NCBI GenBank assembly: GCA_029268515.1
Contig: JAQWNP010000006.1
Location: 558,001-622,000 of the forward strand
Direction of reading: 5' to 3'
Source of the DNA: Phycisphaerales bacterium
GTDB taxonomy: Bacteria > Planctomycetota > Phycisphaerae > Phycisphaerales > SM1A02
Length of the DNA: 64,000 nt
Each line of letters opens with the position of its first letter. The first letter of the stretch is position 1. Made by a program: the position numbers and the translations under genes. A model generated the notes under the pieces. It made no database searches and was not told the DNA's origin. It worked only from the letters and a program-made list of their open reading frames with translations. Shown in pieces: positions 1-64,000 of the stretch.

Positions 1-577
1 CAGCCAGATCTTGAGTTTCTTGAGTGTTTACTCCGGCTTTTATAGAGCTATCAACAATAAACAGAATGAGAGTTGTGACACAGAACACAATAATAAGCGC
101 GATTGCGGGTGCTTCGTTTCCACGCTTGATACGTGGCGAAAAGAAGTCCATGGTGGCCCAGAAGGCAAAATTACCAAGGTGCGTGAATAGGCAATAAAGG
201 CAAATACTGCCTTTCTCAATCATCACAATCAGGAAGAGTAGTGATAAGAGTGCGGCAATACGCACAATCCAACGGAAACCAAGGCTGACTCCATTCGTTC
301 CGTTACATAAAAACCAGCCGACTAACACTGCGATGAAATACGCGAATCCCACACAGCTCACAGGCCAATCAACACCTGGTACTCGCCCCCAGGCTCCATT
401 TGTTATCAAAGCACATGGACTATTTTCGCCACAGCCAGGCAAAGAAACGCCAGCCATATACTGAGTCACCAGCATGCCTGAGAAGATGATTGCAACACAG
501 ATAAAAAGAATGCCTAATACAAAGACACCTAGTTTCATTGACGCTACTTCGGGGTTGGGTTTATTTTGTTTTGCCAC
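1..577 (-). CDS. VKOR-family membrane thiol oxidoreductase, 3' end cut off by window edge
   Basis: Reverse-strand reading frame open from 577 to the window edge, about 192 residues with no stop. It resembles vitamin K epoxide reductase homologues, which reoxidise periplasmic DsbA-like partners using quinone. Visible marks are a Cys near residue 45 followed by a second in an SPC context (GCGENSPC), a GRVPGVDWPVSC segment, and a C-L-Y-C redox motif at the start of a late membrane helix. Four or five hydrophobic segments are present. The GTG at 577 has AGAGG seven bases upstream and adds 13 residues before the first ATG (538). It lies about 50 bases downstream of argS on the same strand, so the two are probably cotranscribed. 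A C-terminal thioredoxin domain, seen in some bacterial VKORs, cannot be assessed. Confidence 0.8.
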   Translation of the reverse strand, partial: MAKQNKPNPEVASMKLGVFVLGILFICVAIIFSGMLVTQYMAGVSLPGCGENSPCALITNGAWGRVPGVDWPVSCVGFAYFIAVLVGWFLCNGTNGVSLGFRWIVRIAALLSLLFLIVMIEKGSICLYCLFTHLGNFAFWATMDFFSPRIKRGNEAPAIALIIVFCVTTLILFIVDSSIKAGVNTQETQDLA

Positions 578-624
578 GGAAGGGCCTCTTTTTAATCGCT
601 CGGTATGACTCGGTATTAAGTGAG

Positions 625-2478
625 TTACATTCGTTCTGGCGCATGAATTCCTAGAAGATCAAGGCCATCAGCAAGGACACGTCGGACAAGGTCGCAGAGT
701 CTGAGTCGAGAGCATTGTGTGGCCTCATCACTAGCTTTCAGGACGGGGCATTGTTGATAAAAACTGTTGTAGGTTTCAGCAAGTCGATAAAGATAATTAC
801 ATAGTCGATGGGGCTCAAGGCTTTGGGCAACCTCAGCGACCATTGGGCCATAGGCAAGTAGCACCAGGCCAAGTGCCCGCTCTTCTGGAGCCGCTAGTAC
901 CAGGGGCTGTTTTTCAAACGACACACCCTCAGCTCGGGAGAAGATTGAGCAGACTCGAGCATGTGCATATTGAAGATAAGGCCCCGTATTCCCTTCAAAT
1001 GAAATCATTCTGTCCATATCAAAGACGTAGTCACGCAGTAAGTCATTGCTTAAATCAGCATATTTAACGGCGCCAATGCCAATAGCAGCGCCAGTCGCAT
1101 CTAAAACAACTCTTTCTAGTCCGTGCGTCGGCGATTTTGGATCTTCGGCGCGCCGGTAGACCTCCTGCTGCCCCCTGGCCACAGCTTCGGTGAGCAGTGA
1201 ACTGAGGCTGATGTTTTCACCACTTCTTGTCTTTAGTGGTTTCTTGTCTTTACCCAAGACTGATCCAAATGCGACATGCGAAAACTGAACCTGATTTCCA
1301 TCCTTTGTTTGATCCCATCCAATGAGATGGGTCGCATCAAAGATGTCTCGGAAGTGATCCCGCTGGCGAGCATCGACGACATAGAGCACTCGGTCAGCAC
1401 CCAAATCGTGTACACGATGATCAATGGCCGCAAGATCTGTGGTGGCGTATAGGAAGCCGCCATCTGACTTGCGGATCAAGAGTGGCCTTTCACGATCTTC
1501 GAATGGCACCACCAAAGCGCCTTGATCGGTCTTGGCGACGCCAGCAGATTCAAAGGCCTCAACGGTCTTCGCCAACATATCACGATAAAAAGACTCGCCA
1601 CGATTGTGTTCGGGGCCAAGCGTAGATCCAAGAATATTAAGCATTTCATAGACAGCGCGCATCGTGCAATCAATGAGCTTATTCCATTGGGCGACAAGTT
1701 CAGCGTCATTATTTTGAAGGCCAATGAGCACTTGCTTTGCAGAAGCGAGTGCCTCATCTGCGCCAGTTTGCTGCGCTTCTAATTCTGCAACTCTATGACA
1801 GAGGCCTAGTCGACGAGCAGCTTCTAATCCGCGTGGATCAGATTTGATCGCCTGCTGAGCGATTCGGTAAGCGGTATCTAGATCATCAAGTACGAGTTGA
1901 TCGAGATCGACCTCATCAAGCCTCAGTCGGTCGAGTACCAAAGCAATAGGAAGGCCCCAATCACCAAGGTGGTTTTCCCGTAGTACCGTGCGCCCCAGTC
2001 GCTCTAGGACACGAGCAAGCGCATCGCCAATAATTGTTGAACGAAGATGTCCGACATGAAGTGTCTTGGCGACATTGACACTGCAGAGATCAATAACAAT
2101 TGGGTGGGTGTCTGGTTCTGGGCAAACACCCAGATCTTCATCGCTCATGTGCTCGAGCTGTGAGACGATCGCATCGTGCTTAAGAGTGATATTGATAAAG
2201 CCTGGGCCGGCAACCTCAAGTGGTTCAGCCAATTCACCAACATCTGTTGCTGCGACGATTGCTTCAGCAAGATCACGGGGCTTTTGCCCCATTTGTTTTG
2301 CTAATGACATGGCCACATTGGCCTGGAAGTCGCCATGCAGCGGGTTATTGCCGGGTCGCAGAATGGGATCAATATCTGCCGTGGGGTCTTCCAGCGCAGC
2401 AGCAATACCAGCCCGCAAGTGGGCGTCAAGGCGAATTGCCAAGCTTTGGGGCTTATCCTTGGGGGCATCAGCATTCAT
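625..2478 (-). CDS. argS: arginyl-tRNA synthetase
   Basis: Class I cytosolic synthetase charging tRNA-Arg. The HIGH signature appears as HVGH in the NVAKTLHVGHLRST region, and the KMSKS-like loop as KPLKTRSG. The C-terminal helical anticodon-binding domain (Y-x-QYAHARVCSI segment, then the LAETYNSFYQQCPV region) is intact, and the N-terminal additional domain is present. At 617 residues it is somewhat longer than the Escherichia coli enzyme; the extra length lies in the catalytic half between the HIGH and KMSKS motifs. An in-frame ATG exists at 2511, but I prefer 2478 because a TATACT hexamer sits ten bases before it, which would make the upstream ATG untranscribed from that promoter. The divergent neighbour starts at 2644. 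Confidence 0.97.
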   Translation of the reverse strand: MNADAPKDKPQSLAIRLDAHLRAGIAAALEDPTADIDPILRPGNNPLHGDFQANVAMSLAKQMGQKPRDLAEAIVAATDVGELAEPLEVAGPGFINITLKHDAIVSQLEHMSDEDLGVCPEPDTHPIVIDLCSVNVAKTLHVGHLRSTIIGDALARVLERLGRTVLRENHLGDWGLPIALVLDRLRLDEVDLDQLVLDDLDTAYRIAQQAIKSDPRGLEAARRLGLCHRVAELEAQQTGADEALASAKQVLIGLQNNDAELVAQWNKLIDCTMRAVYEMLNILGSTLGPEHNRGESFYRDMLAKTVEAFESAGVAKTDQGALVVPFEDRERPLLIRKSDGGFLYATTDLAAIDHRVHDLGADRVLYVVDARQRDHFRDIFDATHLIGWDQTKDGNQVQFSHVAFGSVLGKDKKPLKTRSGENISLSSLLTEAVARGQQEVYRRAEDPKSPTHGLERVVLDATGAAIGIGAVKYADLSNDLLRDYVFDMDRMISFEGNTGPYLQYAHARVCSIFSRAEGVSFEKQPLVLAAPEERALGLVLLAYGPMVAEVAQSLEPHRLCNYLYRLAETYNSFYQQCPVLKASDEATQCSRLRLCDLVRRVLADGLDLLGIHAPERM

Positions 2479-2488
2479 GGGAGGGTGG

Positions 2489-2494
2489 AGTATA
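2489..2494 (-). promoter_or_regulatory. -10-like TATACT before argS
   Basis: TATACT on the reverse strand, ten bases before the proposed argS ATG. The transcript would begin about three bases before the start codon, so argS may be nearly leaderless. No convincing -35 element and no Shine-Dalgarno sequence are seen. Confidence 0.4.
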
Positions 2495-2643
2495 GCCACC
2501 GACTGGTCCACAAATACAGAAGTAGCGATTCCCTGCTATTTTGGACCCCTTGGCACCGACTTTCCAGCATTACAGCGGTGGTTTCCTGGGTATCTCATGA
2601 CAAAACAATGGGCATAGGTCCAAAAGCGAGATCGTAAAGACAG

Positions 2644-3777
2644 ATGGCGAAGGCAATCACAGAACCAACAACGAGCTTGGAGCGGATTGACCGTTGCCAG
2701 GGTACCGATCACCGTCCCAGGGTTTTACTTGGCAAGATGGGCCTCGATGGACATGATCGTGGGGTGAAGCTCATTGCTAGAGCAATGCGTGATAGTGGAA
2801 TTCACGTCATCTACTCCGGCCTCTGGCAGACGCCACGTAGTTTGGCCATCGCCGCTCGCGATGAAGATGTTGACTGTGTGGCAGGCTCAATGATGAGTAA
2901 CTCTCACTTAGTCCTGGTGCCTCGACTTCTTGAAGAGTGCCGCGACCTTGGCCGAGAGGACATCACTATCAATATTGGCGGCATTATTCCAAAAGCCGAT
3001 ATTAAGACGCTGGAAGACGCTGGTGTAGCGAAGGTGTTCCATACTGGCACAAGTATGAACAACATTATTGAAAGCGTGATTGAAGCAACCACGCCTTATG
3101 CAGACAAGGCATTCGAACACCCAACCGCAGCGTTAGCAAGACAAATTACACTCGCTCAGCTGAGGCGACCAATCGGCAGCGCTCCCAGACGGAGACCGAA
3201 ACATGTCATTGGCTTGACTGGTGCCCCGGGTGCAGGAAAGTCAACACTGGTGGCATCTATGGCATCAGAGATCGTTCGTGAAGGTGGAAAGCTGGCAGTC
3301 ATTGCCTTTGATCCAATGAGTCCAATTACCAGTGGTGCTCTGCTTGGGGATCGATTACGAGTCGACTTCAATCAAGTCGATGAATCGGTGTTTTATAGAA
3401 GCCTCGCCATTGTCGGCGAGGACTACGCCGCGTTGACCGACACCATCGAGCTTTTGGGTGGGGCTGGCTTTGATAGAGTCATTGTCGAGACGGTTGGTGC
3501 GGGGCAAAATGACTGTGCCATTCGCGAGCATGTTGATACCACTGTTGTGGTTGTGGTTCCCGGTATGGGCGATTCAGTCCAGATGGATAAGGCCGGCATT
3601 CTTGAGATCGCAGATCTGTTTGTGGTCAATAAAGCCGACTTCGAGGGCGAGAATAAACTGGTCCGTGAACTACTGGATATCGCCGAGGGCCGCCAGATCT
3701 TTGAGACGGTTGCAACACGCGGCAAGGGTATTCCAGAGTTGCTCAGTGGTTTAAGCGGCTTGTCGGCTAAAAACTGA
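2644..3777 (+). CDS. cobalamin-binding domain fused to MeaB/ArgK-type G3E GTPase
   Basis: A 377-residue fusion. Residues 24-150 match the small B12-binding domain of methylmalonyl-CoA-type mutases, with the DxHxxG ligand motif at 35-40 (His37 would coordinate cobalt) and a GGIIP loop near 112. Residues 185-377 are a G3E P-loop GTPase like MeaB: Walker A GAPGAGKST (193-201), ETVGAGQ switch region near 282, and NKAD guanine-specificity motif (329-332). MeaB proteins chaperone adenosylcobalamin-dependent mutases. IcmF enzymes contain a B12 domain and a GTPase plus the mutase barrel, but no barrel is present here or nearby. It may load or protect B12 for a mutase encoded elsewhere, or act as the separate small subunit. 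The domain calls are firm; the role is inferred. Confidence 0.88.
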   Translation: MAKAITEPTTSLERIDRCQGTDHRPRVLLGKMGLDGHDRGVKLIARAMRDSGIHVIYSGLWQTPRSLAIAARDEDVDCVAGSMMSNSHLVLVPRLLEECRDLGREDITINIGGIIPKADIKTLEDAGVAKVFHTGTSMNNIIESVIEATTPYADKAFEHPTAALARQITLAQLRRPIGSAPRRRPKHVIGLTGAPGAGKSTLVASMASEIVREGGKLAVIAFDPMSPITSGALLGDRLRVDFNQVDESVFYRSLAIVGEDYAALTDTIELLGGAGFDRVIVETVGAGQNDCAIREHVDTTVVVVVPGMGDSVQMDKAGILEIADLFVVNKADFEGENKLVRELLDIAEGRQIFETVATRGKGIPELLSGLSGLSAKN

Positions 3778-3803
3778 AAAGACTCTACAGGCTCGGTTAC
3801 AAT
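3774..3803 (+). promoter_or_regulatory. promoter candidate for the APC permease gene
   Basis: CTGAAA (3774-3779), an 18-base spacer, then TACAAT (3798-3803), eight bases before the ATG at 3812. The predicted transcription start falls at or next to the start codon, giving a leaderless message. There is no Shine-Dalgarno site. Confidence 0.45.
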
Positions 3804-3811
3804 TCCATCCC

Positions 3812-6322
3812 ATGGCATCACAGGACGCCCCTACCACTCCCAACACCGAGCAAGCCAACACGGCAGTGGCTGATGCTGGCCATGGCCAAGCGGTTACACA
3901 GCTCGCGCGCAATCTCAAATTATTAGACATCACAATGGTGGGCGTCGGGGCCATGATTGGGGCCGGTATCTTCGCGTTAGTGGGCATAGCTGCAGGCGCG
4001 GCTGGACCAGGATTGATTCTGGCTTTCTGCCTCAACGGTGTGTTGACACTACTGACCGCCATGGTTTATGCCGAGATCGGTAGCGCGATACCTGGTGCCG
4101 GTGGAGGCTACCTGTGGGTGAAATTTGGATTACCTGGTCCATGTGCATTTCTTGCAGGCTGGATGGACTGGCTTGCACACGCTGTTGCTGGCGCTCTCTA
4201 TGCGGCGGTCTTTGGTGTCTACCTTGTTTGGGCGATGCAAACAATCTTCGGCTGGGGAGAAGTCGGACCAGTCACAGATCCCCACTCAGCAGGCACACTA
4301 TTTGGCATGGATGCCATATGGTTTTCTAAAGGCCTCACACTCTTCGTCTGCTTGTTTTTCATCTGGGTGAATTACCGTGGATCGAGTGAAACCGGAAAAA
4401 CAGGCAACATCATCACACTGGCGAAGATTGTTGTCATCGGTATTTTTATAATTTTTGGTCTCGTCACAATGATTAATGGGGGTGCCTTTGGGGAAGGACT
4501 TTCTAATTCATCAGTGGCCAGTAAGTTCACACCCCTGCTTCCAAATGGATTTGGTGGCGTGTTGGTTGCGATGGGCCTCACCTTTATTGCCTTTGAGGGC
4601 TATGAAATCATCGTTCAAGCTGGCGAAGAAGTTGTGGAACCAAGGAGAAATATTCCGCGGGCGGTTTTTCTGTCACTGCTCATTGTCATTCCAATTTATA
4701 TCTTGGTCGCGATCGTTTGCCTCGGTGCAATTTCAATTCCAGAGCAAGAACTCCTTATTACTCAATCCGGAATCGAGCCAGGCTGGCTGGCCAGTGAGAC
4801 TTGGCAATATATGGCGTCACTTGGCGAGCTTGGCGTGGCGACGGCGGCAAACCAGTTCATGCCATGGGGTACTGGTGCTATTCTTCTTGTTATTGGCGCC
4901 GTGCTTTCAACCATGAGTGCGCTAAACGCTACAACCTACAGCTCAACTCGCGTGAGTTTCGCAATGGGTCGCGATCGTTACTTGCCACCAGCAATGGCAA
5001 CGATCTCTTCGAAGACACGCACGCCTGTCGTTGCACTGTTGGCGAGCGGTTTAATAATCATACTGACAGCGCTATTGCTCCCAGTCGAGACAGTGGCAGC
5101 GGCCACATGTGTTTTGTTTCTTCTCGTCTTTGCAGCGGTCAATCTTTCAAGTATTACAATTAGACGTAAATATGGAGACAAGCTTCGGTTCGGATTCGTA
5201 ACACCAGCATTTCCGGTGATACCAATCATTTCCGTCGTTGGCCAAGTTGCTGTCGCCACATTTCTGTTTGTTTACATACCAATATCTCTGGTTATTGCGG
5301 TGGGTTGGATTGTGATCGGCCTTGTCCTTTATTACACCTACTCACGCAGACAAGAACACGATTACCGCGCTTCGCCGGTGATCTTTGAGCACAAAGATCT
5401 TGCGCCCGAGTCAAACTCACGTATTCTCGTGCCCGTTGCAAACCCCCGCACAAAGGGTCCGTTACTTGATTTAGCATCACGGCTTGCGGGCTGGAAGGAT
5501 GGCAGTTGTTCGATCATCGTGTTGCATGTTGTGCATGTGCCGGAGCAACTTCCATATGCATCTGCTGGCCGCTTTATTAGCGAGGCCCGTACAGTTGTTA
5601 ATGAGGGACTCGAGGAACTTCATGCCAAGGGTAGTAATGGCGCAGGACTGGTGCGATTGTCAAGAATCCCATCACAATCAATTGTTGAGACGATTGAAGA
5701 GCGCAAGATAGATACGCTTGTGATGGGTTGGGCTGGCCCACGAAGTCGCCACACGAGTCTTGCGAGACGTCGTGGGTTATTTATTGGCGATGAAGTTGAT
5801 AGTGTTCTCGCTGAAGCGGACGCCAATACAGTTGTGCTTCGTGGGACACTGCCCAGTGATCCGAAGCGAATCTTAATCCCCTGCGCTAATCCAGATCAGG
5901 TTCGCTACTCAGTGCAAGTTGCAGAGATGATTGCCGGCTCTGAGACGGTCATAGAGCTTCTTCGAATCATGAGGCCAAACACTGAAGATGAATTTACTGA
6001 CGAGGAATTGTTGGCTGAGATTTTCGGTGATACAACAGTTGTCAATAGCACACCAATCCGAAACCTAAAAATAGAAATCACTCGTAAGAGTGAGCGTGGC
6101 ATTGTGGTACCTATTAGTGAGGCGGCTAAAAAGGCAGATGTACTCATACTAGGCGCAGCTTCAGAGACGTGGTTGACCCGTCGATCATTCACTCATCTGC
6201 ATTTTGCAGTTGCATCTCAGTACGATGGCCCACTTCTGATGGTCAAAATGAAAACCGGACGTGCGAAGTTCGCACTACAGAAGGTTATTGACTTCTTCCT
6301 TTCAAGGGAGCCTGTGAAATGA
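3812..6322 (+). CDS. APC-superfamily amino acid permease with C-terminal universal-stress-protein domains
   Basis: An 836-residue membrane protein. The N-terminal half (about 35-500) has the APC permease pattern: a first helix with GVGAMIGAGIF, the typical substrate-binding start, and about twelve hydrophobic segments. From about 510 on it is soluble and resembles two tandem USP-like domains (starting near SRILVPVANP and KRILIPCANP), which in related transporters bind nucleotides and are thought to regulate transport. The substrate cannot be told from sequence; an amino acid or polyamine is likely. The stop overlaps the start of the small membrane protein gene at 6319 by four bases, so the two are translationally coupled and may form a complex. 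Confidence 0.9.
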   Translation: MASQDAPTTPNTEQANTAVADAGHGQAVTQLARNLKLLDITMVGVGAMIGAGIFALVGIAAGAAGPGLILAFCLNGVLTLLTAMVYAEIGSAIPGAGGGYLWVKFGLPGPCAFLAGWMDWLAHAVAGALYAAVFGVYLVWAMQTIFGWGEVGPVTDPHSAGTLFGMDAIWFSKGLTLFVCLFFIWVNYRGSSETGKTGNIITLAKIVVIGIFIIFGLVTMINGGAFGEGLSNSSVASKFTPLLPNGFGGVLVAMGLTFIAFEGYEIIVQAGEEVVEPRRNIPRAVFLSLLIVIPIYILVAIVCLGAISIPEQELLITQSGIEPGWLASETWQYMASLGELGVATAANQFMPWGTGAILLVIGAVLSTMSALNATTYSSTRVSFAMGRDRYLPPAMATISSKTRTPVVALLASGLIIILTALLLPVETVAAATCVLFLLVFAAVNLSSITIRRKYGDKLRFGFVTPAFPVIPIISVVGQVAVATFLFVYIPISLVIAVGWIVIGLVLYYTYSRRQEHDYRASPVIFEHKDLAPESNSRILVPVANPRTKGPLLDLASRLAGWKDGSCSIIVLHVVHVPEQLPYASAGRFISEARTVVNEGLEELHAKGSNGAGLVRLSRIPSQSIVETIEERKIDTLVMGWAGPRSRHTSLARRRGLFIGDEVDSVLAEADANTVVLRGTLPSDPKRILIPCANPDQVRYSVQVAEMIAGSETVIELLRIMRPNTEDEFTDEELLAEIFGDTTVVNSTPIRNLKIEITRKSERGIVVPISEAAKKADVLILGAASETWLTRRSFTHLHFAVASQYDGPLLMVKMKTGRAKFALQKVIDFFLSREPVK

Positions 6323-6561
6323 GTCTGAAAGACCTTGAAAAAATGGGCTTGCTCAAGCCCGAGAAGGAGTGGGTGCAAGGCGAGCTAACAAGTACTTTGC
6401 CACCAACCCTATTAGCGATCATTACTGTGATTGGAATTCTGGGTTGTATTACGATTGGATTTGGTAATGGCGGATTTTGGACCTGGATAGGGATCATTGC
6501 TTTTCTTACGGCGCTTGTTGCTTTCGTTTGGCTCACTGTTTGGTCAATATCGCGACAATAG
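6319..6561 (+). CDS. small two-helix membrane protein downstream of permease
   Basis: Eighty residues with two hydrophobic stretches (about 31-50 and 53-75) and a charged N-terminus. The ATG overlaps the permease stop in an ATGA arrangement. No family is recognised. The tight coupling suggests an accessory subunit or stability factor for the APC-USP transporter, which is inference from position only. Confidence 0.7.
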   Translation: MSLKDLEKMGLLKPEKEWVQGELTSTLPPTLLAIITVIGILGCITIGFGNGGFWTWIGIIAFLTALVAFVWLTVWSISRQ

Positions 6562-6636
6562 TTGCTCCGTCTTAGATGTGCTTGCCTTTACTGCTTATTA
6601 TAGTTCTTGTTCCGTACCACTCATTGGAGAATTGAT

Positions 6637-9600
6637 ATGAGATTAAGAACTTGTCACGTCCATGCATTGTTGGTTTTAAGCTTCTTGGTTTTTCTAGACA
6701 CTCCACTCGAAGCGCAACAAAGTGGCTACTACACACATCCAACAATTCGTGGTGATCAAGTTATTTTTGTCAGTGAGGGAGATCTTTTCTCTGCGGTGCT
6801 CTCCAATAAGAACGAGCAAGGGAGCATCCTTGCCCATCGGCTGACGAGTAGTGATGGAAGTGAGTCTGATCCTGTTCTGAGTCCAAACGGTAAGTGGGTT
6901 GCTTTCTCTGGCGAATACGATGGCAATACAGACATCTATGTCATGCCAATTGATGGTGGAAGTCCCCAAAGATTAACGTTTCATCCCGCAACTGATCGTG
7001 CGGTGGCTTGGTCACCTGATGGTCAACGCATCCTGTTTCGCACAACTCGCGCTCATCCGCTTGATCGAGATGAGCTTATGTCAATCTCACGAGCTGGCGG
7101 TATGCCTGAGCGGCTTCCTTTTGGCGAGGGTACACAAGCATCATTTAGTTCTAGTGGAAACCAGCTCGCATTTACGCCTCACTCGAACGAAGGCTGGACA
7201 TGGAAACGCTATCGCGGAGGCACAGCGCCAGACATCTGGATCGCCAACCTGGTTGGTGGTAACTACACGAAGCTTACGAAGAGTGATGCCAATGATATGT
7301 ATCCCATGTGGATGCAGGGTCGGGTTTATTTTCTATCGGATCGTGGTGGCACACCGAACATTTTTTCGATGTCACCCAATGGTGAAGATCTAAAGCAGCA
7401 TACAACGATGGTCTCATCAAATGATTTATCTCAAGGTATGAGCGCCCACGATATTCGTTGGCCAAGTCAAGATCGGAAGCCTGGTGGCAATCAAATTGTC
7501 TTCTCACAAGGCGGAAAACTGGGACGGTTTACAAAAGATGAACAGGTTGAGCACCTTCCCATTGCGATCGCTAGTGATCGCGTGGCATCGCGCCCACGAC
7601 ATGTTCCTCTTGAAGAGAACATGACCACCTTTGCGCTTTCTCCAGCAGGTGACGAAGTGCTTGTGGAGGCTCGGGGCGAGTTAATTATTGTTCCAGTTGA
7701 CGGTACAGCTCGACGCCTGACACGAACCAGTGGTGTTCGTGAATGGGGCGCTACATTTACTACGGAAGATGAGTTGTTGATCATCACAGATCGTTCAGGT
7801 GAACAGCAACTTGCTTTACTTTCAACCAGCGGCGATGAATCACCTATGGGTCTCACAGATTTGCTCGACAAATGGATATATCCACCGCAAATGTCACCAG
7901 ACGGCCAGTGGATTGCTTATGGGGATAAGACCTTCGCCCTTTATCTCACGAATATGTCACTCTTGGAGCCAATCAAGGTTGCCACAGATTCCCAACAGCC
8001 AATAACTGACTACCGTTTCTCTCCAGATAGTCAGTGGCTGGCGTACACACAAACACTAGAAACTGGTGTGAGTCAGATTTACTTACTCAATATAGGCACG
8101 AAAAAGAAGTTCACGATCAGTGATGGATTGCACTCTGATAGTGAGCCACGCTGGGACCCAGCAGGTCTTTACTTGTACTTTGTCTCTGGTAGAGATCTTT
8201 CTGCGGCGATGGGTAACCTTGATTTTCAACATGTTCACGATGCAACTGATCGGCTTGTGGCAGTGCCATTGGCAGAGCATACGCCTCCACCAGATTCAAA
8301 GGCGATGCGGTCAGTCGAATTTGATGTGGACTATTGGAGCATGCCTCCGACATGGTCGGACTTCGATGAAGAGATGGATGAAGAAGAATCTGATGAAGTG
8401 TTGCCAATGCAAATTGATCCAGCAGGTTTATCACGCCGTCATTACACATTTGAAACACCAGCAGGCTCGTACGCTGGACTCGAGGCAACATGGGGTGGCT
8501 TGCTTTATATCAACGAGCCCGGTGAGCGATTAGATCAACAAGAGCAGGCCGATTGGATTGAACTCAATATGGCAGGTGGCAAGTATGGCATTATGAAATT
8601 GGATGCGATTGACGGCGAGCCAGAGCTCATTGCTCCTGGTGTTGGTGAATTCGCAATCAATATGGACCGCAACATGATTGCTTATTCAGGCGATATGGGA
8701 ATGACGGTTCTCGATCTAGAAACAATGGATGAGTTGCCCATTGATTTATCCATGGAGCAGTTACACGTGGACATTCCCAGTGAGTGGTCACATATGTTTG
8801 AGGAAGCTTGGCGAAGACAAAGGGATTTTTTCTGGGCACCAAACATGGGTGGTGTCGACTGGGATGCTGTTGGAGCGAAGTATCGCGCCGTGCTTCCTCA
8901 GATCGGTTCTCGCGAAGAACTCAATGATCTGATTGGCGAAATGTATGGGGAACTACAAGCCAGCCATGCCTATATCGGAGGCGGTGATCCAGCAGATTGG
9001 GCTGATTACATTGATGTGGGCCTTCTTGGTATTGATGGGCATGCTGAGAGGGATGGCTTTCGAATAGATCGTATTCTTCCAGCGCAAGGTTGGACAAGCG
9101 ATGCGGCCAGTCCATTAGATGCCGCATGGCAGGATGTTTCTGAAGGTGATCTCATCGTTGCAATCAATGGACAGCCAGTTAGTGCTCGCAGCAATATTTA
9201 TGAGCACTTGCAAGGGCAGGCCGGCAAGACAGTACGTCTTTCATTGAGGGGTAAGAATCAAGACGACGATCCGATGTCTGAATCGCGTGTTATTGAAGTA
9301 GAGGCACTGGTTGACGAAATGACCTTGCGCTACTTGGATTGGGTGGAGAACAATCGACGGGTTGTCACTGAGGCGACTGATGGCCAAGTTGGCTATCTAC
9401 ACATCCCAGACATGGATGGCCTTGGGTTGACGATGTTTAGTCGCTATTACTACCCACAGATTAAAAAAGACGCATTGATCATCGATATTCGCAATAACGG
9501 TGGCGGCTTCGTGAGTCAGATGATCATTGAGCGCCTTGCTCGAGAAGTGCTTGGTTACGACTCTATTCGTCATGGAATAGACATGACGTATCCGTGGTGC

Positions 9601-9996
9601 ACTTTTCAAGGGCCAATGGTCGCACTCATAGATCAACATGCTGGATCGGATGGAGACATCTTTCCAGCGATGTTTCGGCGCAAGCAATTAGGACCATTGA
9701 TTGGTACGCGTACATGGGGCGGTGTGATTGGTATATCCGAAGGTGTGCCATTTCTTGATGGTGGCTATCACACCCAACCCGAGGCTGCTTGGTGGGAAGC
9801 AGAAGGTGGATGGACACTAGAGAATCGTGGTGTTGAACCAGATATTGAGGTCGCCTTTACGCCTTCAGATCGTGATGCAAATGTCGACCCACAATTAGAG
9901 ATGGGTATCCAAGAAGCCATGCGGTTGTTACAAACCCAGGGAACAGAAAAACCAACACGACCACCCTACCCAACCGAGCCGATGCCTGGGCAGTGA
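6637..9996 (+). CDS. secreted tricorn-type protease (beta-propeller, PDZ, S41 core)
   Basis: A protein of about 1119 residues with an N-terminal signal peptide ending near LEAQQ. The first half carries WD40-like/TolB propeller repeats (several SPDG-type turns such as LSPNGKW, WSPDGQR, VSPDGQW). Next come the tricorn C1 region, a PDZ domain near residues 790-880 (GDLIVAINGQPV) and an S41 catalytic region with a His (ASHAYIGG), the GSDGD nucleophile serine and a late WGGVIG segment. Homologues degrade peptides; bacterial ones are often periplasmic. The ATG at 6637 is chosen over 6607 because GGAG lies eight bases upstream and the signal peptide then begins properly. TATTAT/TATAGT around 6596-6604 could be its -10 box. 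Its stop abuts the convergent prpD-like stop. Confidence 0.93.
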   Translation: MRLRTCHVHALLVLSFLVFLDTPLEAQQSGYYTHPTIRGDQVIFVSEGDLFSAVLSNKNEQGSILAHRLTSSDGSESDPVLSPNGKWVAFSGEYDGNTDIYVMPIDGGSPQRLTFHPATDRAVAWSPDGQRILFRTTRAHPLDRDELMSISRAGGMPERLPFGEGTQASFSSSGNQLAFTPHSNEGWTWKRYRGGTAPDIWIANLVGGNYTKLTKSDANDMYPMWMQGRVYFLSDRGGTPNIFSMSPNGEDLKQHTTMVSSNDLSQGMSAHDIRWPSQDRKPGGNQIVFSQGGKLGRFTKDEQVEHLPIAIASDRVASRPRHVPLEENMTTFALSPAGDEVLVEARGELIIVPVDGTARRLTRTSGVREWGATFTTEDELLIITDRSGEQQLALLSTSGDESPMGLTDLLDKWIYPPQMSPDGQWIAYGDKTFALYLTNMSLLEPIKVATDSQQPITDYRFSPDSQWLAYTQTLETGVSQIYLLNIGTKKKFTISDGLHSDSEPRWDPAGLYLYFVSGRDLSAAMGNLDFQHVHDATDRLVAVPLAEHTPPPDSKAMRSVEFDVDYWSMPPTWSDFDEEMDEEESDEVLPMQIDPAGLSRRHYTFETPAGSYAGLEATWGGLLYINEPGERLDQQEQADWIELNMAGGKYGIMKLDAIDGEPELIAPGVGEFAINMDRNMIAYSGDMGMTVLDLETMDELPIDLSMEQLHVDIPSEWSHMFEEAWRRQRDFFWAPNMGGVDWDAVGAKYRAVLPQIGSREELNDLIGEMYGELQASHAYIGGGDPADWADYIDVGLLGIDGHAERDGFRIDRILPAQGWTSDAASPLDAAWQDVSEGDLIVAINGQPVSARSNIYEHLQGQAGKTVRLSLRGKNQDDDPMSESRVIEVEALVDEMTLRYLDWVENNRRVVTEATDGQVGYLHIPDMDGLGLTMFSRYYYPQIKKDALIIDIRNNGGGFVSQMIIERLAREVLGYDSIRHGIDMTYPWCTFQGPMVALIDQHAGSDGDIFPAMFRRKQLGPLIGTRTWGGVIGISEGVPFLDGGYHTQPEAAWWEAEGGWTLENRGVEPDIEVAFTPSDRDANVDPQLEMGIQEAMRLLQTQGTEKPTRPPYPTEPMPGQ

Positions 9997-11547
9997 TCAG
10001 TGGAAATCGCGGCGCTCTAGCAATGTGAAGTCGAAAAGGTCTAAGAGCTGGGCGGTTGTTAGTTCATCAATTGAGCGGCACTTTTGTATCAGATCGGTTG
10101 GCTCGGCAATGGCGAGGTGTCCATGCCGATCAAATTTAGTGTCAAGCAGAGCATTGAGGTCAGATGTGGTATTTCGTGCATGACCAGCGGGGTACATCAC
10201 CATGCCACTATCAAAAGACTCACCGCCTGCTAAAGAAATGACCATTGATGTCGGAATCCCGTCCGGATATCGATCATCGAATTCCTTGCCGCCATGGATG
10301 AAGTGAATACGACCCATCAAAGCCCTGGTGCGGTCATTGAAAATAGCTTCATCACTGTAGTCATATGGACCAAGCATGAGTGCTTGCCAAGTCTCATCAA
10401 TTGTTTCGGGTAAGCCACTTTGGCTTGCTAAATCCATTGCCTTGCGCAGAATTGTTGAAACGATATACACCATTGAGTGATCGGCGCTCTGTCGGGTCTT
10501 GGGATCTTTCTTTGCGGGATCACCAATGATGCCATAAGCGGGCTCGTAAGCGGTGATGTCAATTCGCTCAATTTGATCAAGTGCCTGACAGAGTTCTGGA
10601 TGTTCATGGATGAGCGTAATGAGTCCGTGCAGTGCGCCAGCAGATTGATGTTCATAAAGTCCGATCTTGAAGTGCATACCCATGACAGCAAAGTCATCGC
10701 CACTTTCCCCAAGGACAAGGTCGAACGGGCAATCGCCATCAGTCGGCTCAAACTGTCGCCAGATCGCCTCTGGATTACGGAAAATGTCTGCTGGTCCCAT
10801 GAATCCGTTCATAGAGCGAATCATTGACATCACAGCAACCTCACTGCTAATCGCGGCAGAGGCGCCTTTCGAATCAGAAAGTTGCTTGCCAGCACGAATG
10901 GCTCGCCAGGGAATGAAGTGAGCGACCACCATTCCAATCGCTGATTCAATTTGATCAGCGGTCGCACCACACATCGCTCCGTACACGGCTGCTGAAGCAA
11001 TCGCGCCGTGAACAACGTGGTCAATCTTATATGACTTGAGACTAAAGACCTCTGCGAGCCTGCCACGAATCTCGTCGAGGCAGATCATGCCCCGGAGCGC
11101 GGTGGCACCATCAAGGTTCATGACTTGCGCAGCAGCAATTGGCACACCATAGAAATCATTGTGCCCAAACTCGCCAGCGGTGTTTCCAAGTTGGGGGTTG
11201 TAGCCAAAGACGGTTCCGTTTGAATCCCATTCACGAACCGCAGAACAATTTGCAACAACCGCTTTTTCTGGACGCACTCGCACAGGAGAGCCAAACACAG
11301 TGGCGCCTTGATCGTCACCGTATTCAAGTGCTTCTGCACGCAAAATACACGGTGCATTTGTTCCTAATGAAAGGGCTGACAATCCAACAAGAACAGCATC
11401 CGTAAAGAACAACCTTGTTCTTTGTAGCACTGATTCATCAGGCTTCCCAATACGATTTGACATAAAGTCAATCGCATATTGTCCAATGCCGTGAGCCTGA
11501 TTTGTGTTGCGGGGTAAGGTGACAAACGTATTAGTTGCAGTAGCCAT
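9997..11547 (-). CDS. MmgE/PrpD family protein (2-methylcitrate dehydratase-like)
   Basis: A 516-residue protein matching the MmgE/PrpD fold: a helical domain with the NCSAVREWDSNGT region followed by a KSYKIDHVVHGAIASA segment and the C-terminal alpha/beta domain. Members dehydrate 2-methylcitrate, citrate or itaconate-like substrates, so the exact substrate is open. With no methylcitrate synthase or lyase nearby, a place in the methylcitrate cycle is only a possibility. GAGG sits four bases before the ATG. It is 45 bases downstream of fbp on the same strand, likely one transcript. Its stop directly abuts that of the convergent tricorn gene. Confidence 0.9.
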   Translation of the reverse strand: MATATNTFVTLPRNTNQAHGIGQYAIDFMSNRIGKPDESVLQRTRLFFTDAVLVGLSALSLGTNAPCILRAEALEYGDDQGATVFGSPVRVRPEKAVVANCSAVREWDSNGTVFGYNPQLGNTAGEFGHNDFYGVPIAAAQVMNLDGATALRGMICLDEIRGRLAEVFSLKSYKIDHVVHGAIASAAVYGAMCGATADQIESAIGMVVAHFIPWRAIRAGKQLSDSKGASAAISSEVAVMSMIRSMNGFMGPADIFRNPEAIWRQFEPTDGDCPFDLVLGESGDDFAVMGMHFKIGLYEHQSAGALHGLITLIHEHPELCQALDQIERIDITAYEPAYGIIGDPAKKDPKTRQSADHSMVYIVSTILRKAMDLASQSGLPETIDETWQALMLGPYDYSDEAIFNDRTRALMGRIHFIHGGKEFDDRYPDGIPTSMVISLAGGESFDSGMVMYPAGHARNTTSDLNALLDTKFDRHGHLAIAEPTDLIQKCRSIDELTTAQLLDLFDFTLLERRDFH

Positions 11548-11591
11548 GGAACCTCAGTTGTTTAGGAATGAGTCGAAAAAAGATAAACTCG

Positions 11592-12587
11592 TTATAGAAA
11601 TCGCTGGACGTGCTCAACTTCTTCTGTCGAACCCAAAATAACACTGGTTCTTTGATGAAGTCCTGTTGGCGACATATCACAGATCGCAGTCTCGCCATTA
11701 ATGGCCCTGCCACCTGCCTGCTCAATGACCATGGCCATTGGGTTTGCTTCATACATCAAGCGAAGTTTGCCGTTTGGGTGTATGGCAGTTGGCGGATAAA
11801 GAAAGACGCCACCTTTCAATAAGGTGCGATGTACATCGGCCACCATCGAACCAATGTAACGGCTTGAGTAGCCCTCTTGATGGGCCCAATTTAGATATTG
11901 CTTGTAGCCAGGCGGGAATGTGTCGGTATAGGCCTCATTCACAGAGTACGTCTTGCTGGATTTTGGAATTTTGATATCCCGCTCTACCAGAACAAACGAA
12001 CCAATTGACTGATCAAGTACAAACATGTGGACACCGCGACCAGTCGTGAGAATGAGTACAACTGATGATCCATATAAGACGTATCCAGCAGCGACCTGAT
12101 GCACACCTTGTTGAAGAATGGCGGCTTCTGCATCAGTAGGATGCTCATCGCTCAGCTTGATAATGCTGAAGATAGTTCCTACACCGACACAAAAATCGAG
12201 ATTGGATGAGCCATCCAGTGGGTCAAAGAGTACGGCGTACCGCCCACCCTCGCCTCGTGCTCGAAGCAATCTGGGTTCCTCATCTTCTTCGGAAGCCAGT
12301 ACACCAACATTCGCACGATCACCGAGGCAGCGCATAATCAATTCATTGGCTAATACATCGAGCTTTTGTTGTTGCTCTCCATGGACGTTTTGAGCACCCT
12401 CACCGTGTTCACCCAATACATCATCGATGCGAGCCCGCCGGACCTTGTTTGCAATCGTCTTGGCTGACAAGGAGATGGCGGAGAGTATCCACGAGAAATC
12501 GCCGGTTGCTCCGGGATATTGCTGCTCCTCTGCCAAGATATGGCTTTGGAGGCTCATCAGATTGTCGTTGCTCATATGGGCGGACAT
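11592..12587 (-). CDS. fbp: fructose-1,6-bisphosphatase, class I
   Basis: Hydrolyses fructose 1,6-bisphosphate in gluconeogenesis and the pentose phosphate cycle. Metal- and substrate-site motifs are clear: SEEDEE, LFDPLDGSSN, and a C-terminal LMYEANPMAMVIEQAGG block. With the ATG at 12587 the protein has 331 residues, the usual class I length. The frame is open to 12701, but the extra 38 residues are low in family character and run towards the divergent thiolase gene. An ATG at 12575 is also possible. It works with gap and tkt in this window. Confidence 0.95.
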   Translation of the reverse strand: MSAHMSNDNLMSLQSHILAEEQQYPGATGDFSWILSAISLSAKTIANKVRRARIDDVLGEHGEGAQNVHGEQQQKLDVLANELIMRCLGDRANVGVLASEEDEEPRLLRARGEGGRYAVLFDPLDGSSNLDFCVGVGTIFSIIKLSDEHPTDAEAAILQQGVHQVAAGYVLYGSSVVLILTTGRGVHMFVLDQSIGSFVLVERDIKIPKSSKTYSVNEAYTDTFPPGYKQYLNWAHQEGYSSRYIGSMVADVHRTLLKGGVFLYPPTAIHPNGKLRLMYEANPMAMVIEQAGGRAINGETAICDMSPTGLHQRTSVILGSTEEVEHVQRFL

Positions 12588-12789
12588 AGTTTGGTTGGAC
12601 CGTGCTAAACTTCTCCCCCTCACCACATCGCCTAAGGACCCGCAGTGGGTGCTTGCCGGCTTTACGAGGTGAGTTGCAAGTGCGATTGTACCGCAATGCA
12701 CTGTAACAGGCAGAGACCTGACCCCCTGACGAGACCGAGACCATGCTTAGAGCTCAAAGGACCGAACAAAAAGAAAAGGATGCCACCAG

Positions 12790-13956
12790 ATGCCAGTGAT
12801 ATTAGCCGCCCGCCGCACACCAATTGGCCGACTGCTCGGCGGACTCAGCCGCTTGCCCAGCCCCAAACTTGGATCATTTGCAATTGAAGCAGCTTTGGAG
12901 GCTGTACCTTCGGCTCGTGATCGAATTGACGAGTGCATCATGGGGTGTGTGCTACAAGCAGGTTTAGGCCAGAACCCAGCTCGACAAGCAGCATTGGGCG
13001 CGGGCCTTCCCACTTCATTGAGTTGCCAGACTATCAATAAGGTCTGCGGCTCAGGACTACAGAGCGTGATGCTCGCTGCCCAATCTATAAAGGCTGGCGA
13101 TAACGAAGTTGTTATGGCAGGTGGTTTTGAGAGTATGTCACGAGCGCCGCACCTATCGCACATTAGAGCTGGTGTTAAGTTTGGACCTGGCGACATGGTT
13201 GATCATATGCAGCACGACGGTTTAACTTGTGCGTTTGAGGAATGGGCGATGGGTTGCGCAGCTGATCATATTGCTGAGAAGCACAGTATTTCCCGCGAAG
13301 CTCAAGACCAATTTAGTGCACAGAGTCATCTCAGAGCGGCAGCCGCACAAGAAGCTGGATACTTTGATGCAGAGATGATTCAACTTGATGGCGGGCAACT
13401 TAAACAGAGGTTTGATGTTGGTGCCGACGAAGGCGTTCGAGCAGACTCATCTGCAGAGTCTCTCTCCAAATTGCGTGCGGCATTTGGTAAGGATGGCACC
13501 GTAACAGCAGGGAATGCTTCACAGATAAGTGACGGCGCCGCAGCTCTTATTGTGGCCTCAGAAGAAGCCGCAAAGGAAATTGGCGCAGATCCAATGGCGC
13601 GTATTGTTGGTTACAACACCGTTGGCGTTGATCCAAAGGAGATCTTTTCGGCACCTGCGGCAGGCATGGCTAAACTCCTAAAAGACCATCGTTTGACGGT
13701 AGATGATGTGGATCTCTTTGAGATTAACGAAGCCTTTGCGGCGCAGGCCATGGCGAATGCGACGGAACTTGGCGTGCCGGAAGAGAAGCTCAATATTTGT
13801 GGTGGAGGCGTGGCCCTGGGGCACCCTATTGGTGCTTCGGGTGCTCGAGTATTGACAACATTGGTGCATCAGATGGTGCGGACAGATTCAAAGAAAGGCG
13901 TTGTTAGCCTGTGCCTAGGCGGCGGTAATGCGGTTTCGATGCTGATCGAGCGATAG
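12790..13956 (+). CDS. acetyl-CoA C-acetyltransferase (thiolase)
   Basis: A 388-residue thiolase. The acyl-accepting cysteine is Cys86 in NKVCGSGLQS; the second active-site block is GGGVALGHPIGASGAR near 335-350, and the third is the CLGGG motif near the C-terminus. The family either condenses two acetyl-CoA or cleaves 3-ketoacyl-CoA; length and motifs favour the biosynthetic (AtoB/PhaA) type. AAGGA lies ten bases before the ATG. It is divergent from fbp. No beta-oxidation dehydrogenase or PHA synthase lies nearby, so the pathway is uncertain. Confidence 0.93.
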   Translation: MPVILAARRTPIGRLLGGLSRLPSPKLGSFAIEAALEAVPSARDRIDECIMGCVLQAGLGQNPARQAALGAGLPTSLSCQTINKVCGSGLQSVMLAAQSIKAGDNEVVMAGGFESMSRAPHLSHIRAGVKFGPGDMVDHMQHDGLTCAFEEWAMGCAADHIAEKHSISREAQDQFSAQSHLRAAAAQEAGYFDAEMIQLDGGQLKQRFDVGADEGVRADSSAESLSKLRAAFGKDGTVTAGNASQISDGAAALIVASEEAAKEIGADPMARIVGYNTVGVDPKEIFSAPAAGMAKLLKDHRLTVDDVDLFEINEAFAAQAMANATELGVPEEKLNICGGGVALGHPIGASGARVLTTLVHQMVRTDSKKGVVSLCLGGGNAVSMLIER

Positions 13957-13999
13957 GCCGATACTAGTCAATGTTCAATAGAAACCACGGAGACAATCC

Positions 14000-14548
14000 A
14001 TGATCACAGTGTATTTTTCGGTCGCTACCGCCTTACTTCTTGCAGCAGCTTTTGGCTCTATGATTTTTCTATCATTCGTTATGACGCCACTGGTTTTTCG
14101 CCACTTTGGCAAAGAACAAGGCGGACCGTTCATGCGCAAGATCTTTCCTCGTTATTATTTGTTGACCGGCATGTGCGTACTGATTGCCACGGGACTTTTG
14201 GTTGTGCAGCTTGTCGCCACTGGTCATTGGATCTTATTGTTGAGTGTGATTCTTGGGGCGGCCTCAGTCGCCATGTTTTGGTTGCTTCGTCAGAACATCA
14301 TTCCAATGATTGATTCGGCTCACGCTAAAGCAAACAATGGAGATGCTGAAGGGAAGAAGCACTTCAAGTGGCTTCATAGAGCGAGTATGGCAATGAATCT
14401 GGTTCAGATCATTATCGTGGGCTTTATGGTTGGACAGATTGCAGTTTGGGACGAGCCGACAACGACTGCAGAGCAGACCGAAGTTCGCGCCAATGAATCT
14501 GCTACGGCGGCTCAATCTCCAAGCAAGGATGAGAAGGCAGATACGTGA
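14000..14548 (+). CDS. DUF4149 (TMEM205-like) membrane protein
   Basis: A 182-residue protein with four hydrophobic helices and a polar Ala/Thr/Glu-rich tail. The first helix followed by SFVMTPLVFRHFG, the mid RKIFPRYYLLTG and the late FKWLHRASMAMN segments match the DUF4149/TMEM205 family, of unknown function. A GGAG Shine-Dalgarno precedes the ATG. The stop overlaps the GTG start of the NRAMP-like gene, so the two are probably coupled. Confidence 0.8.
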   Translation: MITVYFSVATALLLAAAFGSMIFLSFVMTPLVFRHFGKEQGGPFMRKIFPRYYLLTGMCVLIATGLLVVQLVATGHWILLLSVILGAASVAMFWLLRQNIIPMIDSAHAKANNGDAEGKKHFKWLHRASMAMNLVQIIIVGFMVGQIAVWDEPTTTAEQTEVRANESATAAQSPSKDEKADT

Positions 14549-15816
14549 AGGGTTCTGCTCGTCCAGGCCTATTAGCCGTTATTGGCCCAGGCCTTGTGAT
14601 TGCTGCAACTGGGGTCGGGGCGGGTGATCTGGCCACTGCAGGCTTTGCTGGCGCAGCCATTGGACTTTCAGTTCTCTGGGCTGTCTGCTTAGGCGCTGCA
14701 ATGAAATTTGTTCTCACTGAGGGACTGGCGCGATGGCAACTGGCCACAGGGCGCACGCTACTAGAGGGGGCCGTTGATCACTTTGGACGTTGGGCGTCGG
14801 TGATTTTCTTAATCTACTTAATTCCATTTACGTACTTTGTTGGTGCCGCATTAATAAGTGCTTGTGGTGTGACAACAAGCGCTATGCTGCCAGTCTTTGG
14901 TGATCCAGTTGTTGGCCGATTCATCTTTGGAGCCGCATTTAGTATTCTCGGCCTTCTGTTTGTTTGGTATGGCCAATACGCGATCTTTGAACGGATTATG
15001 GCAATCTGTGTCGCAGTGATGTTTTTGATTGTGGTTGTGACTGCGGTACTCATCGCTGATGACTGGGGAGGGATTGCGAAAGGCCTCTTGGTTCCAACGG
15101 TTTCGCTTCCTAAAGACGAGTTAACGACAGCCCAGTTTGGTTGGGTTATCGCGCTCATTGGCGGCGTAGGCGGTACAGTCACACTCTTGTGTTATGGCTA
15201 TTGGATCCGCGAGGCGGGGCGCGATAGCCCAAGTCAAATCCGGTTATGTCGTATTGATCTCGCAGTTGGCTATACAGTTACGGCATTATTTGGCATAGCA
15301 ATTGTCATTATTTCAAATGGCATGAACGTTGACGGCAAAGGCGCCAACCTCATTTTAAGTATGGCGAATCAACTGGAAGCAAAAGTTGGCTCGATTGGCC
15401 GGTGGGCATTCTTGATTGGTGCCTGGGCAGCGGTGTTTAGTAGTTTGTTGGGCGTGTGGCAGGCCATACCTTTTCTTTTTAGTGATGCTGTGCGTCGCTT
15501 GAAATTAGGCAGAGAAGATGCCCAGGGCACGGTTGATACACGAGCACCGCTCTATCGCGGCTTTCTCATCGCATTAGCATTGGTTCCTCTTGTTCAGGTC
15601 GCACAGCCCTTTGCCCAAGTACAAAAGGCATATGCACTCTTTGGTGCATTCTTCTTGCCATTGCTTGCCATCGTGCTCTTGCTACTCAATACCCGTCGTC
15701 GTTGGATAGGTGACCATTTGGTTAATGGTTTTCTGGCAACGGCATCATTGCTTGTGACGCTTTTGTTTTTCTTATTAGCGGCAGCGATTAAACTAGGTTT
15801 GTTTACAGCGAATTAG
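14545..15816 (+). CDS. NRAMP-family-like transporter lacking the DPGN motif
   Basis: A 423-residue membrane protein with about eleven hydrophobic segments. The opening GPGLVIAATGVGAGDL aligns with the first helix of NRAMP divalent-metal transporters, but the metal-binding Asp-Pro-Gly-Asn is replaced by Gly-Val-Gly-Ala-Gly-Asp. This marks it as one of the divergent NRAMP-related proteins whose substrate may not be Mn or Fe. The sixth-helix Met-Pro-His-like metal motif is also not evident. GTG start in a GTGA overlap with the upstream gene. Its stop overlaps the convergent S41 gene by four bases. Confidence 0.8.
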   Translation: MKGSARPGLLAVIGPGLVIAATGVGAGDLATAGFAGAAIGLSVLWAVCLGAAMKFVLTEGLARWQLATGRTLLEGAVDHFGRWASVIFLIYLIPFTYFVGAALISACGVTTSAMLPVFGDPVVGRFIFGAAFSILGLLFVWYGQYAIFERIMAICVAVMFLIVVVTAVLIADDWGGIAKGLLVPTVSLPKDELTTAQFGWVIALIGGVGGTVTLLCYGYWIREAGRDSPSQIRLCRIDLAVGYTVTALFGIAIVIISNGMNVDGKGANLILSMANQLEAKVGSIGRWAFLIGAWAAVFSSLLGVWQAIPFLFSDAVRRLKLGREDAQGTVDTRAPLYRGFLIALALVPLVQVAQPFAQVQKAYALFGAFFLPLLAIVLLLLNTRRRWIGDHLVNGFLATASLLVTLLFFLLAAAIKLGLFTAN

Positions 15817-17786
15817 GGCTGTGTCGGTCGATATTTCGGTCGGGGCACGGGCCATCTTTCGGCCTTCTTAATGAGCTCAACAGCTGTTTCTAACTGCCGG
15901 TCACTCTGACCTATAAAGTCGCTAGGCTCCGGTATCACAATGACATCTGGCTCAACACCATTGCCATCGTAGAGCTGACCCCGTTTTCGAAATGATGCCA
16001 TCGACGACATACGTGGGGATAAACCACTGTGAGCTAATTTGATGCGCTGGGCACGACCAGAGCCACCACCAGAGGTGGTTCCAACGAGCAACACGTTTTC
16101 TCGGTCTTTCATGGCTCCCAGAAAAATATCGGTTGCACTGAAGCTGCCCCCATCCAGGAGTACCACAATTGGTTTGTCGTATTCATATGCCCATGCAGCT
16201 CGTCCACCAGCACCGAGTACAAAGTAGTGCCAGGGGCTGAATTGTCCTGGTGGCAACTTCATTTCGGGGTCAAAGCCGGGGACGGCATGGCTGATCGAAG
16301 CACGCTCGGGGCCACTCAATAGAGGGTCATCAGCTCGATACATACTTCGTGCTGCAAGGTGGTTCTTTGGAAACGCTTCATTAAGGCGGTAGGCCCCGAT
16401 ATTGATGACCTGAGGTGGCTCGCGATCACCTTTGATGAATTCATGAAACGTTTTTAGTGCTTGACGAGATCCGCCGCCATTGCCTCGAACATCAACAATG
16501 AGACCATCTGTCCCCTTTGATTCAGCCATGAGGCCAATGATTTCTTGTACTTGCTTCTCATCCATGCGCTCTAATCGTAAGTAGGCAATGTTGTCATCAC
16601 GGATTGTTGTCTCAAGCTCGTCAAGCCGATTTCCCTTCAGAGGAGAAGAGCTCATCAAAACGGGTTGTTCGATTGTCGAGTTCCCGTCGAGGGAACCTAA
16701 AAGAAGAACAACAACATCACTCCCCCAATCTTCGCTCTCTGGGCTATCACCTTCTTCATAATCTAGTAATCGCCTCATTGCTCCAACCTCAGCGGCCACC
16801 TGAAGAGCACGTCGGTTGACAAGTGGATCAGATCCCGCTGATTGAAGCCAACGTGCCACCTCCATCCAATCATCAATCAGAAAGCCATCGATTCCAAGAA
16901 GGACTGGATACTCAGGATCAACAAAGCCATCACGATCTTTATTGACAGCGAGAAATTGATCACCATCAGTTTCAATAAAAAAAGGTAATGAGCCCGTAGG
17001 AAACACACGGTTGACACCCGAGACGCGGGTATGCCCATCACCGAAAATACCAAGCATCATTTGTAGCTGAAAGCCAAAGTCATCAACCCGAATACCATCA
17101 CCTAAAGAGGCTCTAATGGCATCCAGAGCGGCTCGATAGTCAACATCAGTTCTATGGAGATAGGCGTATTGTTCTTCTAATGCTTGCTCAAGTTGGTCAA
17201 GATCCTCCGCAGCCTCTTCGGCGGTGAGCCATTGCGTTTGACGAGCGTCGGGAGAGGCAACTCTCTTTGTCAAGAAAGACAAATGTTCAGGAATCTCTGT
17301 CGCATGTTGTCGTGATGAGCGCGCCACATCACGCTGTTTTACAGCCTCCTCAGCGTCCTTTTTTTCCTTATTCGATTCCCATATCCGCTGCCGATTCGCA
17401 GCCGTCATGGGGACATCATTGAATTCCATTTCTGGGCCACCCTGAACACTGCGTACCAGTATTGTCACGGTGTTGCCAGGTAGCGGATGACCAGATTCTG
17501 CCATCAACTGCACCAAATCTTCGCCAAATCGCTTTTGCGCTCTGTCACCGTATTGCTTTCGCGCAAAATCATGGAGGTCTTTAATCGGGATACCTTCAAT
17601 CGCTAGCAAATCAAACCAATTCCCACCCAACATAATTTCGGGGCCATCATCATTAAATCGAATGGCTTCGAATGGGCTGAGCTTGGGATAGTGATCATCA
17701 TCACCCCAAGTGACTGAGGGCAGTAAGAACACGACCCAAAGACAGAGCATGTTGAGACACAAAAAAGAGGTGCTACTTCGTTTCAT
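15813..17786 (-). CDS. secreted S41-family (C-terminal processing) peptidase
   Basis: A 657-residue protein with an N-terminal signal peptide (cleavage near VTWG). The S41 core lies in the second half: the FGDGHTRV segment, DVRGNGGG oxyanion strand, catalytic serine in GGSFSAT (with a downstream Lys candidate in GAMKD), and a C-terminal NGVEPDV motif. The N-terminal third is charged, predicted helical and not assigned. It probably cleaves unfolded or tagged periplasmic proteins. The start overlaps the stop of the cytosine deaminase gene, so it is the last gene of a minus-strand run from the POTRA lipoprotein. Confidence 0.9.
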   Translation of the reverse strand: MKRSSTSFLCLNMLCLWVVFLLPSVTWGDDDHYPKLSPFEAIRFNDDGPEIMLGGNWFDLLAIEGIPIKDLHDFARKQYGDRAQKRFGEDLVQLMAESGHPLPGNTVTILVRSVQGGPEMEFNDVPMTAANRQRIWESNKEKKDAEEAVKQRDVARSSRQHATEIPEHLSFLTKRVASPDARQTQWLTAEEAAEDLDQLEQALEEQYAYLHRTDVDYRAALDAIRASLGDGIRVDDFGFQLQMMLGIFGDGHTRVSGVNRVFPTGSLPFFIETDGDQFLAVNKDRDGFVDPEYPVLLGIDGFLIDDWMEVARWLQSAGSDPLVNRRALQVAAEVGAMRRLLDYEEGDSPESEDWGSDVVVLLLGSLDGNSTIEQPVLMSSSPLKGNRLDELETTIRDDNIAYLRLERMDEKQVQEIIGLMAESKGTDGLIVDVRGNGGGSRQALKTFHEFIKGDREPPQVINIGAYRLNEAFPKNHLAARSMYRADDPLLSGPERASISHAVPGFDPEMKLPPGQFSPWHYFVLGAGGRAAWAYEYDKPIVVLLDGGSFSATDIFLGAMKDRENVLLVGTTSGGGSGRAQRIKLAHSGLSPRMSSMASFRKRGQLYDGNGVEPDVIVIPEPSDFIGQSDRQLETAVELIKKAERWPVPRPKYRPTQP

Positions 17787-18262
17787 TCACCAAGATCCTC
17801 ATTCCAGAGATCGGGTTTCTCACGTCGCAACGTGGCCATAAGTTCGATACAGCGAGAGTCATCAAGCACAATTGTCTCTACGCCCGCGTTCTTTAGCCAA
17901 GTGGTAGAAGTCTCTAACATCGACATCCAGGTCTGCGCGTGGCTGAAGGTCGATGTCTCGCCAACAACAATGCGTGGAATTCGCAGAAACACACCAAGAC
18001 CAGTACACATGGTGCAAGGCCACAAGGTTGTGACCAATGTCAGGTCTTCCCAATCACGTCTTCGACCGGCATTGCGAATGCATACAACCTCACCATGAGC
18101 GGTGGGATCGCCACTTTGCACGCGCAAATTGTGTCCACGGGCGACAATAGTTCCAGATTGATCAACGAGCACCGCACCAATTGGTATGCCGCCCTCTGAC
18201 CAAGACTTCTCCGCCTGCTCAATGGCGCTATCCAGCCATTTAATGTAATTCGCTTGGCTCAC
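17783..18262 (-). CDS. cytosine deaminase, fungal (Fcy1-like) type
   Basis: A 159-residue zinc-dependent deaminase. Zinc ligands and the catalytic Glu are in TAHGE (His56, Glu58) and PCTMC (Cys83, Cys86). The overall match is to the small yeast-type cytosine deaminase rather than bacterial CodA or TadA: EGGIPIGAVLVD, RGHNLR, CTGLGVF, RIPRIVVGE and the C-terminal W-x-EDLGE all correspond. It would convert cytosine to uracil, and with UPRT (25828) would feed UMP. Both ends overlap neighbours by four bases (POTRA lipoprotein upstream, S41 peptidase downstream), an odd operon for a cytosolic salvage enzyme. A related nucleoside or guanine deaminase is less likely. Confidence 0.88.
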   Translation of the reverse strand: MSQANYIKWLDSAIEQAEKSWSEGGIPIGAVLVDQSGTIVARGHNLRVQSGDPTAHGEVVCIRNAGRRRDWEDLTLVTTLWPCTMCTGLGVFLRIPRIVVGETSTFSHAQTWMSMLETSTTWLKNAGVETIVLDDSRCIELMATLRREKPDLWNEDLGE

Positions 18263-19299
18263 GGTTCATCTGAAGCTGTTGCAGCCATTTCTTGTGGCTC
18301 GGTCACGCGGTAAACAAGCATCCATTCATCTTCAAGCATGTCTTGATCGATACCAACGTCGGTTCCATCGAGGCCTCGCTCTTGGTAAAGCAAGATAATC
18401 CGCTGTCGTCCCTCTTCAATCGCAGCATCATCACGAATATCGCCAGGTTGCGCTGCTAATAGCTGCGTCAACTCTCGATCAGTAATCGTGGTGTTACCAA
18501 CAATGACGATTTGTTTGATCACAGGTGTCTCAGTCACCTGATAAACAAGATCGATAGAACCATCTGGGCGCGTTGAAGTTGACCAATCGACATCGGCATA
18601 AACACCAAGCATTGTCAATGCAGCAATATCACGGTCGACAAGATCCTGATCAAATGGCTGTCCTGCTTTCGCCTTAATGACGTACTGCGCAGGTTCAGCT
18701 CGACTGGCGGTCGCACCAGTAATCTTGACTGAGGCAAAGTGTGGAGGCTTTGGGGCAGCCGTTTTTCCAGTTGCCAGTTCATCTTCCGGAAGCTCCAAGC
18801 CCTCTTCGATGCGCTGGTATCGAAGTGCAGCTGGATAGCTGGGGGTTGGCTGTGGCGTGGGAATCCGCCAGCGGCGAGCATTGATGACCGCATAATCATT
18901 CATCAAGCCTCGATCAAAGAAGATGGTTGCTAAGGCATACTGTCCCTGGCCACTCGGGTAAATCACATCGACTTCGCCCTGAAAACCACGCGATCGAACC
19001 TCTTTGATATGTAATGCTGACTCGCTTGAATCGATCATGGGTCGGCCTCGACCCAACCGTTCAATGATGTCGTCATAGATGGATGCTGGTGTGCCCTCGG
19101 GGAGGTTGATAATTAACTCTTCATTGACACCATAGCTCTCATCGGCGTATCGCAATGATTCAACAACAAGAGTTGACATTGGTTCATGCCCAATATCGTG
19201 TCTGGAACTGATGTGTTCAACACCGGGGTATGTGTTGTATGGGGCGCACGATGCAAGAAGCCCAAAGATGGCAATGGTTAAAAAACGGCGGTCGATCAT
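18259..19299 (-). CDS. lipoprotein with two POTRA domains and no beta-barrel
   Basis: A 346-residue protein with a lipoprotein signal (LLASC, Cys18). The C-terminal half contains two consecutive POTRA-like units: about 190-262 (GQPFDQDLVDRDI, then LGVYADVDW) and 263-335 (IKQIVIVGNTTITDRELTQ, then GRQRIILLYQERGL). POTRA domains normally sit before the BamA/TamA/FhaC barrel and bind outer-membrane-protein substrates; here the protein ends after them. The N-terminal half is unassigned. It lies downstream of the TolC/HlyD pair and overlaps the deaminase start. It may help assemble an envelope complex, but that is inference. Confidence 0.82.
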   Translation of the reverse strand: MIDRRFLTIAIFGLLASCAPYNTYPGVEHISSRHDIGHEPMSTLVVESLRYADESYGVNEELIINLPEGTPASIYDDIIERLGRGRPMIDSSESALHIKEVRSRGFQGEVDVIYPSGQGQYALATIFFDRGLMNDYAVINARRWRIPTPQPTPSYPAALRYQRIEEGLELPEDELATGKTAAPKPPHFASVKITGATASRAEPAQYVIKAKAGQPFDQDLVDRDIAALTMLGVYADVDWSTSTRPDGSIDLVYQVTETPVIKQIVIVGNTTITDRELTQLLAAQPGDIRDDAAIEEGRQRIILLYQERGLDGTDVGIDQDMLEDEWMLVYRVTEPQEMAATASDEP

Positions 19300-19384
19300 A
19301 ATGAATCCTCCTTGGCCTCAATCACTGGCGTGCGTACGAAGGAATACTACCACGGAACAAGTTTTGATCGAATGGGCCGCGTGG

Positions 19385-20905
19385 TCAAGAACGATCTTCG
19401 ATCCGTACGGCGATCTCTGATGGGGCGGGCTTCCGAAGCAGGACCACGCCACCTGGCTCGAGGCCATCCAGTATTTCAGCGTAAAGGTCTGAGACTTGGC
19501 CAAGCTTGATCGCTCGCTGATGGAAGCCGTCTGGTTCCAGCACATACGTGTAAATCACCGCCCCACTTCTGTGAATGGCGGGTATGGGTATGTAAAGCAC
19601 ATCTTCTACTGCAGCAACAACGATCTCAGCTTTGCATCTCATTGAGGGCTTAAGGCCAAGGCCTTCCGCCTTATGCAGTTTCACTTTTACGGTGTAGTCG
19701 CGGCGGTTGGGATCACGCCAGCCACCACCCTCTGCAAGTACGCCAACCTGAAGTACCTCGCCATGGACAACCTGATCTGGCAAGGCATCGGAAGACACCA
19801 TGACTGGCTGTCCTGATTCGATCATGCCACTGAGGGCCTCATTGACTTTGACCTCAGCAATCATCTGTGAGGTGTCAGGCAGGACAATGACGGGTTGGTT
19901 GCGATTTAACTCAGTGCCAACCGAAGGCGGATTGTCTCGGTCACGCCAGCCCATTGATTCAAGACTACTGGCATAAACCACCAACCCACTTGCAGGGGCT
20001 GTTACCGTGCAACGGCTTAGTTGGTCTTGCAATTTTTCTAATCGTTCGTTTGTGGAGCTGACTTGCTGGGTAGCAAGTTCAACATCACTCATTTTGGCGC
20101 GAACAGACGCGTCGAGCCTCATTTGAGCGCGGCCAGACTCAGCTGTTGCTTGGGTGACATCCGAGCTCAATTTCTTGAGCTCCTGCTCCCGCGTGTATTC
20201 CAGATAGATAGTCCGATTAAGTCTTGCTGTCTTGAGCGCTACTTGTGCGTTGAGATACGCAATCTCATCCTTGAGAAGCTCTTCATTATTGATGAAGTCC
20301 TTCTCTTTTAGGGTTTGTGAGTGTTCAAATCGCTGAGCTAACCGGTCATGGTCTTTCTCTGCCGTCTGGATACCCATTTCCAATTCTTGTTTCTTGGAAA
20401 TATCGTGTCCCTCGAGCCATGCTTCGAGCGCTATCTCAGTGAGGTCAATCGTAACTTGCCGCTCTGCGACTTCTGAAGCCTGTGTTTGCTTTTGTATTTC
20501 CCAAGCAGCCTTTGCAGCATCCAACGCATTGTCGGCGCGCGAAACTTCTTCCTCTAGCTTCTTGATGTTATCTCTTACGGCTCCATCATCGAAGCGAAGC
20601 AACACTTGCCCCTCCTGGACGATTGTGCCTTCATCAACAATCTCTGAGATGACGGCGCGACCTTCAAGTGTGTTATAAATCTCGATCTGTTTCATTGCGG
20701 CGAGTTCGCCAGAGCATGGAACAGTAATCTCAAATCCACCACGATCAACAGTAAACAATTCAGCGGTGGACGCTTCAGCAACATCACTTCCACCAAGGCT
20801 CACGCCAAGAATGACAGCCAAGCCAAGGCCCACAGCAGCGACGCCACCCAACATGAGTGGTGCAATTTGTCCAAGGCGACGAGGTTGTGATCGTGTCGTA
20901 TTCAT
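19385..20905 (-). CDS. HlyD/RND-type periplasmic adaptor protein
   Basis: About 506 residues. One N-terminal transmembrane helix (near LMLGGVAAVGLGLAVI) is followed by a lipoyl-like half (FDDGAVRDN), a long coiled-coil hairpin rich in E, K, L and Q, the second lipoyl half (CTVTAPASGLVVYAS) and a beta-barrel/membrane-proximal region. Adaptors bridge an inner-membrane pump and a TolC channel. The frame also allows an ATG at 20962; 20905 is preferred because the membrane helix then follows a short basic N-terminus. It is 170 bases downstream of the TolC-like gene. No ABC, RND or MFS pump gene is in the window. Confidence 0.9.
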   Translation of the reverse strand: MNTTRSQPRRLGQIAPLMLGGVAAVGLGLAVILGVSLGGSDVAEASTAELFTVDRGGFEITVPCSGELAAMKQIEIYNTLEGRAVISEIVDEGTIVQEGQVLLRFDDGAVRDNIKKLEEEVSRADNALDAAKAAWEIQKQTQASEVAERQVTIDLTEIALEAWLEGHDISKKQELEMGIQTAEKDHDRLAQRFEHSQTLKEKDFINNEELLKDEIAYLNAQVALKTARLNRTIYLEYTREQELKKLSSDVTQATAESGRAQMRLDASVRAKMSDVELATQQVSSTNERLEKLQDQLSRCTVTAPASGLVVYASSLESMGWRDRDNPPSVGTELNRNQPVIVLPDTSQMIAEVKVNEALSGMIESGQPVMVSSDALPDQVVHGEVLQVGVLAEGGGWRDPNRRDYTVKVKLHKAEGLGLKPSMRCKAEIVVAAVEDVLYIPIPAIHRSGAVIYTYVLEPDGFHQRAIKLGQVSDLYAEILDGLEPGGVVLLRKPAPSEIAVRIEDRS

Positions 20906-20964
20906 AGATCCGTTATGAGCTCCACGAAGGGCGGAGCACTTTTTATATTCATTTTGGTTCACTA

Positions 20965-21006
20965 GAGAGTCCTATGGTATGTCGCCAAAGAGACTCTATC
21001 CATAGG
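20965..21006. promoter_or_regulatory. inverted repeats between tolC-like and adaptor genes
   Basis: CCTATGG (20971-20977) and CCATAGG (21000-21006) form a perfect 7-base inverted repeat. AGAGTC (20966-20971) and GACTCT (20992-20997) form a competing helix sharing one base. On the minus strand this lies after the TolC-like stop and before the adaptor start, so it could be an RNA processing or attenuation structure. No U-run follows. Confidence 0.35.
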
Positions 21007-21074
21007 CAACTGATGACAAGTAGATATTGGACCTCTGAGGAGACAAAGGGCTTAATAAACCCAACCAAAATACT

Positions 21075-22931
21075 TTATGGGCCCATTTTACGCGGGTTCT
21101 TGGTTCGGGGGCTGGTCTCTGGGACAACAATCATACCCTCTAGGGGGTCGATCGAACCATCTGTCTTGACCCGCAGTTGCCCAGAATCTCGAAGGTATTG
21201 CAAGATTGAGACCTCGAGATCTCGTCTTGCTGAGTCACGACCATCACGGGCTCTGCGCAGGTCTTCAATTGCTTTGAGAAGATCCAGGATCGTAATGCGT
21301 TCAGGCTGAGCTTCAAGAGATTGAACACCAATCTCGGCGATGACAACATTTTGCTCCTGCAGATCAAGATTGAATCGAGCTACATCAATATCGCGCACAC
21401 GGTTTCGCGTCTCAATCGCGATGGTATCTCTGAACTGTGAGTACTTCAGGCGGCCTCTTTCAAGACTGACCTGATTTCGTCGCAAACGCAGCCTCTCTAT
21501 TTTTCTGTTTAGGGGCACTCCATATGAAATTCCAACTTGGAATTCAGGCTCACTAAACTGGTCTTCAAGTGCCTCAGAAGTCAGCTCACCTTGTGAGTTA
21601 AAGGATGCCAGGCCGGTCAGGTTCAGATCTCCAAGAATCTGATTCCTTGCGTTTTCGACATCACGGACAAGATCAGCAAGCTTGTTGCGTTCGGTTTGTA
21701 AATCGAGCCTTAAAGCCATTGCAGATGTGACTGCAGAAGTCATATCGGAGTTCGGCGGTGTCAGGCCAATAACCGAGGTGATGATGACCAGTGGCTCCTC
21801 AACGGGGTAGTTTATCTTTACCTTAAACTTATCGATGGCGAGCTGCAGCGCCTCTCGATTCCGGTTGTATGTATCGATCGATTGAAGCACCGCATTTTCT
21901 GCGAGCGTGACATCATAAAGTCTCTTGCGGCCAGCTTCGTACAAAGCTCGTTCTTGAGTTGCGACTCGTTCAAGTTGTGCGATTGCCCTTTGCCGGTTCG
22001 TCAAGAGTTGTTGTTGCACGACAAGATCAAGGTAATCACTGGAAATGGTTACCAGAAACGCTCTGCGGAATGTTTCAAAGGCACGTGCAGCGTAGACCAC
22101 GTTTCGCTGTTGCTGTATGAGTTCACGCTGTGCGTACAGACCGGCGCCACGAAGTAGTGGTATCTCTGCTCTGAGATAAAGCTCGGGCGTTGCATAATTA
22201 CTATCGTTGACTCTCTTATGCAGATCTTCACTCGCCTCAGCAAGAACTTCGGCTGCAATTGATCCTCCATACGGAAGAAGTTGTGAGACTCTGAACTCAT
22301 TGACGAGATTCAGTGAGGTGTCGTAGAAGCCGCCATCACTGTTGCTGTTTAATGTAGATCGAAGCGTGTCAAAGAACTGTGGATCCCAACGATGCATCTC
22401 TATCAAAAGATCAAGGCATGCGATGAGATAATCTTCTTGGCTGTACGCGTATTCTCGACTGTTGCGGGTGGCGTACTGAAGTGCTGCTTGGAGATCAAAG
22501 CGAGCAGCGTCGGGTGGAATGGCGTAGACCGCCTGCAACCTGTCTGAAACGGCCTGCGCATCAGCGGCAGCGGTTGGCACGTAAATCAGTTCGTTGGCGC
22601 TCGGGTTGTTTGTATCTGGTGTTCGATCGTAGATGTCCTGCGCTTCTAGCCAACTAGATTCATTGGGTGGCGGGACGGTGATGACGGGCTTGGCATTCGG
22701 TGGGGTCATCTGTGCAGAGTGCTCAGCCACCAGTTGATCAACTTGTTGGTCAATTTGTGCCAAAGGCGCTTGGCATCCAAATGGTATGAGTCCGAATAAA
22801 AGGATGCCCAATGTGCCGAAAGTAATGCCTCTGGCACTGGTTATGGCGCGTTGGGGCAGATTCAGCTGGTTCGTATTGCCTAGCTGGATCAAATCAAGGT
22901 TGGGTAATTGCAAACTCATGAGGCTCACCAT
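21075..22931 (-). CDS. TolC-family outer membrane lipoprotein
   Basis: A 618-residue protein whose signal peptide ends in a lipobox-like IPFGC near residue 53. The body shows the TolC/OEP pattern: long amphipathic helices with conserved small loops (LRAEIPLLRGAG, EAGRKRLYDVTLAENAVLQS, GISYGVPLNRKIERLRLRRNQ). It probably forms a trimeric channel through the outer membrane. The N-terminus is unusually long before the lipobox; ATGs at 22931 and 22919 are both possible, and GGTGAG lies just before the second. It is the first gene of the minus-strand run ending at 15813 and is divergent from the GH35-like gene. Confidence 0.9.
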   Translation of the reverse strand: MVSLMSLQLPNLDLIQLGNTNQLNLPQRAITSARGITFGTLGILLFGLIPFGCQAPLAQIDQQVDQLVAEHSAQMTPPNAKPVITVPPPNESSWLEAQDIYDRTPDTNNPSANELIYVPTAAADAQAVSDRLQAVYAIPPDAARFDLQAALQYATRNSREYAYSQEDYLIACLDLLIEMHRWDPQFFDTLRSTLNSNSDGGFYDTSLNLVNEFRVSQLLPYGGSIAAEVLAEASEDLHKRVNDSNYATPELYLRAEIPLLRGAGLYAQRELIQQQRNVVYAARAFETFRRAFLVTISSDYLDLVVQQQLLTNRQRAIAQLERVATQERALYEAGRKRLYDVTLAENAVLQSIDTYNRNREALQLAIDKFKVKINYPVEEPLVIITSVIGLTPPNSDMTSAVTSAMALRLDLQTERNKLADLVRDVENARNQILGDLNLTGLASFNSQGELTSEALEDQFSEPEFQVGISYGVPLNRKIERLRLRRNQVSLERGRLKYSQFRDTIAIETRNRVRDIDVARFNLDLQEQNVVIAEIGVQSLEAQPERITILDLLKAIEDLRRARDGRDSARRDLEVSILQYLRDSGQLRVKTDGSIDPLEGMIVVPETSPRTKNPRKMGP

Positions 22932-22995
22932 CGTATAAAGAGGGCCTCAGCGTGTGAAACCCGGGCCCCCTGATGGCCCAAATAAGGGATGTTTT

Positions 22996-25764
22996 ATGGC
23001 CGTTTTTAGTACAAGTGGGCAAAGTTTCTCGGTTGATGGACGCAGATTGTGGTTGGTGGGGGCTCAACTGGACTACGCTCGCATACCAGCCAGTGCGTGG
23101 GCAGAGCGGTTGCACATCATCAAAGAGGCGGGGTTTAACACGATTCAGACCGCCAGCCCTTGGCTGTTACACGAGCCGAGAAAAGGTAAATTTAACTTCA
23201 AGGACTCAGCGGATGTTGGGCACTTCTGTTCGCTGGCAGCAGAATGTGGGCTCAACGTCTTGTTGCAAGTGGGACCATCTGTTGGCCGCAGTTTTGACGG
23301 CGGTGGTTTGCCTTATTGGCTCACGCTTGAAGACGATGTTCTGTTGCGCAGTGGCACCGGCCTTTTTATGCAACACGCCACGAAATATCTCAGCCGCTTA
23401 ATCTCACAGATTTTAGATCTGCAGATGACGAAAGGTGGCCCCATTGTTGCCATGCAAATTGAAAATGCGTGGGAATGTTCGAATGAGGAAGAGTCGACTC
23501 GGTACATAGGTGAGCTTTCTCGGTTCTTACGTGAAAGTGGTATCACGATTCCCTTTACCAATGCCAACGATCTGTGGGCGCCCGATCATGGGTCGGTGCA
23601 CACTTGGCGAAGCCAAGGGCAACAACTTAGTGACTTGCGACAACTTCGTATGTTGCAACCAGAGGCGCCAAGACTCGTAAGCTCGTTGCCTTTGGCTAAC
23701 ACTGCACTCTTGACTGAATCAACAGAAGTAAAATCTGGTGGTTTAGAGATGCAGCGGCAGATTGCGGAAGTCCTTGCTGCTGGAGGCCAGTTTGTCCTTG
23801 ACAATGTTAATGGTGGGACTAATTTTGGCTTTCTCGCAGGAAGGCTTGCAGGCGGCGAAGATCGATTTGTTGCAACCGCAGCGGTAGATGGGCCGTTGGT
23901 TGGTGAAGCGGGTATCCCAACCGAAGGGTTGTCTATCATTCGGCGAATCACGACGTTCTCATCGAGTTTCGGGCATGTGTTCAGTCATCTTGATCCCAAC
24001 TTTCAGCCAGTGGTTAGCACTGTCCGAGTAAAACCAAATCAGTATTCAAAGAAGAACGGGAGCGTGTCCTCGGTTGTTACGCAAACCGGTGGCAGCGGTT
24101 CAGTTGTGTTTGCATTCGCCGATGGCCTCAAAGCAAAGAGTCAACTCCTTTTACCTGATGGCATTGAGATACCAATTGATTTAGGTGATCAACTCGTTGG
24201 TTGGTATCTACTTGACGTTGATCTGTGTGGAGCGGGTCGATTAGATTATGGAAACGTCTGTCCATTGACGGTCGTTGATCGAAAGGTCGCCGTGTTTTTT
24301 GGTGCGGCTGGATCTGCTGCACACCTGTCTATTAACGGCCGACCACTACAGGCGGTTGTACCCAAAGGCAAAGAACCATTGGTTATCGATCACGAAGGTG
24401 TCACGGTCGTCTTGTGCAATCAGAAACAAGTCGATGCCTGTTTGACTCATGGGGAAAAACTGTATTACGGCGCCTCATGGACCAGCCTTGATGGAACGCC
24501 TTACTTAGCAGATGAGTGCAAAGAAGTAAGGGTGTTGTCTAGCCAAGAGTCAACCGTGCTACCAGGGCAACGTCAAAACAAAAGAGCTTCTCGATCAATT
24601 AAAGCAAAGAACTGGCTGGCTTGTTCACAAGACGAATTAGTCAGCGGAACATCCCCACGATTCGCATCTCTTGACGGGCCAAGCTCTCTGATGTCATGTG
24701 GTTCCCCTGAGGGTTATGGCTGGTATCGCATTGAGCTACGTAGTAAGACGGACCAAAAGAAAAAGTGCTTGCTTCCTCTAGGAGGCGATCGGCTTGCCTG
24801 GTACCTGGATGGATCGTTTCATCACATCAGCGGTGTTGGTCCTGGCGCTCTTGAGGGCCAATTTGATCTGAAACTCTCTGCGGGCAAGCACACACTGGTT
24901 GTGTTGGCGGACAATCTAGGCCGACTCGATAGCGGGAGTGATTTGCATGAGGTCAAGGGTGTTGGCAGTGAGCTCTATGAAGTTAAGAATTTGGCTGGTG
25001 TGAAACACCGCACAATAGAGGCGGATCCTATAAGTCCATTCGCGATGCAGCCAAATGTTTTTGGGCTTGGTGGCGGGGAACAAAGTCAGCCCACGCAGTT
25101 CACTTGGACAATTGATCATGCCAAGAAATCGCCGTTGATTTTGGATATTAGAGACTGCTCCATTGCGGGTTGTTTCTTACTGAACGATGAGCCACTGATC
25201 TACTATTCAGGTGAGCGAGGCATCAAAAATAAGCGGGTTGTCATATCGCTAGAGCGCACAGATATTATGAAGCGTGGCAAAAATACACTTCGCTTTGCAC
25301 CAAATCCCGGTCAAGAACATCCAGAGCAGATTGTTAAGGCATTACGTATTCTTGAGTGTGTTAACACAATAAGTAATGTGAGTTGGGGATTCGCAAGGTG
25401 GGAGAAGCCCTCTACTAAATCTTTCGATGAGGTGAGCACAAAGGAAGCGAAAGAAAAGAAAGGCACACCTTGTTGGTGGCGCACTGAATTTGATGGAGCT
25501 TCGATCTCTCGATCTTCGCAGCCACTTTGGTGCGATGTCAGCAGTATGAGTAAAGGCCAACTTTACTTTAATGGGAATAATGTGGGGCGATACTTCAATG
25601 CAACGGCAGACGGGGACAACACCAAAGGCCAAGGCCTCTTAAGCATTCCTGAATCGTGGGTGCTTCCAGAAGCGCCAAATGAAATCGTCCTGTTTGATGA
25701 GCATGGCTTCTCGCCGTTCGATGTCAATATGGTGAGGCGCGATTTAGGCAGTCGAGATACCTGA
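22996..25764 (+). CDS. GH35 beta-galactosidase-like protein, probably catalytically inactive
   Basis: About 922 residues. The N-terminal 330 follow the GH35 barrel: WLVGAQLDYARIP, the KEAGFNTIQT and PWLLHEP block, GGGLPYWL, GGPIVAMQIEN and NGGTNFGF. However, the acid/base motif ENE-Y-G reads ENAWE, so the catalytic Glu is Ala158. The E in the usual CAEW region is Arg, and no S/T-E-[FY]-Y-x-GW nucleophile motif is visible at the expected distance from GGTNF. The C-terminal part resembles jelly-roll beta-domains of GH35 enzymes. AAGGGA precedes the ATG at 22996; the longer frame from 22954 has none. No signal peptide is evident. A carbohydrate-binding or regulatory role is possible. Confidence 0.82.
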   Translation: MAVFSTSGQSFSVDGRRLWLVGAQLDYARIPASAWAERLHIIKEAGFNTIQTASPWLLHEPRKGKFNFKDSADVGHFCSLAAECGLNVLLQVGPSVGRSFDGGGLPYWLTLEDDVLLRSGTGLFMQHATKYLSRLISQILDLQMTKGGPIVAMQIENAWECSNEEESTRYIGELSRFLRESGITIPFTNANDLWAPDHGSVHTWRSQGQQLSDLRQLRMLQPEAPRLVSSLPLANTALLTESTEVKSGGLEMQRQIAEVLAAGGQFVLDNVNGGTNFGFLAGRLAGGEDRFVATAAVDGPLVGEAGIPTEGLSIIRRITTFSSSFGHVFSHLDPNFQPVVSTVRVKPNQYSKKNGSVSSVVTQTGGSGSVVFAFADGLKAKSQLLLPDGIEIPIDLGDQLVGWYLLDVDLCGAGRLDYGNVCPLTVVDRKVAVFFGAAGSAAHLSINGRPLQAVVPKGKEPLVIDHEGVTVVLCNQKQVDACLTHGEKLYYGASWTSLDGTPYLADECKEVRVLSSQESTVLPGQRQNKRASRSIKAKNWLACSQDELVSGTSPRFASLDGPSSLMSCGSPEGYGWYRIELRSKTDQKKKCLLPLGGDRLAWYLDGSFHHISGVGPGALEGQFDLKLSAGKHTLVVLADNLGRLDSGSDLHEVKGVGSELYEVKNLAGVKHRTIEADPISPFAMQPNVFGLGGGEQSQPTQFTWTIDHAKKSPLILDIRDCSIAGCFLLNDEPLIYYSGERGIKNKRVVISLERTDIMKRGKNTLRFAPNPGQEHPEQIVKALRILECVNTISNVSWGFARWEKPSTKSFDEVSTKEAKEKKGTPCWWRTEFDGASISRSSQPLWCDVSSMSKGQLYFNGNNVGRYFNATADGDNTKGQGLLSIPESWVLPEAPNEIVLFDEHGFSPFDVNMVRRDLGSRDT

Positions 25765-25827
25765 TAGATATCTGGTCTGACGGCCACAGAGCGGTGATAA
25801 AGCCAGCATCGCTTTGGAGGTTAGACT

Positions 25828-26481
25828 GTGCTTATGTCCAACAGTCATCCAGAGCATCCCAACTTACGTGTCGTAGAGCATCCACTGATTTCGGTGAAAC
25901 TGGGACGCTTACGTGACAAGCGCACGTCTTCAGATGACTTTCGCAGACTCCTGGATCAGATCGCAGGACTGATGGTCTACTCTGTGAGCGAAGGGCTTGA
26001 AACATCGTCAGTAGAAATTGAAACGCCACTTGAAGTCACGCAAGGGAAGATACTAAGTAAGCCCGTGACACTTGTGCCCATTCTGCGGGCCGGAATTGGT
26101 ATGACCGATGGTATTTTGGCGCTCATGCCAGAGGCTCGTGTTGGCCATATAGGTGTGTATCGTGATGAGGAGCGACATACACCAGTCGCGTATTACGAGA
26201 AGTTCCCGGGCGATATATCCGCTGGACCCGTACTCATCGTTGATCCAATGTTAGCGACAGGTGGATCTGCAACATATGTGGCAAGTCGTTTACGCAAAGC
26301 GGGCTGCAAGCAAATAGGTATGGTCTGTCTTGTTGCTGCTCCGGAAGGTGTGGCGGTGATGGCAGCTGAACACCCAGAGGTCACAATATTTACAGCAAGC
26401 TTAGACCGCGAGCTCAGTGATCGAGCTTATATTCTGCCCGGCTTAGGCGATGCAGGAGATCGGATCTTTGGCACCCAATAA
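25828..26481 (+). CDS. upp: uracil phosphoribosyltransferase
   Basis: A 217-residue enzyme converting uracil and PRPP to UMP. The PRPP loop is VDPMLATGGSA; PILRAGIGM, ARVGHIGVYRDE and the C-terminal PGLGDAGDRIFGT (uracil-binding) are all present. The start is the GTG at 25828 because GGAGG lies seven bases upstream; the ATG six bases later would have a 13-base spacing. It complements the cytosine deaminase at 17783. Confidence 0.97.
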   Translation: MLMSNSHPEHPNLRVVEHPLISVKLGRLRDKRTSSDDFRRLLDQIAGLMVYSVSEGLETSSVEIETPLEVTQGKILSKPVTLVPILRAGIGMTDGILALMPEARVGHIGVYRDEERHTPVAYYEKFPGDISAGPVLIVDPMLATGGSATYVASRLRKAGCKQIGMVCLVAAPEGVAVMAAEHPEVTIFTASLDRELSDRAYILPGLGDAGDRIFGTQ

Positions 26482-26552
26482 TGTTTGGGGTTCGGGGCAA
26501 CTTGTCCCTCAACGACCGGTGTGAACAAGGTGATGTAAGGTCTTAGTCGCAT

Positions 26553-27449
26553 ATGTCAGATAGCAACGCCTCACAATCCTCAATGCCACTTAATGATGAT
26601 CCAAAACGGGATGTCGCGGCTGTTTATGAAGCCTCTCAGCCAGAGACACAGGCCTACATTGGCGACTGTCGAAATGTGCTGCGTTCTCTTCCCGAGCGGG
26701 GTCAGGTAGATCTCATATTTGCTGATCCACCTTTCAACTGGTCAGTTGCCTATGAACAATGGGATGACTCTATGCCGCGCGAGGATTACGAAGACTTCAC
26801 GAGAGAATGGCTTGATGGTTGTCTTGAAGTGCTTGCGCCAAATGGATCAATCTGGGTCAATATTCCAGATGACTCAGCGGCGGAAATTGTCATGCACCTT
26901 AAGCAACGCGGCATGCACATGATCAATTGGTGTATCTGGCACTTCCGATTTGGGCAGCACCGTGAGGGCGGATTTATTAATAGTAAGGTGCACGCACTCT
27001 ATTTTTCCAAGGATCGCAAGAAACGTACTTGGAATGGAGACGCTGTTTTGGAGCAGTCTGATCGCGCAGCCATTTATGGCGATAAGCGAACCATGGCTAA
27101 AACAAAGAACCAGGGCATGCGTGTTCCAATGGATGTGTGGTACGGAAAGTATTGGGGGCGCATCCAAGGCAATAATAAGGAACGGCGACCTCAGCATCAG
27201 AACCAAATACCTGAGGTCTATCTAGAACGGGTGATTCTCGCTTGTAGCAATCCGGGCGATCTTGTACTGGACCCATTTCTCGGTAGTGGCACCACGCTTA
27301 CGGTGGCTCGAGCACATGGACGCAGGTCGATTGGTATTGAGTACTCCCCTGAAACAGCCAGCAGTGCATGGCAGAGAATTACAGAAATCGGCATGCTTAG
27401 AAAAGATATTGCTCTCGGCCAATCAACAGCAATCTTTGAACGTCGCTAA
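26553..27449 (+). CDS. site-specific DNA methyltransferase (N6-adenine/N4-cytosine, DPPF type)
   Basis: A 298-residue amino-MTase of the beta-type order: the catalytic DPPF motif (58-61, in DLIFADPPFNW) comes first, then the SAM-binding LDPFLGSGTT near 250. Between them lie conserved blocks (WVNIPDD, INWCIWHFRFG) and a lysine/arginine-rich segment that may include the target-recognition region. No restriction endonuclease or specificity subunit flanks it, so it appears to be a solitary methylase. The recognition site cannot be predicted. It is followed by a 462-base stretch without a gene. Confidence 0.92.
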   Translation: MSDSNASQSSMPLNDDPKRDVAAVYEASQPETQAYIGDCRNVLRSLPERGQVDLIFADPPFNWSVAYEQWDDSMPREDYEDFTREWLDGCLEVLAPNGSIWVNIPDDSAAEIVMHLKQRGMHMINWCIWHFRFGQHREGGFINSKVHALYFSKDRKKRTWNGDAVLEQSDRAAIYGDKRTMAKTKNQGMRVPMDVWYGKYWGRIQGNNKERRPQHQNQIPEVYLERVILACSNPGDLVLDPFLGSGTTLTVARAHGRRSIGIEYSPETASSAWQRITEIGMLRKDIALGQSTAIFERR

Positions 27450-27758
27450 CCACAAGTGTTTAGGGATCGTTTGGCATCAAGCCCACAAAGAAGAAGTGCG
27501 TTTTCGCATAGCTTCATTTGCATTAGCCTTCTCATGAGTCAATATTCAGTAGATATGGTCGGGAACTTAAGACCTGCTTGCTAATGATGTGGTTTCTCAA
27601 AGACGAGAAAGAATGACTGAAGAAGGATCACTTTCTTCGTTCGCTGTTTTCTCGTCATGAGAAAAGAGAGGGAGTTGATTTACCAAGCAGCTCTGGACAG
27701 GTTTTCGCTCATGGGCCAGGGAGTTTCTTTTTGGAATTGTTGCTGCTTGTATTGGGGC

Positions 27759-27799
27759 CGGCTAAGGAGGGGAGACCCAGGTGATACCTGCCTGAGCCG
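27759..27799 (+). other. bulged stem-loop in the intergenic stretch
   Basis: CGGCT (27759-27763) pairs with AGCCG (27795-27799) and, after a one-base mismatch, AGG (27765-27767) pairs with CCT (27791-27793). Inside, CAGGT-GAT-ACCTG (27778-27790) forms a perfect hairpin. The nested arrangement suggests a folded RNA rather than chance. Confidence 0.4.
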
Positions 27800-27858
27800 C
27801 TTGTGGCGAAGGGAAAGACGACGATTTCTGTGTTCCTGAGACGACCTGAGACCAATGA

Positions 27859-27894
27859 TGATGAGGCACTGATGCAACGCACAGTGCCTCATCA
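27859..27894 (+). other. 12-bp perfect stem-loop before the phosphoesterase gene
   Basis: TGATGAGGCACT (27859-27870) and AGTGCCTCATCA (27883-27894) are perfect inverted repeats around a 12-base loop, ending 17 bases before the GTG at 27912. There is no U-run after it, so it is not a typical terminator; an attenuator or protein-binding RNA/DNA site is possible. Confidence 0.5.
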
Positions 27895-27911
27895 CCGTAT
27901 CCTCTTAGGTA

Positions 27912-28796
27912 GTGAACAAGTCAATCAATCTTCAAGATCACCAGCAGGTCGCGGAATTGTTCGACCGCAGTGCGTGTGTTATCGAATCATCCCCATATAG
28001 GCGTGGTTCAACATTACGTCTTCCCGCAAATGGGCAATTGGTTGTGACCGGTGATTTACACGGGAATACACCACATCTCGACGCGCTGGTCAAACTCGCA
28101 AGTTTAGACGCCTCACCCAACAATCACCTCCTGCTGCAAGAAGTGATTCATGGACAACCCTTGGTTAATAATGTGGATCTCAGTCACCGTGCCTTAGCGA
28201 AGGTTGCCGAACTTGTAGCAACATGGCCAGGACAAGTGCATCTGATTCTTGCAAATCACGAGTTATCTCAGTTAATGGCCACATCTGTCGGCCGCGGCTC
28301 GGGCAATAACGTTGAACAATTCAACGATGGTCTTATGTTCGTATATGGCGATGCTTGGGTAAACGTTGCCGATGCAATAGGCAGATTTATAGAATCACTT
28401 CCATTAGTCCTACTTACAGATAAAGGTGTTTGGTGCAGCCACTCATTGCCACCGGCACGTGTCATAGAACGCTTCGACTTCTCTGTATTAGAGAGGCCGA
28501 TGACAATGATAGATCGCACCGGCCCAGGAGGGGCAGCCTATCAAATGGTTTGGGGACGTACTCAGAGTGAAGCTCAAATTGAAATGATGCGAGAACGTTT
28601 TGGTGTTGAGCTGCTCTGTATTGGCCACGCTAAAGTGGACTCTGGTGCCGAAGCAGTTGGAGAGCACTTACTCATGCTCAACTCTGATCATGCCCAAGGC
28701 GCGGCTGTTGTGATTGATTTGTCAGATGTTCCCAGTGCATCAAAAGCCGTGATGCAATCAATTCAAATTGCTTCACTGATAGACCGAGGCTATTGA
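27912..28796 (+). CDS. calcineurin-like metallophosphoesterase, partly degenerate motifs
   Basis: A 294-residue protein with the GDxHG motif (VTGDLHGN, Asp48 and His50), an ANHE in place of GNHE, a WCSH and a late CIGHAKVD segment. All fit the metallophosphoesterase fold. The second motif, usually GDxVDRG, reads LLQEVIHG, so the bridging Asp is replaced or shifted and activity may be altered. The GTG start at 27912 is the first in-frame start and has only a weak TTAGG upstream. One base separates its stop from tsaB, so the two are cotranscribed. The substrate is unknown. Confidence 0.8.
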   Translation: MNKSINLQDHQQVAELFDRSACVIESSPYRRGSTLRLPANGQLVVTGDLHGNTPHLDALVKLASLDASPNNHLLLQEVIHGQPLVNNVDLSHRALAKVAELVATWPGQVHLILANHELSQLMATSVGRGSGNNVEQFNDGLMFVYGDAWVNVADAIGRFIESLPLVLLTDKGVWCSHSLPPARVIERFDFSVLERPMTMIDRTGPGGAAYQMVWGRTQSEAQIEMMRERFGVELLCIGHAKVDSGAEAVGEHLLMLNSDHAQGAAVVIDLSDVPSASKAVMQSIQIASLIDRGY

Positions 28797-28797
28797 A

Positions 28798-29469
28798 ATG
28801 ATGCAAACCATGTTAGCTATTGAGTGTTCCCAAAGATCAGCTTCTGTAGCAATAACAACTGGAGGTGGGCCACCCACGGTGGAGAAGGTTTGCAGCGATC
28901 GTCGAAGTGATGATGATCTTCTTCCAGCAATTGCTCGTCTCTTATCTGGTTTAAAAATGCAGCCCTCAGACCTGACTTCAGTGGCGGTTTCGATTGGTCC
29001 CGGAGGCTTTACTGGATTGCGGATTTCGATCGCTGCAGCCAAGATGCTTGGTGTCTCACTTGGCGTTAAATTAATAGGCGTCCCTTCGGCGCTGGTTGCA
29101 GCCCAGTCTATTAAGAGCAATGGGCCGATCCTCGTTGCATTGGCATGTAAAGGAGAGACTCTCTGGGCAACGACACTTCAAACCCAAGATGGAATGTGGG
29201 TTTGCCGTGAGCCTGGGGGCCTCGTCTCTATTGACTCGTTCGTACTTAACGGGATGCAATACCTCGTTGCAGACGCGTATCTTCCAGAGGCCATTCGAAA
29301 CCAGGCTGCAGCCCAAGGCGTTGAAGTGTTGGAGCCGAAGTTCGATGCGGCGAGTTGTTTGCTAGTGGGACAGCAGATGTTGAGCCAGGATCAGTATCTG
29401 ACACCTGATCAGTTGCAGCCGCTCTACCCAAGAGAGCCAGAAGCCGTTCGACTATTCAATCAACGTTGA
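28798..29469 (+). CDS. tsaB: tRNA threonylcarbamoyladenosine biosynthesis protein TsaB
   Basis: A 223-residue member of the ASKHA fold that pairs with TsaD and TsaE to make t6A37 in tRNA. The N-terminal AIECSQRSASVAI strand and the SIGPGGFTGLR loop are diagnostic. A C-terminal PLYPREPEAVRL segment also fits. ATGs at 28798, 28801 and 28810 are possible starts; the first is two bases from the upstream stop. tsaD, tsaE and rimI are not in the window. Confidence 0.95.
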   Translation: MMQTMLAIECSQRSASVAITTGGGPPTVEKVCSDRRSDDDLLPAIARLLSGLKMQPSDLTSVAVSIGPGGFTGLRISIAAAKMLGVSLGVKLIGVPSALVAAQSIKSNGPILVALACKGETLWATTLQTQDGMWVCREPGGLVSIDSFVLNGMQYLVADAYLPEAIRNQAAAQGVEVLEPKFDAASCLLVGQQMLSQDQYLTPDQLQPLYPREPEAVRLFNQR

Positions 29470-29673
29470 GTAGGTGACTCGCTCTGGTTTCCGTTGGCAA
29501 GTCCAATAACAACACTGTTTTTTGCTCCGTATCTTGGGGGGTTCCAATCATTCCGTCTGTGCGTGCAAGCAGATCCCGCCTCAACCTGAAGTGAGGCCCA
29601 CTATTCCCCGATCGGTAGGTCAGGCAAGTTAGGCAAACTGTATTCAATGCGGCAACTCTGCTGTTCTGTATCA

Positions 29674-29691
29674 GTCGGGTCTTATGCCGAC
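29674..29691 (+). promoter_or_regulatory. small hairpin in the leader of the HTH-receiver gene
   Basis: GTCGG (29674-29678) and CCGAC (29687-29691) form a 5-base-pair stem 32 bases before the start at 29724. It lies in a 254-base gap after tsaB that otherwise shows no gene. Confidence 0.25.
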
Positions 29692-29723
29692 TTCGTAGAG
29701 TCGTCGATTCAAGGAGCAATGAA

Positions 29724-30317
29724 ATGAGTCGTGTGGATGTTTCTGGGGATGGGTTAGCCAAAAAGGTTTTCACAACAGGTGAAGTGGCGGGTATTTGTAA
29801 TCTCTCACAACAAACAATTATCCGCTGTTTTGACAACGGGCGGCTTGGCGGCTTTCGCGTTCCGGGCTCTCGTTTCCGCAGAATTCCAAGAGCCGATCTT
29901 GTCAATTTTATGCAAGAAAACGGCATTCCAACCACCATGCTGTTAGATCAAGGCAGACGAGTCTTGGTGGTTGAACCCGACTCAAACGAGGTGGGACCCG
30001 TTGTAACCGCATTAACGAATGAGGCCGGACTCGAAGTTCAAGCAGTCAACTCTGAGTTTGATGCTGGCGTTATGAGCCAACAATTCCAGCCTCACATCGT
30101 TGTTCTTGGTGGCTCCATCAAGGTTGGAGACGCGGTAGAGCTCTGTGGGCGGATCAAATCTTCATCAAGTTGTGAGGATCCCAAAGTTCTAGTAATGAGC
30201 AAGGTGCTACCGAACGATGTGAAAGAAAGTGGGAAATGTGGAGTTGATGGTTTTATACAGACTCCATTTAGCACGGAAAGACTCATCATCTGTGTTAATG
30301 AGCTTCTAGGTGATTGA
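29724..30317 (+). CDS. excisionase/BldC-like HTH fused to a receiver domain lacking the phospho-acceptor
   Basis: A 197-residue protein. Residues 14-68 are a MerR-superfamily/excisionase-type winged helix (FTTGEVAGICNLSQQTI, then GSRFRRIPRADLVNFM), a DNA-binding module. Residues 78-197 are a CheY-like receiver: the acidic pair Glu84/Asp86 remains, but the Asp phosphorylation site is Gly129 (HIVVLGG) and the conserved Lys before Pro-Phe is Thr (IQTPF). Phosphorylation is therefore unlikely; the domain may dimerise or bind another ligand. AAGGAG lies eight bases before the ATG. The next gene also encodes a degenerate receiver and starts nearby, so they probably act together. Confidence 0.85.
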   Translation: MSRVDVSGDGLAKKVFTTGEVAGICNLSQQTIIRCFDNGRLGGFRVPGSRFRRIPRADLVNFMQENGIPTTMLLDQGRRVLVVEPDSNEVGPVVTALTNEAGLEVQAVNSEFDAGVMSQQFQPHIVVLGGSIKVGDAVELCGRIKSSSSCEDPKVLVMSKVLPNDVKESGKCGVDGFIQTPFSTERLIICVNELLGD

Positions 30318-30393
30318 TAGCGTTCGTGCAATGTGTCGAGTTGGTGGCAAGGTTAGAGAAATACAAAGTTCTGAAGCCGGGGAGGACCGGAAT

Positions 30394-31539
30394 ATGCAGT
30401 CTCTTGATAATGAAATCTCACGCGTCTTAAGGGAATCTGAGCCCCCAGCAGGGCCAGGATCAATTCTTGTTTATGGTTGTTCGCAAAGCGACTTGGAAGC
30501 GATGCGCGGCCTACTGCAGGATAGCCCTCATCGCTGCGTTCATACATCATCAGATCATGAGGCGCAGCAGCTTCTTGAAGCAGATGAGTTTGAATTATTG
30601 CTTTATGCACCAAGTGGTACCAAAGAGAAAGATCTAGACTTCCTTGGGGTTGCCAAGAAACTTGCGCCTGCGACAAAGATCATTGTGATGACTTCAAAGT
30701 CGAACTGGAGCCTTGTTGTCAATGCAACACGTATGGGTGCAATTGATGTGCTGTTCCACGAGGCTGAAAAGAATGATGTCTTCGATTGTGTTGAAAAAGC
30801 ACTTATAAAGACGCGTCGCGAGCGGCAACGAGAACAGAGTCTTTCGCGACTTCGAAGCGTTTGCCGTGAGCTTCAAGCTGCTCGCCATGAAGTTGCTGAG
30901 CAAGTTGAAGGTCTCTGTCAAGAGCTTGCAGCAGCATATGCGAATGTTGATCAGCAAGTACAAGACGCCGTCACAGCTTCGGAATATCGAACACTTCTGC
31001 GTCAGGATCTTGATGTTGAAGAAGCCCTTCGAACAACATTGTCTTATCTCATATCAAAGATTGGGCCAACCAACGGCGCGGTTTTTCTGCCTGAAGGCGA
31101 TGGCCATTATGGCCTGGGCGCTTACGCCAATCTGGACTGTCCTCGCGAAAGCGCAGATTCGCTTCTTCAAGCTTATGCAGAAGTCATCTGCCCGAAACTC
31201 GCAAAGGAAGAGGATATTGTTCTCTTTGAGGATGCCGAGGAGCTGCTTGAAGGGCTCAAGATCAAGGAGCGGGCTCTGTTTGAATCGCAGTTTATGGCCT
31301 TCTCTTGTCGTACTCGACAGGGATGCATGGCTGTTGTCATTCTCTTCCGAAGTAGAGAAACACCATTTGACCCCGAACTATCTGGCACGTTGGAGTTGAT
31401 TCGCGAAATCTTTGCGAACCATCTGGAGCGTATTGTGCGTGTTCATCACCGTGGTTCAGAATGGCCCGAGCAAGCGAAAAGCGATGAAATTGACTTCGAT
31501 AATGAGCAAGAGGGTTGGCAAGGTGGAATGGCGGCTTAA
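30394..31539 (+). CDS. degenerate receiver, coiled coil and GAF-like domain protein
   Basis: A 381-residue protein. Residues 22-140 have the receiver fold pattern (SILVYGCSQSDLEAMRGLL, IIVMTSKS, ATRMGAIDVLFHE), but the phospho-acceptor position is Tyr71 (ELLLYAPSG). Residues about 140-200 are charged and helical, likely a coiled coil; about 205-355 look like a GAF domain (LRTTLSYLISKIG, then NGAVFLPEGDG). There is no kinase, GGDEF or HTH output. The frame opens at a GTG at 30310, overlapping the previous stop, but GGAGG eight bases before the ATG at 30394 makes that the better start. Probably a signalling partner of the upstream HTH-receiver protein. Confidence 0.8.
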   Translation: MQSLDNEISRVLRESEPPAGPGSILVYGCSQSDLEAMRGLLQDSPHRCVHTSSDHEAQQLLEADEFELLLYAPSGTKEKDLDFLGVAKKLAPATKIIVMTSKSNWSLVVNATRMGAIDVLFHEAEKNDVFDCVEKALIKTRRERQREQSLSRLRSVCRELQAARHEVAEQVEGLCQELAAAYANVDQQVQDAVTASEYRTLLRQDLDVEEALRTTLSYLISKIGPTNGAVFLPEGDGHYGLGAYANLDCPRESADSLLQAYAEVICPKLAKEEDIVLFEDAEELLEGLKIKERALFESQFMAFSCRTRQGCMAVVILFRSRETPFDPELSGTLELIREIFANHLERIVRVHHRGSEWPEQAKSDEIDFDNEQEGWQGGMAA

Positions 31540-31555
31540 AGAGAAGTCACAGGCG

Positions 31556-34500
31556 CTATGAAGAGCGCGTGTGGCGACCAGCGACCGCACGCACATTCTC
31601 ATGGCCAATGATGCCACCAATACTTCGTATGAGCGACTCGTCAGCGACAGCGCGCATGCTATCTGAGCGAAGTACGACATGTTGCCCTTCGGCTTCAATT
31701 TTAAGGAACACGTCAACCGGCGAACCTTCCCGGTGGCCATTGGATCGCTTAATCAAGTCAGCGACTGATCGCATTGATCTTTCCAAGACATCGGAATCCG
31801 CGGCTGAGATGAAATCAATTTCAATATGCTGCGTCAGATAGAGCGGCGCCCGCTCGATGGGGTACACGTGATCAACAATGACTTGTGGCTCTCCCCTCTC
31901 CAGATCAACCTTACCCTGAAGAACAAGTAGGGCATCAACCTGAAGTAGTTCACCAAAGTCTCGGTATGGTGCAGAGAAGACGACGCCCTCACAAAGGCCA
32001 ACTTTATCTTGAATGCCCAGGATGGCCATCTTCTGGCCCGCGCTACGCCCACTTTTTGTGACAAGTGTGCGGACGCGTGTCAGCATGCCAGCAATGGTAA
32101 TTGGCTCTCCATTTTGCAATGATGCCAAGTCACTCGTTGCAGCATTGCAATAGTGTTCAATGGTGGTCTTGTAGATATCAAGAGGATGTCCAGATAGGTG
32201 AAATCCGAGGAACTCCCGTTCATATCCAAGCGCTTCAATGCGTGTCCATGGCTGTACATCGGGAAGGGGGCGTTCATCAGCATTTGGATCTTCGGCCCCT
32301 TCATCGCCCCCGCCGAAAATTGACATCTGACCATTCCGACGATCAGCGGCGGCTTCTTGTCCGGCTGAGACCGCATCGTCCAGCGCTGCCAACATGGCGG
32401 CGCGCGTTTCTGTCCCATGAATTGAGTCGAGGCAGCCCGCTTTTATCATTGCCTCAATCGTTGATTTGGTCACCACGCGTGGATCTGCGCGTGTACACAA
32501 GTCAAAGAGTGATTGATATGAACCGTGCGCTGCTCGTTCTTTGATAATGTGATTGATTGCAGCTGCGCCAACATTCTTGATCGCGCCAATACCAAAACGT
32601 ACACGACCGTGAAGGTGATCTCTTGGCTCACCTTCCTCGAATGTAACAGCAAATCGGGCAAGAGATTGATTAAGGTCTGGGGGCAACACCATGACACCGA
32701 TATGTGGCTTCTCTTTGGTGTGATCGGGGAATTGTGTGTGTTTGCATTCTTCAAGGTAAGGCGCCCAATCTTCGGTTTTCCTTGCGGCGCTTTCGAAGGT
32801 CAGTAAGGCAGCCATATATTGGCTTGGGAAATAAGTCTTCAAGAAAGCAGTTTGATATGCAATGATCGCGTAACTTGTTGAGTGCGATTTATTGAATCCA
32901 TAGCCGGCGAACTTAAGAATGAGATCAAAGAGGTCACCGGAGGACTTTGGCTCTAGACCTTTTTCCTTCGCCCCATTGATAAACTTTGCTCGCTCAGCAT
33001 CAATCGTGGCATGTTTCTTTTTACTGATTGCCTTAATAACGGTGTAAGCAGCACGCAGTGGTACGCCACCGAGTTCATGTAGGATCTGCATAACCTGCTC
33101 TTGGTAGACCATGATCCCGTATGTTTCAGCTGTAAATTTGTCGACGATCTCATGGATTGTGGGGACTTTTTGTTTCCCATGTTTGCGATTGCAATAGTCA
33201 GGGATCAAGTCCATTGGACCTGGACGGTAAAGCGCATTGGCTGCAATAAGATCTTCGAAGCGGTCTGGCTTCATTTCTTGAAGGAGGCGCCGCATTCCAC
33301 CAGACTCAAATTGAAATACGCCACTGGTATCACCACGCCTGAATACATCTAAGACGCGATGATCTTCAAAACTCATGTGATCAAAGTCCAGCGGATGGGG
33401 ACCCTTGCGATCTGTGCGACCGGTGGCTTGCCAGATAATGTCATCGGCCAGCTCTTCACGAATCAGTGACTTGGCTCGTTCAATTGTTGAAAGTGTGCGC
33501 AGCCCCAAGAAATCCATCTTGAGCAGGCCCATATGCTCACAGGTTGGCCCATCCCACTGGGTGACGGCGTCTTCAGATCCAGAGGCGCGGCAAAGCGGAA
33601 CAATCGTCTCCAATGGCTGCGTTGCAATCACCACACCTGCAGCATGTATGCCAGCATGGCGCGCATGATTTTCCAACTGCTGAGCGGTATCTAGGATCCC
33701 TCTTGCGCTGGGATTCGATTCATACTCAGTCTTAAGATCGGGCGATTTTTTGATCGCTTGATCAAGCGTAATGTTGAGTTCATTGGGGACAAGATTTGCG
33801 AGCCTCTGCCCATCGGCGGGAAGCCATCCTGAAACGCGTGCTACATCCTTAAGCGCGGCGCGTGCTTTGAGGCGACCAAAAGTGATGATCTGGGCAACAT
33901 GCCCATACTTCTTTCGCACATAGTCAATGACCGCCGCCCGCCCATCTTGGCAGATGTCAATGTCGATGTCGGGGTACTCGGTACGGTCTGGATCTGTGAA
34001 ACGTTCAAACAGCAAGCCATACTGAACAGGGCAAGCATTTGAGAGTGCCAAGGTATAACCAATCATGGTGCCTACGCCTGAGCCACGAGCAGAGGCAGGT
34101 ATGCCCTGTTGTCTTGCCCAGTTCACAAAATCCCAGCAGATCAAAAAGTAGGCGCTGATACCCTTGTCGGAAAGAACTTTTAACTCACGGTCAAACCGTT
34201 CACGGATCTCGGGTGTGATGCCTTCGGCACCATACCGCCAGATGAGCCCCGCTTCTCCAAGATTGCGAAGCGCAAGATCACAAGCATCGCGCACGTCTTG
34301 TTCGCTGTCTGCATTCGCGTGGTTGCCATCGAAGGGCTTGAGTTCAAACTTTCGGCAGTAAGCGTTATACCACTCTGTCAGGTCTCCCCCAGAATACTCC
34401 GGTGGTTTGGCTGGGCCATCGACTCGAACAATCGGTGCATGGTTCGCTTCAAAATCGATATCAACATTACATCGACGGGCGATCGACACAGTATTGTCCA

Positions 34501-35377
34501 TCGCTTCAGGTAGATCTTTGAAGACCTTGCGCATCTCTTGGGGTGTTTTGACGTACAGCTCACGCGAGTACCTGATACGACTGGTGTCACTCTTCATCTT
34601 TCCCATGGCGATGCAGCAGAGACTGTCGTGCATGTCGTAGTCTTCTCTGGTGAGATAGTGCGCATCGTTGTCACCAATCACTGGAAGGTTGAGCTCTTTA
34701 GCGAGTTGGATCAAAAGCGGATTGATGAGGTCTTGTTCACCGACCTCCGTTCTCTGCACTTCAACAAAGAAGCGAGGTTCGCCGGTTTTTGTGGGTGCGA
34801 AAGTCGCAGCATGCCACTTGGCCTCTTCGATCGCACTATCCCAATGATGAGTTTGCCCTGTTGTTGCAAACTTCAAGAGATGGTACGCCAGTGAGCTACC
34901 TAGATGACCATTGATTGCAATGATTCCCTCATTCAAACTCTCGAGGGTTGAGTGGTCCATGCGCGGCTTGTAATAGAACCCATTGAGAAATGCGTCGGAG
35001 GACAAACGCATGAGGTTCTTCCAGCCAGTGTTATTTTCTGCAAGTAGCACAAGGTGGAAGCCACCATCTGCGATTCCACCAGGGCTACGATCGGTTCGGC
35101 TGCCAACTGCGACGTATGCTTCGATGCCCATAATTGGCCGAAGCCCTCTTTCGCGCGCCTTCTGATAAAACTCGATCGCGCCATGGAGGTTGCCATGATC
35201 AGTCAAAGCCACCGCATCCATTCCTGACTTCTTAACATGATCCAAAAGTCGTGAGATACGGTTGCCGCCATCTAACAGTGAGTACTCACTGTGAAGGTGG
35301 AGGTGTACAAAGCCTGATTCGACTGATTGCGGGGAAGCAGGATTTTTTTCCGACGGCATAAGCGGCCCCAATGGCAT
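31556..35377 (-). CDS. dnaE: DNA polymerase III alpha subunit
   Basis: A 1273-residue replicative polymerase. The N-terminal PHP domain begins with HLHSEYSLLDGG; the palm contains the catalytic PDIDID triad, the ARGSGVGTMIGYTLALSNACP block and FNKSHSTSYA. A helix-hairpin-helix region and a C-terminal OB fold (ITIAGMLTRVRTLVTKSGR) follow, which is DnaE1 order. The first ATG (35377) or the one at 35359 may be used; neither has a clear Shine-Dalgarno site. No other replisome gene adjoins it, although dnaN is in this window at 56624. Confidence 0.97.
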   Translation of the reverse strand: MPLGPLMPSEKNPASPQSVESGFVHLHLHSEYSLLDGGNRISRLLDHVKKSGMDAVALTDHGNLHGAIEFYQKARERGLRPIMGIEAYVAVGSRTDRSPGGIADGGFHLVLLAENNTGWKNLMRLSSDAFLNGFYYKPRMDHSTLESLNEGIIAINGHLGSSLAYHLLKFATTGQTHHWDSAIEEAKWHAATFAPTKTGEPRFFVEVQRTEVGEQDLINPLLIQLAKELNLPVIGDNDAHYLTREDYDMHDSLCCIAMGKMKSDTSRIRYSRELYVKTPQEMRKVFKDLPEAMDNTVSIARRCNVDIDFEANHAPIVRVDGPAKPPEYSGGDLTEWYNAYCRKFELKPFDGNHANADSEQDVRDACDLALRNLGEAGLIWRYGAEGITPEIRERFDRELKVLSDKGISAYFLICWDFVNWARQQGIPASARGSGVGTMIGYTLALSNACPVQYGLLFERFTDPDRTEYPDIDIDICQDGRAAVIDYVRKKYGHVAQIITFGRLKARAALKDVARVSGWLPADGQRLANLVPNELNITLDQAIKKSPDLKTEYESNPSARGILDTAQQLENHARHAGIHAAGVVIATQPLETIVPLCRASGSEDAVTQWDGPTCEHMGLLKMDFLGLRTLSTIERAKSLIREELADDIIWQATGRTDRKGPHPLDFDHMSFEDHRVLDVFRRGDTSGVFQFESGGMRRLLQEMKPDRFEDLIAANALYRPGPMDLIPDYCNRKHGKQKVPTIHEIVDKFTAETYGIMVYQEQVMQILHELGGVPLRAAYTVIKAISKKKHATIDAERAKFINGAKEKGLEPKSSGDLFDLILKFAGYGFNKSHSTSYAIIAYQTAFLKTYFPSQYMAALLTFESAARKTEDWAPYLEECKHTQFPDHTKEKPHIGVMVLPPDLNQSLARFAVTFEEGEPRDHLHGRVRFGIGAIKNVGAAAINHIIKERAAHGSYQSLFDLCTRADPRVVTKSTIEAMIKAGCLDSIHGTETRAAMLAALDDAVSAGQEAAADRRNGQMSIFGGGDEGAEDPNADERPLPDVQPWTRIEALGYEREFLGFHLSGHPLDIYKTTIEHYCNAATSDLASLQNGEPITIAGMLTRVRTLVTKSGRSAGQKMAILGIQDKVGLCEGVVFSAPYRDFGELLQVDALLVLQGKVDLERGEPQVIVDHVYPIERAPLYLTQHIEIDFISAADSDVLERSMRSVADLIKRSNGHREGSPVDVFLKIEAEGQHVVLRSDSMRAVADESLIRSIGGIIGHENVRAVAGRHTRSS

Positions 35378-35546
35378 ATCAAGTTGGAATAGCGGCTATC
35401 GCGGTGGCCGCCCGGAACCAACATAGTATCTCTCAAAAGTTGAGTTTCGGGCTTTTTGTCACGAGTAGACAAGCGATTCAGAACCTATCAAGGCATCTTA
35501 AGAACTGAAATATCAGCCCTAGCGAACGTGTACTGAGTATTCCTCG

Positions 35547-35552
35547 TAGAAT
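35547..35552 (+). promoter_or_regulatory. -10-like TAGAAT before small membrane protein gene
   Basis: TAGAAT seven bases before the ATG at 35560, so transcription would begin at the start codon. No -35 consensus and no Shine-Dalgarno site are visible. Confidence 0.4.
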
Positions 35553-35559
35553 CACCACC

Positions 35560-35871
35560 ATGGCCGACACCAATAGAGTACGCCCGACGGCAGCGGAATC
35601 GACCGCACGCGTCTTCCAGGTCTATCGCACAGCCGCCCAGCAACCCAATCTGGCGCTTCGCGTCGCGTTACTGGTCTTTTTGGTTGTGATTGGGCTGCCT
35701 ATTTTAGCCCTATTGCTATTTGCGATATTCGCAGCAGCTTTGGTTTTCATGCTGCTGAGCTTGGTGACGATTTGTATCAATGGCACCAAGCGGATGTTCT
35801 CAGGCAGTGCCGACGGCCGGGAGAATGTAAGAGTTATCAATCGATCTTCGGGTGATCAGACGGGCTCTTAA
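35560..35871 (+). CDS. small membrane protein of unknown function
   Basis: A 103-residue protein with a polar N-terminus, one long hydrophobic region (about 31-70, room for two helices) and a charged tail. No family is recognised. It is supported by a TAGAAT box just upstream and by a stop that overlaps the convergent aminotransferase stop. It faces away from dnaE. Confidence 0.6.
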   Translation: MADTNRVRPTAAESTARVFQVYRTAAQQPNLALRVALLVFLVVIGLPILALLLFAIFAAALVFMLLSLVTICINGTKRMFSGSADGRENVRVINRSSGDQTGS

Positions 35872-36770
35872 TCTGCATTCTCCAGAGCCCCGCCAGAATC
35901 AAGAAACGCTACCCAGCGATCGCGTAGCTGTTTCGTGACTGTGCCAACAAGGCCATCTGAGATTGGTTCTTTTTCAACGCCAACCAACGGCAAGATGCCC
36001 CAACTTGAATTGGTTAAGAACACTTCATCGGCATCAAGCATGTCATCAATATCAAGCATCTTTCGATTGGTGCCAATTCCAGCAATATCTGCTTGATCAA
36101 TGACAAACTGCCGGACAGTTCCTGGGAGCACAGGGCTTGGCAATGCCCCGCCCTCTTCTTCACCATGAGCAATAGGGGTTAATAGAGAACCATTACTGAC
36201 CACGAAGATATTGCTTACGGAACCGCTGCACAAATGGTTAGATACAGAGAACCAAAGCGCCTCGCCCGCCCCACTGGTACCTGCCTGCTGGAGCGCTCGG
36301 ATGCGTGACCAGTAGTTTAGGGTTTTATGCCCAGCATGAGGATCTAATGGGTTCAGCCGTCCATCGGCAATGCAGGCGATGATGCCTTTGTCAAAGAACT
36401 CGTCGGGATATCGAGTTGGTGGCTGCGACACGATAAAAATGTTGGGATGACGCGGCGCATTGTTATACGCTTGAAGTCCGGGAAGATCCCCACCAGTTAA
36501 CGTAAGCCGAAGTCTTGCGTCTTCAAGTTCGTTGGCAGTCAATAGCTGCATTAATGCCTCACAGAGGGCCTCGACATTGAGCGATTCTGTGAGTTGTAGC
36601 TCAAGCGCAGAGTTGCGGAGGCGTTCCATATGCGGGCGCATCTGTAGGATCTCTCCGCGACTCGCGCGCATTGTCTCAAAGAGACCGACACCATGTTGAG
36701 TGCCTGCATCTAAGACGGAGATGCGGGCATCGGCCGCATCCATCATGCTTCCATTAAGCCAAATCTTCAT
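35868..36770 (-). CDS. class IV (fold-type IV) PLP aminotransferase/lyase
   Basis: A 300-residue fold-IV PLP enzyme. The Schiff-base lysine is in AGHKTLNYWSR; GVGLFETMRA near the N-terminus, SNIFVV and LPGTVRQFVID fit the family. Candidates are 4-amino-4-deoxychorismate lyase (folate synthesis), branched-chain aminotransferase or D-amino acid transaminase; LFET and the overall length lean towards the PabC/DAAT group, but the substrate is not fixed by sequence. Its start overlaps the stop of the gene at 36767. The downstream end overlaps a convergent stop. Confidence 0.85.
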   Translation of the reverse strand: MKIWLNGSMMDAADARISVLDAGTQHGVGLFETMRASRGEILQMRPHMERLRNSALELQLTESLNVEALCEALMQLLTANELEDARLRLTLTGGDLPGLQAYNNAPRHPNIFIVSQPPTRYPDEFFDKGIIACIADGRLNPLDPHAGHKTLNYWSRIRALQQAGTSGAGEALWFSVSNHLCSGSVSNIFVVSNGSLLTPIAHGEEEGGALPSPVLPGTVRQFVIDQADIAGIGTNRKMLDIDDMLDADEVFLTNSSWGILPLVGVEKEPISDGLVGTVTKQLRDRWVAFLDSGGALENAD

Positions 36771-37231
36771 TCGCGCCCTGAACCAACGTCTTCATAGCCA
36801 ACGATCCTTGGAATACCCTGTCCTTCATTGAGTTCGAGTGTAAGCATCATCCGTGGTTCTCCGTCAATAAAGATCATGGCGGAGTGTGAGCCAGCAAAAC
36901 CAGCGTTGTTATTGGAGAGTGCGATATCAACCTCAATGGCGTCTTGAATATCGCCCCAATCTTGTACCATTCCGGACAAGGCATCCTGAAGTTCTTGGCG
37001 AATTGGATCAGCGGCGCCCATGAGGGCTGGCGAGTTGGTATTGCCCTGGGCGACTTCATTGCAGAGTCCATAAACGAATTGCCTGAGATGTGTCGTATTA
37101 CTCTTCTCGGTATTCCATCCCCACACAAAGATGACAAGGGCGATGACGAGAATGACACATGCATAGCCCCATCGCCGAGCGTCATACTGGCGTGGCGGTC
37201 GATTTGCACCTAACAATCCACCTTGATTCAC
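36767..37231 (-). CDS. single-span membrane protein, unknown function
   Basis: A 154-residue protein with a short cytoplasmic N-terminus, one transmembrane helix (about 22-41) and a predicted periplasmic domain with a C-terminal strand-rich part. No family is recognised. It overlaps both neighbours by four bases (PEGA lipoprotein upstream, aminotransferase downstream), which supports it being real and cotranscribed. Confidence 0.7.
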   Translation of the reverse strand: MNQGGLLGANRPPRQYDARRWGYACVILVIALVIFVWGWNTEKSNTTHLRQFVYGLCNEVAQGNTNSPALMGAADPIRQELQDALSGMVQDWGDIQDAIEVDIALSNNNAGFAGSHSAMIFIDGEPRMMLTLELNEGQGIPRIVGYEDVGSGRE

Positions 37232-37833
37232 GGTGTGGTCTCCTCGGCACCATTATCTTGAGCCGGTTGAATCGCTTCTCCATCTGGCTCAGCTAAATCA
37301 ATCATCTGCAATCCTGCAGGTGGTTGATCTTCTTTGTGGATATCCGAGATCGGCTTAGCGGGATCTGTTGCCTCTTCAGATAAAGCTTCTTGGAAAGAGT
37401 TTCTCAGTTCTTCAGCACGCTTGAGCAGCGCATCTGCATCGTTGTCTTCTGTCTCTAGCTCATAATGCCAGTCTGTTTCACTCGTGAGATTGACTGGTAG
37501 TAACTCAGCGATAAAGTCTGGCCCCGGCAGATCCCAAAGTGGTCCGGGAGCATCGCCAGATGTCGAAAGAGGCTCATACCCCTTCTTAAGCAGTCGGACG
37601 TCGTAAGTGCCGTAGTAAGTAATATCAACATCAACTGGCGTACGCCCGACTTCACGATCATTGAGATAGACCAAGGCGCCGGGCGGCGATGAAGTGATAT
37701 TGAGCTTGCGACGAACGCAGCCAAGCGTTGAGAAGCAAGCCCCTATGACAAAGGTGCAAACGATTGTCTGAAGGCAAGCTTTGGATAACAGTCGATCAAT
37801 ACAATTCATTGTGATTATTCTAACCAGGCTCAT
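37228..37833 (-). CDS. PEGA-domain lipoprotein
   Basis: A 201-residue protein with a signal peptide ending in STLGC. Residues about 43-85 form a PEGA domain (SSPPGALVYLNDREVGRTPV), a surface-associated beta module. The rest is acidic and Pro/Glu-rich. The ATG at 37833 or 37809 could be the start. The 3' end overlaps the single-span membrane protein gene. Confidence 0.82.
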   Translation of the reverse strand: MSLVRIITMNCIDRLLSKACLQTIVCTFVIGACFSTLGCVRRKLNITSSPPGALVYLNDREVGRTPVDVDITYYGTYDVRLLKKGYEPLSTSGDAPGPLWDLPGPDFIAELLPVNLTSETDWHYELETEDNDADALLKRAEELRNSFQEALSEEATDPAKPISDIHKEDQPPAGLQMIDLAEPDGEAIQPAQDNGAEETTP

Positions 37834-37910
37834 TGTTTTCTGAGAAGTGTCATTGATCTCAGTAGGAAAATAGAGTCTTTCGTATTGAGTAGCAGATCTG
37901 GGGGCGAAAT

Positions 37911-38660
37911 CTATTCAAGGCTATGGTCATCGAACTCATCACCTCGGAACGTTGAGGCGAGGTAGGCCTCCCGTACGGAGGGATCATTAATAATAGTCTT
38001 TGGGTTGCCCTCTTTGAGGTTCTTGCCCTCATGAATAATGTAGGCTCGATCACATATTCGTAGTGTTTGCTGCACATTGTGATCAGTGACCAGTACAGAG
38101 ATTCCAACCTTGACGAGTTTTCTTACTTCGCTTTGAAGTTCTTCGACGGTATGTGGATCGACTGCGGCAAACGGCTCATCGAGGAGTATCAGGCGTGGCT
38201 TTGTGACCAAGGCTCTTGCAATTTCAAGTCGACGACGCTCTCCACCTGAGCAAGTGCGAGCGAGGTCACCTGCCTTATGCATGAGGCCAAATTGATCCAT
38301 CAATGCGTCAGCTCTCTCTTGGCAAACACGCTTTGGCAACCCCTGTGTTTGTAAGATGGCTAGTAGATTCTGTGAAACAGTCAGACGTTGAAAGACACTG
38401 GGCTCTTGGCTGAGATAACCCATGCCCTGAAGTGCATGCTTGTACATGGGCAGATTCGTGACATCTTGATCGCGGAATGTAACCTGCCCACCTTCTGGCG
38501 TGATCATGCCAATGACCATTCGGAAGCTGGTGGTTTTACCTGCGCCATTACGGCCAAGCAGACCAACAATCTCACCCTCCCCAACATGGAGCGAAACTTT
38601 GTCAACGACGCGGCGGCCGCCATATGACTTGATGATGTCTTTGACTTCAAGAAGTGGCAT
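37911..38660 (-). CDS. lptB: lipopolysaccharide-export ABC transporter ATPase LptB
   Basis: A 249-residue ABC ATPase powering LPS extraction from the inner membrane with LptF/G/C. Walker A GRNGAGKTT, Q-loop in GYLSQEPSVFQRLTV, signature CSGGERRR (Cys in place of the common Leu), Walker B LILLDEPFAAVDP and the switch His in VTDHN are present. The LptB-like GYLSQE and FAAVDP strings separate it from other ATPases. None of the other lpt genes is adjacent. It implies an LPS-type outer membrane. Confidence 0.93.
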   Translation of the reverse strand: MPLLEVKDIIKSYGGRRVVDKVSLHVGEGEIVGLLGRNGAGKTTSFRMVIGMITPEGGQVTFRDQDVTNLPMYKHALQGMGYLSQEPSVFQRLTVSQNLLAILQTQGLPKRVCQERADALMDQFGLMHKAGDLARTCSGGERRRLEIARALVTKPRLILLDEPFAAVDPHTVEELQSEVRKLVKVGISVLVTDHNVQQTLRICDRAYIIHEGKNLKEGNPKTIINDPSVREAYLASTFRGDEFDDHSLE

Positions 38661-38737
38661 AGTTGCACAGCCACCATACGCTCAGATTGAGGGTCATGGC
38701 AAGATGCGGTGGGTCATCAGAAAGCACAATGTGGGCT

Positions 38738-39022
38738 TCAGGGGCAATTGCCATCAGCTACTTCGGCCATGGCCTTGGCCCAGGCCATCATGAGGGCCTG
38801 CTGCTCTTTGGCTGGGAGGCTCAACAGCGCCTGCTGGTAGACGGTATTGAGCTCCAGTTGTCGGCTCAATGCTTCCGTTTGTGCCGTCATCGAGGCATTT
38901 GGATCCATTCCGATACAGCAGACTTTCTTGTATTCGTCCACGATAGCCTGGTATTGATCTGCAGAATTACCGCAACCAGCCAGGGCGACAGAGGCGATAA
39001 AAAGACTCATCAGGAATTTCAA
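38738..39022 (-). CDS. small lipoprotein, unknown function
   Basis: A 94-residue protein with a lipoprotein signal (ASVALAGC, Cys17) and a mature helical, Gln/Ala/Met-rich part with three further cysteines. No family is recognised. It is upstream of lptB on the same strand, 77 bases away. Confidence 0.65.
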   Translation of the reverse strand: MKFLMSLFIASVALAGCGNSADQYQAIVDEYKKVCCIGMDPNASMTAQTEALSRQLELNTVYQQALLSLPAKEQQALMMAWAKAMAEVADGNCP

Positions 39023-39071
39023 AGTAATGGTCTCCTATCTAGAGTTTGACGAGGCCCGGTCGCGGCCACGC

Positions 39072-39929
39072 TTATTTGCCATCATCAGCGTCGCCCGTCG
39101 GGGCATCTGGATCTTTATTTTCCAGGATCGGCTTTACAGGTTTGGCGTCTTCTTTCCATTTATCTGGATGGAACTTGTGCGCCAGGATGCCGACGATTTT
39201 GTCCAGATTGGTATGTATATAGGCATCGAGTTTAATACGCTGCTCATTGGCAATCACGACTGTTGCAACAGACTTCGCCATCCAACGACTCATATCAATA
39301 TCAATTATTTCTTCTGCAGAAAAGTGACCTTCGGGTGTCTGAAGCGAGCCATCATCTTCTAACACATACTTATTCGTTCGAATAGAGAGCCACTGCCACA
39401 AGAAGTAAACCGTAAAAGGTAGGCAGATAATAAAGAGCCACTGTATAGCGCTATCGAACTTACCAGGAGCCGTCACTTCTTCCAACCCCCTCAGCTCACT
39501 ATTGATACGTTCATTAACTAGTCTGGTGAGTTCAGGGTTCGCCTCGCGATTCTCTAAAACCACCTTGCTTTGACTAAGTATTATTACAAGTTGAATGTCG
39601 CGGTTCTCTTCTTCTACGAGGCGTTTTTGTAATTCTTCGGGCGAACTGTTGTTCTGGGAAAGGCTATTTACGGCGTTATTAAGTCTTCCTTGGAGTTCCT
39701 TTAACATTTCATCGATGGCGGCCAGCGCTTCTTGATTCAGCTCTTGATCTGTTGAAGTAAGTGATTGCTGGACCATGCCCACGACATGCTTGACTTTTGC
39801 TTGCCACGCTTGATTAGGAATGGAGATCATGTAGTCATACAGTCCCCAGAGCCCGAATACCAGGCACATCAGTGCCAATGCGATCGATCTACCTGTGTGC
39901 ATTCTTGAGACTGATGTTTCAACGGCCAT
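39072..39929 (-). CDS. two-span membrane protein with periplasmic helical domain, unknown function
   Basis: A 285-residue protein: one membrane helix near 15-35, a large helical, Gln/Asn/Glu-rich segment (about 40-160) probably in the periplasm, a second helix near 165-185 and a cytoplasmic tail with a beta-rich part (YVLEDDGSLQTPEGHF). No family is recognised. The frame extends to 40076, but the first 49 residues overlap the next gene and lack conserved character; the ATG at 39929 is preferred. Confidence 0.6.
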   Translation of the reverse strand: MAVETSVSRMHTGRSIALALMCLVFGLWGLYDYMISIPNQAWQAKVKHVVGMVQQSLTSTDQELNQEALAAIDEMLKELQGRLNNAVNSLSQNNSSPEELQKRLVEEENRDIQLVIILSQSKVVLENREANPELTRLVNERINSELRGLEEVTAPGKFDSAIQWLFIICLPFTVYFLWQWLSIRTNKYVLEDDGSLQTPEGHFSAEEIIDIDMSRWMAKSVATVVIANEQRIKLDAYIHTNLDKIVGILAHKFHPDKWKEDAKPVKPILENKDPDAPTGDADDGK

Positions 39930-40042
39930 TGAGAGAGTTGCCTTTTTAGTTCTTGAAACGGCAGACCGCCGTTGGTTGAAGGTTGATGACTGATCCGGCT
40001 GTGAGAGCATAGACGCTCTCAGTGGCTTTAGTGGTTGTCGGC

Positions 40043-40699
40043 TTATGCCGCGGGCTTGCTGCAGGCTTCCTGGCAAGCGGCCTGGAGAGCCCGATGCAGG
40101 GCCTCGTGTTCAGGGACAGCATAAAGACGATCACAAAGTGCATTAATGCGCCTTTCAACTGGCATGGTCTCATCCAGGCTGGAAACCGCCCAATCACCAA
40201 TTGCAGAAAGAGCATTGAGCATCCATGCTAAATCAGGGGCATTAAGATCAACCGGAGGTTCGATCTTGGTTCGCATTGTTGCCCCAGGCGCAATAAGAAC
40301 GACTGGGCACATTTTTAGCTGAGTGATTGGCTCCCGGCATATCACGAGCACCGGAACCTCATGCTCTAGGCACGCCAAACGCAATCTCCGACCGTCCATG
40401 CCAACCTGCGGTGGTTGAATCAAGTACGCACCAGGGGCGACTCTTAAATCCTCAGTGACTGGCCGATCATTAATGGTGACTTGTCCAACATCGACGGCTT
40501 CAGCAAGACGACCCATTCGGGCAGCACAAAGCGGGTCGATTGCCTGATTCATCAGTTCGAAGTCATTGGCCTCACGAGCCACTTGAAGCACCTTGTCTGC
40601 TTCGCGCTCCGCCTCAAAGAACCGCCCTTGCTCAGCCGCCTCAGCAGCGTGAGCAACCATGGCGACTAGTTTTCCATGTTTATCATTTGCGGCGGGCAT
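40043..40699 (-). CDS. conserved hypothetical cytosolic protein
   Basis: A 218-residue soluble protein. The N-terminus is Ala/Glu-rich and helical (about 8-60), followed by a beta-rich middle with GQVTINDRPV and VPVLVICREPITQL, and a C-terminal helical region with clustered Cys and Ala. I do not recognise a family. Its ATG overlaps the stop of the upstream gene by one base (TAATG), so the two are translationally coupled. Confidence 0.65.
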   Translation of the reverse strand: MPAANDKHGKLVAMVAHAAEAAEQGRFFEAEREADKVLQVAREANDFELMNQAIDPLCAARMGRLAEAVDVGQVTINDRPVTEDLRVAPGAYLIQPPQVGMDGRRLRLACLEHEVPVLVICREPITQLKMCPVVLIAPGATMRTKIEPPVDLNAPDLAWMLNALSAIGDWAVSSLDETMPVERRINALCDRLYAVPEHEALHRALQAACQEACSKPAA

Positions 40700-41310
40700 T
40701 AGCTCTCTCCTCTAATCAACCGTTCTTGTAGGCCTTGAAGAAGGCCCCGCCACTGAGAGACCACACCTGGCATTTCGTACGCCAGTGTATCAGTCAGTAC
40801 AACTGGGTTGCGAATGATAATTGCATCCCGGAGTGATTTAAGGGACTTGCTAAGTTGTTCGACGGCGTCTTCCCCTGAGCCAATACTGGAGATCTCTACT
40901 TTGAGATCAATGCCAAGTATTGAGGCTCCAAGTGTGACCGACCTTTCGATCTCAGTCCACAACTTCAGAGCAATGCCCAGGGATTCCATGGCTGTTCCAA
41001 GCTCATCGCGCCCCAACGCGTCCGCAGCTTTGGATTGAAAGGTTTCAATTTCTTCTAGTGCGAGTAGTGCATCACCAAGGGTAGAGGTAACCAATTCTTT
41101 TGGTGCTGCACTTGTGAGAGCGACTGTTTCAGCCTCAAGGCCCCCCATATCGGCGGAAGTGATTTGTGTATCACTCCAACGCGTTCCATCAACATGGACT
41201 TCAATGATGACACGTCCCTGGTCCTGGGCAATCTCTGCGGCTCGATTTAAAGCCGCACGAACAGACCGTTCTGCGATATCAAAGGTTTGTTCGTCGATCA
41301 TTAGCCGCAT
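40699..41310 (-). CDS. conserved hypothetical protein, coupled to the gene at 40043
   Basis: A 203-residue protein. A small N-terminal beta/alpha part (VIIEVHVDGTRW) is followed by an all-helical C-terminal two-thirds rich in Leu, Glu and Ala with no membrane segment. No family is recognised. AGGAG is ten bases before the ATG. It shares a one-base TAATG junction with the next gene. Confidence 0.65.
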   Translation of the reverse strand: MRLMIDEQTFDIAERSVRAALNRAAEIAQDQGRVIIEVHVDGTRWSDTQITSADMGGLEAETVALTSAAPKELVTSTLGDALLALEEIETFQSKAADALGRDELGTAMESLGIALKLWTEIERSVTLGASILGIDLKVEISSIGSGEDAVEQLSKSLKSLRDAIIIRNPVVLTDTLAYEMPGVVSQWRGLLQGLQERLIRGES

Positions 41311-41410
41311 TCTTTAGGCACTCCTATATGTGAGAATACGTCAAAAAGAGCTGCTAATGTGCAGGTTTATTTTTTAGCTTATCTATCGAATCCCACAGCG
41401 GGATGGTTGA

Positions 41411-41983
41411 TCAGCTTTTGTAGGCTTCGCGTATCGATTCGGCGAGGCCCTGGTTTCCAGTGCTGACTCGAATCACACCTGGCGGCAGAACTTGAGCCAT
41501 GACTGGTGCACCGGTTGCGACAATGGTCATTCCGTGAGTGGAATCTTCTCCATCTGACAACAATGCGTTCACGAGTGCTGAAAGCAATTGGAAATCCGCT
41601 GCCTCACAAAAAAGTGGATCGCGGGCGTTTAGCTCAACGGTGGCGAAATGATCAAATTCTTGCCAGTCATCATTAGAAGCCATGCTAAAGGCAACGGCGT
41701 CAAAGACATTGCGCCATTTACTCATAGGGAGGAGTATGAGCTCGTACAAGTGAAGTCGATGGAATACACGATCAACACAGTCGCGTAACAAAGCCGAATC
41801 AACTTTTAATGTTTCGCCGCCATCGATTGGTGGTAGGGCAGAACTCTCGTCTTCGACTTGTAAGTGAGAGACGCCATCCAAGTCATCCATCCGAAGGTGG
41901 AATAGATCTTCTGTCTCTTTGAGCTCAACAATTCCGTAGTCATTGAGGAGGCCTTTTACCTCCGCATCCTTTACGAATTCCAC
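41411..41983 (-). CDS. hypothetical protein upstream of the coupled pair
   Basis: A 190-residue acidic protein with no membrane segment or recognised motif; the C-terminal half contains GMTIVATGAPVMAQVLPPGVIRVS. The GTG at 41983 is chosen because AGGAG lies eight bases upstream. The longer frame starts with a TTG at 42055 and has no Shine-Dalgarno site. It precedes the coupled pair on the same strand by 100 bases and is probably part of the same transcription unit. Confidence 0.55.
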   Translation of the reverse strand: MEFVKDAEVKGLLNDYGIVELKETEDLFHLRMDDLDGVSHLQVEDESSALPPIDGGETLKVDSALLRDCVDRVFHRLHLYELILLPMSKWRNVFDAVAFSMASNDDWQEFDHFATVELNARDPLFCEAADFQLLSALVNALLSDGEDSTHGMTIVATGAPVMAQVLPPGVIRVSTGNQGLAESIREAYKS

Positions 41984-42278
41984 CTCAATGTCTCCTACGG
42001 GGTCATGCCCTATCGTTATCAGTGATGTGAGAAGCGAAGGGCTCGCATTCCACAAAGCTCATCTCCATCGCTGCTCAGCCACGTTTGGAAGAACAATCGC
42101 CGATGGCTCAACTGAGAAGTATAACACTGCATGCAGCTCGTTTGCTAGGGTCCCACCACGGGCTATTTGGCGACTTTGGCCATTGCCTCATATTGGCTAT
42201 TCCCGCATAGCGGCTTATGACAGTATCATCCTCTCGCGGCGGATGGTGTCTTTAATGAGCCTGGAGAGTTTCTGATAC

Positions 42279-42755
42279 ATGCAGACAATCTTGTTTATAT
42301 GTACTGGTAATACCTGCCGCAGCCCCATGGCTGAGGCGATCGCCCGCCATTGGGTCGAAAGTCCATCTACGGGGCTCGACCCTGACGCCATATTTGTTGC
42401 CTCTGCGGGCTTATTTGCCGCAGAGGGCTCCCCAGTGAGCCCTGAAACCCTCAAGTCGCTTGAGAAGTTAAAAATCGAACACCGGGGAGCATCGAAGCAG
42501 GTCACCTCAGAGATGATTCATAATGCAAGCATTGTGCTCTGTATGACAAATGATCATCGAGCGAACGCGATTCAACTCGCTGGTGGGCACAATGATCTGA
42601 TGCAGAAGATCATTCTTCTGGATCCAGACGGCGATATTGTGGATCCCATAGGCATGAGCCAAGAAACATATGACCAACTAGCAAGTGAGATGATGGGGTT
42701 AATGCCTCGGCGATTAGCGACGCTTTGCTCGCCATCGGGTGGCCTCGTCACCTAA
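42279..42755 (+). CDS. low-molecular-weight protein phosphatase (tyrosine or arginine type)
   Basis: A 158-residue phosphatase with the P-loop CTGNTCR (Cys8 to Arg14) near the N-terminus and a late acidic Asp in DIVDPIG. The Thr before the second Cys of the loop, as in Bacillus YwlE, suggests phosphoarginine specificity rather than phosphotyrosine, but this is not decisive. No McsB-like arginine kinase is in the window. GGAGAG lies 11 bases before the ATG. It sits just upstream of the ThiE fusion. Confidence 0.88.
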   Translation: MQTILFICTGNTCRSPMAEAIARHWVESPSTGLDPDAIFVASAGLFAAEGSPVSPETLKSLEKLKIEHRGASKQVTSEMIHNASIVLCMTNDHRANAIQLAGGHNDLMQKIILLDPDGDIVDPIGMSQETYDQLASEMMGLMPRRLATLCSPSGGLVT

Positions 42756-42779
42756 TTGCTAGCAGATTTGGAGGCACCT

Positions 42780-43829
42780 TTGGCATTCGACCCTCGCATC
42801 ATTGATGCCAATGCTAATCGAGCCCGTGAAGCTGTTCGTGTGTTAGAAGATGCAGCAAGATTGGTTCTCGGTGATGCGGAGCTCGCAGGCCGAGGCAAAC
42901 TTCTCCGTAGCGCCCTTACGGCGCATCTAGAAGTGCTGCCTCCGGGTTGGCTGGTGTCGAATCGCGCTGTTGCACAAGATGTTGGCACCAAACTTGAGAG
43001 TCCCAGTGAGGTCAGGCGCAGCTCATTTGCGGCTTGTTGTGAAGCAGCTGCCAGCCGCCTCGGTGAAGCGCTAAGGGTGCTTGAGGAAGTCTCAAAGACC
43101 ATTGATATTGATCTGTCTAGAGCGCTGAAAGACCTGCGGTATCAAGGCTACACCTTTAGTGCCGATGTGATTGCAGCAATGGGAACAGGCCGAGCCAAAC
43201 AGTGGAATTTATGTGTCTTGGTTACCAAGTCGCTCTGCCGCTGCCCTTGGGAAGATGTCATTCAGGGCGTGATTGATGGGGGTGCCCACGCTATTCAGAT
43301 AAGAGAGCGTGATATCGGTGATCGAGAACTTCTTGGCATGATTCAACACACGGTTGAACGGTGCCGACCAGCGGGGGTCAGCGTGATCGTTAATGATCGC
43401 GTTGATTTAGCGCTTGCTGGAGGTACTGATGGTGTTCATGTTGGTCAAAACGACTTATCTATAGAAACAGTTCGAGCCATCGCAGGTCGCTCACTACTTG
43501 TTGGTGTCAGTACGCACAATCTTGTAGAGGCCGAAACAGCGGTGCGTCAGGGTGCTGACTATGTAGGTCTTGGAGCCATGTTTTCCAGTCAACTTAAACC
43601 GCATATTCAACCAAGTGGCGTTGCCTATCTCGCGACTTTCTTGGAGGCTCATCCAAAGACGCCCTACCTCGCGATTGGGGGCATCACGCCAGACAATGTA
43701 GCGCGACTTACGGATTGTGGTTGTCGTGGGGTAGCGGTGAGTTCAGCTATTTGCCAAGCAGCAGATCCAACAGCAGTGGTCGCTCGCTTTGTAAGCGCTC
43801 TTGCAGTGCCGGAGATTGCTTCCAGCTGA
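42780..43829 (+). CDS. thiE: thiamine-phosphate synthase with N-terminal ThiD2-like domain
   Basis: About 349 residues. The C-terminal 200 are a ThiE TIM barrel joining HMP-PP and THZ-P: GGAHAIQIRERD, VIVNDRVDLAL, GVHVGQNDL, GVSTHN, DYVGLGAMFSS and IGGIT are all present. The N-terminal 130 (DANANRAREAVRVLEDAAR and CCEAAASRLGEALRVLEE) match the ThiD2-type domain found fused to ThiE in cyanobacteria and planctomycetes and proposed to be an HMP-P kinase. The TTG at 42780 is preferred since GGAGG lies five bases upstream; a TTG at 42756 opens the frame. No TPP riboswitch is seen upstream. Confidence 0.93.
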   Translation: MAFDPRIIDANANRAREAVRVLEDAARLVLGDAELAGRGKLLRSALTAHLEVLPPGWLVSNRAVAQDVGTKLESPSEVRRSSFAACCEAAASRLGEALRVLEEVSKTIDIDLSRALKDLRYQGYTFSADVIAAMGTGRAKQWNLCVLVTKSLCRCPWEDVIQGVIDGGAHAIQIRERDIGDRELLGMIQHTVERCRPAGVSVIVNDRVDLALAGGTDGVHVGQNDLSIETVRAIAGRSLLVGVSTHNLVEAETAVRQGADYVGLGAMFSSQLKPHIQPSGVAYLATFLEAHPKTPYLAIGGITPDNVARLTDCGCRGVAVSSAICQAADPTAVVARFVSALAVPEIASS

Positions 43830-43990
43830 GTCACATCGAGGCCGAGAAAGGCCAATACATCTGTTTTTGACCCCAAAGACACCGCCTTCGATGGGCGCAA
43901 TTTGTATCAAAGGCTGCCTCGGACTTTGGCAAAACATAATAGTTAAGACCCCACGCCTGTTCGCCTGGATCATCGCATGGCACTCTGAGT

Positions 43991-43996
43991 TATTCT
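43991..43996 (+). promoter_or_regulatory. -10-like TATTCT before antiporter gene
   Basis: TATTCT seven bases before the ATG at 44004; transcription would start at the start codon. No Shine-Dalgarno site is present. Confidence 0.35.
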
Positions 43997-44003
43997 GTGG
44001 CTT

Positions 44004-45413
44004 ATGTGGCACCACCTTCTCGCTTCGACAGGCCAGCATGGCATCATCTCTAATACGCTCACAGTCTTTTCTGTACTACTGGGGCTCGCCGTTGTCATTG
44101 CAGTGCTCACCAAGTTTGTACGCATTCCCTACACAATCGCGTTGGTCTTAGCGGGCCTCCTGGTTGCAATTCTTGGCGCAGCTCCAGAGGGCGCCGTTAT
44201 TACACAAGAGTTGGTCTTTGCTCTCTTCTTGCCGCCGCTGTTGTTCCAAGCAGGATTACATCTTGATCTGGGATCACTCACACGGCGCGGGCGTACAGTC
44301 GCAGTGATGGCTATTCCTGGCGTACTTCTGACCACATTTGCGATCGCCTGTGCATTGGTCGCACTTGTTCCTGACGCTGTTGCGCAGTCACACGGCATCT
44401 GGTTGCCAGTTTTACTGCTCGGTTCAATGCTTGCTCCAACAGATCCGATCAGTGTTTTAGCTGCATTCAAGACCAGTGGTGTGCCAATGGATCTTAAGAC
44501 GCTCGTTGAAGGCGAGAGTCTCTTTAATGATGGCACTGGAGTGGTCGTGTTTTTGATTTTTCTGTGGGCGCTTTTTCCAGTGCTGCGGGACGGACCGCCC
44601 CCGCCCGATGCCTATGCAGGAGGGTCTCAGATCACAATGGTTGCCTATGAAGCAGCTGGTCATGCAGGTGAGGTGGATACAGAGGCGCCTTTACAGTCCG
44701 GCCAAGCAACGGATCTTTCAGTGGCAAATGCAGTTATCGAGTTCATCAAACTTGTTGGCCTGGGTGTTATCTTTGGCCTCGGATTTGGACTGGCGGCTTT
44801 CTGGCTTTTGAAAGTGCTTGATGATGCAGTGCTTGAGAATGCCATTACGGTTGTGCTCGTGTGGTCGACGTTCTTAGTTGCTGAACAATCTGGAGCTTCA
44901 GGTGTGATCGCCGTCGTTGTGGCGGGTTTGATCTTGGGCAACTATGGAAAACGTTTGGCGATGAGCAAAAGGACCCGCGACACCATTAATTCCTTCTGGG
45001 AATCAGTAGATTTCATCATCAATTCACTGGTCTTCCTACTGATCGGTTTCGAACTGCAGTTCATCGGCGGCATTGAAGTACTGGTCAGGCCCGAAACACT
45101 GTTGTGGATCGTCATTAGTTATGTGGCGCTGATGGGATCAAGAGCATGCATGGTTTATTGCATCGCGATTCTCTTTGGCCGCAACTGGCCTCGCGGTTGG
45201 AAGCACGTTGTCTTTTGGTCAGGAATCCGTGGGGCCATCCCATTGGCATTGGTCCTGGCTGTCCCAGCGGGCGACTTGCGTGACCTTCTGCTGCCAGTTG
45301 CCTTTGGTGTGGTACTCATTAGCTTGTTATTGCAGGGTTTGACAATTCCAGTGTTGCTTAGAATTGTTCCACTAGAAGAAGCAGATCAACCAACCGCGGG
45401 CGCTATCTCTTGA
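44004..45413 (+). CDS. Na+/H+ antiporter, CPA1 (NhaP-like)
   Basis: A 469-residue membrane protein with about twelve hydrophobic segments. The ion-site motifs of CPA1 are present: APTDPISVLA and VEGESLFNDGTGVVVF. A soluble insert of about 50 residues (ALFPVLRDG, Pro-rich, to QATDLSVAN) separates the two halves and is unusual. It exchanges Na+ or K+ for H+. The stop overlaps the TTG of the next frame or precedes its ATG by five bases. Confidence 0.93.
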   Translation: MWHHLLASTGQHGIISNTLTVFSVLLGLAVVIAVLTKFVRIPYTIALVLAGLLVAILGAAPEGAVITQELVFALFLPPLLFQAGLHLDLGSLTRRGRTVAVMAIPGVLLTTFAIACALVALVPDAVAQSHGIWLPVLLLGSMLAPTDPISVLAAFKTSGVPMDLKTLVEGESLFNDGTGVVVFLIFLWALFPVLRDGPPPPDAYAGGSQITMVAYEAAGHAGEVDTEAPLQSGQATDLSVANAVIEFIKLVGLGVIFGLGFGLAAFWLLKVLDDAVLENAITVVLVWSTFLVAEQSGASGVIAVVVAGLILGNYGKRLAMSKRTRDTINSFWESVDFIINSLVFLLIGFELQFIGGIEVLVRPETLLWIVISYVALMGSRACMVYCIAILFGRNWPRGWKHVVFWSGIRGAIPLALVLAVPAGDLRDLLLPVAFGVVLISLLLQGLTIPVLLRIVPLEEADQPTAGAIS

Positions 45414-45418
45414 CAGCG

Positions 45419-46294
45419 ATGATCACCGAACTGGAGTTTCTTGTACTTGGCTCGGGCACTTCAGCGGGTGTTCCATCTATCGGATGTGATTGTGAAGTGT
45501 GCCATTCAAAAGATACGCGAGATCGCCGACTTCGAACAGCGAGTTGTTTGAGATTTCGCGATAGCTCAGGTCAAGCTCGCATCATCCTTTTAGATACTTC
45601 TCCGGATCTAAGGCAGCAGGCGCTGACGCATAAACTCGATCGCTGTGATGGAATTTTCTACACGCATGGGCATGTGGATCACATCTTTGGGCTTGATGAG
45701 GTGCGGCGCTTTAATGTTGTGATGCAATCTCCAATTGATATCTATGCAGAGGCATCGACTCTGAAAGGTCTGGGGCGCGTCTTCAAACATATTTTCGAGA
45801 GTGCTTCAAATACGAATCCCTCATTTGTCGCCAACTTGATCGCCAATGAACTTGAAGTTGGCCAAAGAGTCGACCGATTCGGTCTTGGGTTTACACCAAT
45901 CAGGCTGATGCATGGGCGACTACCAATTCTGGGTTTTCGTATTGAAGCACTCACAGCAGATGGACAGGTTGCGGCCGAGCAGCCGGGGCCACTGCCACTG
46001 GCTTACTGCACAGATGTCTCCGCAATTCCGCCAGAGACCTGGCCCCTTTTGACGGGCTTGGAAACCCTGATACTGGACATGTTGCGGCATCGGCACCACC
46101 CCACCCATCTGAACCTGGACCAGGCAACGGTGATCGCAGATCAAATAGGGGCTTCAGCGACTTGGTTTGTCCATATGGGCCATGAGATTGCCCATGCAGC
46201 GGTCGACCAGGAGCTCCCCGAAGGGCAGGCATTGGCCTACGATGGCCTTCGTTTGCCCAAAGTAGGCCCTGTGAGTTCCCAAACTGACCTTTAG
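45419..46294 (+). CDS. PhnP-like metallo-beta-lactamase-fold phosphodiesterase
   Basis: A 291-residue protein. LGSGTSAGVPSIGC starts the fold; GCDCEVC carries the extra zinc-binding cysteines of the PhnP branch; HGHVDHIFGLDE is the HxHxDH metal motif; late His residues (VHMGHE) complete the site. PhnP cleaves phosphoribosyl 1,2-cyclic phosphate in phosphonate breakdown, but this gene stands alone without phn genes, so a housekeeping phosphodiesterase role is as likely. The frame opens at a TTG (45410) overlapping the antiporter stop. Confidence 0.85.
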   Translation: MITELEFLVLGSGTSAGVPSIGCDCEVCHSKDTRDRRLRTASCLRFRDSSGQARIILLDTSPDLRQQALTHKLDRCDGIFYTHGHVDHIFGLDEVRRFNVVMQSPIDIYAEASTLKGLGRVFKHIFESASNTNPSFVANLIANELEVGQRVDRFGLGFTPIRLMHGRLPILGFRIEALTADGQVAAEQPGPLPLAYCTDVSAIPPETWPLLTGLETLILDMLRHRHHPTHLNLDQATVIADQIGASATWFVHMGHEIAHAAVDQELPEGQALAYDGLRLPKVGPVSSQTDL

Positions 46295-46299
46295 ATCGC

Positions 46300-46305
46300 T
46301 ACACT
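46300..46305 (+). promoter_or_regulatory. -10-like TACACT before atpG
   Basis: TACACT nine bases before the atpG ATG at 46315, predicting a leader of only a few bases. It suggests atpG has its own promoter despite being six bases longer than an abutting spacing from the gene before. Confidence 0.35.
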
Positions 46306-46314
46306 GCTCGACCT

Positions 46315-47196
46315 ATGGCACAGATCAGAGAGATCAAAAAACGTCGCGGCGCTGTCAAGACTATTGCTCGTATTACCAAGACGATGCAGATGATTGCCAC
46401 AGCCAAATTTACGGCCGCCGTACAGCGGGCCAATGCAACCCGTCCGTACGCCGATAAGGTTCGCCAGCTCGTGGAAGAGGTATCTGAGGCTGCAATCGAT
46501 ATCAGCAACCCGCTACTTGAGCCACCAGCCGAAGACCCCCATCGTTCGCTTTTACTTGTCATCACATCAGACCGTGGTATGTGCGGCGCTTATAACTCGC
46601 ACATTCTTCGCACAGGTATCCAGCGCGTTCGCAGTCAACGAGGCATCAATTCAAAGGTCGACGTTGAAACAGCGGGCAAGAAGGCAGTTGCTTTCTTTGG
46701 CTTTCAGAAGATCAACATCACACGCAAGCATGCCTTTGGCGACAAGCCAAGCTATGAAGTGATTGCACGTCTTGCATCGCGTTATATTGACCTTTATGAG
46801 AAGGGCAAGTATGCATCGATTGATATTGCGTACATGCGGTTTGAGACCAATACACGCCAAGTGCCGCAAATTATGCAATTGCTTCCATTGAGTAAGCCTG
46901 AGCAAAAAGAGACCGAATCAGAGAACAAGGGTACGACAGCACTCTATGATTTCTCCCCTTCTAGCGAGGCTCTCTTGGCAGACTTACTGCCACTGGCAGT
47001 CAAAACAAATCTCTACCAAGCATTCAACGATGCTGTTGTGAGTGAACACATCATGCGTATGGTCGCCATGAAGGCTGCTACAGAGAACGCCAATGACCTC
47101 GGCCGAAACCTTGGCAGACAGTTCAACCGAGCTCGCCAGAGTCAGATCACAACTGAATTAACCGAGATCATTTCAGGTGCTGCGGCACTCGAGTAG
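46315..47196 (+). CDS. atpG: F1 ATP synthase gamma subunit, outside an atp operon
   Basis: A 293-residue central stalk subunit, normal length. The N-terminal coiled-coil strand (IREIKKRRGAVKTIARITKTMQMIATAKF) and the C-terminal one (MRMVAMKAATENANDLG, then RARQSQITTELTEI) are intact, and SDRGMCGAYN is conserved. It is normally between atpA and atpD; here the neighbours are a PhnP-like hydrolase and, after a strong terminator, a redoxin gene on the other strand. It is probably the main gamma subunit relocated away from the operon. Confidence 0.97.
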   Translation: MAQIREIKKRRGAVKTIARITKTMQMIATAKFTAAVQRANATRPYADKVRQLVEEVSEAAIDISNPLLEPPAEDPHRSLLLVITSDRGMCGAYNSHILRTGIQRVRSQRGINSKVDVETAGKKAVAFFGFQKINITRKHAFGDKPSYEVIARLASRYIDLYEKGKYASIDIAYMRFETNTRQVPQIMQLLPLSKPEQKETESENKGTTALYDFSPSSEALLADLLPLAVKTNLYQAFNDAVVSEHIMRMVAMKAATENANDLGRNLGRQFNRARQSQITTELTEIISGAAALE

Positions 47197-47216
47197 GTGA
47201 GCGTAATAAGAATAAA

Positions 47217-47250
47217 AAAAGGGGCTCCGAGAAAACTCGGGGCCCCTTTT
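47217..47250. terminator. bidirectional intrinsic terminator after atpG
   Basis: Stem 47221-47231 with 47236-47246 (11 pairs, one G-U), loop AAAA, flanked by A and T runs on both sides (47214-47220 and 47247-47250). It serves atpG and the convergent redoxin gene. Confidence 0.9.
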
Positions 47251-47283
47251 CTATTGCGTTCTAAAAAAATATCTTGTTCGCGA

Positions 47284-47979
47284 TCAGCCCTTGGAAGGAT
47301 TTCGGTTGTACTTCACACCACATCCCCAGGGACGGGTTTCTGAGGGGTTTACGGTTTCGCCAGCTTTGATCTGCTTGACGGTGTTGACGGCATAGTTGGT
47401 TGACTCAGGGTTTTTGCCCCTGCTGTTATCGTCAAAGGCGCCGGAGTATCGCAGGATGCCTTCTTCATCGATCACGTAAACATGTGGCGTCGTGCGGGCG
47501 CCGTACATGTGGCCAACCTGGCCACTGTAATCCATGAGCAAAGGTGCTTCATTGCCATACTTCTTAAGTGCAGCAACAGATGCTTCTTTAACTTTGTCAG
47601 CAGGCTGATTGGCGGTTGAGTCAATCAGAAGGTAGACAACATTTTCATCGATTTCTTTCATTTGTTTTTGTGCATCAGCAACACGTCCACTGGAGTGAAC
47701 GCTGGCGCCAGACTCTTTGCCTGAGTAAGGACAAGCTGAGCTAAACCATTCAAGGACCACGATCTTGCCTTTGAAGTCAGACAAGGAGTGAGTTGCTCCA
47801 TTGCTATCTTTCAAAGTGAAATTAGGCGCTAGAGCATCAACAGTCGCCTTCTCGGGCGCCGCTGGCTTATCGGGTGTTGCTGGTGCAGTTGTCGTCGAGT
47901 CTTGCATGGCAGCTGTAAGGCTGACTGCGCCCAGGACCACAGCGGCTGAGAATAAAGTTTTGACGGTTCGATTCAACAT
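47284..47979 (-). CDS. secreted redoxin (AhpC/TSA-type thioredoxin fold)
   Basis: A 231-residue exported protein with a signal peptide (cleavage near TAAMQ) and a Pro/Ala linker. The thioredoxin-fold core begins NFTLKDSNGATHSLSDF; the active-site segment EWFSSACPYSGK has one cysteine, not CxxC. TTPHVYVID has the cis-Pro, and a further Cys is near the C-terminus (WGCGVKY). It is probably a peroxiredoxin-like or thiol-binding protein in the periplasm. AGGAG is six bases before the ATG. It lies downstream of the DsbD-N gene on the same strand. Confidence 0.88.
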   Translation of the reverse strand: MLNRTVKTLFSAAVVLGAVSLTAAMQDSTTTAPATPDKPAAPEKATVDALAPNFTLKDSNGATHSLSDFKGKIVVLEWFSSACPYSGKESGASVHSSGRVADAQKQMKEIDENVVYLLIDSTANQPADKVKEASVAALKKYGNEAPLLMDYSGQVGHMYGARTTPHVYVIDEEGILRYSGAFDDNSRGKNPESTNYAVNTVKQIKAGETVNPSETRPWGCGVKYNRNPSKG

Positions 47980-48039
47980 AAATGACTCCTATCGAAAGAT
48001 GGGGTAAATACAGATGAGGGCCTCCTGTAGAGAGGCTCA

Positions 48040-48951
48040 TTAAGACGAACTATGGGGATCTGGCTTAGCGGTTGGTTTGGCCGGGATAGAGAACGAATAT
48101 GAAGGATCTGTTGGCTTGTCGCCCAGGAGGATGAGCCCACGAAGTTTGAGGTCCTCGCCAAGTGCATTGCGCAGTTCTATTTCAACAGGGACATCAATTT
48201 TAAAAAGATTCTTACTGGTCTTTATTGTTGGCGTGCCGTACTCAATGCCAGCCATCGGGTTTGGAAAAAAGTCGGCCTTCTCTAATCCTTGTAGTGGACC
48301 ACTGATTTTGAGAACGCCATCACTAAAGGAAATATCGACGCCTTTCACGGTTTTTGAATCAACTGGTTGAGCTGCTTTGGCGGACTCCACCTGCTGATCG
48401 GGTGGCGTAGGCGTAGCGCCAGCGGCCAGTACTTCGATGGCGACTTTTTGGCTTGCATCGCCCAGCAAACAAATTTTTCGGCAAACCAACCAATAGGCAT
48501 CGATTGCTATTGAGATTTTTCTTGCGTGGTGATCTTTATTGATGGTCAGTGGCACCAAGAACACAGCTTTCTGTTCGTAGCCGTAAACATCACCCTCTGG
48601 TTCTACAAATCTCTTTGGTCTTGGAAAAACAATGGGACCTACCTCAATATTTTCGGGCGCTGTCACGTGGAGTTCTGTTGGGGCGCCATTTGCACCAGGG
48701 TACGACCAGTAAATATGCCAGTGCTCATCAATGGAAATCTCAATCACGACATAGGTCGTTTCTCCAGCGACGACAGTTTGTGGTGAAGCCCATATTTTGG
48801 CGGTGGCAGGCGTTGAATCTTCTGGTTGCGAATTTGGTTGTCCAAATGTTGGTGTGGCGGGCGTTTGGTCTTGTGTCTGCGGATCGCCATTGACAACGGA
48901 TCTTGAGCAGAGAAGTACGCTTAATGAGAGTAGCAAGGACATTCGCTTCAT
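48040..48951 (-). CDS. exported DsbD N-terminal-domain protein without the membrane domain
   Basis: About 303 residues with a signal peptide. The core matches the DsbD alpha/ScsB N-terminal immunoglobulin-like domain: DEHWHIYWSYPGANGAPT, then the redox-type VCRKICLLGD with a C-x3-C pair. In DsbD this domain passes electrons from the membrane domain to periplasmic partners; no CcdA/DsbD-beta domain is encoded here. The frame extends to 49023, but ATGs at 48966, 48951 or 48942 fit the signal peptide better. It pairs with the redoxin gene 60 bases downstream. Confidence 0.82.
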   Translation of the reverse strand: MKRMSLLLSLSVLLCSRSVVNGDPQTQDQTPATPTFGQPNSQPEDSTPATAKIWASPQTVVAGETTYVVIEISIDEHWHIYWSYPGANGAPTELHVTAPENIEVGPIVFPRPKRFVEPEGDVYGYEQKAVFLVPLTINKDHHARKISIAIDAYWLVCRKICLLGDASQKVAIEVLAAGATPTPPDQQVESAKAAQPVDSKTVKGVDISFSDGVLKISGPLQGLEKADFFPNPMAGIEYGTPTIKTSKNLFKIDVPVEIELRNALGEDLKLRGLILLGDKPTDPSYSFSIPAKPTAKPDPHSSS

Positions 48952-49110
48952 TGTTGGTGGTCTCATTCCCTGTAAAACGCCAGGGCACGGTGCTTTCGGT
49001 CTCCCAGCGGACCGAATTCCCATAGTAGGCCAAACCCATGCCGTGTGTTGCCTTTGCAGTACAAGTATCTGCTCTCTAGCAGTGATTGCCGCGCATCAAG
49101 GACAAATCCG

Positions 49111-49116
49111 TACACT
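49111..49116 (+). promoter_or_regulatory. -10-like TACACT before rhodanese lipoprotein gene
   Basis: TACACT six bases before the ATG at 49123; transcription start coincides with the start codon. TTGCCG at 49086-49091 is a weak -35 at 19-base spacing. Confidence 0.4.
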
Positions 49117-49122
49117 ACAAAT

Positions 49123-49626
49123 ATGAAACCAACGCTCTTCAAAGCCTCGTGGCAGAGAATGCCCTCACTATTGGCCGGCCTTGTTATTTTTTCGTTCACG
49201 GCTTGCCACTCAAAGAAAACCTCTGATTACAGCCTCGAGCCAATCACGGTGCTACAGACTGAAGATTTACTAAACGCCGATGGTGGTACTTGGTTTGGCT
49301 TACAAGGTCAGAGTGTGATTACTTTTGTTGATCCGCGGAGTGAGAGTGACTACATCAAGGGGCATATTCCAGGTGCCATTCACCTTCCATTTAGCAAAGT
49401 GAAGTCACGCTTTCGCGAAGTTGAAGGCGGTGGCATTCTGATTGTCTATAGCGAGCGATATGAGGACCCGCTGGCCAAAGCCATGAGTAAGCGACTGATT
49501 GAATTGGGCGCGGCAGATGTCCGGACGCTTGATGGCGGCATTACAGCTTGGGAGACTGCAGGTAAGCCAGTGGTCAGTGGCAAAAAACCAATGCCACCAA
49601 ATGCAGATTCCATGAGTGACGGCTGA
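49123..49626 (+). CDS. rhodanese-fold lipoprotein lacking the catalytic cysteine
   Basis: A 167-residue protein with a lipoprotein signal (FSFTAC, Cys28). The rhodanese fold is clear: VITFVDPRSESDYIKGHIPGAIHLPF and VRTLDGGITAWETAGKPV. The active-site loop, usually VYCxxGxR, reads VYSERYEDP, so the sulfur-carrying Cys is Ser and there is no persulfide chemistry. It may bind a partner or ligand. The frame opens at 49045, but the first 26 residues precede the signal peptide and the TACACT box. It overlaps the next gene by 11 bases. Confidence 0.85.
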   Translation: MKPTLFKASWQRMPSLLAGLVIFSFTACHSKKTSDYSLEPITVLQTEDLLNADGGTWFGLQGQSVITFVDPRSESDYIKGHIPGAIHLPFSKVKSRFREVEGGGILIVYSERYEDPLAKAMSKRLIELGAADVRTLDGGITAWETAGKPVVSGKKPMPPNADSMSDG

Positions 49627-50560
49627 GTGGCAGTTGCCTGTTGAAGTCAACATCATCGACCTCGAGTTTGGCGGCGTTCATGGTCGTATCGGTGCCTATC
49701 TACTTGAAACAGAAATTGGACTGGTATTAATAGAAGCAGGCCCTGCTAGCACACTCGATGCACTTGAAGCGGGCTTAGCTTCCAGGGGCTATCAACTCAG
49801 CGATATATCAGATGTGTTTGTCACTCATATCCACTTGGATCATGCAGGAAGTTGCGGATGGTTGGCAGAACAAGGATGCCGAATTCACGTTCATGAGTTC
49901 GGGGCTCAGCACCTCTCTGACCCAACCCGGCTCATGGAAAGCGTGCGTCGCATTTATGGCAAACAGACAGATGTACTCTGGGGCGAGGTGAAGCCTGTTC
50001 CGGAGGCGCTCATTTGTCCCATGCGTGATGGTGATGTGTTTGATCTTGGAAACGCATCATTGAAAGCATATGAAACACCTGGGCATGCTCGGCACCACCA
50101 CGCACTACTTCTTGATGACGGTCACCAGCGAAGCTGTTTTACGGGGGATGCAGCAGCCATGCTGATTCCAGCGTATGAGCGATTTATACTCCTGCCAACG
50201 CCGCCACCAGAATTTGATCTTCAAGCATGGCTAGCGAGCCTAGACTTACTGGAGCGTGTTCAAGCGGAGGCCTACTTTTTGACCCACTTTGGAAAAATTG
50301 AAAATCCAAAGTCCCACTTTCAGTGGGTCAGAGAGGCCCTTTCGGCACATTGTTCATTCATTGCAGAGCGCGTTCAACAACAAATGAGCCTTGATGAAAT
50401 CATGCAGGCTTATCAACCTTGGTTTCAGTCAATTGCGAATGAAGCTGGTGTTGAAAGTCAGACCTATGATGCGAACGTGCATACCTATCTGATTCGGATG
50501 AATGTGGTTGGCATCATGCGCTATCTTGATAAGAAACAAGAACGAGCAAAACAGCATTGA
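49616..50560 (+). CDS. metallo-beta-lactamase-fold hydrolase
   Basis: A 314-residue protein with HIHLDHAG metal motif, a metal-bridging Asp in FTGDAA and late His (LTHFGK). It resembles the glyoxalase II/lactonase-like branch of MBL hydrolases; the substrate is unknown. GTG start inside the rhodanese gene, translationally coupled. MBL plus rhodanese pairs are common in sulfur-oxidation contexts (persulfide dioxygenase), but here the rhodanese lacks its Cys, so that role is doubtful. Confidence 0.85.
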   Translation: MTAEWQLPVEVNIIDLEFGGVHGRIGAYLLETEIGLVLIEAGPASTLDALEAGLASRGYQLSDISDVFVTHIHLDHAGSCGWLAEQGCRIHVHEFGAQHLSDPTRLMESVRRIYGKQTDVLWGEVKPVPEALICPMRDGDVFDLGNASLKAYETPGHARHHHALLLDDGHQRSCFTGDAAAMLIPAYERFILLPTPPPEFDLQAWLASLDLLERVQAEAYFLTHFGKIENPKSHFQWVREALSAHCSFIAERVQQQMSLDEIMQAYQPWFQSIANEAGVESQTYDANVHTYLIRMNVVGIMRYLDKKQERAKQH

Positions 50561-50595
50561 GAGACGAAGCTCTTAGAGGAAGATAGGTAGGCGCA

Positions 50596-52743
50596 TTGAA
50601 CTTAATTTATCTGTGCATTCTTGCAGCAATGTTCGGGCGGCCCGCTGGCCCCGATGGACTGACAAAGCAAAGCCACCTTCTTGGATGGATTCCATCGCGG
50701 CGTGGTGAGCAGCTGCGTTATGAAGACAAACTCAACGCATCTGTAACAGCTCGTAGCATCGCCGCATTTCACGAATTGTTTACAACCATGCCGCACCATG
50801 CGGGTAGCCAAGGTGATCAGGCAATGGTAATAATTCTTACTGCTGCATTTGAAAATCTGGGCATCATGGTTGAGAAGCAGAGTATTTGGCCATACTTATC
50901 AGAACCCGTTGATGCTGCTGTTGAAATTATTTCTGTTTCGGGAATGAAGCCTGACAGTAGCTATCCACTGTCACTGTCGCTGAAAGAAGCGGCACTCGGG
51001 GCGGATCCAGCAACCAGTCATCCAGAACTCCCTATTGGATGGTCGGCTTATAGTGGTAGCGGCGATGTCACTGGGCAGGTTGTCTATGCGAACCGAGGTA
51101 CGACTGAAGATTTTGCGTTGCTCAAGGAAATGGGTGTTGAGGTAGAAGGCAAGATCGTTCTGGTTCGCACCGGCGGTATCTTTCGGGGCATAAAAGCAAA
51201 GAATGCGCAGCATGCGGGTGCGGCTGCGATGTTGATGTACCCCGATCCTGCTGACGTTGGATATGGGAAGGGTAGTCCCTATCCAGATGGTGGCTGGGCC
51301 AATGGCAATAGCATTGAGCGGGGCACCGTTTTGTGGATCGACCAGCCAGGTGATCCACGTACGCCAGGCCGTGAAGCTCGCCAATGGACACGGCGCACGA
51401 ATCTAAGTGAAATTGATTTGCCAAAAATCCTTGTGCAGCCAATGGGATGGGACCAAGCCTCTGAGATTCTGTCACGCATGAATGGCGCTAATGCGCCCGA
51501 GTCCTGGCAGGGGCAACTACCGTTCATTTACCGTATGAGTGGTGGTGCTGACTTAAAAGTGCGGGTCAAGGTCGAGCAAAAGAGAGCTTCGACGATGGTC
51601 ACGAATGTCTTGGGAATCATTCCTGGCGCTCTTTACCCGGACCAGAGGATCGTCATTGGATGTCACTACGACGCATGGACATTTGGGGCTGGTGATCCTC
51701 ATGCGGGAACGATCGTTTTATATGAAGTGGCCCGGGCATTTGCTGATGCAGCAAAGTCAGGCAAGCAACCAGACCGCACTATTGTCTTCGCGAATTGGGC
51801 GGCAGAAGAGTTTGGCATTGTTGGCTCTACCGAATATGTCGAGGCCAATGAAGCGATGCTTGGTGCGAGTACTGTCGCCTACATTAATCTTGATATGGCG
51901 GCGATGGGCCCGAATTTAAGAATGAGCGTTTCGCCAACGCTCAGATCAATTGCAGCAGGCGCTGCACAATCGGTACCACAAGCTGGTGGTGAAGCTGATC
52001 AAACAGCCTACGATCTTTGGAGCCAACATGGAACCAAAGAGCCGTTTGGAGATCTTGGCGGTGGATCTGACCACGTTCCATTCGTCGGTCGATTGTGTGT
52101 TCCAGTCATCAGCATTGCTGCCGGCGGTTCTGATGGCAGTTCATATCACTCTGCATATGACACGTTGACTTGGTATCGGAAAGTCGTTGGTGCTGACTAT
52201 CAGCCAGCAATCATGCTCAGTCGCATAGTGAATGTGCTCGCTGCACGGCTATCAAATGCTGATCTCCTGCCATTCAATCCAGAAGCCCATGTGAAATATA
52301 CGCTTGCAGCGATCAATTCGATTGAGGCAGAGGCCCAACGAAAGGGATTGACTACAGACTTTAGATCTTTGAAACAACGGATCAACGTGTTTTCAAAGAG
52401 TGCTGCAGCAGCCCAGAGCAAAATGACGGTGGCGATCGAAACCGGCCGTATCAAAAGAGGTGGGCTCTCTGATCGAATCAATACGGTCCTTCTTGAAATG
52501 GATCGCACATGGATGACTGAGGATGGGTTGCCCGAGCGAGATTGGTATAAAAACCTACAAGTCTCGCCCAATCCCCTCACAGGCTATGGCGCATGGGCAT
52601 TACCCGCGCTGCAGCGAGCAGTCACATTGGGTGATCAAGAAGCGCTTGATGTCGCAACAGAGCAATACATTAAGGTTTTTCAAGATCTTGGCGATCTTGT
52701 ATATAAGCTCACCAGCCTGATTTCCAGATGGGACACGCGATAA
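50596..52743 (+). CDS. M28 family peptidase, glutamate-carboxypeptidase-II-like
   Basis: A 715-residue protein. It contains a PA-domain-like insert (about 150-240, KIVLVRTGGIFRGIKAKNAQHAGA) and an M28 catalytic domain with the first zinc His/Asp in GCHYDAWTFGAGDPHAG, the AAEEFG Glu pair, and GGGSDHVPF and YHSAYDT near the end. A C-terminal helical dimerisation domain follows, as in human GCPII. It cleaves N-terminal or glutamyl residues from peptides. TTG start with GGTAGG five bases upstream; the signal peptide is short. Its last 15 bases begin the direct repeat described at 52728. Confidence 0.92.
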   Translation: MNLIYLCILAAMFGRPAGPDGLTKQSHLLGWIPSRRGEQLRYEDKLNASVTARSIAAFHELFTTMPHHAGSQGDQAMVIILTAAFENLGIMVEKQSIWPYLSEPVDAAVEIISVSGMKPDSSYPLSLSLKEAALGADPATSHPELPIGWSAYSGSGDVTGQVVYANRGTTEDFALLKEMGVEVEGKIVLVRTGGIFRGIKAKNAQHAGAAAMLMYPDPADVGYGKGSPYPDGGWANGNSIERGTVLWIDQPGDPRTPGREARQWTRRTNLSEIDLPKILVQPMGWDQASEILSRMNGANAPESWQGQLPFIYRMSGGADLKVRVKVEQKRASTMVTNVLGIIPGALYPDQRIVIGCHYDAWTFGAGDPHAGTIVLYEVARAFADAAKSGKQPDRTIVFANWAAEEFGIVGSTEYVEANEAMLGASTVAYINLDMAAMGPNLRMSVSPTLRSIAAGAAQSVPQAGGEADQTAYDLWSQHGTKEPFGDLGGGSDHVPFVGRLCVPVISIAAGGSDGSSYHSAYDTLTWYRKVVGADYQPAIMLSRIVNVLAARLSNADLLPFNPEAHVKYTLAAINSIEAEAQRKGLTTDFRSLKQRINVFSKSAAAAQSKMTVAIETGRIKRGGLSDRINTVLLEMDRTWMTEDGLPERDWYKNLQVSPNPLTGYGAWALPALQRAVTLGDQEALDVATEQYIKVFQDLGDLVYKLTSLISRWDTR

Positions 52744-52775
52744 CCTAAGCACACCCGTAGGTCCTGGGCTTGTTA
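52728..52775 (+). repeat. 48-base imperfect direct repeat, copy 1
   Basis: Begins in the last codons and stop of the M28 gene and runs into the spacer. It is 41/48 identical to 53624-53671; the first 19 bases are identical. The two copies are 896 bases apart and enclose the DUF5684 gene. Confidence 0.8.
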
Positions 52776-52783
52776 AAAAAACA

Positions 52784-52804
52784 CGGGGAAGCTGAGCTTC
52801 CCCG
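52784..52804 (-). terminator. terminator of the DUF5684 gene
   Basis: Perfect 9-base stem CGGGGAAGC/GCTTCCCCG with a 3-base loop; on the minus strand it is followed by a run of Ts (plus-strand As at 52775-52781). It lies 34 bases after the stop of the DUF5684 gene. Confidence 0.85.
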
Positions 52805-52838
52805 CGCGTGTATTGGGTATTACAGAACGGTTGTTCGG

Positions 52839-53306
52839 TTAGCCTTCAGCCGGTGGTGGTGTCCACTTGGCCGAGCCAAAGCCGAGTATCCAGTAGAAGA
52901 TCACTGGCAGAACTACCAGGCCAAGCACCGTGCCAACACCGCGGTTGAAACGCTCAGAGATGCCGATACAGATCAGGATCCACATGATGAAACCGATCAA
53001 TGGGATGAAAAAGAGCAGTCCCCACCAGCCGGGCTTGCCACCGACCTTCGGTATAAAGAACAGGTTGACGATTGGGATGATCGACAGGATTCCAGGGATG
53101 TTCGCTTTGCTGAACACCTTCCAGAGTCCGAGGCTAACGACCACAAAGACGGTCACAAAGATGATGACAAAAACCAGGATACCGCCGTCAGTAATCTCCC
53201 CGGCTTCCGCGTTATCCTGCATCAGTTGGTAGCTAGGTTCCGACTCCATGGTCGTAGCATTCATTGAACCAGGGCTTTCGCCATCCTGGTTGGAAAGAGG
53301 ATCCAT
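52839..53306 (-). CDS. DUF5684 membrane protein between direct repeats
   Basis: A 155-residue protein with a polar N-terminus of about 40 residues and four hydrophobic segments. The pattern GLWKVFSKANIPGILSIIPIVNLFFIPKVGGKPGWW fits the DUF5684 family, membrane proteins of unknown function, sometimes near signal peptidase I-like genes. AGGAG is nine bases before the ATG. It is antiparallel to its neighbours and lies between two 48-base direct repeats, suggesting insertion or duplication. A long plus-strand frame on the opposite strand (52770-53267) is a shadow. Confidence 0.83.
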   Translation of the reverse strand: MDPLSNQDGESPGSMNATTMESEPSYQLMQDNAEAGEITDGGILVFVIIFVTVFVVVSLGLWKVFSKANIPGILSIIPIVNLFFIPKVGGKPGWWGLLFFIPLIGFIMWILICIGISERFNRGVGTVLGLVVLPVIFYWILGFGSAKWTPPPAEG

Positions 53307-53623
53307 AAATAAGTTCTCCTGGGGTAAATGTAGTTACAAATGGATTCCAAGGGCTATCGGGCGGCATTTCTTAATCTCACCACTGACTTGTCGAAATTTT
53401 CTTGGTTGCCGCACTAAAATGGGGTTTTTGGCTTCTCAGGAGGTTTTCTGGATCTGCCATGCTCTGGTGTTCTTTGGATGCACGGCCCCACGAACTTGGG
53501 CCGGGGATGCCCATTGATCGGATCAGATTCTTTGCTCGTCATAGTAGATTGGTCATGAGACAGCAGTACCCAAATAGCATGCTGGACCAACCCGGTGACC
53601 TCACATAATTGCTCAATTGCCAT

Positions 53624-53671
53624 ATGGGACACGCGATAACCTGAGCACTCAAGGAGGCCCTGGGCTTGCTA
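53624..53671 (+). repeat. 48-base imperfect direct repeat, copy 2
   Basis: 41/48 identical to 52728-52775, including a copy of the last W-D-T-R-stop codons of the M28 gene (TGGGACACGCGATAA), although no M28-like frame precedes it. It is 43 bases upstream of tRNA-Ile. Confidence 0.8.
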
Positions 53672-53675
53672 TACT
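53670..53675 (+). promoter_or_regulatory. -10-like TATACT upstream of tRNA-Ile
   Basis: TATACT 38 bases before the tRNA 5' end, with no good -35 match. Overlaps the end of repeat copy 2. Confidence 0.4.
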
Positions 53676-53713
53676 CCCCGATCCCCCGTCAAGTGATTGC
53701 TTGCCGGGAATGC

Positions 53714-53787
53714 GGGCTAGTAGCTCAGCTGGCTAGAGCGCACCCCTGATAAGGGTGAGGTCGATGGTTCGAGTCCATTCTGGCCCA
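53714..53787 (+). tRNA. tRNA-Ile (anticodon GAT)
   Basis: Complete cloverleaf: acceptor 53714-53720 / 53780-53786 (one G-U), D-arm GCTC/GAGC, anticodon stem CACCC/GGGTG with loop CTGATAA (anticodon GAT), T-arm with TTCGAGT loop, discriminator A at 53787. No encoded CCA follows. It is not in an rRNA operon here; tRNA-Ile(GAT) is usually in the 16S-23S spacer. Confidence 0.98.
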
Positions 53788-53939
53788 TTTTTGTGGAATT
53801 GATCAGGCTCCTGGCGAGGCGCAGGCATGCCCTGGTCACGCCGCCACCTTTTTGTGGGGCACTGTCTTCTTTATCTGGTGCTGCGTGTTGCGAACGGCGG
53901 TATCTGCATTGACTCTTACTAAACAGGAGAACCCTTAGT

Positions 53940-54890
53940 ATGGCTCGGCCGAAACTCAGCATTATTGGCGCAGGAAATGTTGGTGCATCATGTGCCCATT
54001 GGGCAGCAGTTAAAGAACTCGGTGATATTGTCCTCGTGGATATTCCCGACAAGGAAGGTGTGGCCAAAGCCAAGTGCTTAGATCTCTTTTGTGCGAGCCC
54101 CATTGAGGGTTTCGACTGTCAGATGACTGGCACCTCAGACTATTCCGAGACCGCTGATTCGGATGTGGTCATTATCACGGCCGGATTACCACGCAAGCCG
54201 GGCATGAGTCGCGATGATCTCATTGCAACCAATGTAAAAATTGTGTCTGAAGTTTCTGAGAAGGTTGCTGAGTTCTCGCCTAACGCAGCATTAATCGTGG
54301 TCTCCAACCCACTCGATGCCATGGTTTACACGGCGTGGAAAGCGACTGGTTTCCCAACAAGTAAGATCATGGGCCAGGCAGGTTGTTTAGATGTTGCTCG
54401 CTTCCGAGCCTTCTTGGCAATGGAACTGGATATATCAGTTGAAGACATTCAAGCACTCTTGCTTGGTGGGCACGGCGATGACATGGTGCCCCTGCCACGC
54501 TTTACTTCCGTTCACGGCATTCCTATTACACAGTTATTGCCCGAAGATCGGATCAACGCCTGTGTTGAAAGAGCAAAGGTTGGCGGTGGCGAGATCGTCA
54601 AGTTGATGGGCACCAGTGCCTACTACGCTCCAGCTAGTGGCTCAGTACAGATGGCTGAAGCCATTATTAAGGATAAGCGACGCATTCTGCCGTGCGCGGC
54701 CTTCTGTGATCATCAGTACGGTGTCGGCGGTTACTTTGTCGGTGTACCTGCAGTGCTGGGTAAACATGGTGTCGAGCAAATTATTGAGATTGACATGGAT
54801 GCTTCTGAGCGTGCATTGATGGACGATTCAGTATCACATGTTAAAGACCTTGTCTCGACCGTCACAGAAGCGTTCCCGGAACTGGTGTGA
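53940..54890 (+). CDS. mdh: malate dehydrogenase (LDH-like type)
   Basis: A 316-residue NAD-dependent enzyme interconverting malate and oxaloacetate. Rossmann GAGNVGAS (10-17) and Asp34 for NAD; substrate arginines in GLPRKPGMSRDD (Arg85, Arg91); catalytic pair Asp151 and His178 (GGHGDDMVP). Arg85 rather than Gln at the specificity position argues for malate over lactate. AGGAG precedes the ATG by nine to ten bases. Confidence 0.96.
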   Translation: MARPKLSIIGAGNVGASCAHWAAVKELGDIVLVDIPDKEGVAKAKCLDLFCASPIEGFDCQMTGTSDYSETADSDVVIITAGLPRKPGMSRDDLIATNVKIVSEVSEKVAEFSPNAALIVVSNPLDAMVYTAWKATGFPTSKIMGQAGCLDVARFRAFLAMELDISVEDIQALLLGGHGDDMVPLPRFTSVHGIPITQLLPEDRINACVERAKVGGGEIVKLMGTSAYYAPASGSVQMAEAIIKDKRRILPCAAFCDHQYGVGGYFVGVPAVLGKHGVEQIIEIDMDASERALMDDSVSHVKDLVSTVTEAFPELV

Positions 54891-54921
54891 TCCTTTTATT
54901 CATCCAAAAAAGGATTGCGTA

Positions 54922-55488
54922 ATGAAGCTCTATACCAAGACGGGTGATGATGGTTCAACCGGCCTTTTCGGCGCTGGTCGCGTCGGAAAAGATGATCTTC
55001 GTGTCAGTGCTTACGGTACAGTCGATGAGCTTAATGCCTCTTTGGGTGTGGCACTCACGCTGGTGAGCGACACCGACCCTGCAGCTAGCTTGCGACCAAC
55101 TCTTGTGGCCATCCAAAGTCGACTATTTGATCTTGGTGCTGATCTTGCAACGCCGCTGAACTCGGCGCATGAAGATAAAGTTGCTCGTATCAATGAAGCA
55201 CATATTCAATGGCTAGAGAGCCAGATTGATGGCATCGATAGTGACAACGAACCCATGCAGAATTTTGTGATGCCCGGGGGTACGAAGTTGGCAGCCTCTC
55301 TCCATCTCTCCCGCACAATTGCTCGGCGCGCGGAGCGTCTGGTTGTGGCACTTCAACGGCAGGATTCCATTAATCCACTTACACTTATTTATCTGAACCG
55401 TGCCAGTGACTTGCTTTTTGCAATGGCTCGGGCTGCGAATCGGCTGCAGTGTGTTCCCGATGTGCCCTGGCTACCAGGTGGTAGCTAA
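54922..55488 (+). CDS. PduO-type cob(I)alamin adenosyltransferase
   Basis: A 188-residue trimeric helix-bundle enzyme that makes adenosylcobalamin from cob(I)alamin and ATP. The N-terminal TKTGDDGSTGLFGAGRVGKDD binds ATP; SAYGTVDELNASLG and the late SRTIARRAERLVVAL and YLNRASDLLFAMAR motifs are diagnostic. AAGGA is seven bases before the ATG at 54922; the longer frame (54838) overlaps mdh and lacks support. It implies use of adenosylcobalamin, matching the B12/MeaB fusion at 2644. Confidence 0.95.
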   Translation: MKLYTKTGDDGSTGLFGAGRVGKDDLRVSAYGTVDELNASLGVALTLVSDTDPAASLRPTLVAIQSRLFDLGADLATPLNSAHEDKVARINEAHIQWLESQIDGIDSDNEPMQNFVMPGGTKLAASLHLSRTIARRAERLVVALQRQDSINPLTLIYLNRASDLLFAMARAANRLQCVPDVPWLPGGS

Positions 55489-55582
55489 ACTGGATTTTGA
55501 AGGGCATTTGAGTCAAGTCGGATTTATCAGATTGGGAATCAGGTATCACTTGTATTCCCACAAATTGTCTTAGGAGAATGAC

Positions 55583-56596
55583 ATGGCTATTCGAGTTGCC
55601 ATTAACGGATTTGGTCGCATTGGACGTCTCTTTTATCGTAGTGCAATGCGACATGGTGGAATTCATGTTGTAGCGGTAAACGATCTCGTACCACCTGAGA
55701 GTCTTCAATACATGCTTGTCCACGACACCATGCATGGCCGATTCGAGTTGCCAGTTGATATGACGAGCAAAGGCTTCTCTTGCAATGGCCAAGAGACACT
55801 TTGTTTAAGCGAGCGAGAGCCCAATAAGCTTCCATGGAAGGAACTTGAGGTTGACTATGTTTTAGAATCTACAGGGCTATTCACTCGTGGTGAAATGGCA
55901 CAACTACATATCGAGGCCGGTGCTCGCCGTGTGTTGCTTTCAGCACCAACAAAAACGCCTGATATTGTGCCGACCTTTGTTTATAAAGTGAACCACGAGG
56001 CGTACAACCCTCGCAAGGACACGGTTATTTCGAATGCGTCCTGCACAACCAATTGCTTGGCGCCAGTAGCGAAGGTTATTCATGAGACATTTGGACTGGC
56101 AGAAGGGCTCATGACAACCTGCCATTCAGTTACCGCAACCCAACCGACGCAAGATGGCCCCTCTCATAAAGATCTTCGCGGGGGTCGCAATGGTTACATG
56201 AATATCATTCCAGCCTCGACTGGCGCTGCCAAGGCCGTGGCGATCTGCTTGCCAGAACTACAGGGCCGTTTAACAGGAATGTCATTGCGTGTGCCAACAG
56301 CAGATGTATCAGTGGTTGACCTGACCTTTAAGACAGAACAGGCCACAAGTCTGGCAGACATTAATGCCGCTATGAAGGCCGCATCTCTGGGAGCGATGGA
56401 AGGCGTGCTTGGTTATACCGAAGAACCAGTTGCGTCCAGCGACTTTGTGGGTGATACAAGAAGTAGCATCTTTGACGCAACCGCTGGCATTGAACTCAAT
56501 GATCGCTTCTTTAAGATTCTTAGTTGGTACGACAACGAGGTTGGTTATGCCACTCGATGTGTCGACATGTGTTGCATGATGGCAGCTTTAGACTAG
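55583..56596 (+). CDS. gap: glyceraldehyde-3-phosphate dehydrogenase, type I
   Basis: A 337-residue glycolytic enzyme. [12 protein letters not shown] loop, catalytic SNASCTTN (Cys154) and partner His ([10 protein letters not shown]), substrate loop [11 protein letters not shown], and late WYDNEVGYA. Asn33/Asp34-type cofactor region (VAVNDL) fits NAD. AGGAG lies seven bases before the ATG. It stands with tkt, mdh and fbp for central carbon metabolism. Confidence 0.97.
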
Positions 56597-56623
56597 CGTC
56601 CAGAGAGCGATCGCTCAGTGTGA

Positions 56624-57736
56624 TCAAAGATTCACAGGCATGATGACATAGGTGAATTCATTGCCAGTGCGAAGTACGCCAGGCTTGTTGGGTGCTTTGA
56701 GCTCAACTATGACCTGATCGGTGTCCACAACACGTAGTGCATCAGTGATGAAGCTCGGGTTAAACCCAATTTCAACTGGATCGCCTTCGTAAGCGATGGT
56801 GTTTAGCTGGACCTCCGCCTCACCCATTTCTGGTGCACGGCTACGAAGAGTGAGTGTGTCGCCTTCGAAATGCAATCGCACGCCACGAGATTCTTCGTTA
56901 GTGAGAAGTGCCGCACGTTTAATCGCGCTGAATAACAATGATTTATCAAACGTGACCCGCTTATCTTGCTCTTTCGGAATGACATCTTCGTATGGTGGGA
57001 ATGAGCCTTCCACGAGGTTACTCGTGAGCGTTGCAAATGATTCTTCGGCACCAATGCCAAAGATCACCTGACTCTCTTCAAGTGAAATTCGAATAATGGT
57101 GCCCTTTTCGGAGCCGACTAGCTTATTCAGTAAGGTTAGGGCCTTGCTCGGTACAATGCACTGTTGTTGACCACTGTCTCCATCACATTGACCGCGAGCA
57201 ATAGCTAAGCGGCGGCCATCTGTAGCCACAAGTTTAAGTTTTCCACCTTCGCGGTCAAAGAGTACGCCGTTGATGGCGTAACGACTATGTTCATTTGCAG
57301 CCGCAAAGATTGTGCGTGTAATCAGTGTCCGCAGTGACGCCCCATCAATCTGACAGTCGACTTTTTCAGCATCGAAGTTACGGACCTCAGGCGCCTCTTT
57401 GGGGTCTAAGCCAAACACCTTAAAATGCGAATCGCTGCCACGGATATGCATGGTGTTGCCATCGGTCTCAATCGTAATTGTGGGATCTTCACTGGCCCGG
57501 ACAATCTGAGCCAGTTTGTCAGCGGGTACGAGCGCTTCTCCAGGCTCATCGATTTGTACGTCATCCAGGCTCAGCCGTAGTCCAACTTCCAGATCTGTGG
57601 CAGCCAAGCAAAGGCGGCCATCGGCTGCGGCAAGTTTCATGCAATGTAGAACTGGCTGTGGCGTTCGAGTGGCCACAACGCTGCCAACCAGGGCCACAGC
57701 ATCTTCCAGAGCAGTGCGATCACAGATGACCTTCAT
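56624..57736 (-). CDS. dnaN: DNA polymerase III beta subunit (sliding clamp)
   Basis: A 370-residue clamp with three topologically repeated domains. MKVICDRTALEDAVALVG, YAINGVLFD, ATDGRRLAIA and the C-terminal YVIMPVNL are conserved. It is usually next to dnaA; here it lies between gap (convergent) and tkt (divergent), so the chromosomal origin is probably not adjacent. A TAGAAT (57754-57759) and GAGGA precede the ATG. Confidence 0.97.
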   Translation of the reverse strand: MKVICDRTALEDAVALVGSVVATRTPQPVLHCMKLAAADGRLCLAATDLEVGLRLSLDDVQIDEPGEALVPADKLAQIVRASEDPTITIETDGNTMHIRGSDSHFKVFGLDPKEAPEVRNFDAEKVDCQIDGASLRTLITRTIFAAANEHSRYAINGVLFDREGGKLKLVATDGRRLAIARGQCDGDSGQQQCIVPSKALTLLNKLVGSEKGTIIRISLEESQVIFGIGAEESFATLTSNLVEGSFPPYEDVIPKEQDKRVTFDKSLLFSAIKRAALLTNEESRGVRLHFEGDTLTLRSRAPEMGEAEVQLNTIAYEGDPVEIGFNPSFITDALRVVDTDQVIVELKAPNKPGVLRTGNEFTYVIMPVNL

Positions 57737-57863
57737 TTTGGATTCGTCCTCATATTCTAAGTCTTCTCAATAATGTCAGAGTCTACCACGCCCAGCCTCT
57801 AAAGCGGAGCCAGGATGGCAGTCGGGTGCTCATGAAGATCTAGATTGTGAACACTTTTTCCGA

Positions 57864-57920
57864 GGTTCCTGGGATGCAGGGGCGTTCTAGGCCATTGCAG
57901 GGGCTGGGGGTTCCTGGGAT
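57864..57920 (+). promoter_or_regulatory. 12-base direct repeats upstream of transketolase
   Basis: GGTTCCTGGGAT occurs at 57864-57875 and 57909-57920, start to start 45 bases, each near a GCAGGGGC (57876 and 57898 regions). The spacing could suit two regulator-binding sites for tkt or dnaN; purely suggestive. Confidence 0.35.
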
Positions 57921-57981
57921 ACTTCAGGCTTCGGATTGAATCCACCTGCATGTAGGCCCGCGTTGCTATTGAGAGGTTGCT

Positions 57982-59946
57982 ATGTCCTTTAAAACCGCTG
58001 TTGATTCCAAAGCCATTGAGCTCAATCACCTTGTTCTGGACATGTGCAGTGAAGCGGGAAGTGGTCATCCCACATCAGCGCTTAGCTTGGGCCACATTGT
58101 GACCACACTGCTCTATCACTCAATGCGATGGCTGCCAGACCATCCACGTTACCCAACGTCAGATCGGTTGGTACTTTCAGAAGGGCATGCAGTGCCCATT
58201 GTGTATGCCGCCTATGCGGATCTCGAGGGCGTTGTTGGTCGTGAGGGTGAGCATAAGAACCTCAACACCAATGATCTTTCAACATTAAGAGAAGCCAGCT
58301 CGCTACTTGATGGACACCCCAATCCAATGGAAGGGTTCCCCTTCTTTGATGCGGCGACCGGATCTTTGGGGCAAGGCCTTTCGGTTGCAGCTGGTCTTGG
58401 CCTGGCTGCAGCAGGTGATGACTTAGACAAGAAAATCTATTGCTTGATTGGCGATGGCGAGTCACGGGAAGGTCAGATTTGGGAAGCACTCGATTTTATT
58501 ATTGACCACAACCTGACAAATGTACTACCAATCTTTAATTGCAATGGTTACGGCCAAGCAGATGCAGTCAGTGATCAGCAATCTGCCGAGACGATGCAGA
58601 AGAAGCTCGAGGCTTTTGGTTGGGATGCAATCATCCTTGATGGACATGATGCCGATCAGATTCGTGATGCGATCGAAAAATTCCGTGATCAAAATGCAGA
58701 TGCTGCCCCGGTTGCAGTGGTGGCACAAACGATCAAGGGCTGGGGCATTCCATCTATCCAGGGGCAAGGTTGGCATGGCAAACCAGCTTCTGGCGAAGCA
58801 TTGGCTCAGGCCCATCAAGAGTTGAATGCCACGGCTCAAGAACTCGCGACCTCAGATGCGATGGATGAGCTCAGGATTTACCCACCAACAGAATGGTCAG
58901 AGTCGGCCACCCCAGAAAAGAAAGCGATGACCCTTGACCAGGCATTCGCAGCCTTTGATATGCAAAAAATCAAACGTGGTGGTCGTTTGGCCACGCGAAA
59001 GGCTTATGGACTGGCGCTGCGTTGCCTGGGCCAGGTCAACCCAAATGTGTTTGCACTCGATGCAGATGTTTCTAACTCAACGTTTGCCAATGGATTTGCA
59101 GATGACGAAGCGTTGTCAAGCCGTTTTGTTGAATGCAAAATTGCAGAGCAGAACATGATCTCTGTTGGCGCTGGTTTGTCGGCCGCGGGCAAGATTCCAT
59201 TCTGTTCGACCTTTGCAAAGTTTCTAACTCGTGCATATGACCAGATTGAAATGGGCCTCTACTCTGGAGCGCAGCTCAAGATCGTCGGAAGTCATGCAGG
59301 CATCTCTCTCGCCGCTGATGGTCCAAGCCAGATGTCACTGCCAGACATTGCTTGGTTCCGAAGCCTATCCCGCGCCAAGAATCATCAAGGGAATCCCGGC
59401 TGCTATGTCCTTCAGCCAGCTGATGCATATGCAGCTTATGCGCTCACTATGGAAATGGCTGATTACGACGGTTTGTGTTACATGCGGACTCATCGGCCCG
59501 ACGTTGAGTTCATCTATGATGAGAATACGAAGTTTGATCTTGGAGGCTTCGAAGTTCTTACGCACGGCCGTGATCTGTTGATTGCTTCAGCTGGATACAT
59601 GGTCCATGAATGCAATAAAGCCATTGATAGACTCGATAAACTTGGCATTGATGCCACGCTTGTTGATATGTATTCGCTTCCCTTTGATGAAGAATCGCTA
59701 CTTGATTTAGCAAACGACAACGGCGGTATGGTCATCACGGTGGAGGACAACTTTGGTGCTAGCATGGGATCAGCTATTGCTGATGCTTGCACTGAAAGCG
59801 GTGATGCCTTCACGATTCAGCAGATGTATGTGAAGCGTATTCCGAAGTCAGCACGTAGCGAGGACTCTATTCTTGGGCTTTGTGGTCTTGATGCAGTACA
59901 GATTGCTCAGTCGGCGGCAAGCATGCTCGGGGTTGTTGCCTCATAG
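57982..59946 (+). CDS. tkt: transketolase, animal-like type
   Basis: A 654-residue TPP enzyme of the pentose phosphate pathway. SEAGSGHPTSALSLGHI, GDGESREGQIWEA (TPP Mg site), GWHGKP, LATRKAYGLAL, AEQNMISVGAGL, FCSTFAKFLTRAYDQI and TVEDNFGASMGSA are present. These segments match the human-type transketolase (such as GDGELSEGSVWEA and CSTFAAFFTRAFDQI) much better than the E. coli TktA type. GAGAGG precedes the ATG. Confidence 0.95.
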   Translation: MSFKTAVDSKAIELNHLVLDMCSEAGSGHPTSALSLGHIVTTLLYHSMRWLPDHPRYPTSDRLVLSEGHAVPIVYAAYADLEGVVGREGEHKNLNTNDLSTLREASSLLDGHPNPMEGFPFFDAATGSLGQGLSVAAGLGLAAAGDDLDKKIYCLIGDGESREGQIWEALDFIIDHNLTNVLPIFNCNGYGQADAVSDQQSAETMQKKLEAFGWDAIILDGHDADQIRDAIEKFRDQNADAAPVAVVAQTIKGWGIPSIQGQGWHGKPASGEALAQAHQELNATAQELATSDAMDELRIYPPTEWSESATPEKKAMTLDQAFAAFDMQKIKRGGRLATRKAYGLALRCLGQVNPNVFALDADVSNSTFANGFADDEALSSRFVECKIAEQNMISVGAGLSAAGKIPFCSTFAKFLTRAYDQIEMGLYSGAQLKIVGSHAGISLAADGPSQMSLPDIAWFRSLSRAKNHQGNPGCYVLQPADAYAAYALTMEMADYDGLCYMRTHRPDVEFIYDENTKFDLGGFEVLTHGRDLLIASAGYMVHECNKAIDRLDKLGIDATLVDMYSLPFDEESLLDLANDNGGMVITVEDNFGASMGSAIADACTESGDAFTIQQMYVKRIPKSARSEDSILGLCGLDAVQIAQSAASMLGVVAS

Positions 59947-59953
59947 AAGAGAC

Positions 59954-60475
59954 TCAGCCGGCGGCTTCTTCAGGACCACCATCGCCACCAGATCGACGGC
60001 CCATTTGTTGGTCTAGGTGAAACAGGCCTGCCGGATCGGAAGCGATACGCTTTGCAAACGCAAGGTTCTCTCGAGCAGACTTTTCTTCAAGTACCTGCTC
60101 CTGAATAAACCAGTCAAAGGCTGTCCGAATGGCCATTGACTGTTCATCTTCTGCCATCTTGCAGACCTTATGAATATGCGCAGAGACGCCCTGCTCGCTC
60201 TTAAGAGCATTTTCAAAGACGTCAATCAGGTTGCTAAATTCAATACTGGGCGCGGACAATGGCTCAAATTGCACATCAAGATCCCAGTCGTTCATCCAGT
60301 GGTAGATCTTCATTCCATGAACATGCTCTTCTTCAGCTTGCATTTCAAGCCATGATGAGATGCCAGGCAGATCTTGTCGTTCACACCAGGCAGCCATGCC
60401 AAGGTATTTATAGAACGCCATGAATTCCATTTGAATTTGTTTATTAAGCGTGCCGACCAGTGTCTTCGAGGGCAT
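59954..60475 (-). CDS. bacterial non-haem ferritin
   Basis: A 173-residue iron-storage protein. Ferroxidase residues are in QIQMEFMAFYKYLGM, AEEEHVHGMKIYHW and the later EQVLEEKSAREN. A four-helix bundle with a Gly-rich tail. The ATG at 60475 is chosen because AAGGA lies seven bases upstream; the frame opens 12 residues earlier. Confidence 0.93.
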   Translation of the reverse strand: MPSKTLVGTLNKQIQMEFMAFYKYLGMAAWCERQDLPGISSWLEMQAEEEHVHGMKIYHWMNDWDLDVQFEPLSAPSIEFSNLIDVFENALKSEQGVSAHIHKVCKMAEDEQSMAIRTAFDWFIQEQVLEEKSARENLAFAKRIASDPAGLFHLDQQMGRRSGGDGGPEEAAG

Positions 60476-60588
60476 TGGTGTTCCTTTCAATGACACTTTT
60501 ATCATAGGCACATAGGCCTTGGCCTGCTCAATAAGTTGGACTTCGCACAGTCGTCGCGTTCGGGTGTGCTGTTCTGTTGGTGGTGGGC

Positions 60589-60594
60589 TACAAT
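60589..60594 (+). promoter_or_regulatory. -10-like TACAAT before nfo
   Basis: TACAAT nine bases before the ATG at 60604, with no Shine-Dalgarno site; a near-leaderless message is predicted. Confidence 0.4.
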
Positions 60595-60603
60595 CCCGGC
60601 CCC

Positions 60604-61539
60604 ATGCTTGGATCTCATCTCTCTATTGCTGGTGGTATGCACCTAGCGCTCGAGGCCGCCGTCGGACTAAAGCTCGAGTGCCTTCAGGTCTTTACAAAGA
60701 ATCAAAGGCAGTGGCGCGTTAAGCCACTCGAAGACACAGCTGTTAATCAGTGGAAGAATCAACTTAAGCAAATGAAATGGCTTAGCTCTGGCGGTTGTAC
60801 GCGGGTTGTCAGCCACAACAGTTACTTAATAAACCTTGCCTCCCCTGATCCAACAAACTGGCGTCGTGCGGTTGCCTTACAGCGTGTCGAAATGGAACGG
60901 TGTGAATCACTCTTGATTCCTTTTCTTGTGGCTCATCCAGGCGCGCATCTGGGCGAGAGTTTGGCGCCTGGAAAACCACATCAACTTGGTAGAAAACCAA
61001 ACAAAGACGAGCAAGCTGGACTCAAGCGAATCGTCCGCGCACTCGACCAATTACACAAAGAGCTCCCTGGTTATCAGGTACGAACGTGCCTTGAAACCAC
61101 CGTTGGATCTGGCACAAATTTGGGTTACGATTTTGGGCATTTGGCTTGGATTCGCAGTGAGGTGAAAGAACCTGATCGTTTGGGTTTTTGTTTCGATACC
61201 TGCCACGTTACGGCAGCCGGCTATGACATGAGTACTGATTCCAAAGCCAAGGCGGTGCTTCAAGAGTTTGATGCTGGCCCAGGATTAGATCATCTTTTGG
61301 TCGCGCATCTCAATGACTCGATTGGATCCATTGGGTCACGTAAAGACCGCCACGCTCATATTGGCGACGGTACATGTGGTGAATCAGCTTTTCGGGTCAT
61401 TTTGCAGCATCCTCACCTCAAGGCCCGCCCGATGATCCTCGAAACACCAAAAGGTGACACACCGAAGGGCACTGCATGGGATACGATCAACATTCGTCGA
61501 CTAAGACGACTGTCGGCAAGCACCCCTAAAAGCCGATAA
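60604..61539 (+). CDS. nfo: endonuclease IV (AP endonuclease)
   Basis: A 311-residue TIM-barrel zinc enzyme that cuts DNA 5' of abasic sites in base-excision repair. MLGSHLSIAGGM, SHNSYLINLASP, HPGAHLG, ETTVGSGTNLG, FCFDTCHVTAAGYD, HLNDS and HIGDGTCGE carry the expected metal ligands. The frame opens at a GTG (60577), but family members start right before GSH, and the TACAAT box is between, so 60604 is preferred. Confidence 0.95.
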   Translation: MLGSHLSIAGGMHLALEAAVGLKLECLQVFTKNQRQWRVKPLEDTAVNQWKNQLKQMKWLSSGGCTRVVSHNSYLINLASPDPTNWRRAVALQRVEMERCESLLIPFLVAHPGAHLGESLAPGKPHQLGRKPNKDEQAGLKRIVRALDQLHKELPGYQVRTCLETTVGSGTNLGYDFGHLAWIRSEVKEPDRLGFCFDTCHVTAAGYDMSTDSKAKAVLQEFDAGPGLDHLLVAHLNDSIGSIGSRKDRHAHIGDGTCGESAFRVILQHPHLKARPMILETPKGDTPKGTAWDTINIRRLRRLSASTPKSR

Positions 61540-61614
61540 GACCCATCAAGAGGCCCCGTTCTTACCTTCTTCCATTCGCTCTGGCATCAAATGACGACTG
61601 AGCATTGAGTAACT

Positions 61615-62613
61615 ATGAAACAGACTCTAAGTCTACTTTTGATTGCTTCCATGGCTCTATTGCTTTGTTCTTGCGATCTCCTGAAACCCTTGACCAATAC
61701 TTCATTGGTCCAAACAACGCCATCGAGTGAAGAGCAACTTGCTTTACTTGATCAGGCCGACGAGGCATCAGCCACCGGAAATTACAACGAGGCACTTCAG
61801 CTTTTCCATCAAGTGTTGCAACAGAATCCGAGTGCAACTGAGGCTTATATTGGGATTGGCGATGTCTACCTCGATCAACAGGACTATGTAAAGGCCGAGC
61901 CGGTTTTTGCAAGGGCAGCTCGCCTCGAACCAGATAATTTTTCAGCGCAATATGGACACGGCGTTGCACTGCAGATGCTTGATCGACTTGTTGATGCTGT
62001 CCGCGCATTTCATAGAGCGTTGACCATTAATCCTTCATCACCAGAGGCCAATCTCCAACTGGGCACGGTGTATCTGCAACAACGCGATTCAAAAAGTGCA
62101 TTGAACTTCCTCGCCCGAGCCGTGGAATTGGATCCGAGTTCAGGGCCTGCTCATCTCAATTATGCAGCAGCACTACAAGAGCTTGGTTCACCAGAGAGAG
62201 CGATCGAACAGTATCGAGCAGCGGCAGAATTGATGGAGCCGAGTCCAGAGTTATTGATGAATTTGGTGACCCTACTCGCGGAAGAAAAAAGGTATCGCGA
62301 AGCAGTCAATGCAGCTCAAACACTGGTGCGGCTTGATCCCACTGCAGTGACCTATGAGCGACTTGGATGGGCGTACTTCCGACTTGGGGAATATCAGAAT
62401 TCTGAGATGGCCTATCAAGAGGCAGTCACCCTAGATCCTAGTAATTACAAAGCGCTCAATGGCGTTGGTGTGAATTCGTTGAATCATTGGCTCCGCACCG
62501 ATCGCATCAGTCATGAGGCCTTTCTCAAGGCCCAGGAGGCCTTCAGGAAGTCACTCCGGGTCAACAAGAATCAGCCGAAGGTTGTACAGCTCATGATGAA
62601 GTACGGTCTCTAG
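61615..62613 (+). CDS. TPR-repeat lipoprotein
   Basis: A 332-residue protein with a lipoprotein signal (LLLCSC, Cys20). Residues 40-330 contain about seven tetratricopeptide repeats with the typical A/G-Y and P spacing (for example ATGNYNEALQLFHQVLQQNP and LGEYQNSEMAYQEAVTLDP). It probably scaffolds an envelope complex. No clear Shine-Dalgarno site. Confidence 0.88.
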   Translation: MKQTLSLLLIASMALLLCSCDLLKPLTNTSLVQTTPSSEEQLALLDQADEASATGNYNEALQLFHQVLQQNPSATEAYIGIGDVYLDQQDYVKAEPVFARAARLEPDNFSAQYGHGVALQMLDRLVDAVRAFHRALTINPSSPEANLQLGTVYLQQRDSKSALNFLARAVELDPSSGPAHLNYAAALQELGSPERAIEQYRAAAELMEPSPELLMNLVTLLAEEKRYREAVNAAQTLVRLDPTAVTYERLGWAYFRLGEYQNSEMAYQEAVTLDPSNYKALNGVGVNSLNHWLRTDRISHEAFLKAQEAFRKSLRVNKNQPKVVQLMMKYGL

Positions 62614-62641
62614 TCTCTCAGCAGACCCAGCGACACGATCG

Positions 62642-62647
62642 TATGAT
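62642..62647 (+). promoter_or_regulatory. -10-like TATGAT before queF
   Basis: TATGAT nine bases before the queF ATG at 62657 and no Shine-Dalgarno site; another near-leaderless candidate. Confidence 0.35.
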
Positions 62648-62656
62648 GCGTCAACT

Positions 62657-63025
62657 ATGCCGGAATCATCACTTCTAGAGACATTTTCGAATCCCGCGCA
62701 ACAGGCTTATGTGATTGAGCACGTTTCCGACGAGTTCACGTCGGTTTGTCCTATGACCGGCCATCCTGACTTTGCATCAGTCATCTTGCGTTACAGCCCA
62801 GGCAAGACCTGTGTCGAACTCAAGAGTCTTAAACTCTATTACCAGTCCTTCCGGAATGAGGGTATCTACTACGAAGCGGTGACCAATTTGATCAGAGATG
62901 ATCTGACCAAGTTAATGAATCCAACATGGCTTCAGCTCATAACGCAATGGCGGGGCCGCGGTGGTATTCGTTCCTGCATCACAGCAACGACTGGTGATGT
63001 GCCTGAGGCGTGGCAGCGTGACTAG
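62657..63025 (+). CDS. queF: preQ0 reductase (NADPH-dependent 7-cyano-7-deazaguanine reductase)
   Basis: A 122-residue enzyme reducing preQ0 to preQ1 in queuosine synthesis. Catalytic Cys31 and Asp38 lie in FTSVCPMTGHPDF; substrate residues in ELKSLKLYYQSFRNEGIYYE are conserved. It is at the short end for the unimodular type but the core is complete. Its last bases overlap rdgB. Confidence 0.95.
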   Translation: MPESSLLETFSNPAQQAYVIEHVSDEFTSVCPMTGHPDFASVILRYSPGKTCVELKSLKLYYQSFRNEGIYYEAVTNLIRDDLTKLMNPTWLQLITQWRGRGGIRSCITATTGDVPEAWQRD

Positions 63026-63662
63026 TCCAGTTGTTGAATTGCTATTAGCAACCTCGAATCCCCATAAGGTTAAAGAAGCAACTGCCATACTTGAGCCCTT
63101 GGGAATTAAGATCCTCGAGCTTAGTGGTATTGATGCAGCGCTGCCTGAGCCAGTTGAAGATCAAGACACATTTGCTGGCAATGCAAGAATCAAAGCAATT
63201 TATTACGCACAGCAAACTGGTCGCCCTTGTCTCGCTGATGACTCGGGCCTTGAAGTTGATGTGCTTAATGGTCGTCCAGGCGTCTACTCTGCAAGGTATG
63301 CAGGCATTGGAGAGACACGCCAGGAGCGTGATGAAGCGAATAATCAAAAACTCATCGGAGAGATCGTGGCACTTCAGCAACCAAGCCCATCAGCTCGGTT
63401 TGTTTGTTGTCTCTGCCTGGCACAACCAGATGGTCGCGTCATTGCTGAGACAAGGGGTCATTTTGAGGGTGTTCTCACCACAACACCGAAGGGCGACAAC
63501 GGATTTGGTTACGATCCACTGCTTTATTTACCCGATGTTGATTGCACCAGTGCCCAATTAGAGGCTGAAGTAAAAAACAATCGTTCACACCGTGGTCAAG
63601 CGCTGCGTCTTCTGGCCCAGCAGTTGCCTTCTCTTATCGCATCAGAATTGCTCAGTAGCTAA
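63018..63662 (+). CDS. rdgB: XTP/dITP diphosphatase (RdgB/HAM1)
   Basis: A 214-residue house-cleaning enzyme removing non-canonical purine nucleotides. ATSNPHKVKE, the DDSGLEVDVLNGRPGVYSARYAG block, TPKGDNGFGYDPLLYLPD and NNRSHRGQAL are diagnostic. The GTG at 63018 has GAGG nine bases upstream and overlaps queF by eight bases; the frame is open from 62961 without support. Confidence 0.95.
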   Translation: MTSPVVELLLATSNPHKVKEATAILEPLGIKILELSGIDAALPEPVEDQDTFAGNARIKAIYYAQQTGRPCLADDSGLEVDVLNGRPGVYSARYAGIGETRQERDEANNQKLIGEIVALQQPSPSARFVCCLCLAQPDGRVIAETRGHFEGVLTTTPKGDNGFGYDPLLYLPDVDCTSAQLEAEVKNNRSHRGQALRLLAQQLPSLIASELLSS

Positions 63663-63672
63663 GGGATTAAGA

Positions 63673-63996
63673 ATGCCTTTGCCTTTTATGATCTGGGTGA
63701 TCGGGGGTGTTTTGTTGGGGTTGTTTACCGCTGTGGCGGTGGTGCGAGCCTTTCGCCGAAGCCATCAACACATTGTGTGTCAAGCGTGTAGCCATCTGCT
63801 CAGTGGTTTGTCGCCAGAGGTCAAGCAATGTCCCGAGTGTGGAGCGCTCTTTACTCAATATCCCAAGGTCATGCCCGGACAGCGATATATCGATCGGCAT
63901 TGGGCGAGAATTGCTGTGGTCGCGCTGGTGATTGAGGTGGTTTGCTTCTTAATTCCCGGATCAGTCTTACTGATCTATTACGTTTTGTCGCCGTAG
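63673..63996 (+). CDS. zinc-ribbon membrane protein of planctomycete type
   Basis: A 107-residue protein: a membrane helix near 5-25, a zinc ribbon C-x2-C ... GL ... CPEC (CQACSHLLSGLSPEVKQCPECG, about 34-55) and a second helix near 80-103. This ribbon arrangement in small membrane proteins is very common in Planctomycetota. AAGGGA lies before the ATG at 63673. Function unknown. Confidence 0.75.
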   Translation: MPLPFMIWVIGGVLLGLFTAVAVVRAFRRSHQHIVCQACSHLLSGLSPEVKQCPECGALFTQYPKVMPGQRYIDRHWARIAVVALVIEVVCFLIPGSVLLIYYVLSP

Positions 63997-64000
63997 TGTG

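Follow-up and report, generated by a model that had tools for sequence, protein, structure and literature searches.

Channel and adaptor genes of Phycisphaerae very probably belong to a MacAB-TolC-like exporter with its pump encoded at two other loci

In tripartite exporters the pump and the adaptor are usually encoded in one operon, with the TolC-type outer membrane channel (OMF) possibly encoded elsewhere, and the extreme is AcrAD-TolC, all components of which lie at different loci (PMC8277102). The systems closest to the one described here are MacAB-TolC, the type VII ABC exporter composed of a MacB-type permease with a periplasmic core domain, an ATPase, a HlyD-type adaptor and a TolC-type OMF (PMC5985334, PMC8277102), and DevBCA-HgdD of Anabaena, in which adaptor, permease and ATPase are separate polypeptides encoded in one operon and the TolC homologue is encoded elsewhere (PMC8277102). 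In a member of the Phycisphaerae (Planctomycetota) this usual arrangement is reversed, the OMF gene lying with the adaptor gene and both halves of the pump lying away from them. No account of a split exporter in Phycisphaerae was found in the open-access literature searched.

The window, i.e. the whole stretch of 64,000 nucleotides analysed (G000:C6:558001-622000), holds five open reading frames on the minus strand within 15813-22931. The gene names given to them in the original prediction agree with the Pfam, NCBIfam and PDB matches: a putatively lipidated OMF (21075..22931), a HlyD/MacA-type periplasmic adaptor (MFP, 19385..20962), a lipoprotein with two POTRA domains (18259..19299), a cytosine deaminase (17783..18262) and, as the final gene of the run, an S41-type peptidase (15813..17786). 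The lipoprotein and deaminase genes overlap by 4 bases, as do the deaminase and S41 genes, and gaps of 112 and 85 bases separate OMF from adaptor and adaptor from lipoprotein, respectively. In the one congener available for comparison, G001 (CALCOW010000150, MAG of an uncultured member of the Phycisphaerae), the five genes stand in the identical order at 72-84% identity. No pump gene adjoins the five-gene set, as had been claimed. A GH35-type glycosidase gene assigned by Pfam (22954..25764, plus strand) is divergently oriented to the OMF gene, as it also is in many relatives as far out as family f6; the two genes possibly share a promoter region.

The OMF scored 58.9 bits against Pfam OEP (cut-off 22) and carries, downstream of an N-terminal hydrophobic segment, a cysteine common to the relatives whose N terminus is intact. 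The sharing of this cysteine makes lipidation of the OMF likely; the local motif is IPFGC, with no canonical lipobox. The adaptor (525 aa) scored 30.8 bits against HlyD_D23 (cut-off 30) and 23.2 bits against HlyD_3 (cut-off 22.2), and its RND_mfp score of 76.8 bits lies below the cut-off of 94.9. These Pfam matches identify a TolC-type OMF and a HlyD/MacA-type adaptor. An adaptor search of 61 genomes (the window's own genome and 60 of the order), together with the neighbours of 20 loci, revealed that the OMF and adaptor genes are mostly adjacent, and no pump gene was listed near the pair among the neighbours of the 20 loci. At L062:7258-12871 (G025), one OMF gene is followed by three tandem adaptor paralogues.

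A Pfam search of the window's genome returned five MacB_PCD matches, one of which is a MacB-type permease of 443 residues (G000:C6:289272-290600) encoded on the same contig as the five genes, about 0.29 Mb away from them; reading of this locus found no ATPase, adaptor or OMF gene beside it. The permease scored 106.8 bits against MacB_PCD and 73.6 bits against FtsX, both above cut-off, and its hydrophobic stretches (residues ~19-46, 296-328, 357-391 and 397-432) correspond to four TM helices, the first two of which enclose the periplasmic core domain typical of MacB. It matched MacB structures in the PDB search (5gko, E 7e-40) and falls short of MacB itself, with 138.5 bits against NCBIfam NF007826, whose curated score is 966 bits. 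In the permease tree the paralogues are set apart with full SH-aLRT support, and the split permeases of families f1 and f2 form one clade; those of the class as a whole are less tidy, the lone permease of G127 grouping with an operon-type one and having an ATPase beside it. The split permease is flanked by a HAMP histidine kinase gene (L101:8950-10572, about G000:C6 290949-292571) and a gene for a small conserved protein with the motif SWADYNLWS (L101:8641-8940), and both flank it in most family genomes examined.

The MacB-type ATPase is encoded on another contig than the window (G000:C3:106138-106869) by a lone gene directly before ruvC, a position that it also occupies in the congener and other relatives. 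When the ATPase of the operon in the outgroup genome G041 was used as query, the C3 ATPase was the best match (C3:106105-106818) with 54% identity, and the next ATPases of the window's genome reached 42-45%. Its Walker A (GPSGSGKS) and signature (LSGGQ) motifs are intact, and its best NCBIfam match is MacB (8.5e-74), with 249 bits against the 966 bits curated for fused MacB (NF007826). The ATPase tree separates a split-type clade (support 96/94) from an operon-type clade (95/73) and from a clade of paralogues (100/99), which these genomes encode in a further MacB operon that is intact. The orphan gene (G000:C3:106138-106872, L176:8139-9403) shares a 4-base overlap with ruvC, so that translation of an exporter subunit is probably coupled to that of a recombination gene. 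With a MacB-like permease and an ATPase closest to that of MacB, the parts fit a tripartite exporter of type VII.

Comparison of the neighbourhoods in related genomes revealed conserved ABC genes in the order OMF-adaptor-ATPase-permease in outgroup families (G041, G052, G044, G056, G103, G114, G135 and G048), with overlapping genes in several or most of them. In family f5 and part of f6, the 61-genome search placed permease orthologues immediately next to that of the adaptor; the exception is G060, where adaptor and permease alone are together and the ATPase is elsewhere. Pump and adaptor thus share one operon in the outgroup families, whereas they do not in the window's genome and nearly all of its family. 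Among 101 genomes of the class, a permease lies within 4 kb of 42 of the 79 adaptor genes, and four genomes contain the operon and the split set together. The OMF gene is apart from the adaptor gene in seven members of the order (three of them fragmented assemblies), and in the single-contig genome G046 of genus g37 all four genes are far apart, so the association of the parts is independent of gene order. We infer that the four-gene operon is the ancestral state; it would have been broken up early in the class, its parts being kept together functionally since.

Retention and loss of the four genes go together. Within the window's family, 25 of the 29 genomes that are at least 90% complete possess all four, and the remaining four (G006, G016, G023 and G026, 91-97% complete) are without OMF, adaptor, permease and ATPase alike, an ATPase search in them finding nothing but the paralogue from the other MacB operon. 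The Fisher p value of this co-loss is 4e-5 in a test that ignores kinship, and three independent losses of the exporter are needed on the BamA tree, a single-gene stand-in for the species tree. In the class-wide set of 101 genomes, 34 combine a lone adaptor with a lone permease, and 5 have just one of the two. Partial sets occur in less complete genomes, namely permease and ATPase without OMF and adaptor in G009 (88% complete), permease only in G015 (72%) and a set without the ATPase in G025 (80%), and are attributed to assembly incompleteness. The outgroup operon, the co-retention and co-loss, and the class-wide lone pairs point to a dispersed MacAB-TolC-like exporter and not to a new envelope machine. 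Judged from sequence, it is very probable that the OMF and the adaptor belong to a MacAB-TolC-like (type VII ABC) tripartite exporter with its motor encoded at two other loci. The original prediction had offered two readings of the five genes, a new system for envelope assembly or export, or use of a pump encoded elsewhere. The latter stands for the OMF-adaptor pair, which co-occurs with a dedicated pump whose permease and ATPase have been identified, whose orthologues form an operon with the pair in outgroups and which is lost along with it; the former is not supported, OMF and adaptor alone being components of a conserved system. By analogy with MacAB-TolC (PMC5985334), the parts would assemble such that an ATPase dimer moves the periplasmic core domains of the permease within the adaptor ring, and this movement would push substrate from the periplasm or the outer leaflet into the lipidated OMF; the path would begin in the periplasm or at the surface of the inner membrane and lead by way of the adaptor ring to the OMF.

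Strictly joint loss with a single permease and a single ATPase would be unexpected if the OMF-adaptor pair were a TolC-like general conduit for several pumps (RND or ABC) with no dedicated pump. An OMF must be shared somewhere, since three RND loci (L108, L109 and L110) have an adjacent adaptor and no OMF recognised by Pfam; every RND pump, however, has its own adjacent adaptor-like gene and therefore does not need the adaptor of the window, on which ground an RND partner for the pair was set aside. We consider such a general conduit quite unlikely. The adaptor or the OMF could nevertheless serve further pumps besides the split one; another ABC pair (G000:C1, L103) also lacks an adjacent adaptor. 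Break-up of the operon in the window's family might be taken to mean that the pair is a decayed, non-functional relic, but between the congeners pN is 0.07-0.12 vs a pS of 0.68-0.78 for OMF, adaptor, permease and ATPase, which are under strong purifying selection, and all four are kept over the whole order. The relic reading is almost certainly wrong, and the dispersed exporter remains our interpretation of the OMF-adaptor pair.

The POTRA lipoprotein consists of an N-terminal domain (N-domain, residues ~1-165), a linker (~161-186) and two POTRA domains (~187-335). It has the lipobox LLASC, and C18, P25, P67, D111 and W144 of its N-domain are invariant in an alignment of 26 sequences. Its two POTRA matches (58.4 bits, Pfam cut-off 21.3) are of the N-terminal Omp85/BamA type and correspond to BamA POTRA 1-2 (TIGR03303 positions 5-144). 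The reading frame stops about 12 residues past POTRA 2, overlapping the next gene, and the lipoprotein therefore has no barrel, the C-terminal 16-stranded beta-barrel being absent from the reading frame. The N-domain, which has no Pfam match and no credible PDB match by profile, represents a family of lipoproteins spread over most of the order. In relatives it is a stand-alone protein of ~170-240 residues, the gene of which often adjoins epimerase, UbiX-type flavoprotein and deaminase genes; in several genomes the family is coupled with the epimerase gene. One subclade of the window's family (G019, G005, G008 and G036) has it closely behind the adaptor gene, indicating that this neighbourhood is older than the genus. 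Fusion of the N-domain to POTRA domains was found only in G000 and G001, i.e. in one genus, among the 61 genomes. Between these congeners the N half and the POTRA half are conserved and the linker is not; both halves are under purifying selection, and the fusion is therefore a working protein. In the tree, the POTRA pair falls outside the genome's own BamA copies, in a deep position without firm placement, and an AlphaFold2 model of the lipoprotein from two sequences (pLDDT 34) was discarded. The window's genome has two BamA genes (G000:C2:51131-51574, L250; G000:C1:287137, L251), the C2 copy grouping with G035 and the C1 copy with the congener; contamination of the MAG (4.18%) or a transfer may account for contig C2.

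On these data the POTRA lipoprotein appears as a one-genus fusion, in which a lipoprotein would have gained two BamA-type POTRA domains, and not as a conserved part of the exporter. That a standing lipoprotein captured the first two POTRAs of a BamA and became a dedicated outer-membrane-anchored assembly or docking factor for the lipidated OMF or another neighbour is a speculative proposal with a small chance of being right; if it were true, a barrel-less POTRA lipoprotein would be an accessory of a tripartite exporter. No barrel-less POTRA lipoprotein was found described in the open-access literature searched, and MafA of Neisseria, which acts in secretion as a lipoprotein with no barrel, was rejected as a parallel, being without POTRA domains (PMC7738311). 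The POTRA lipoprotein offers a simple test of POTRA function without a barrel of its own.

The five genes could instead form a new envelope machine with the POTRA lipoprotein as a working part, for example by serving in docking or folding, so that the lipidated OMF is passed on to BAM, or by taking the place of a pump. The genes are closely spaced and form the same run in both members of the genus, OMFs require BAM for insertion, and the POTRA half is constrained like the N half (dN/dS about 0.05 where synonymous change is unsaturated). However, the POTRA part is present in two of the 61 genomes and OMF-adaptor in nearly all, the N-domain elsewhere pairs with the epimerase, flavoprotein and deaminase genes, and it is retained in G006, G016 and G026, three of the four genomes without the exporter, and is therefore no dedicated part of it. 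We accordingly hold a new five-gene machine to be very unlikely, and judging by gene distribution the lipoprotein would be irrelevant to the exporter. The fourth gene encodes a predicted yeast-type cytosine deaminase (top PDB matches to the yeast enzyme Fcy1, 1uaq, E 2e-31) with the zinc motifs HxE and PCxxC present as HGE and PCTMC, a downstream rider of the operon; the last scored 88.4 bits against Peptidase_S41 and has the same position in G001. We regard the lipoprotein, deaminase and S41 genes as neighbours of the exporter genes, likely in one transcription unit with them, and not exporter parts.

The dispersed MacAB-TolC-like exporter illustrates that an 'adaptor without a pump' is not necessarily a new machine, and that a tripartite ABC exporter can last throughout a bacterial class with its channel-adaptor pair, its permease and its ATPase each encoded apart. 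Phylogenetic co-loss recovers such dispersed partners and is usable for orphan adaptors and MacB-type permeases in Planctomycetota.

The exporter is of a known kind, and its novelty lies in gene organisation. It shares with MacAB-TolC the MacB-type permease with periplasmic core, the ATPase, the HlyD-type adaptor and the TolC-type OMF; unlike in MacAB-TolC, ATPase and permease are separate proteins from separate loci, the adaptor is long and linked to the OMF instead of the pump, and the OMF is apparently lipidated. Separate adaptor, permease and ATPase polypeptides plus a TolC homologue are also the composition of DevBCA-HgdD, whose operon leaves the OMF elsewhere, whereas here it is the two halves of the pump that are encoded apart, the OMF being with the adaptor. 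AcrAD-TolC is alike in having its components at separate loci, as in genus g37, but is an RND and not an ABC system, and AcrD borrows a shared adaptor whereas the parts here look dedicated to each other. With the Omp85 family (BamA, TamA, TamL; PMC12045153) the lipoprotein shares two BamA-type POTRAs and, with TamL, a lipid anchor, but it is without beta-barrel and its N-domain matches no Omp85 protein. Finally, the adjacency of a MacB/FtsX-type permease gene to one for a histidine kinase, shown by most of the family members examined, recalls BceAB-BceS (PMC5985334), although BceB is a ten-helix protein with neither adaptor nor OMF, and the kinase link here is one of neighbourhood only.
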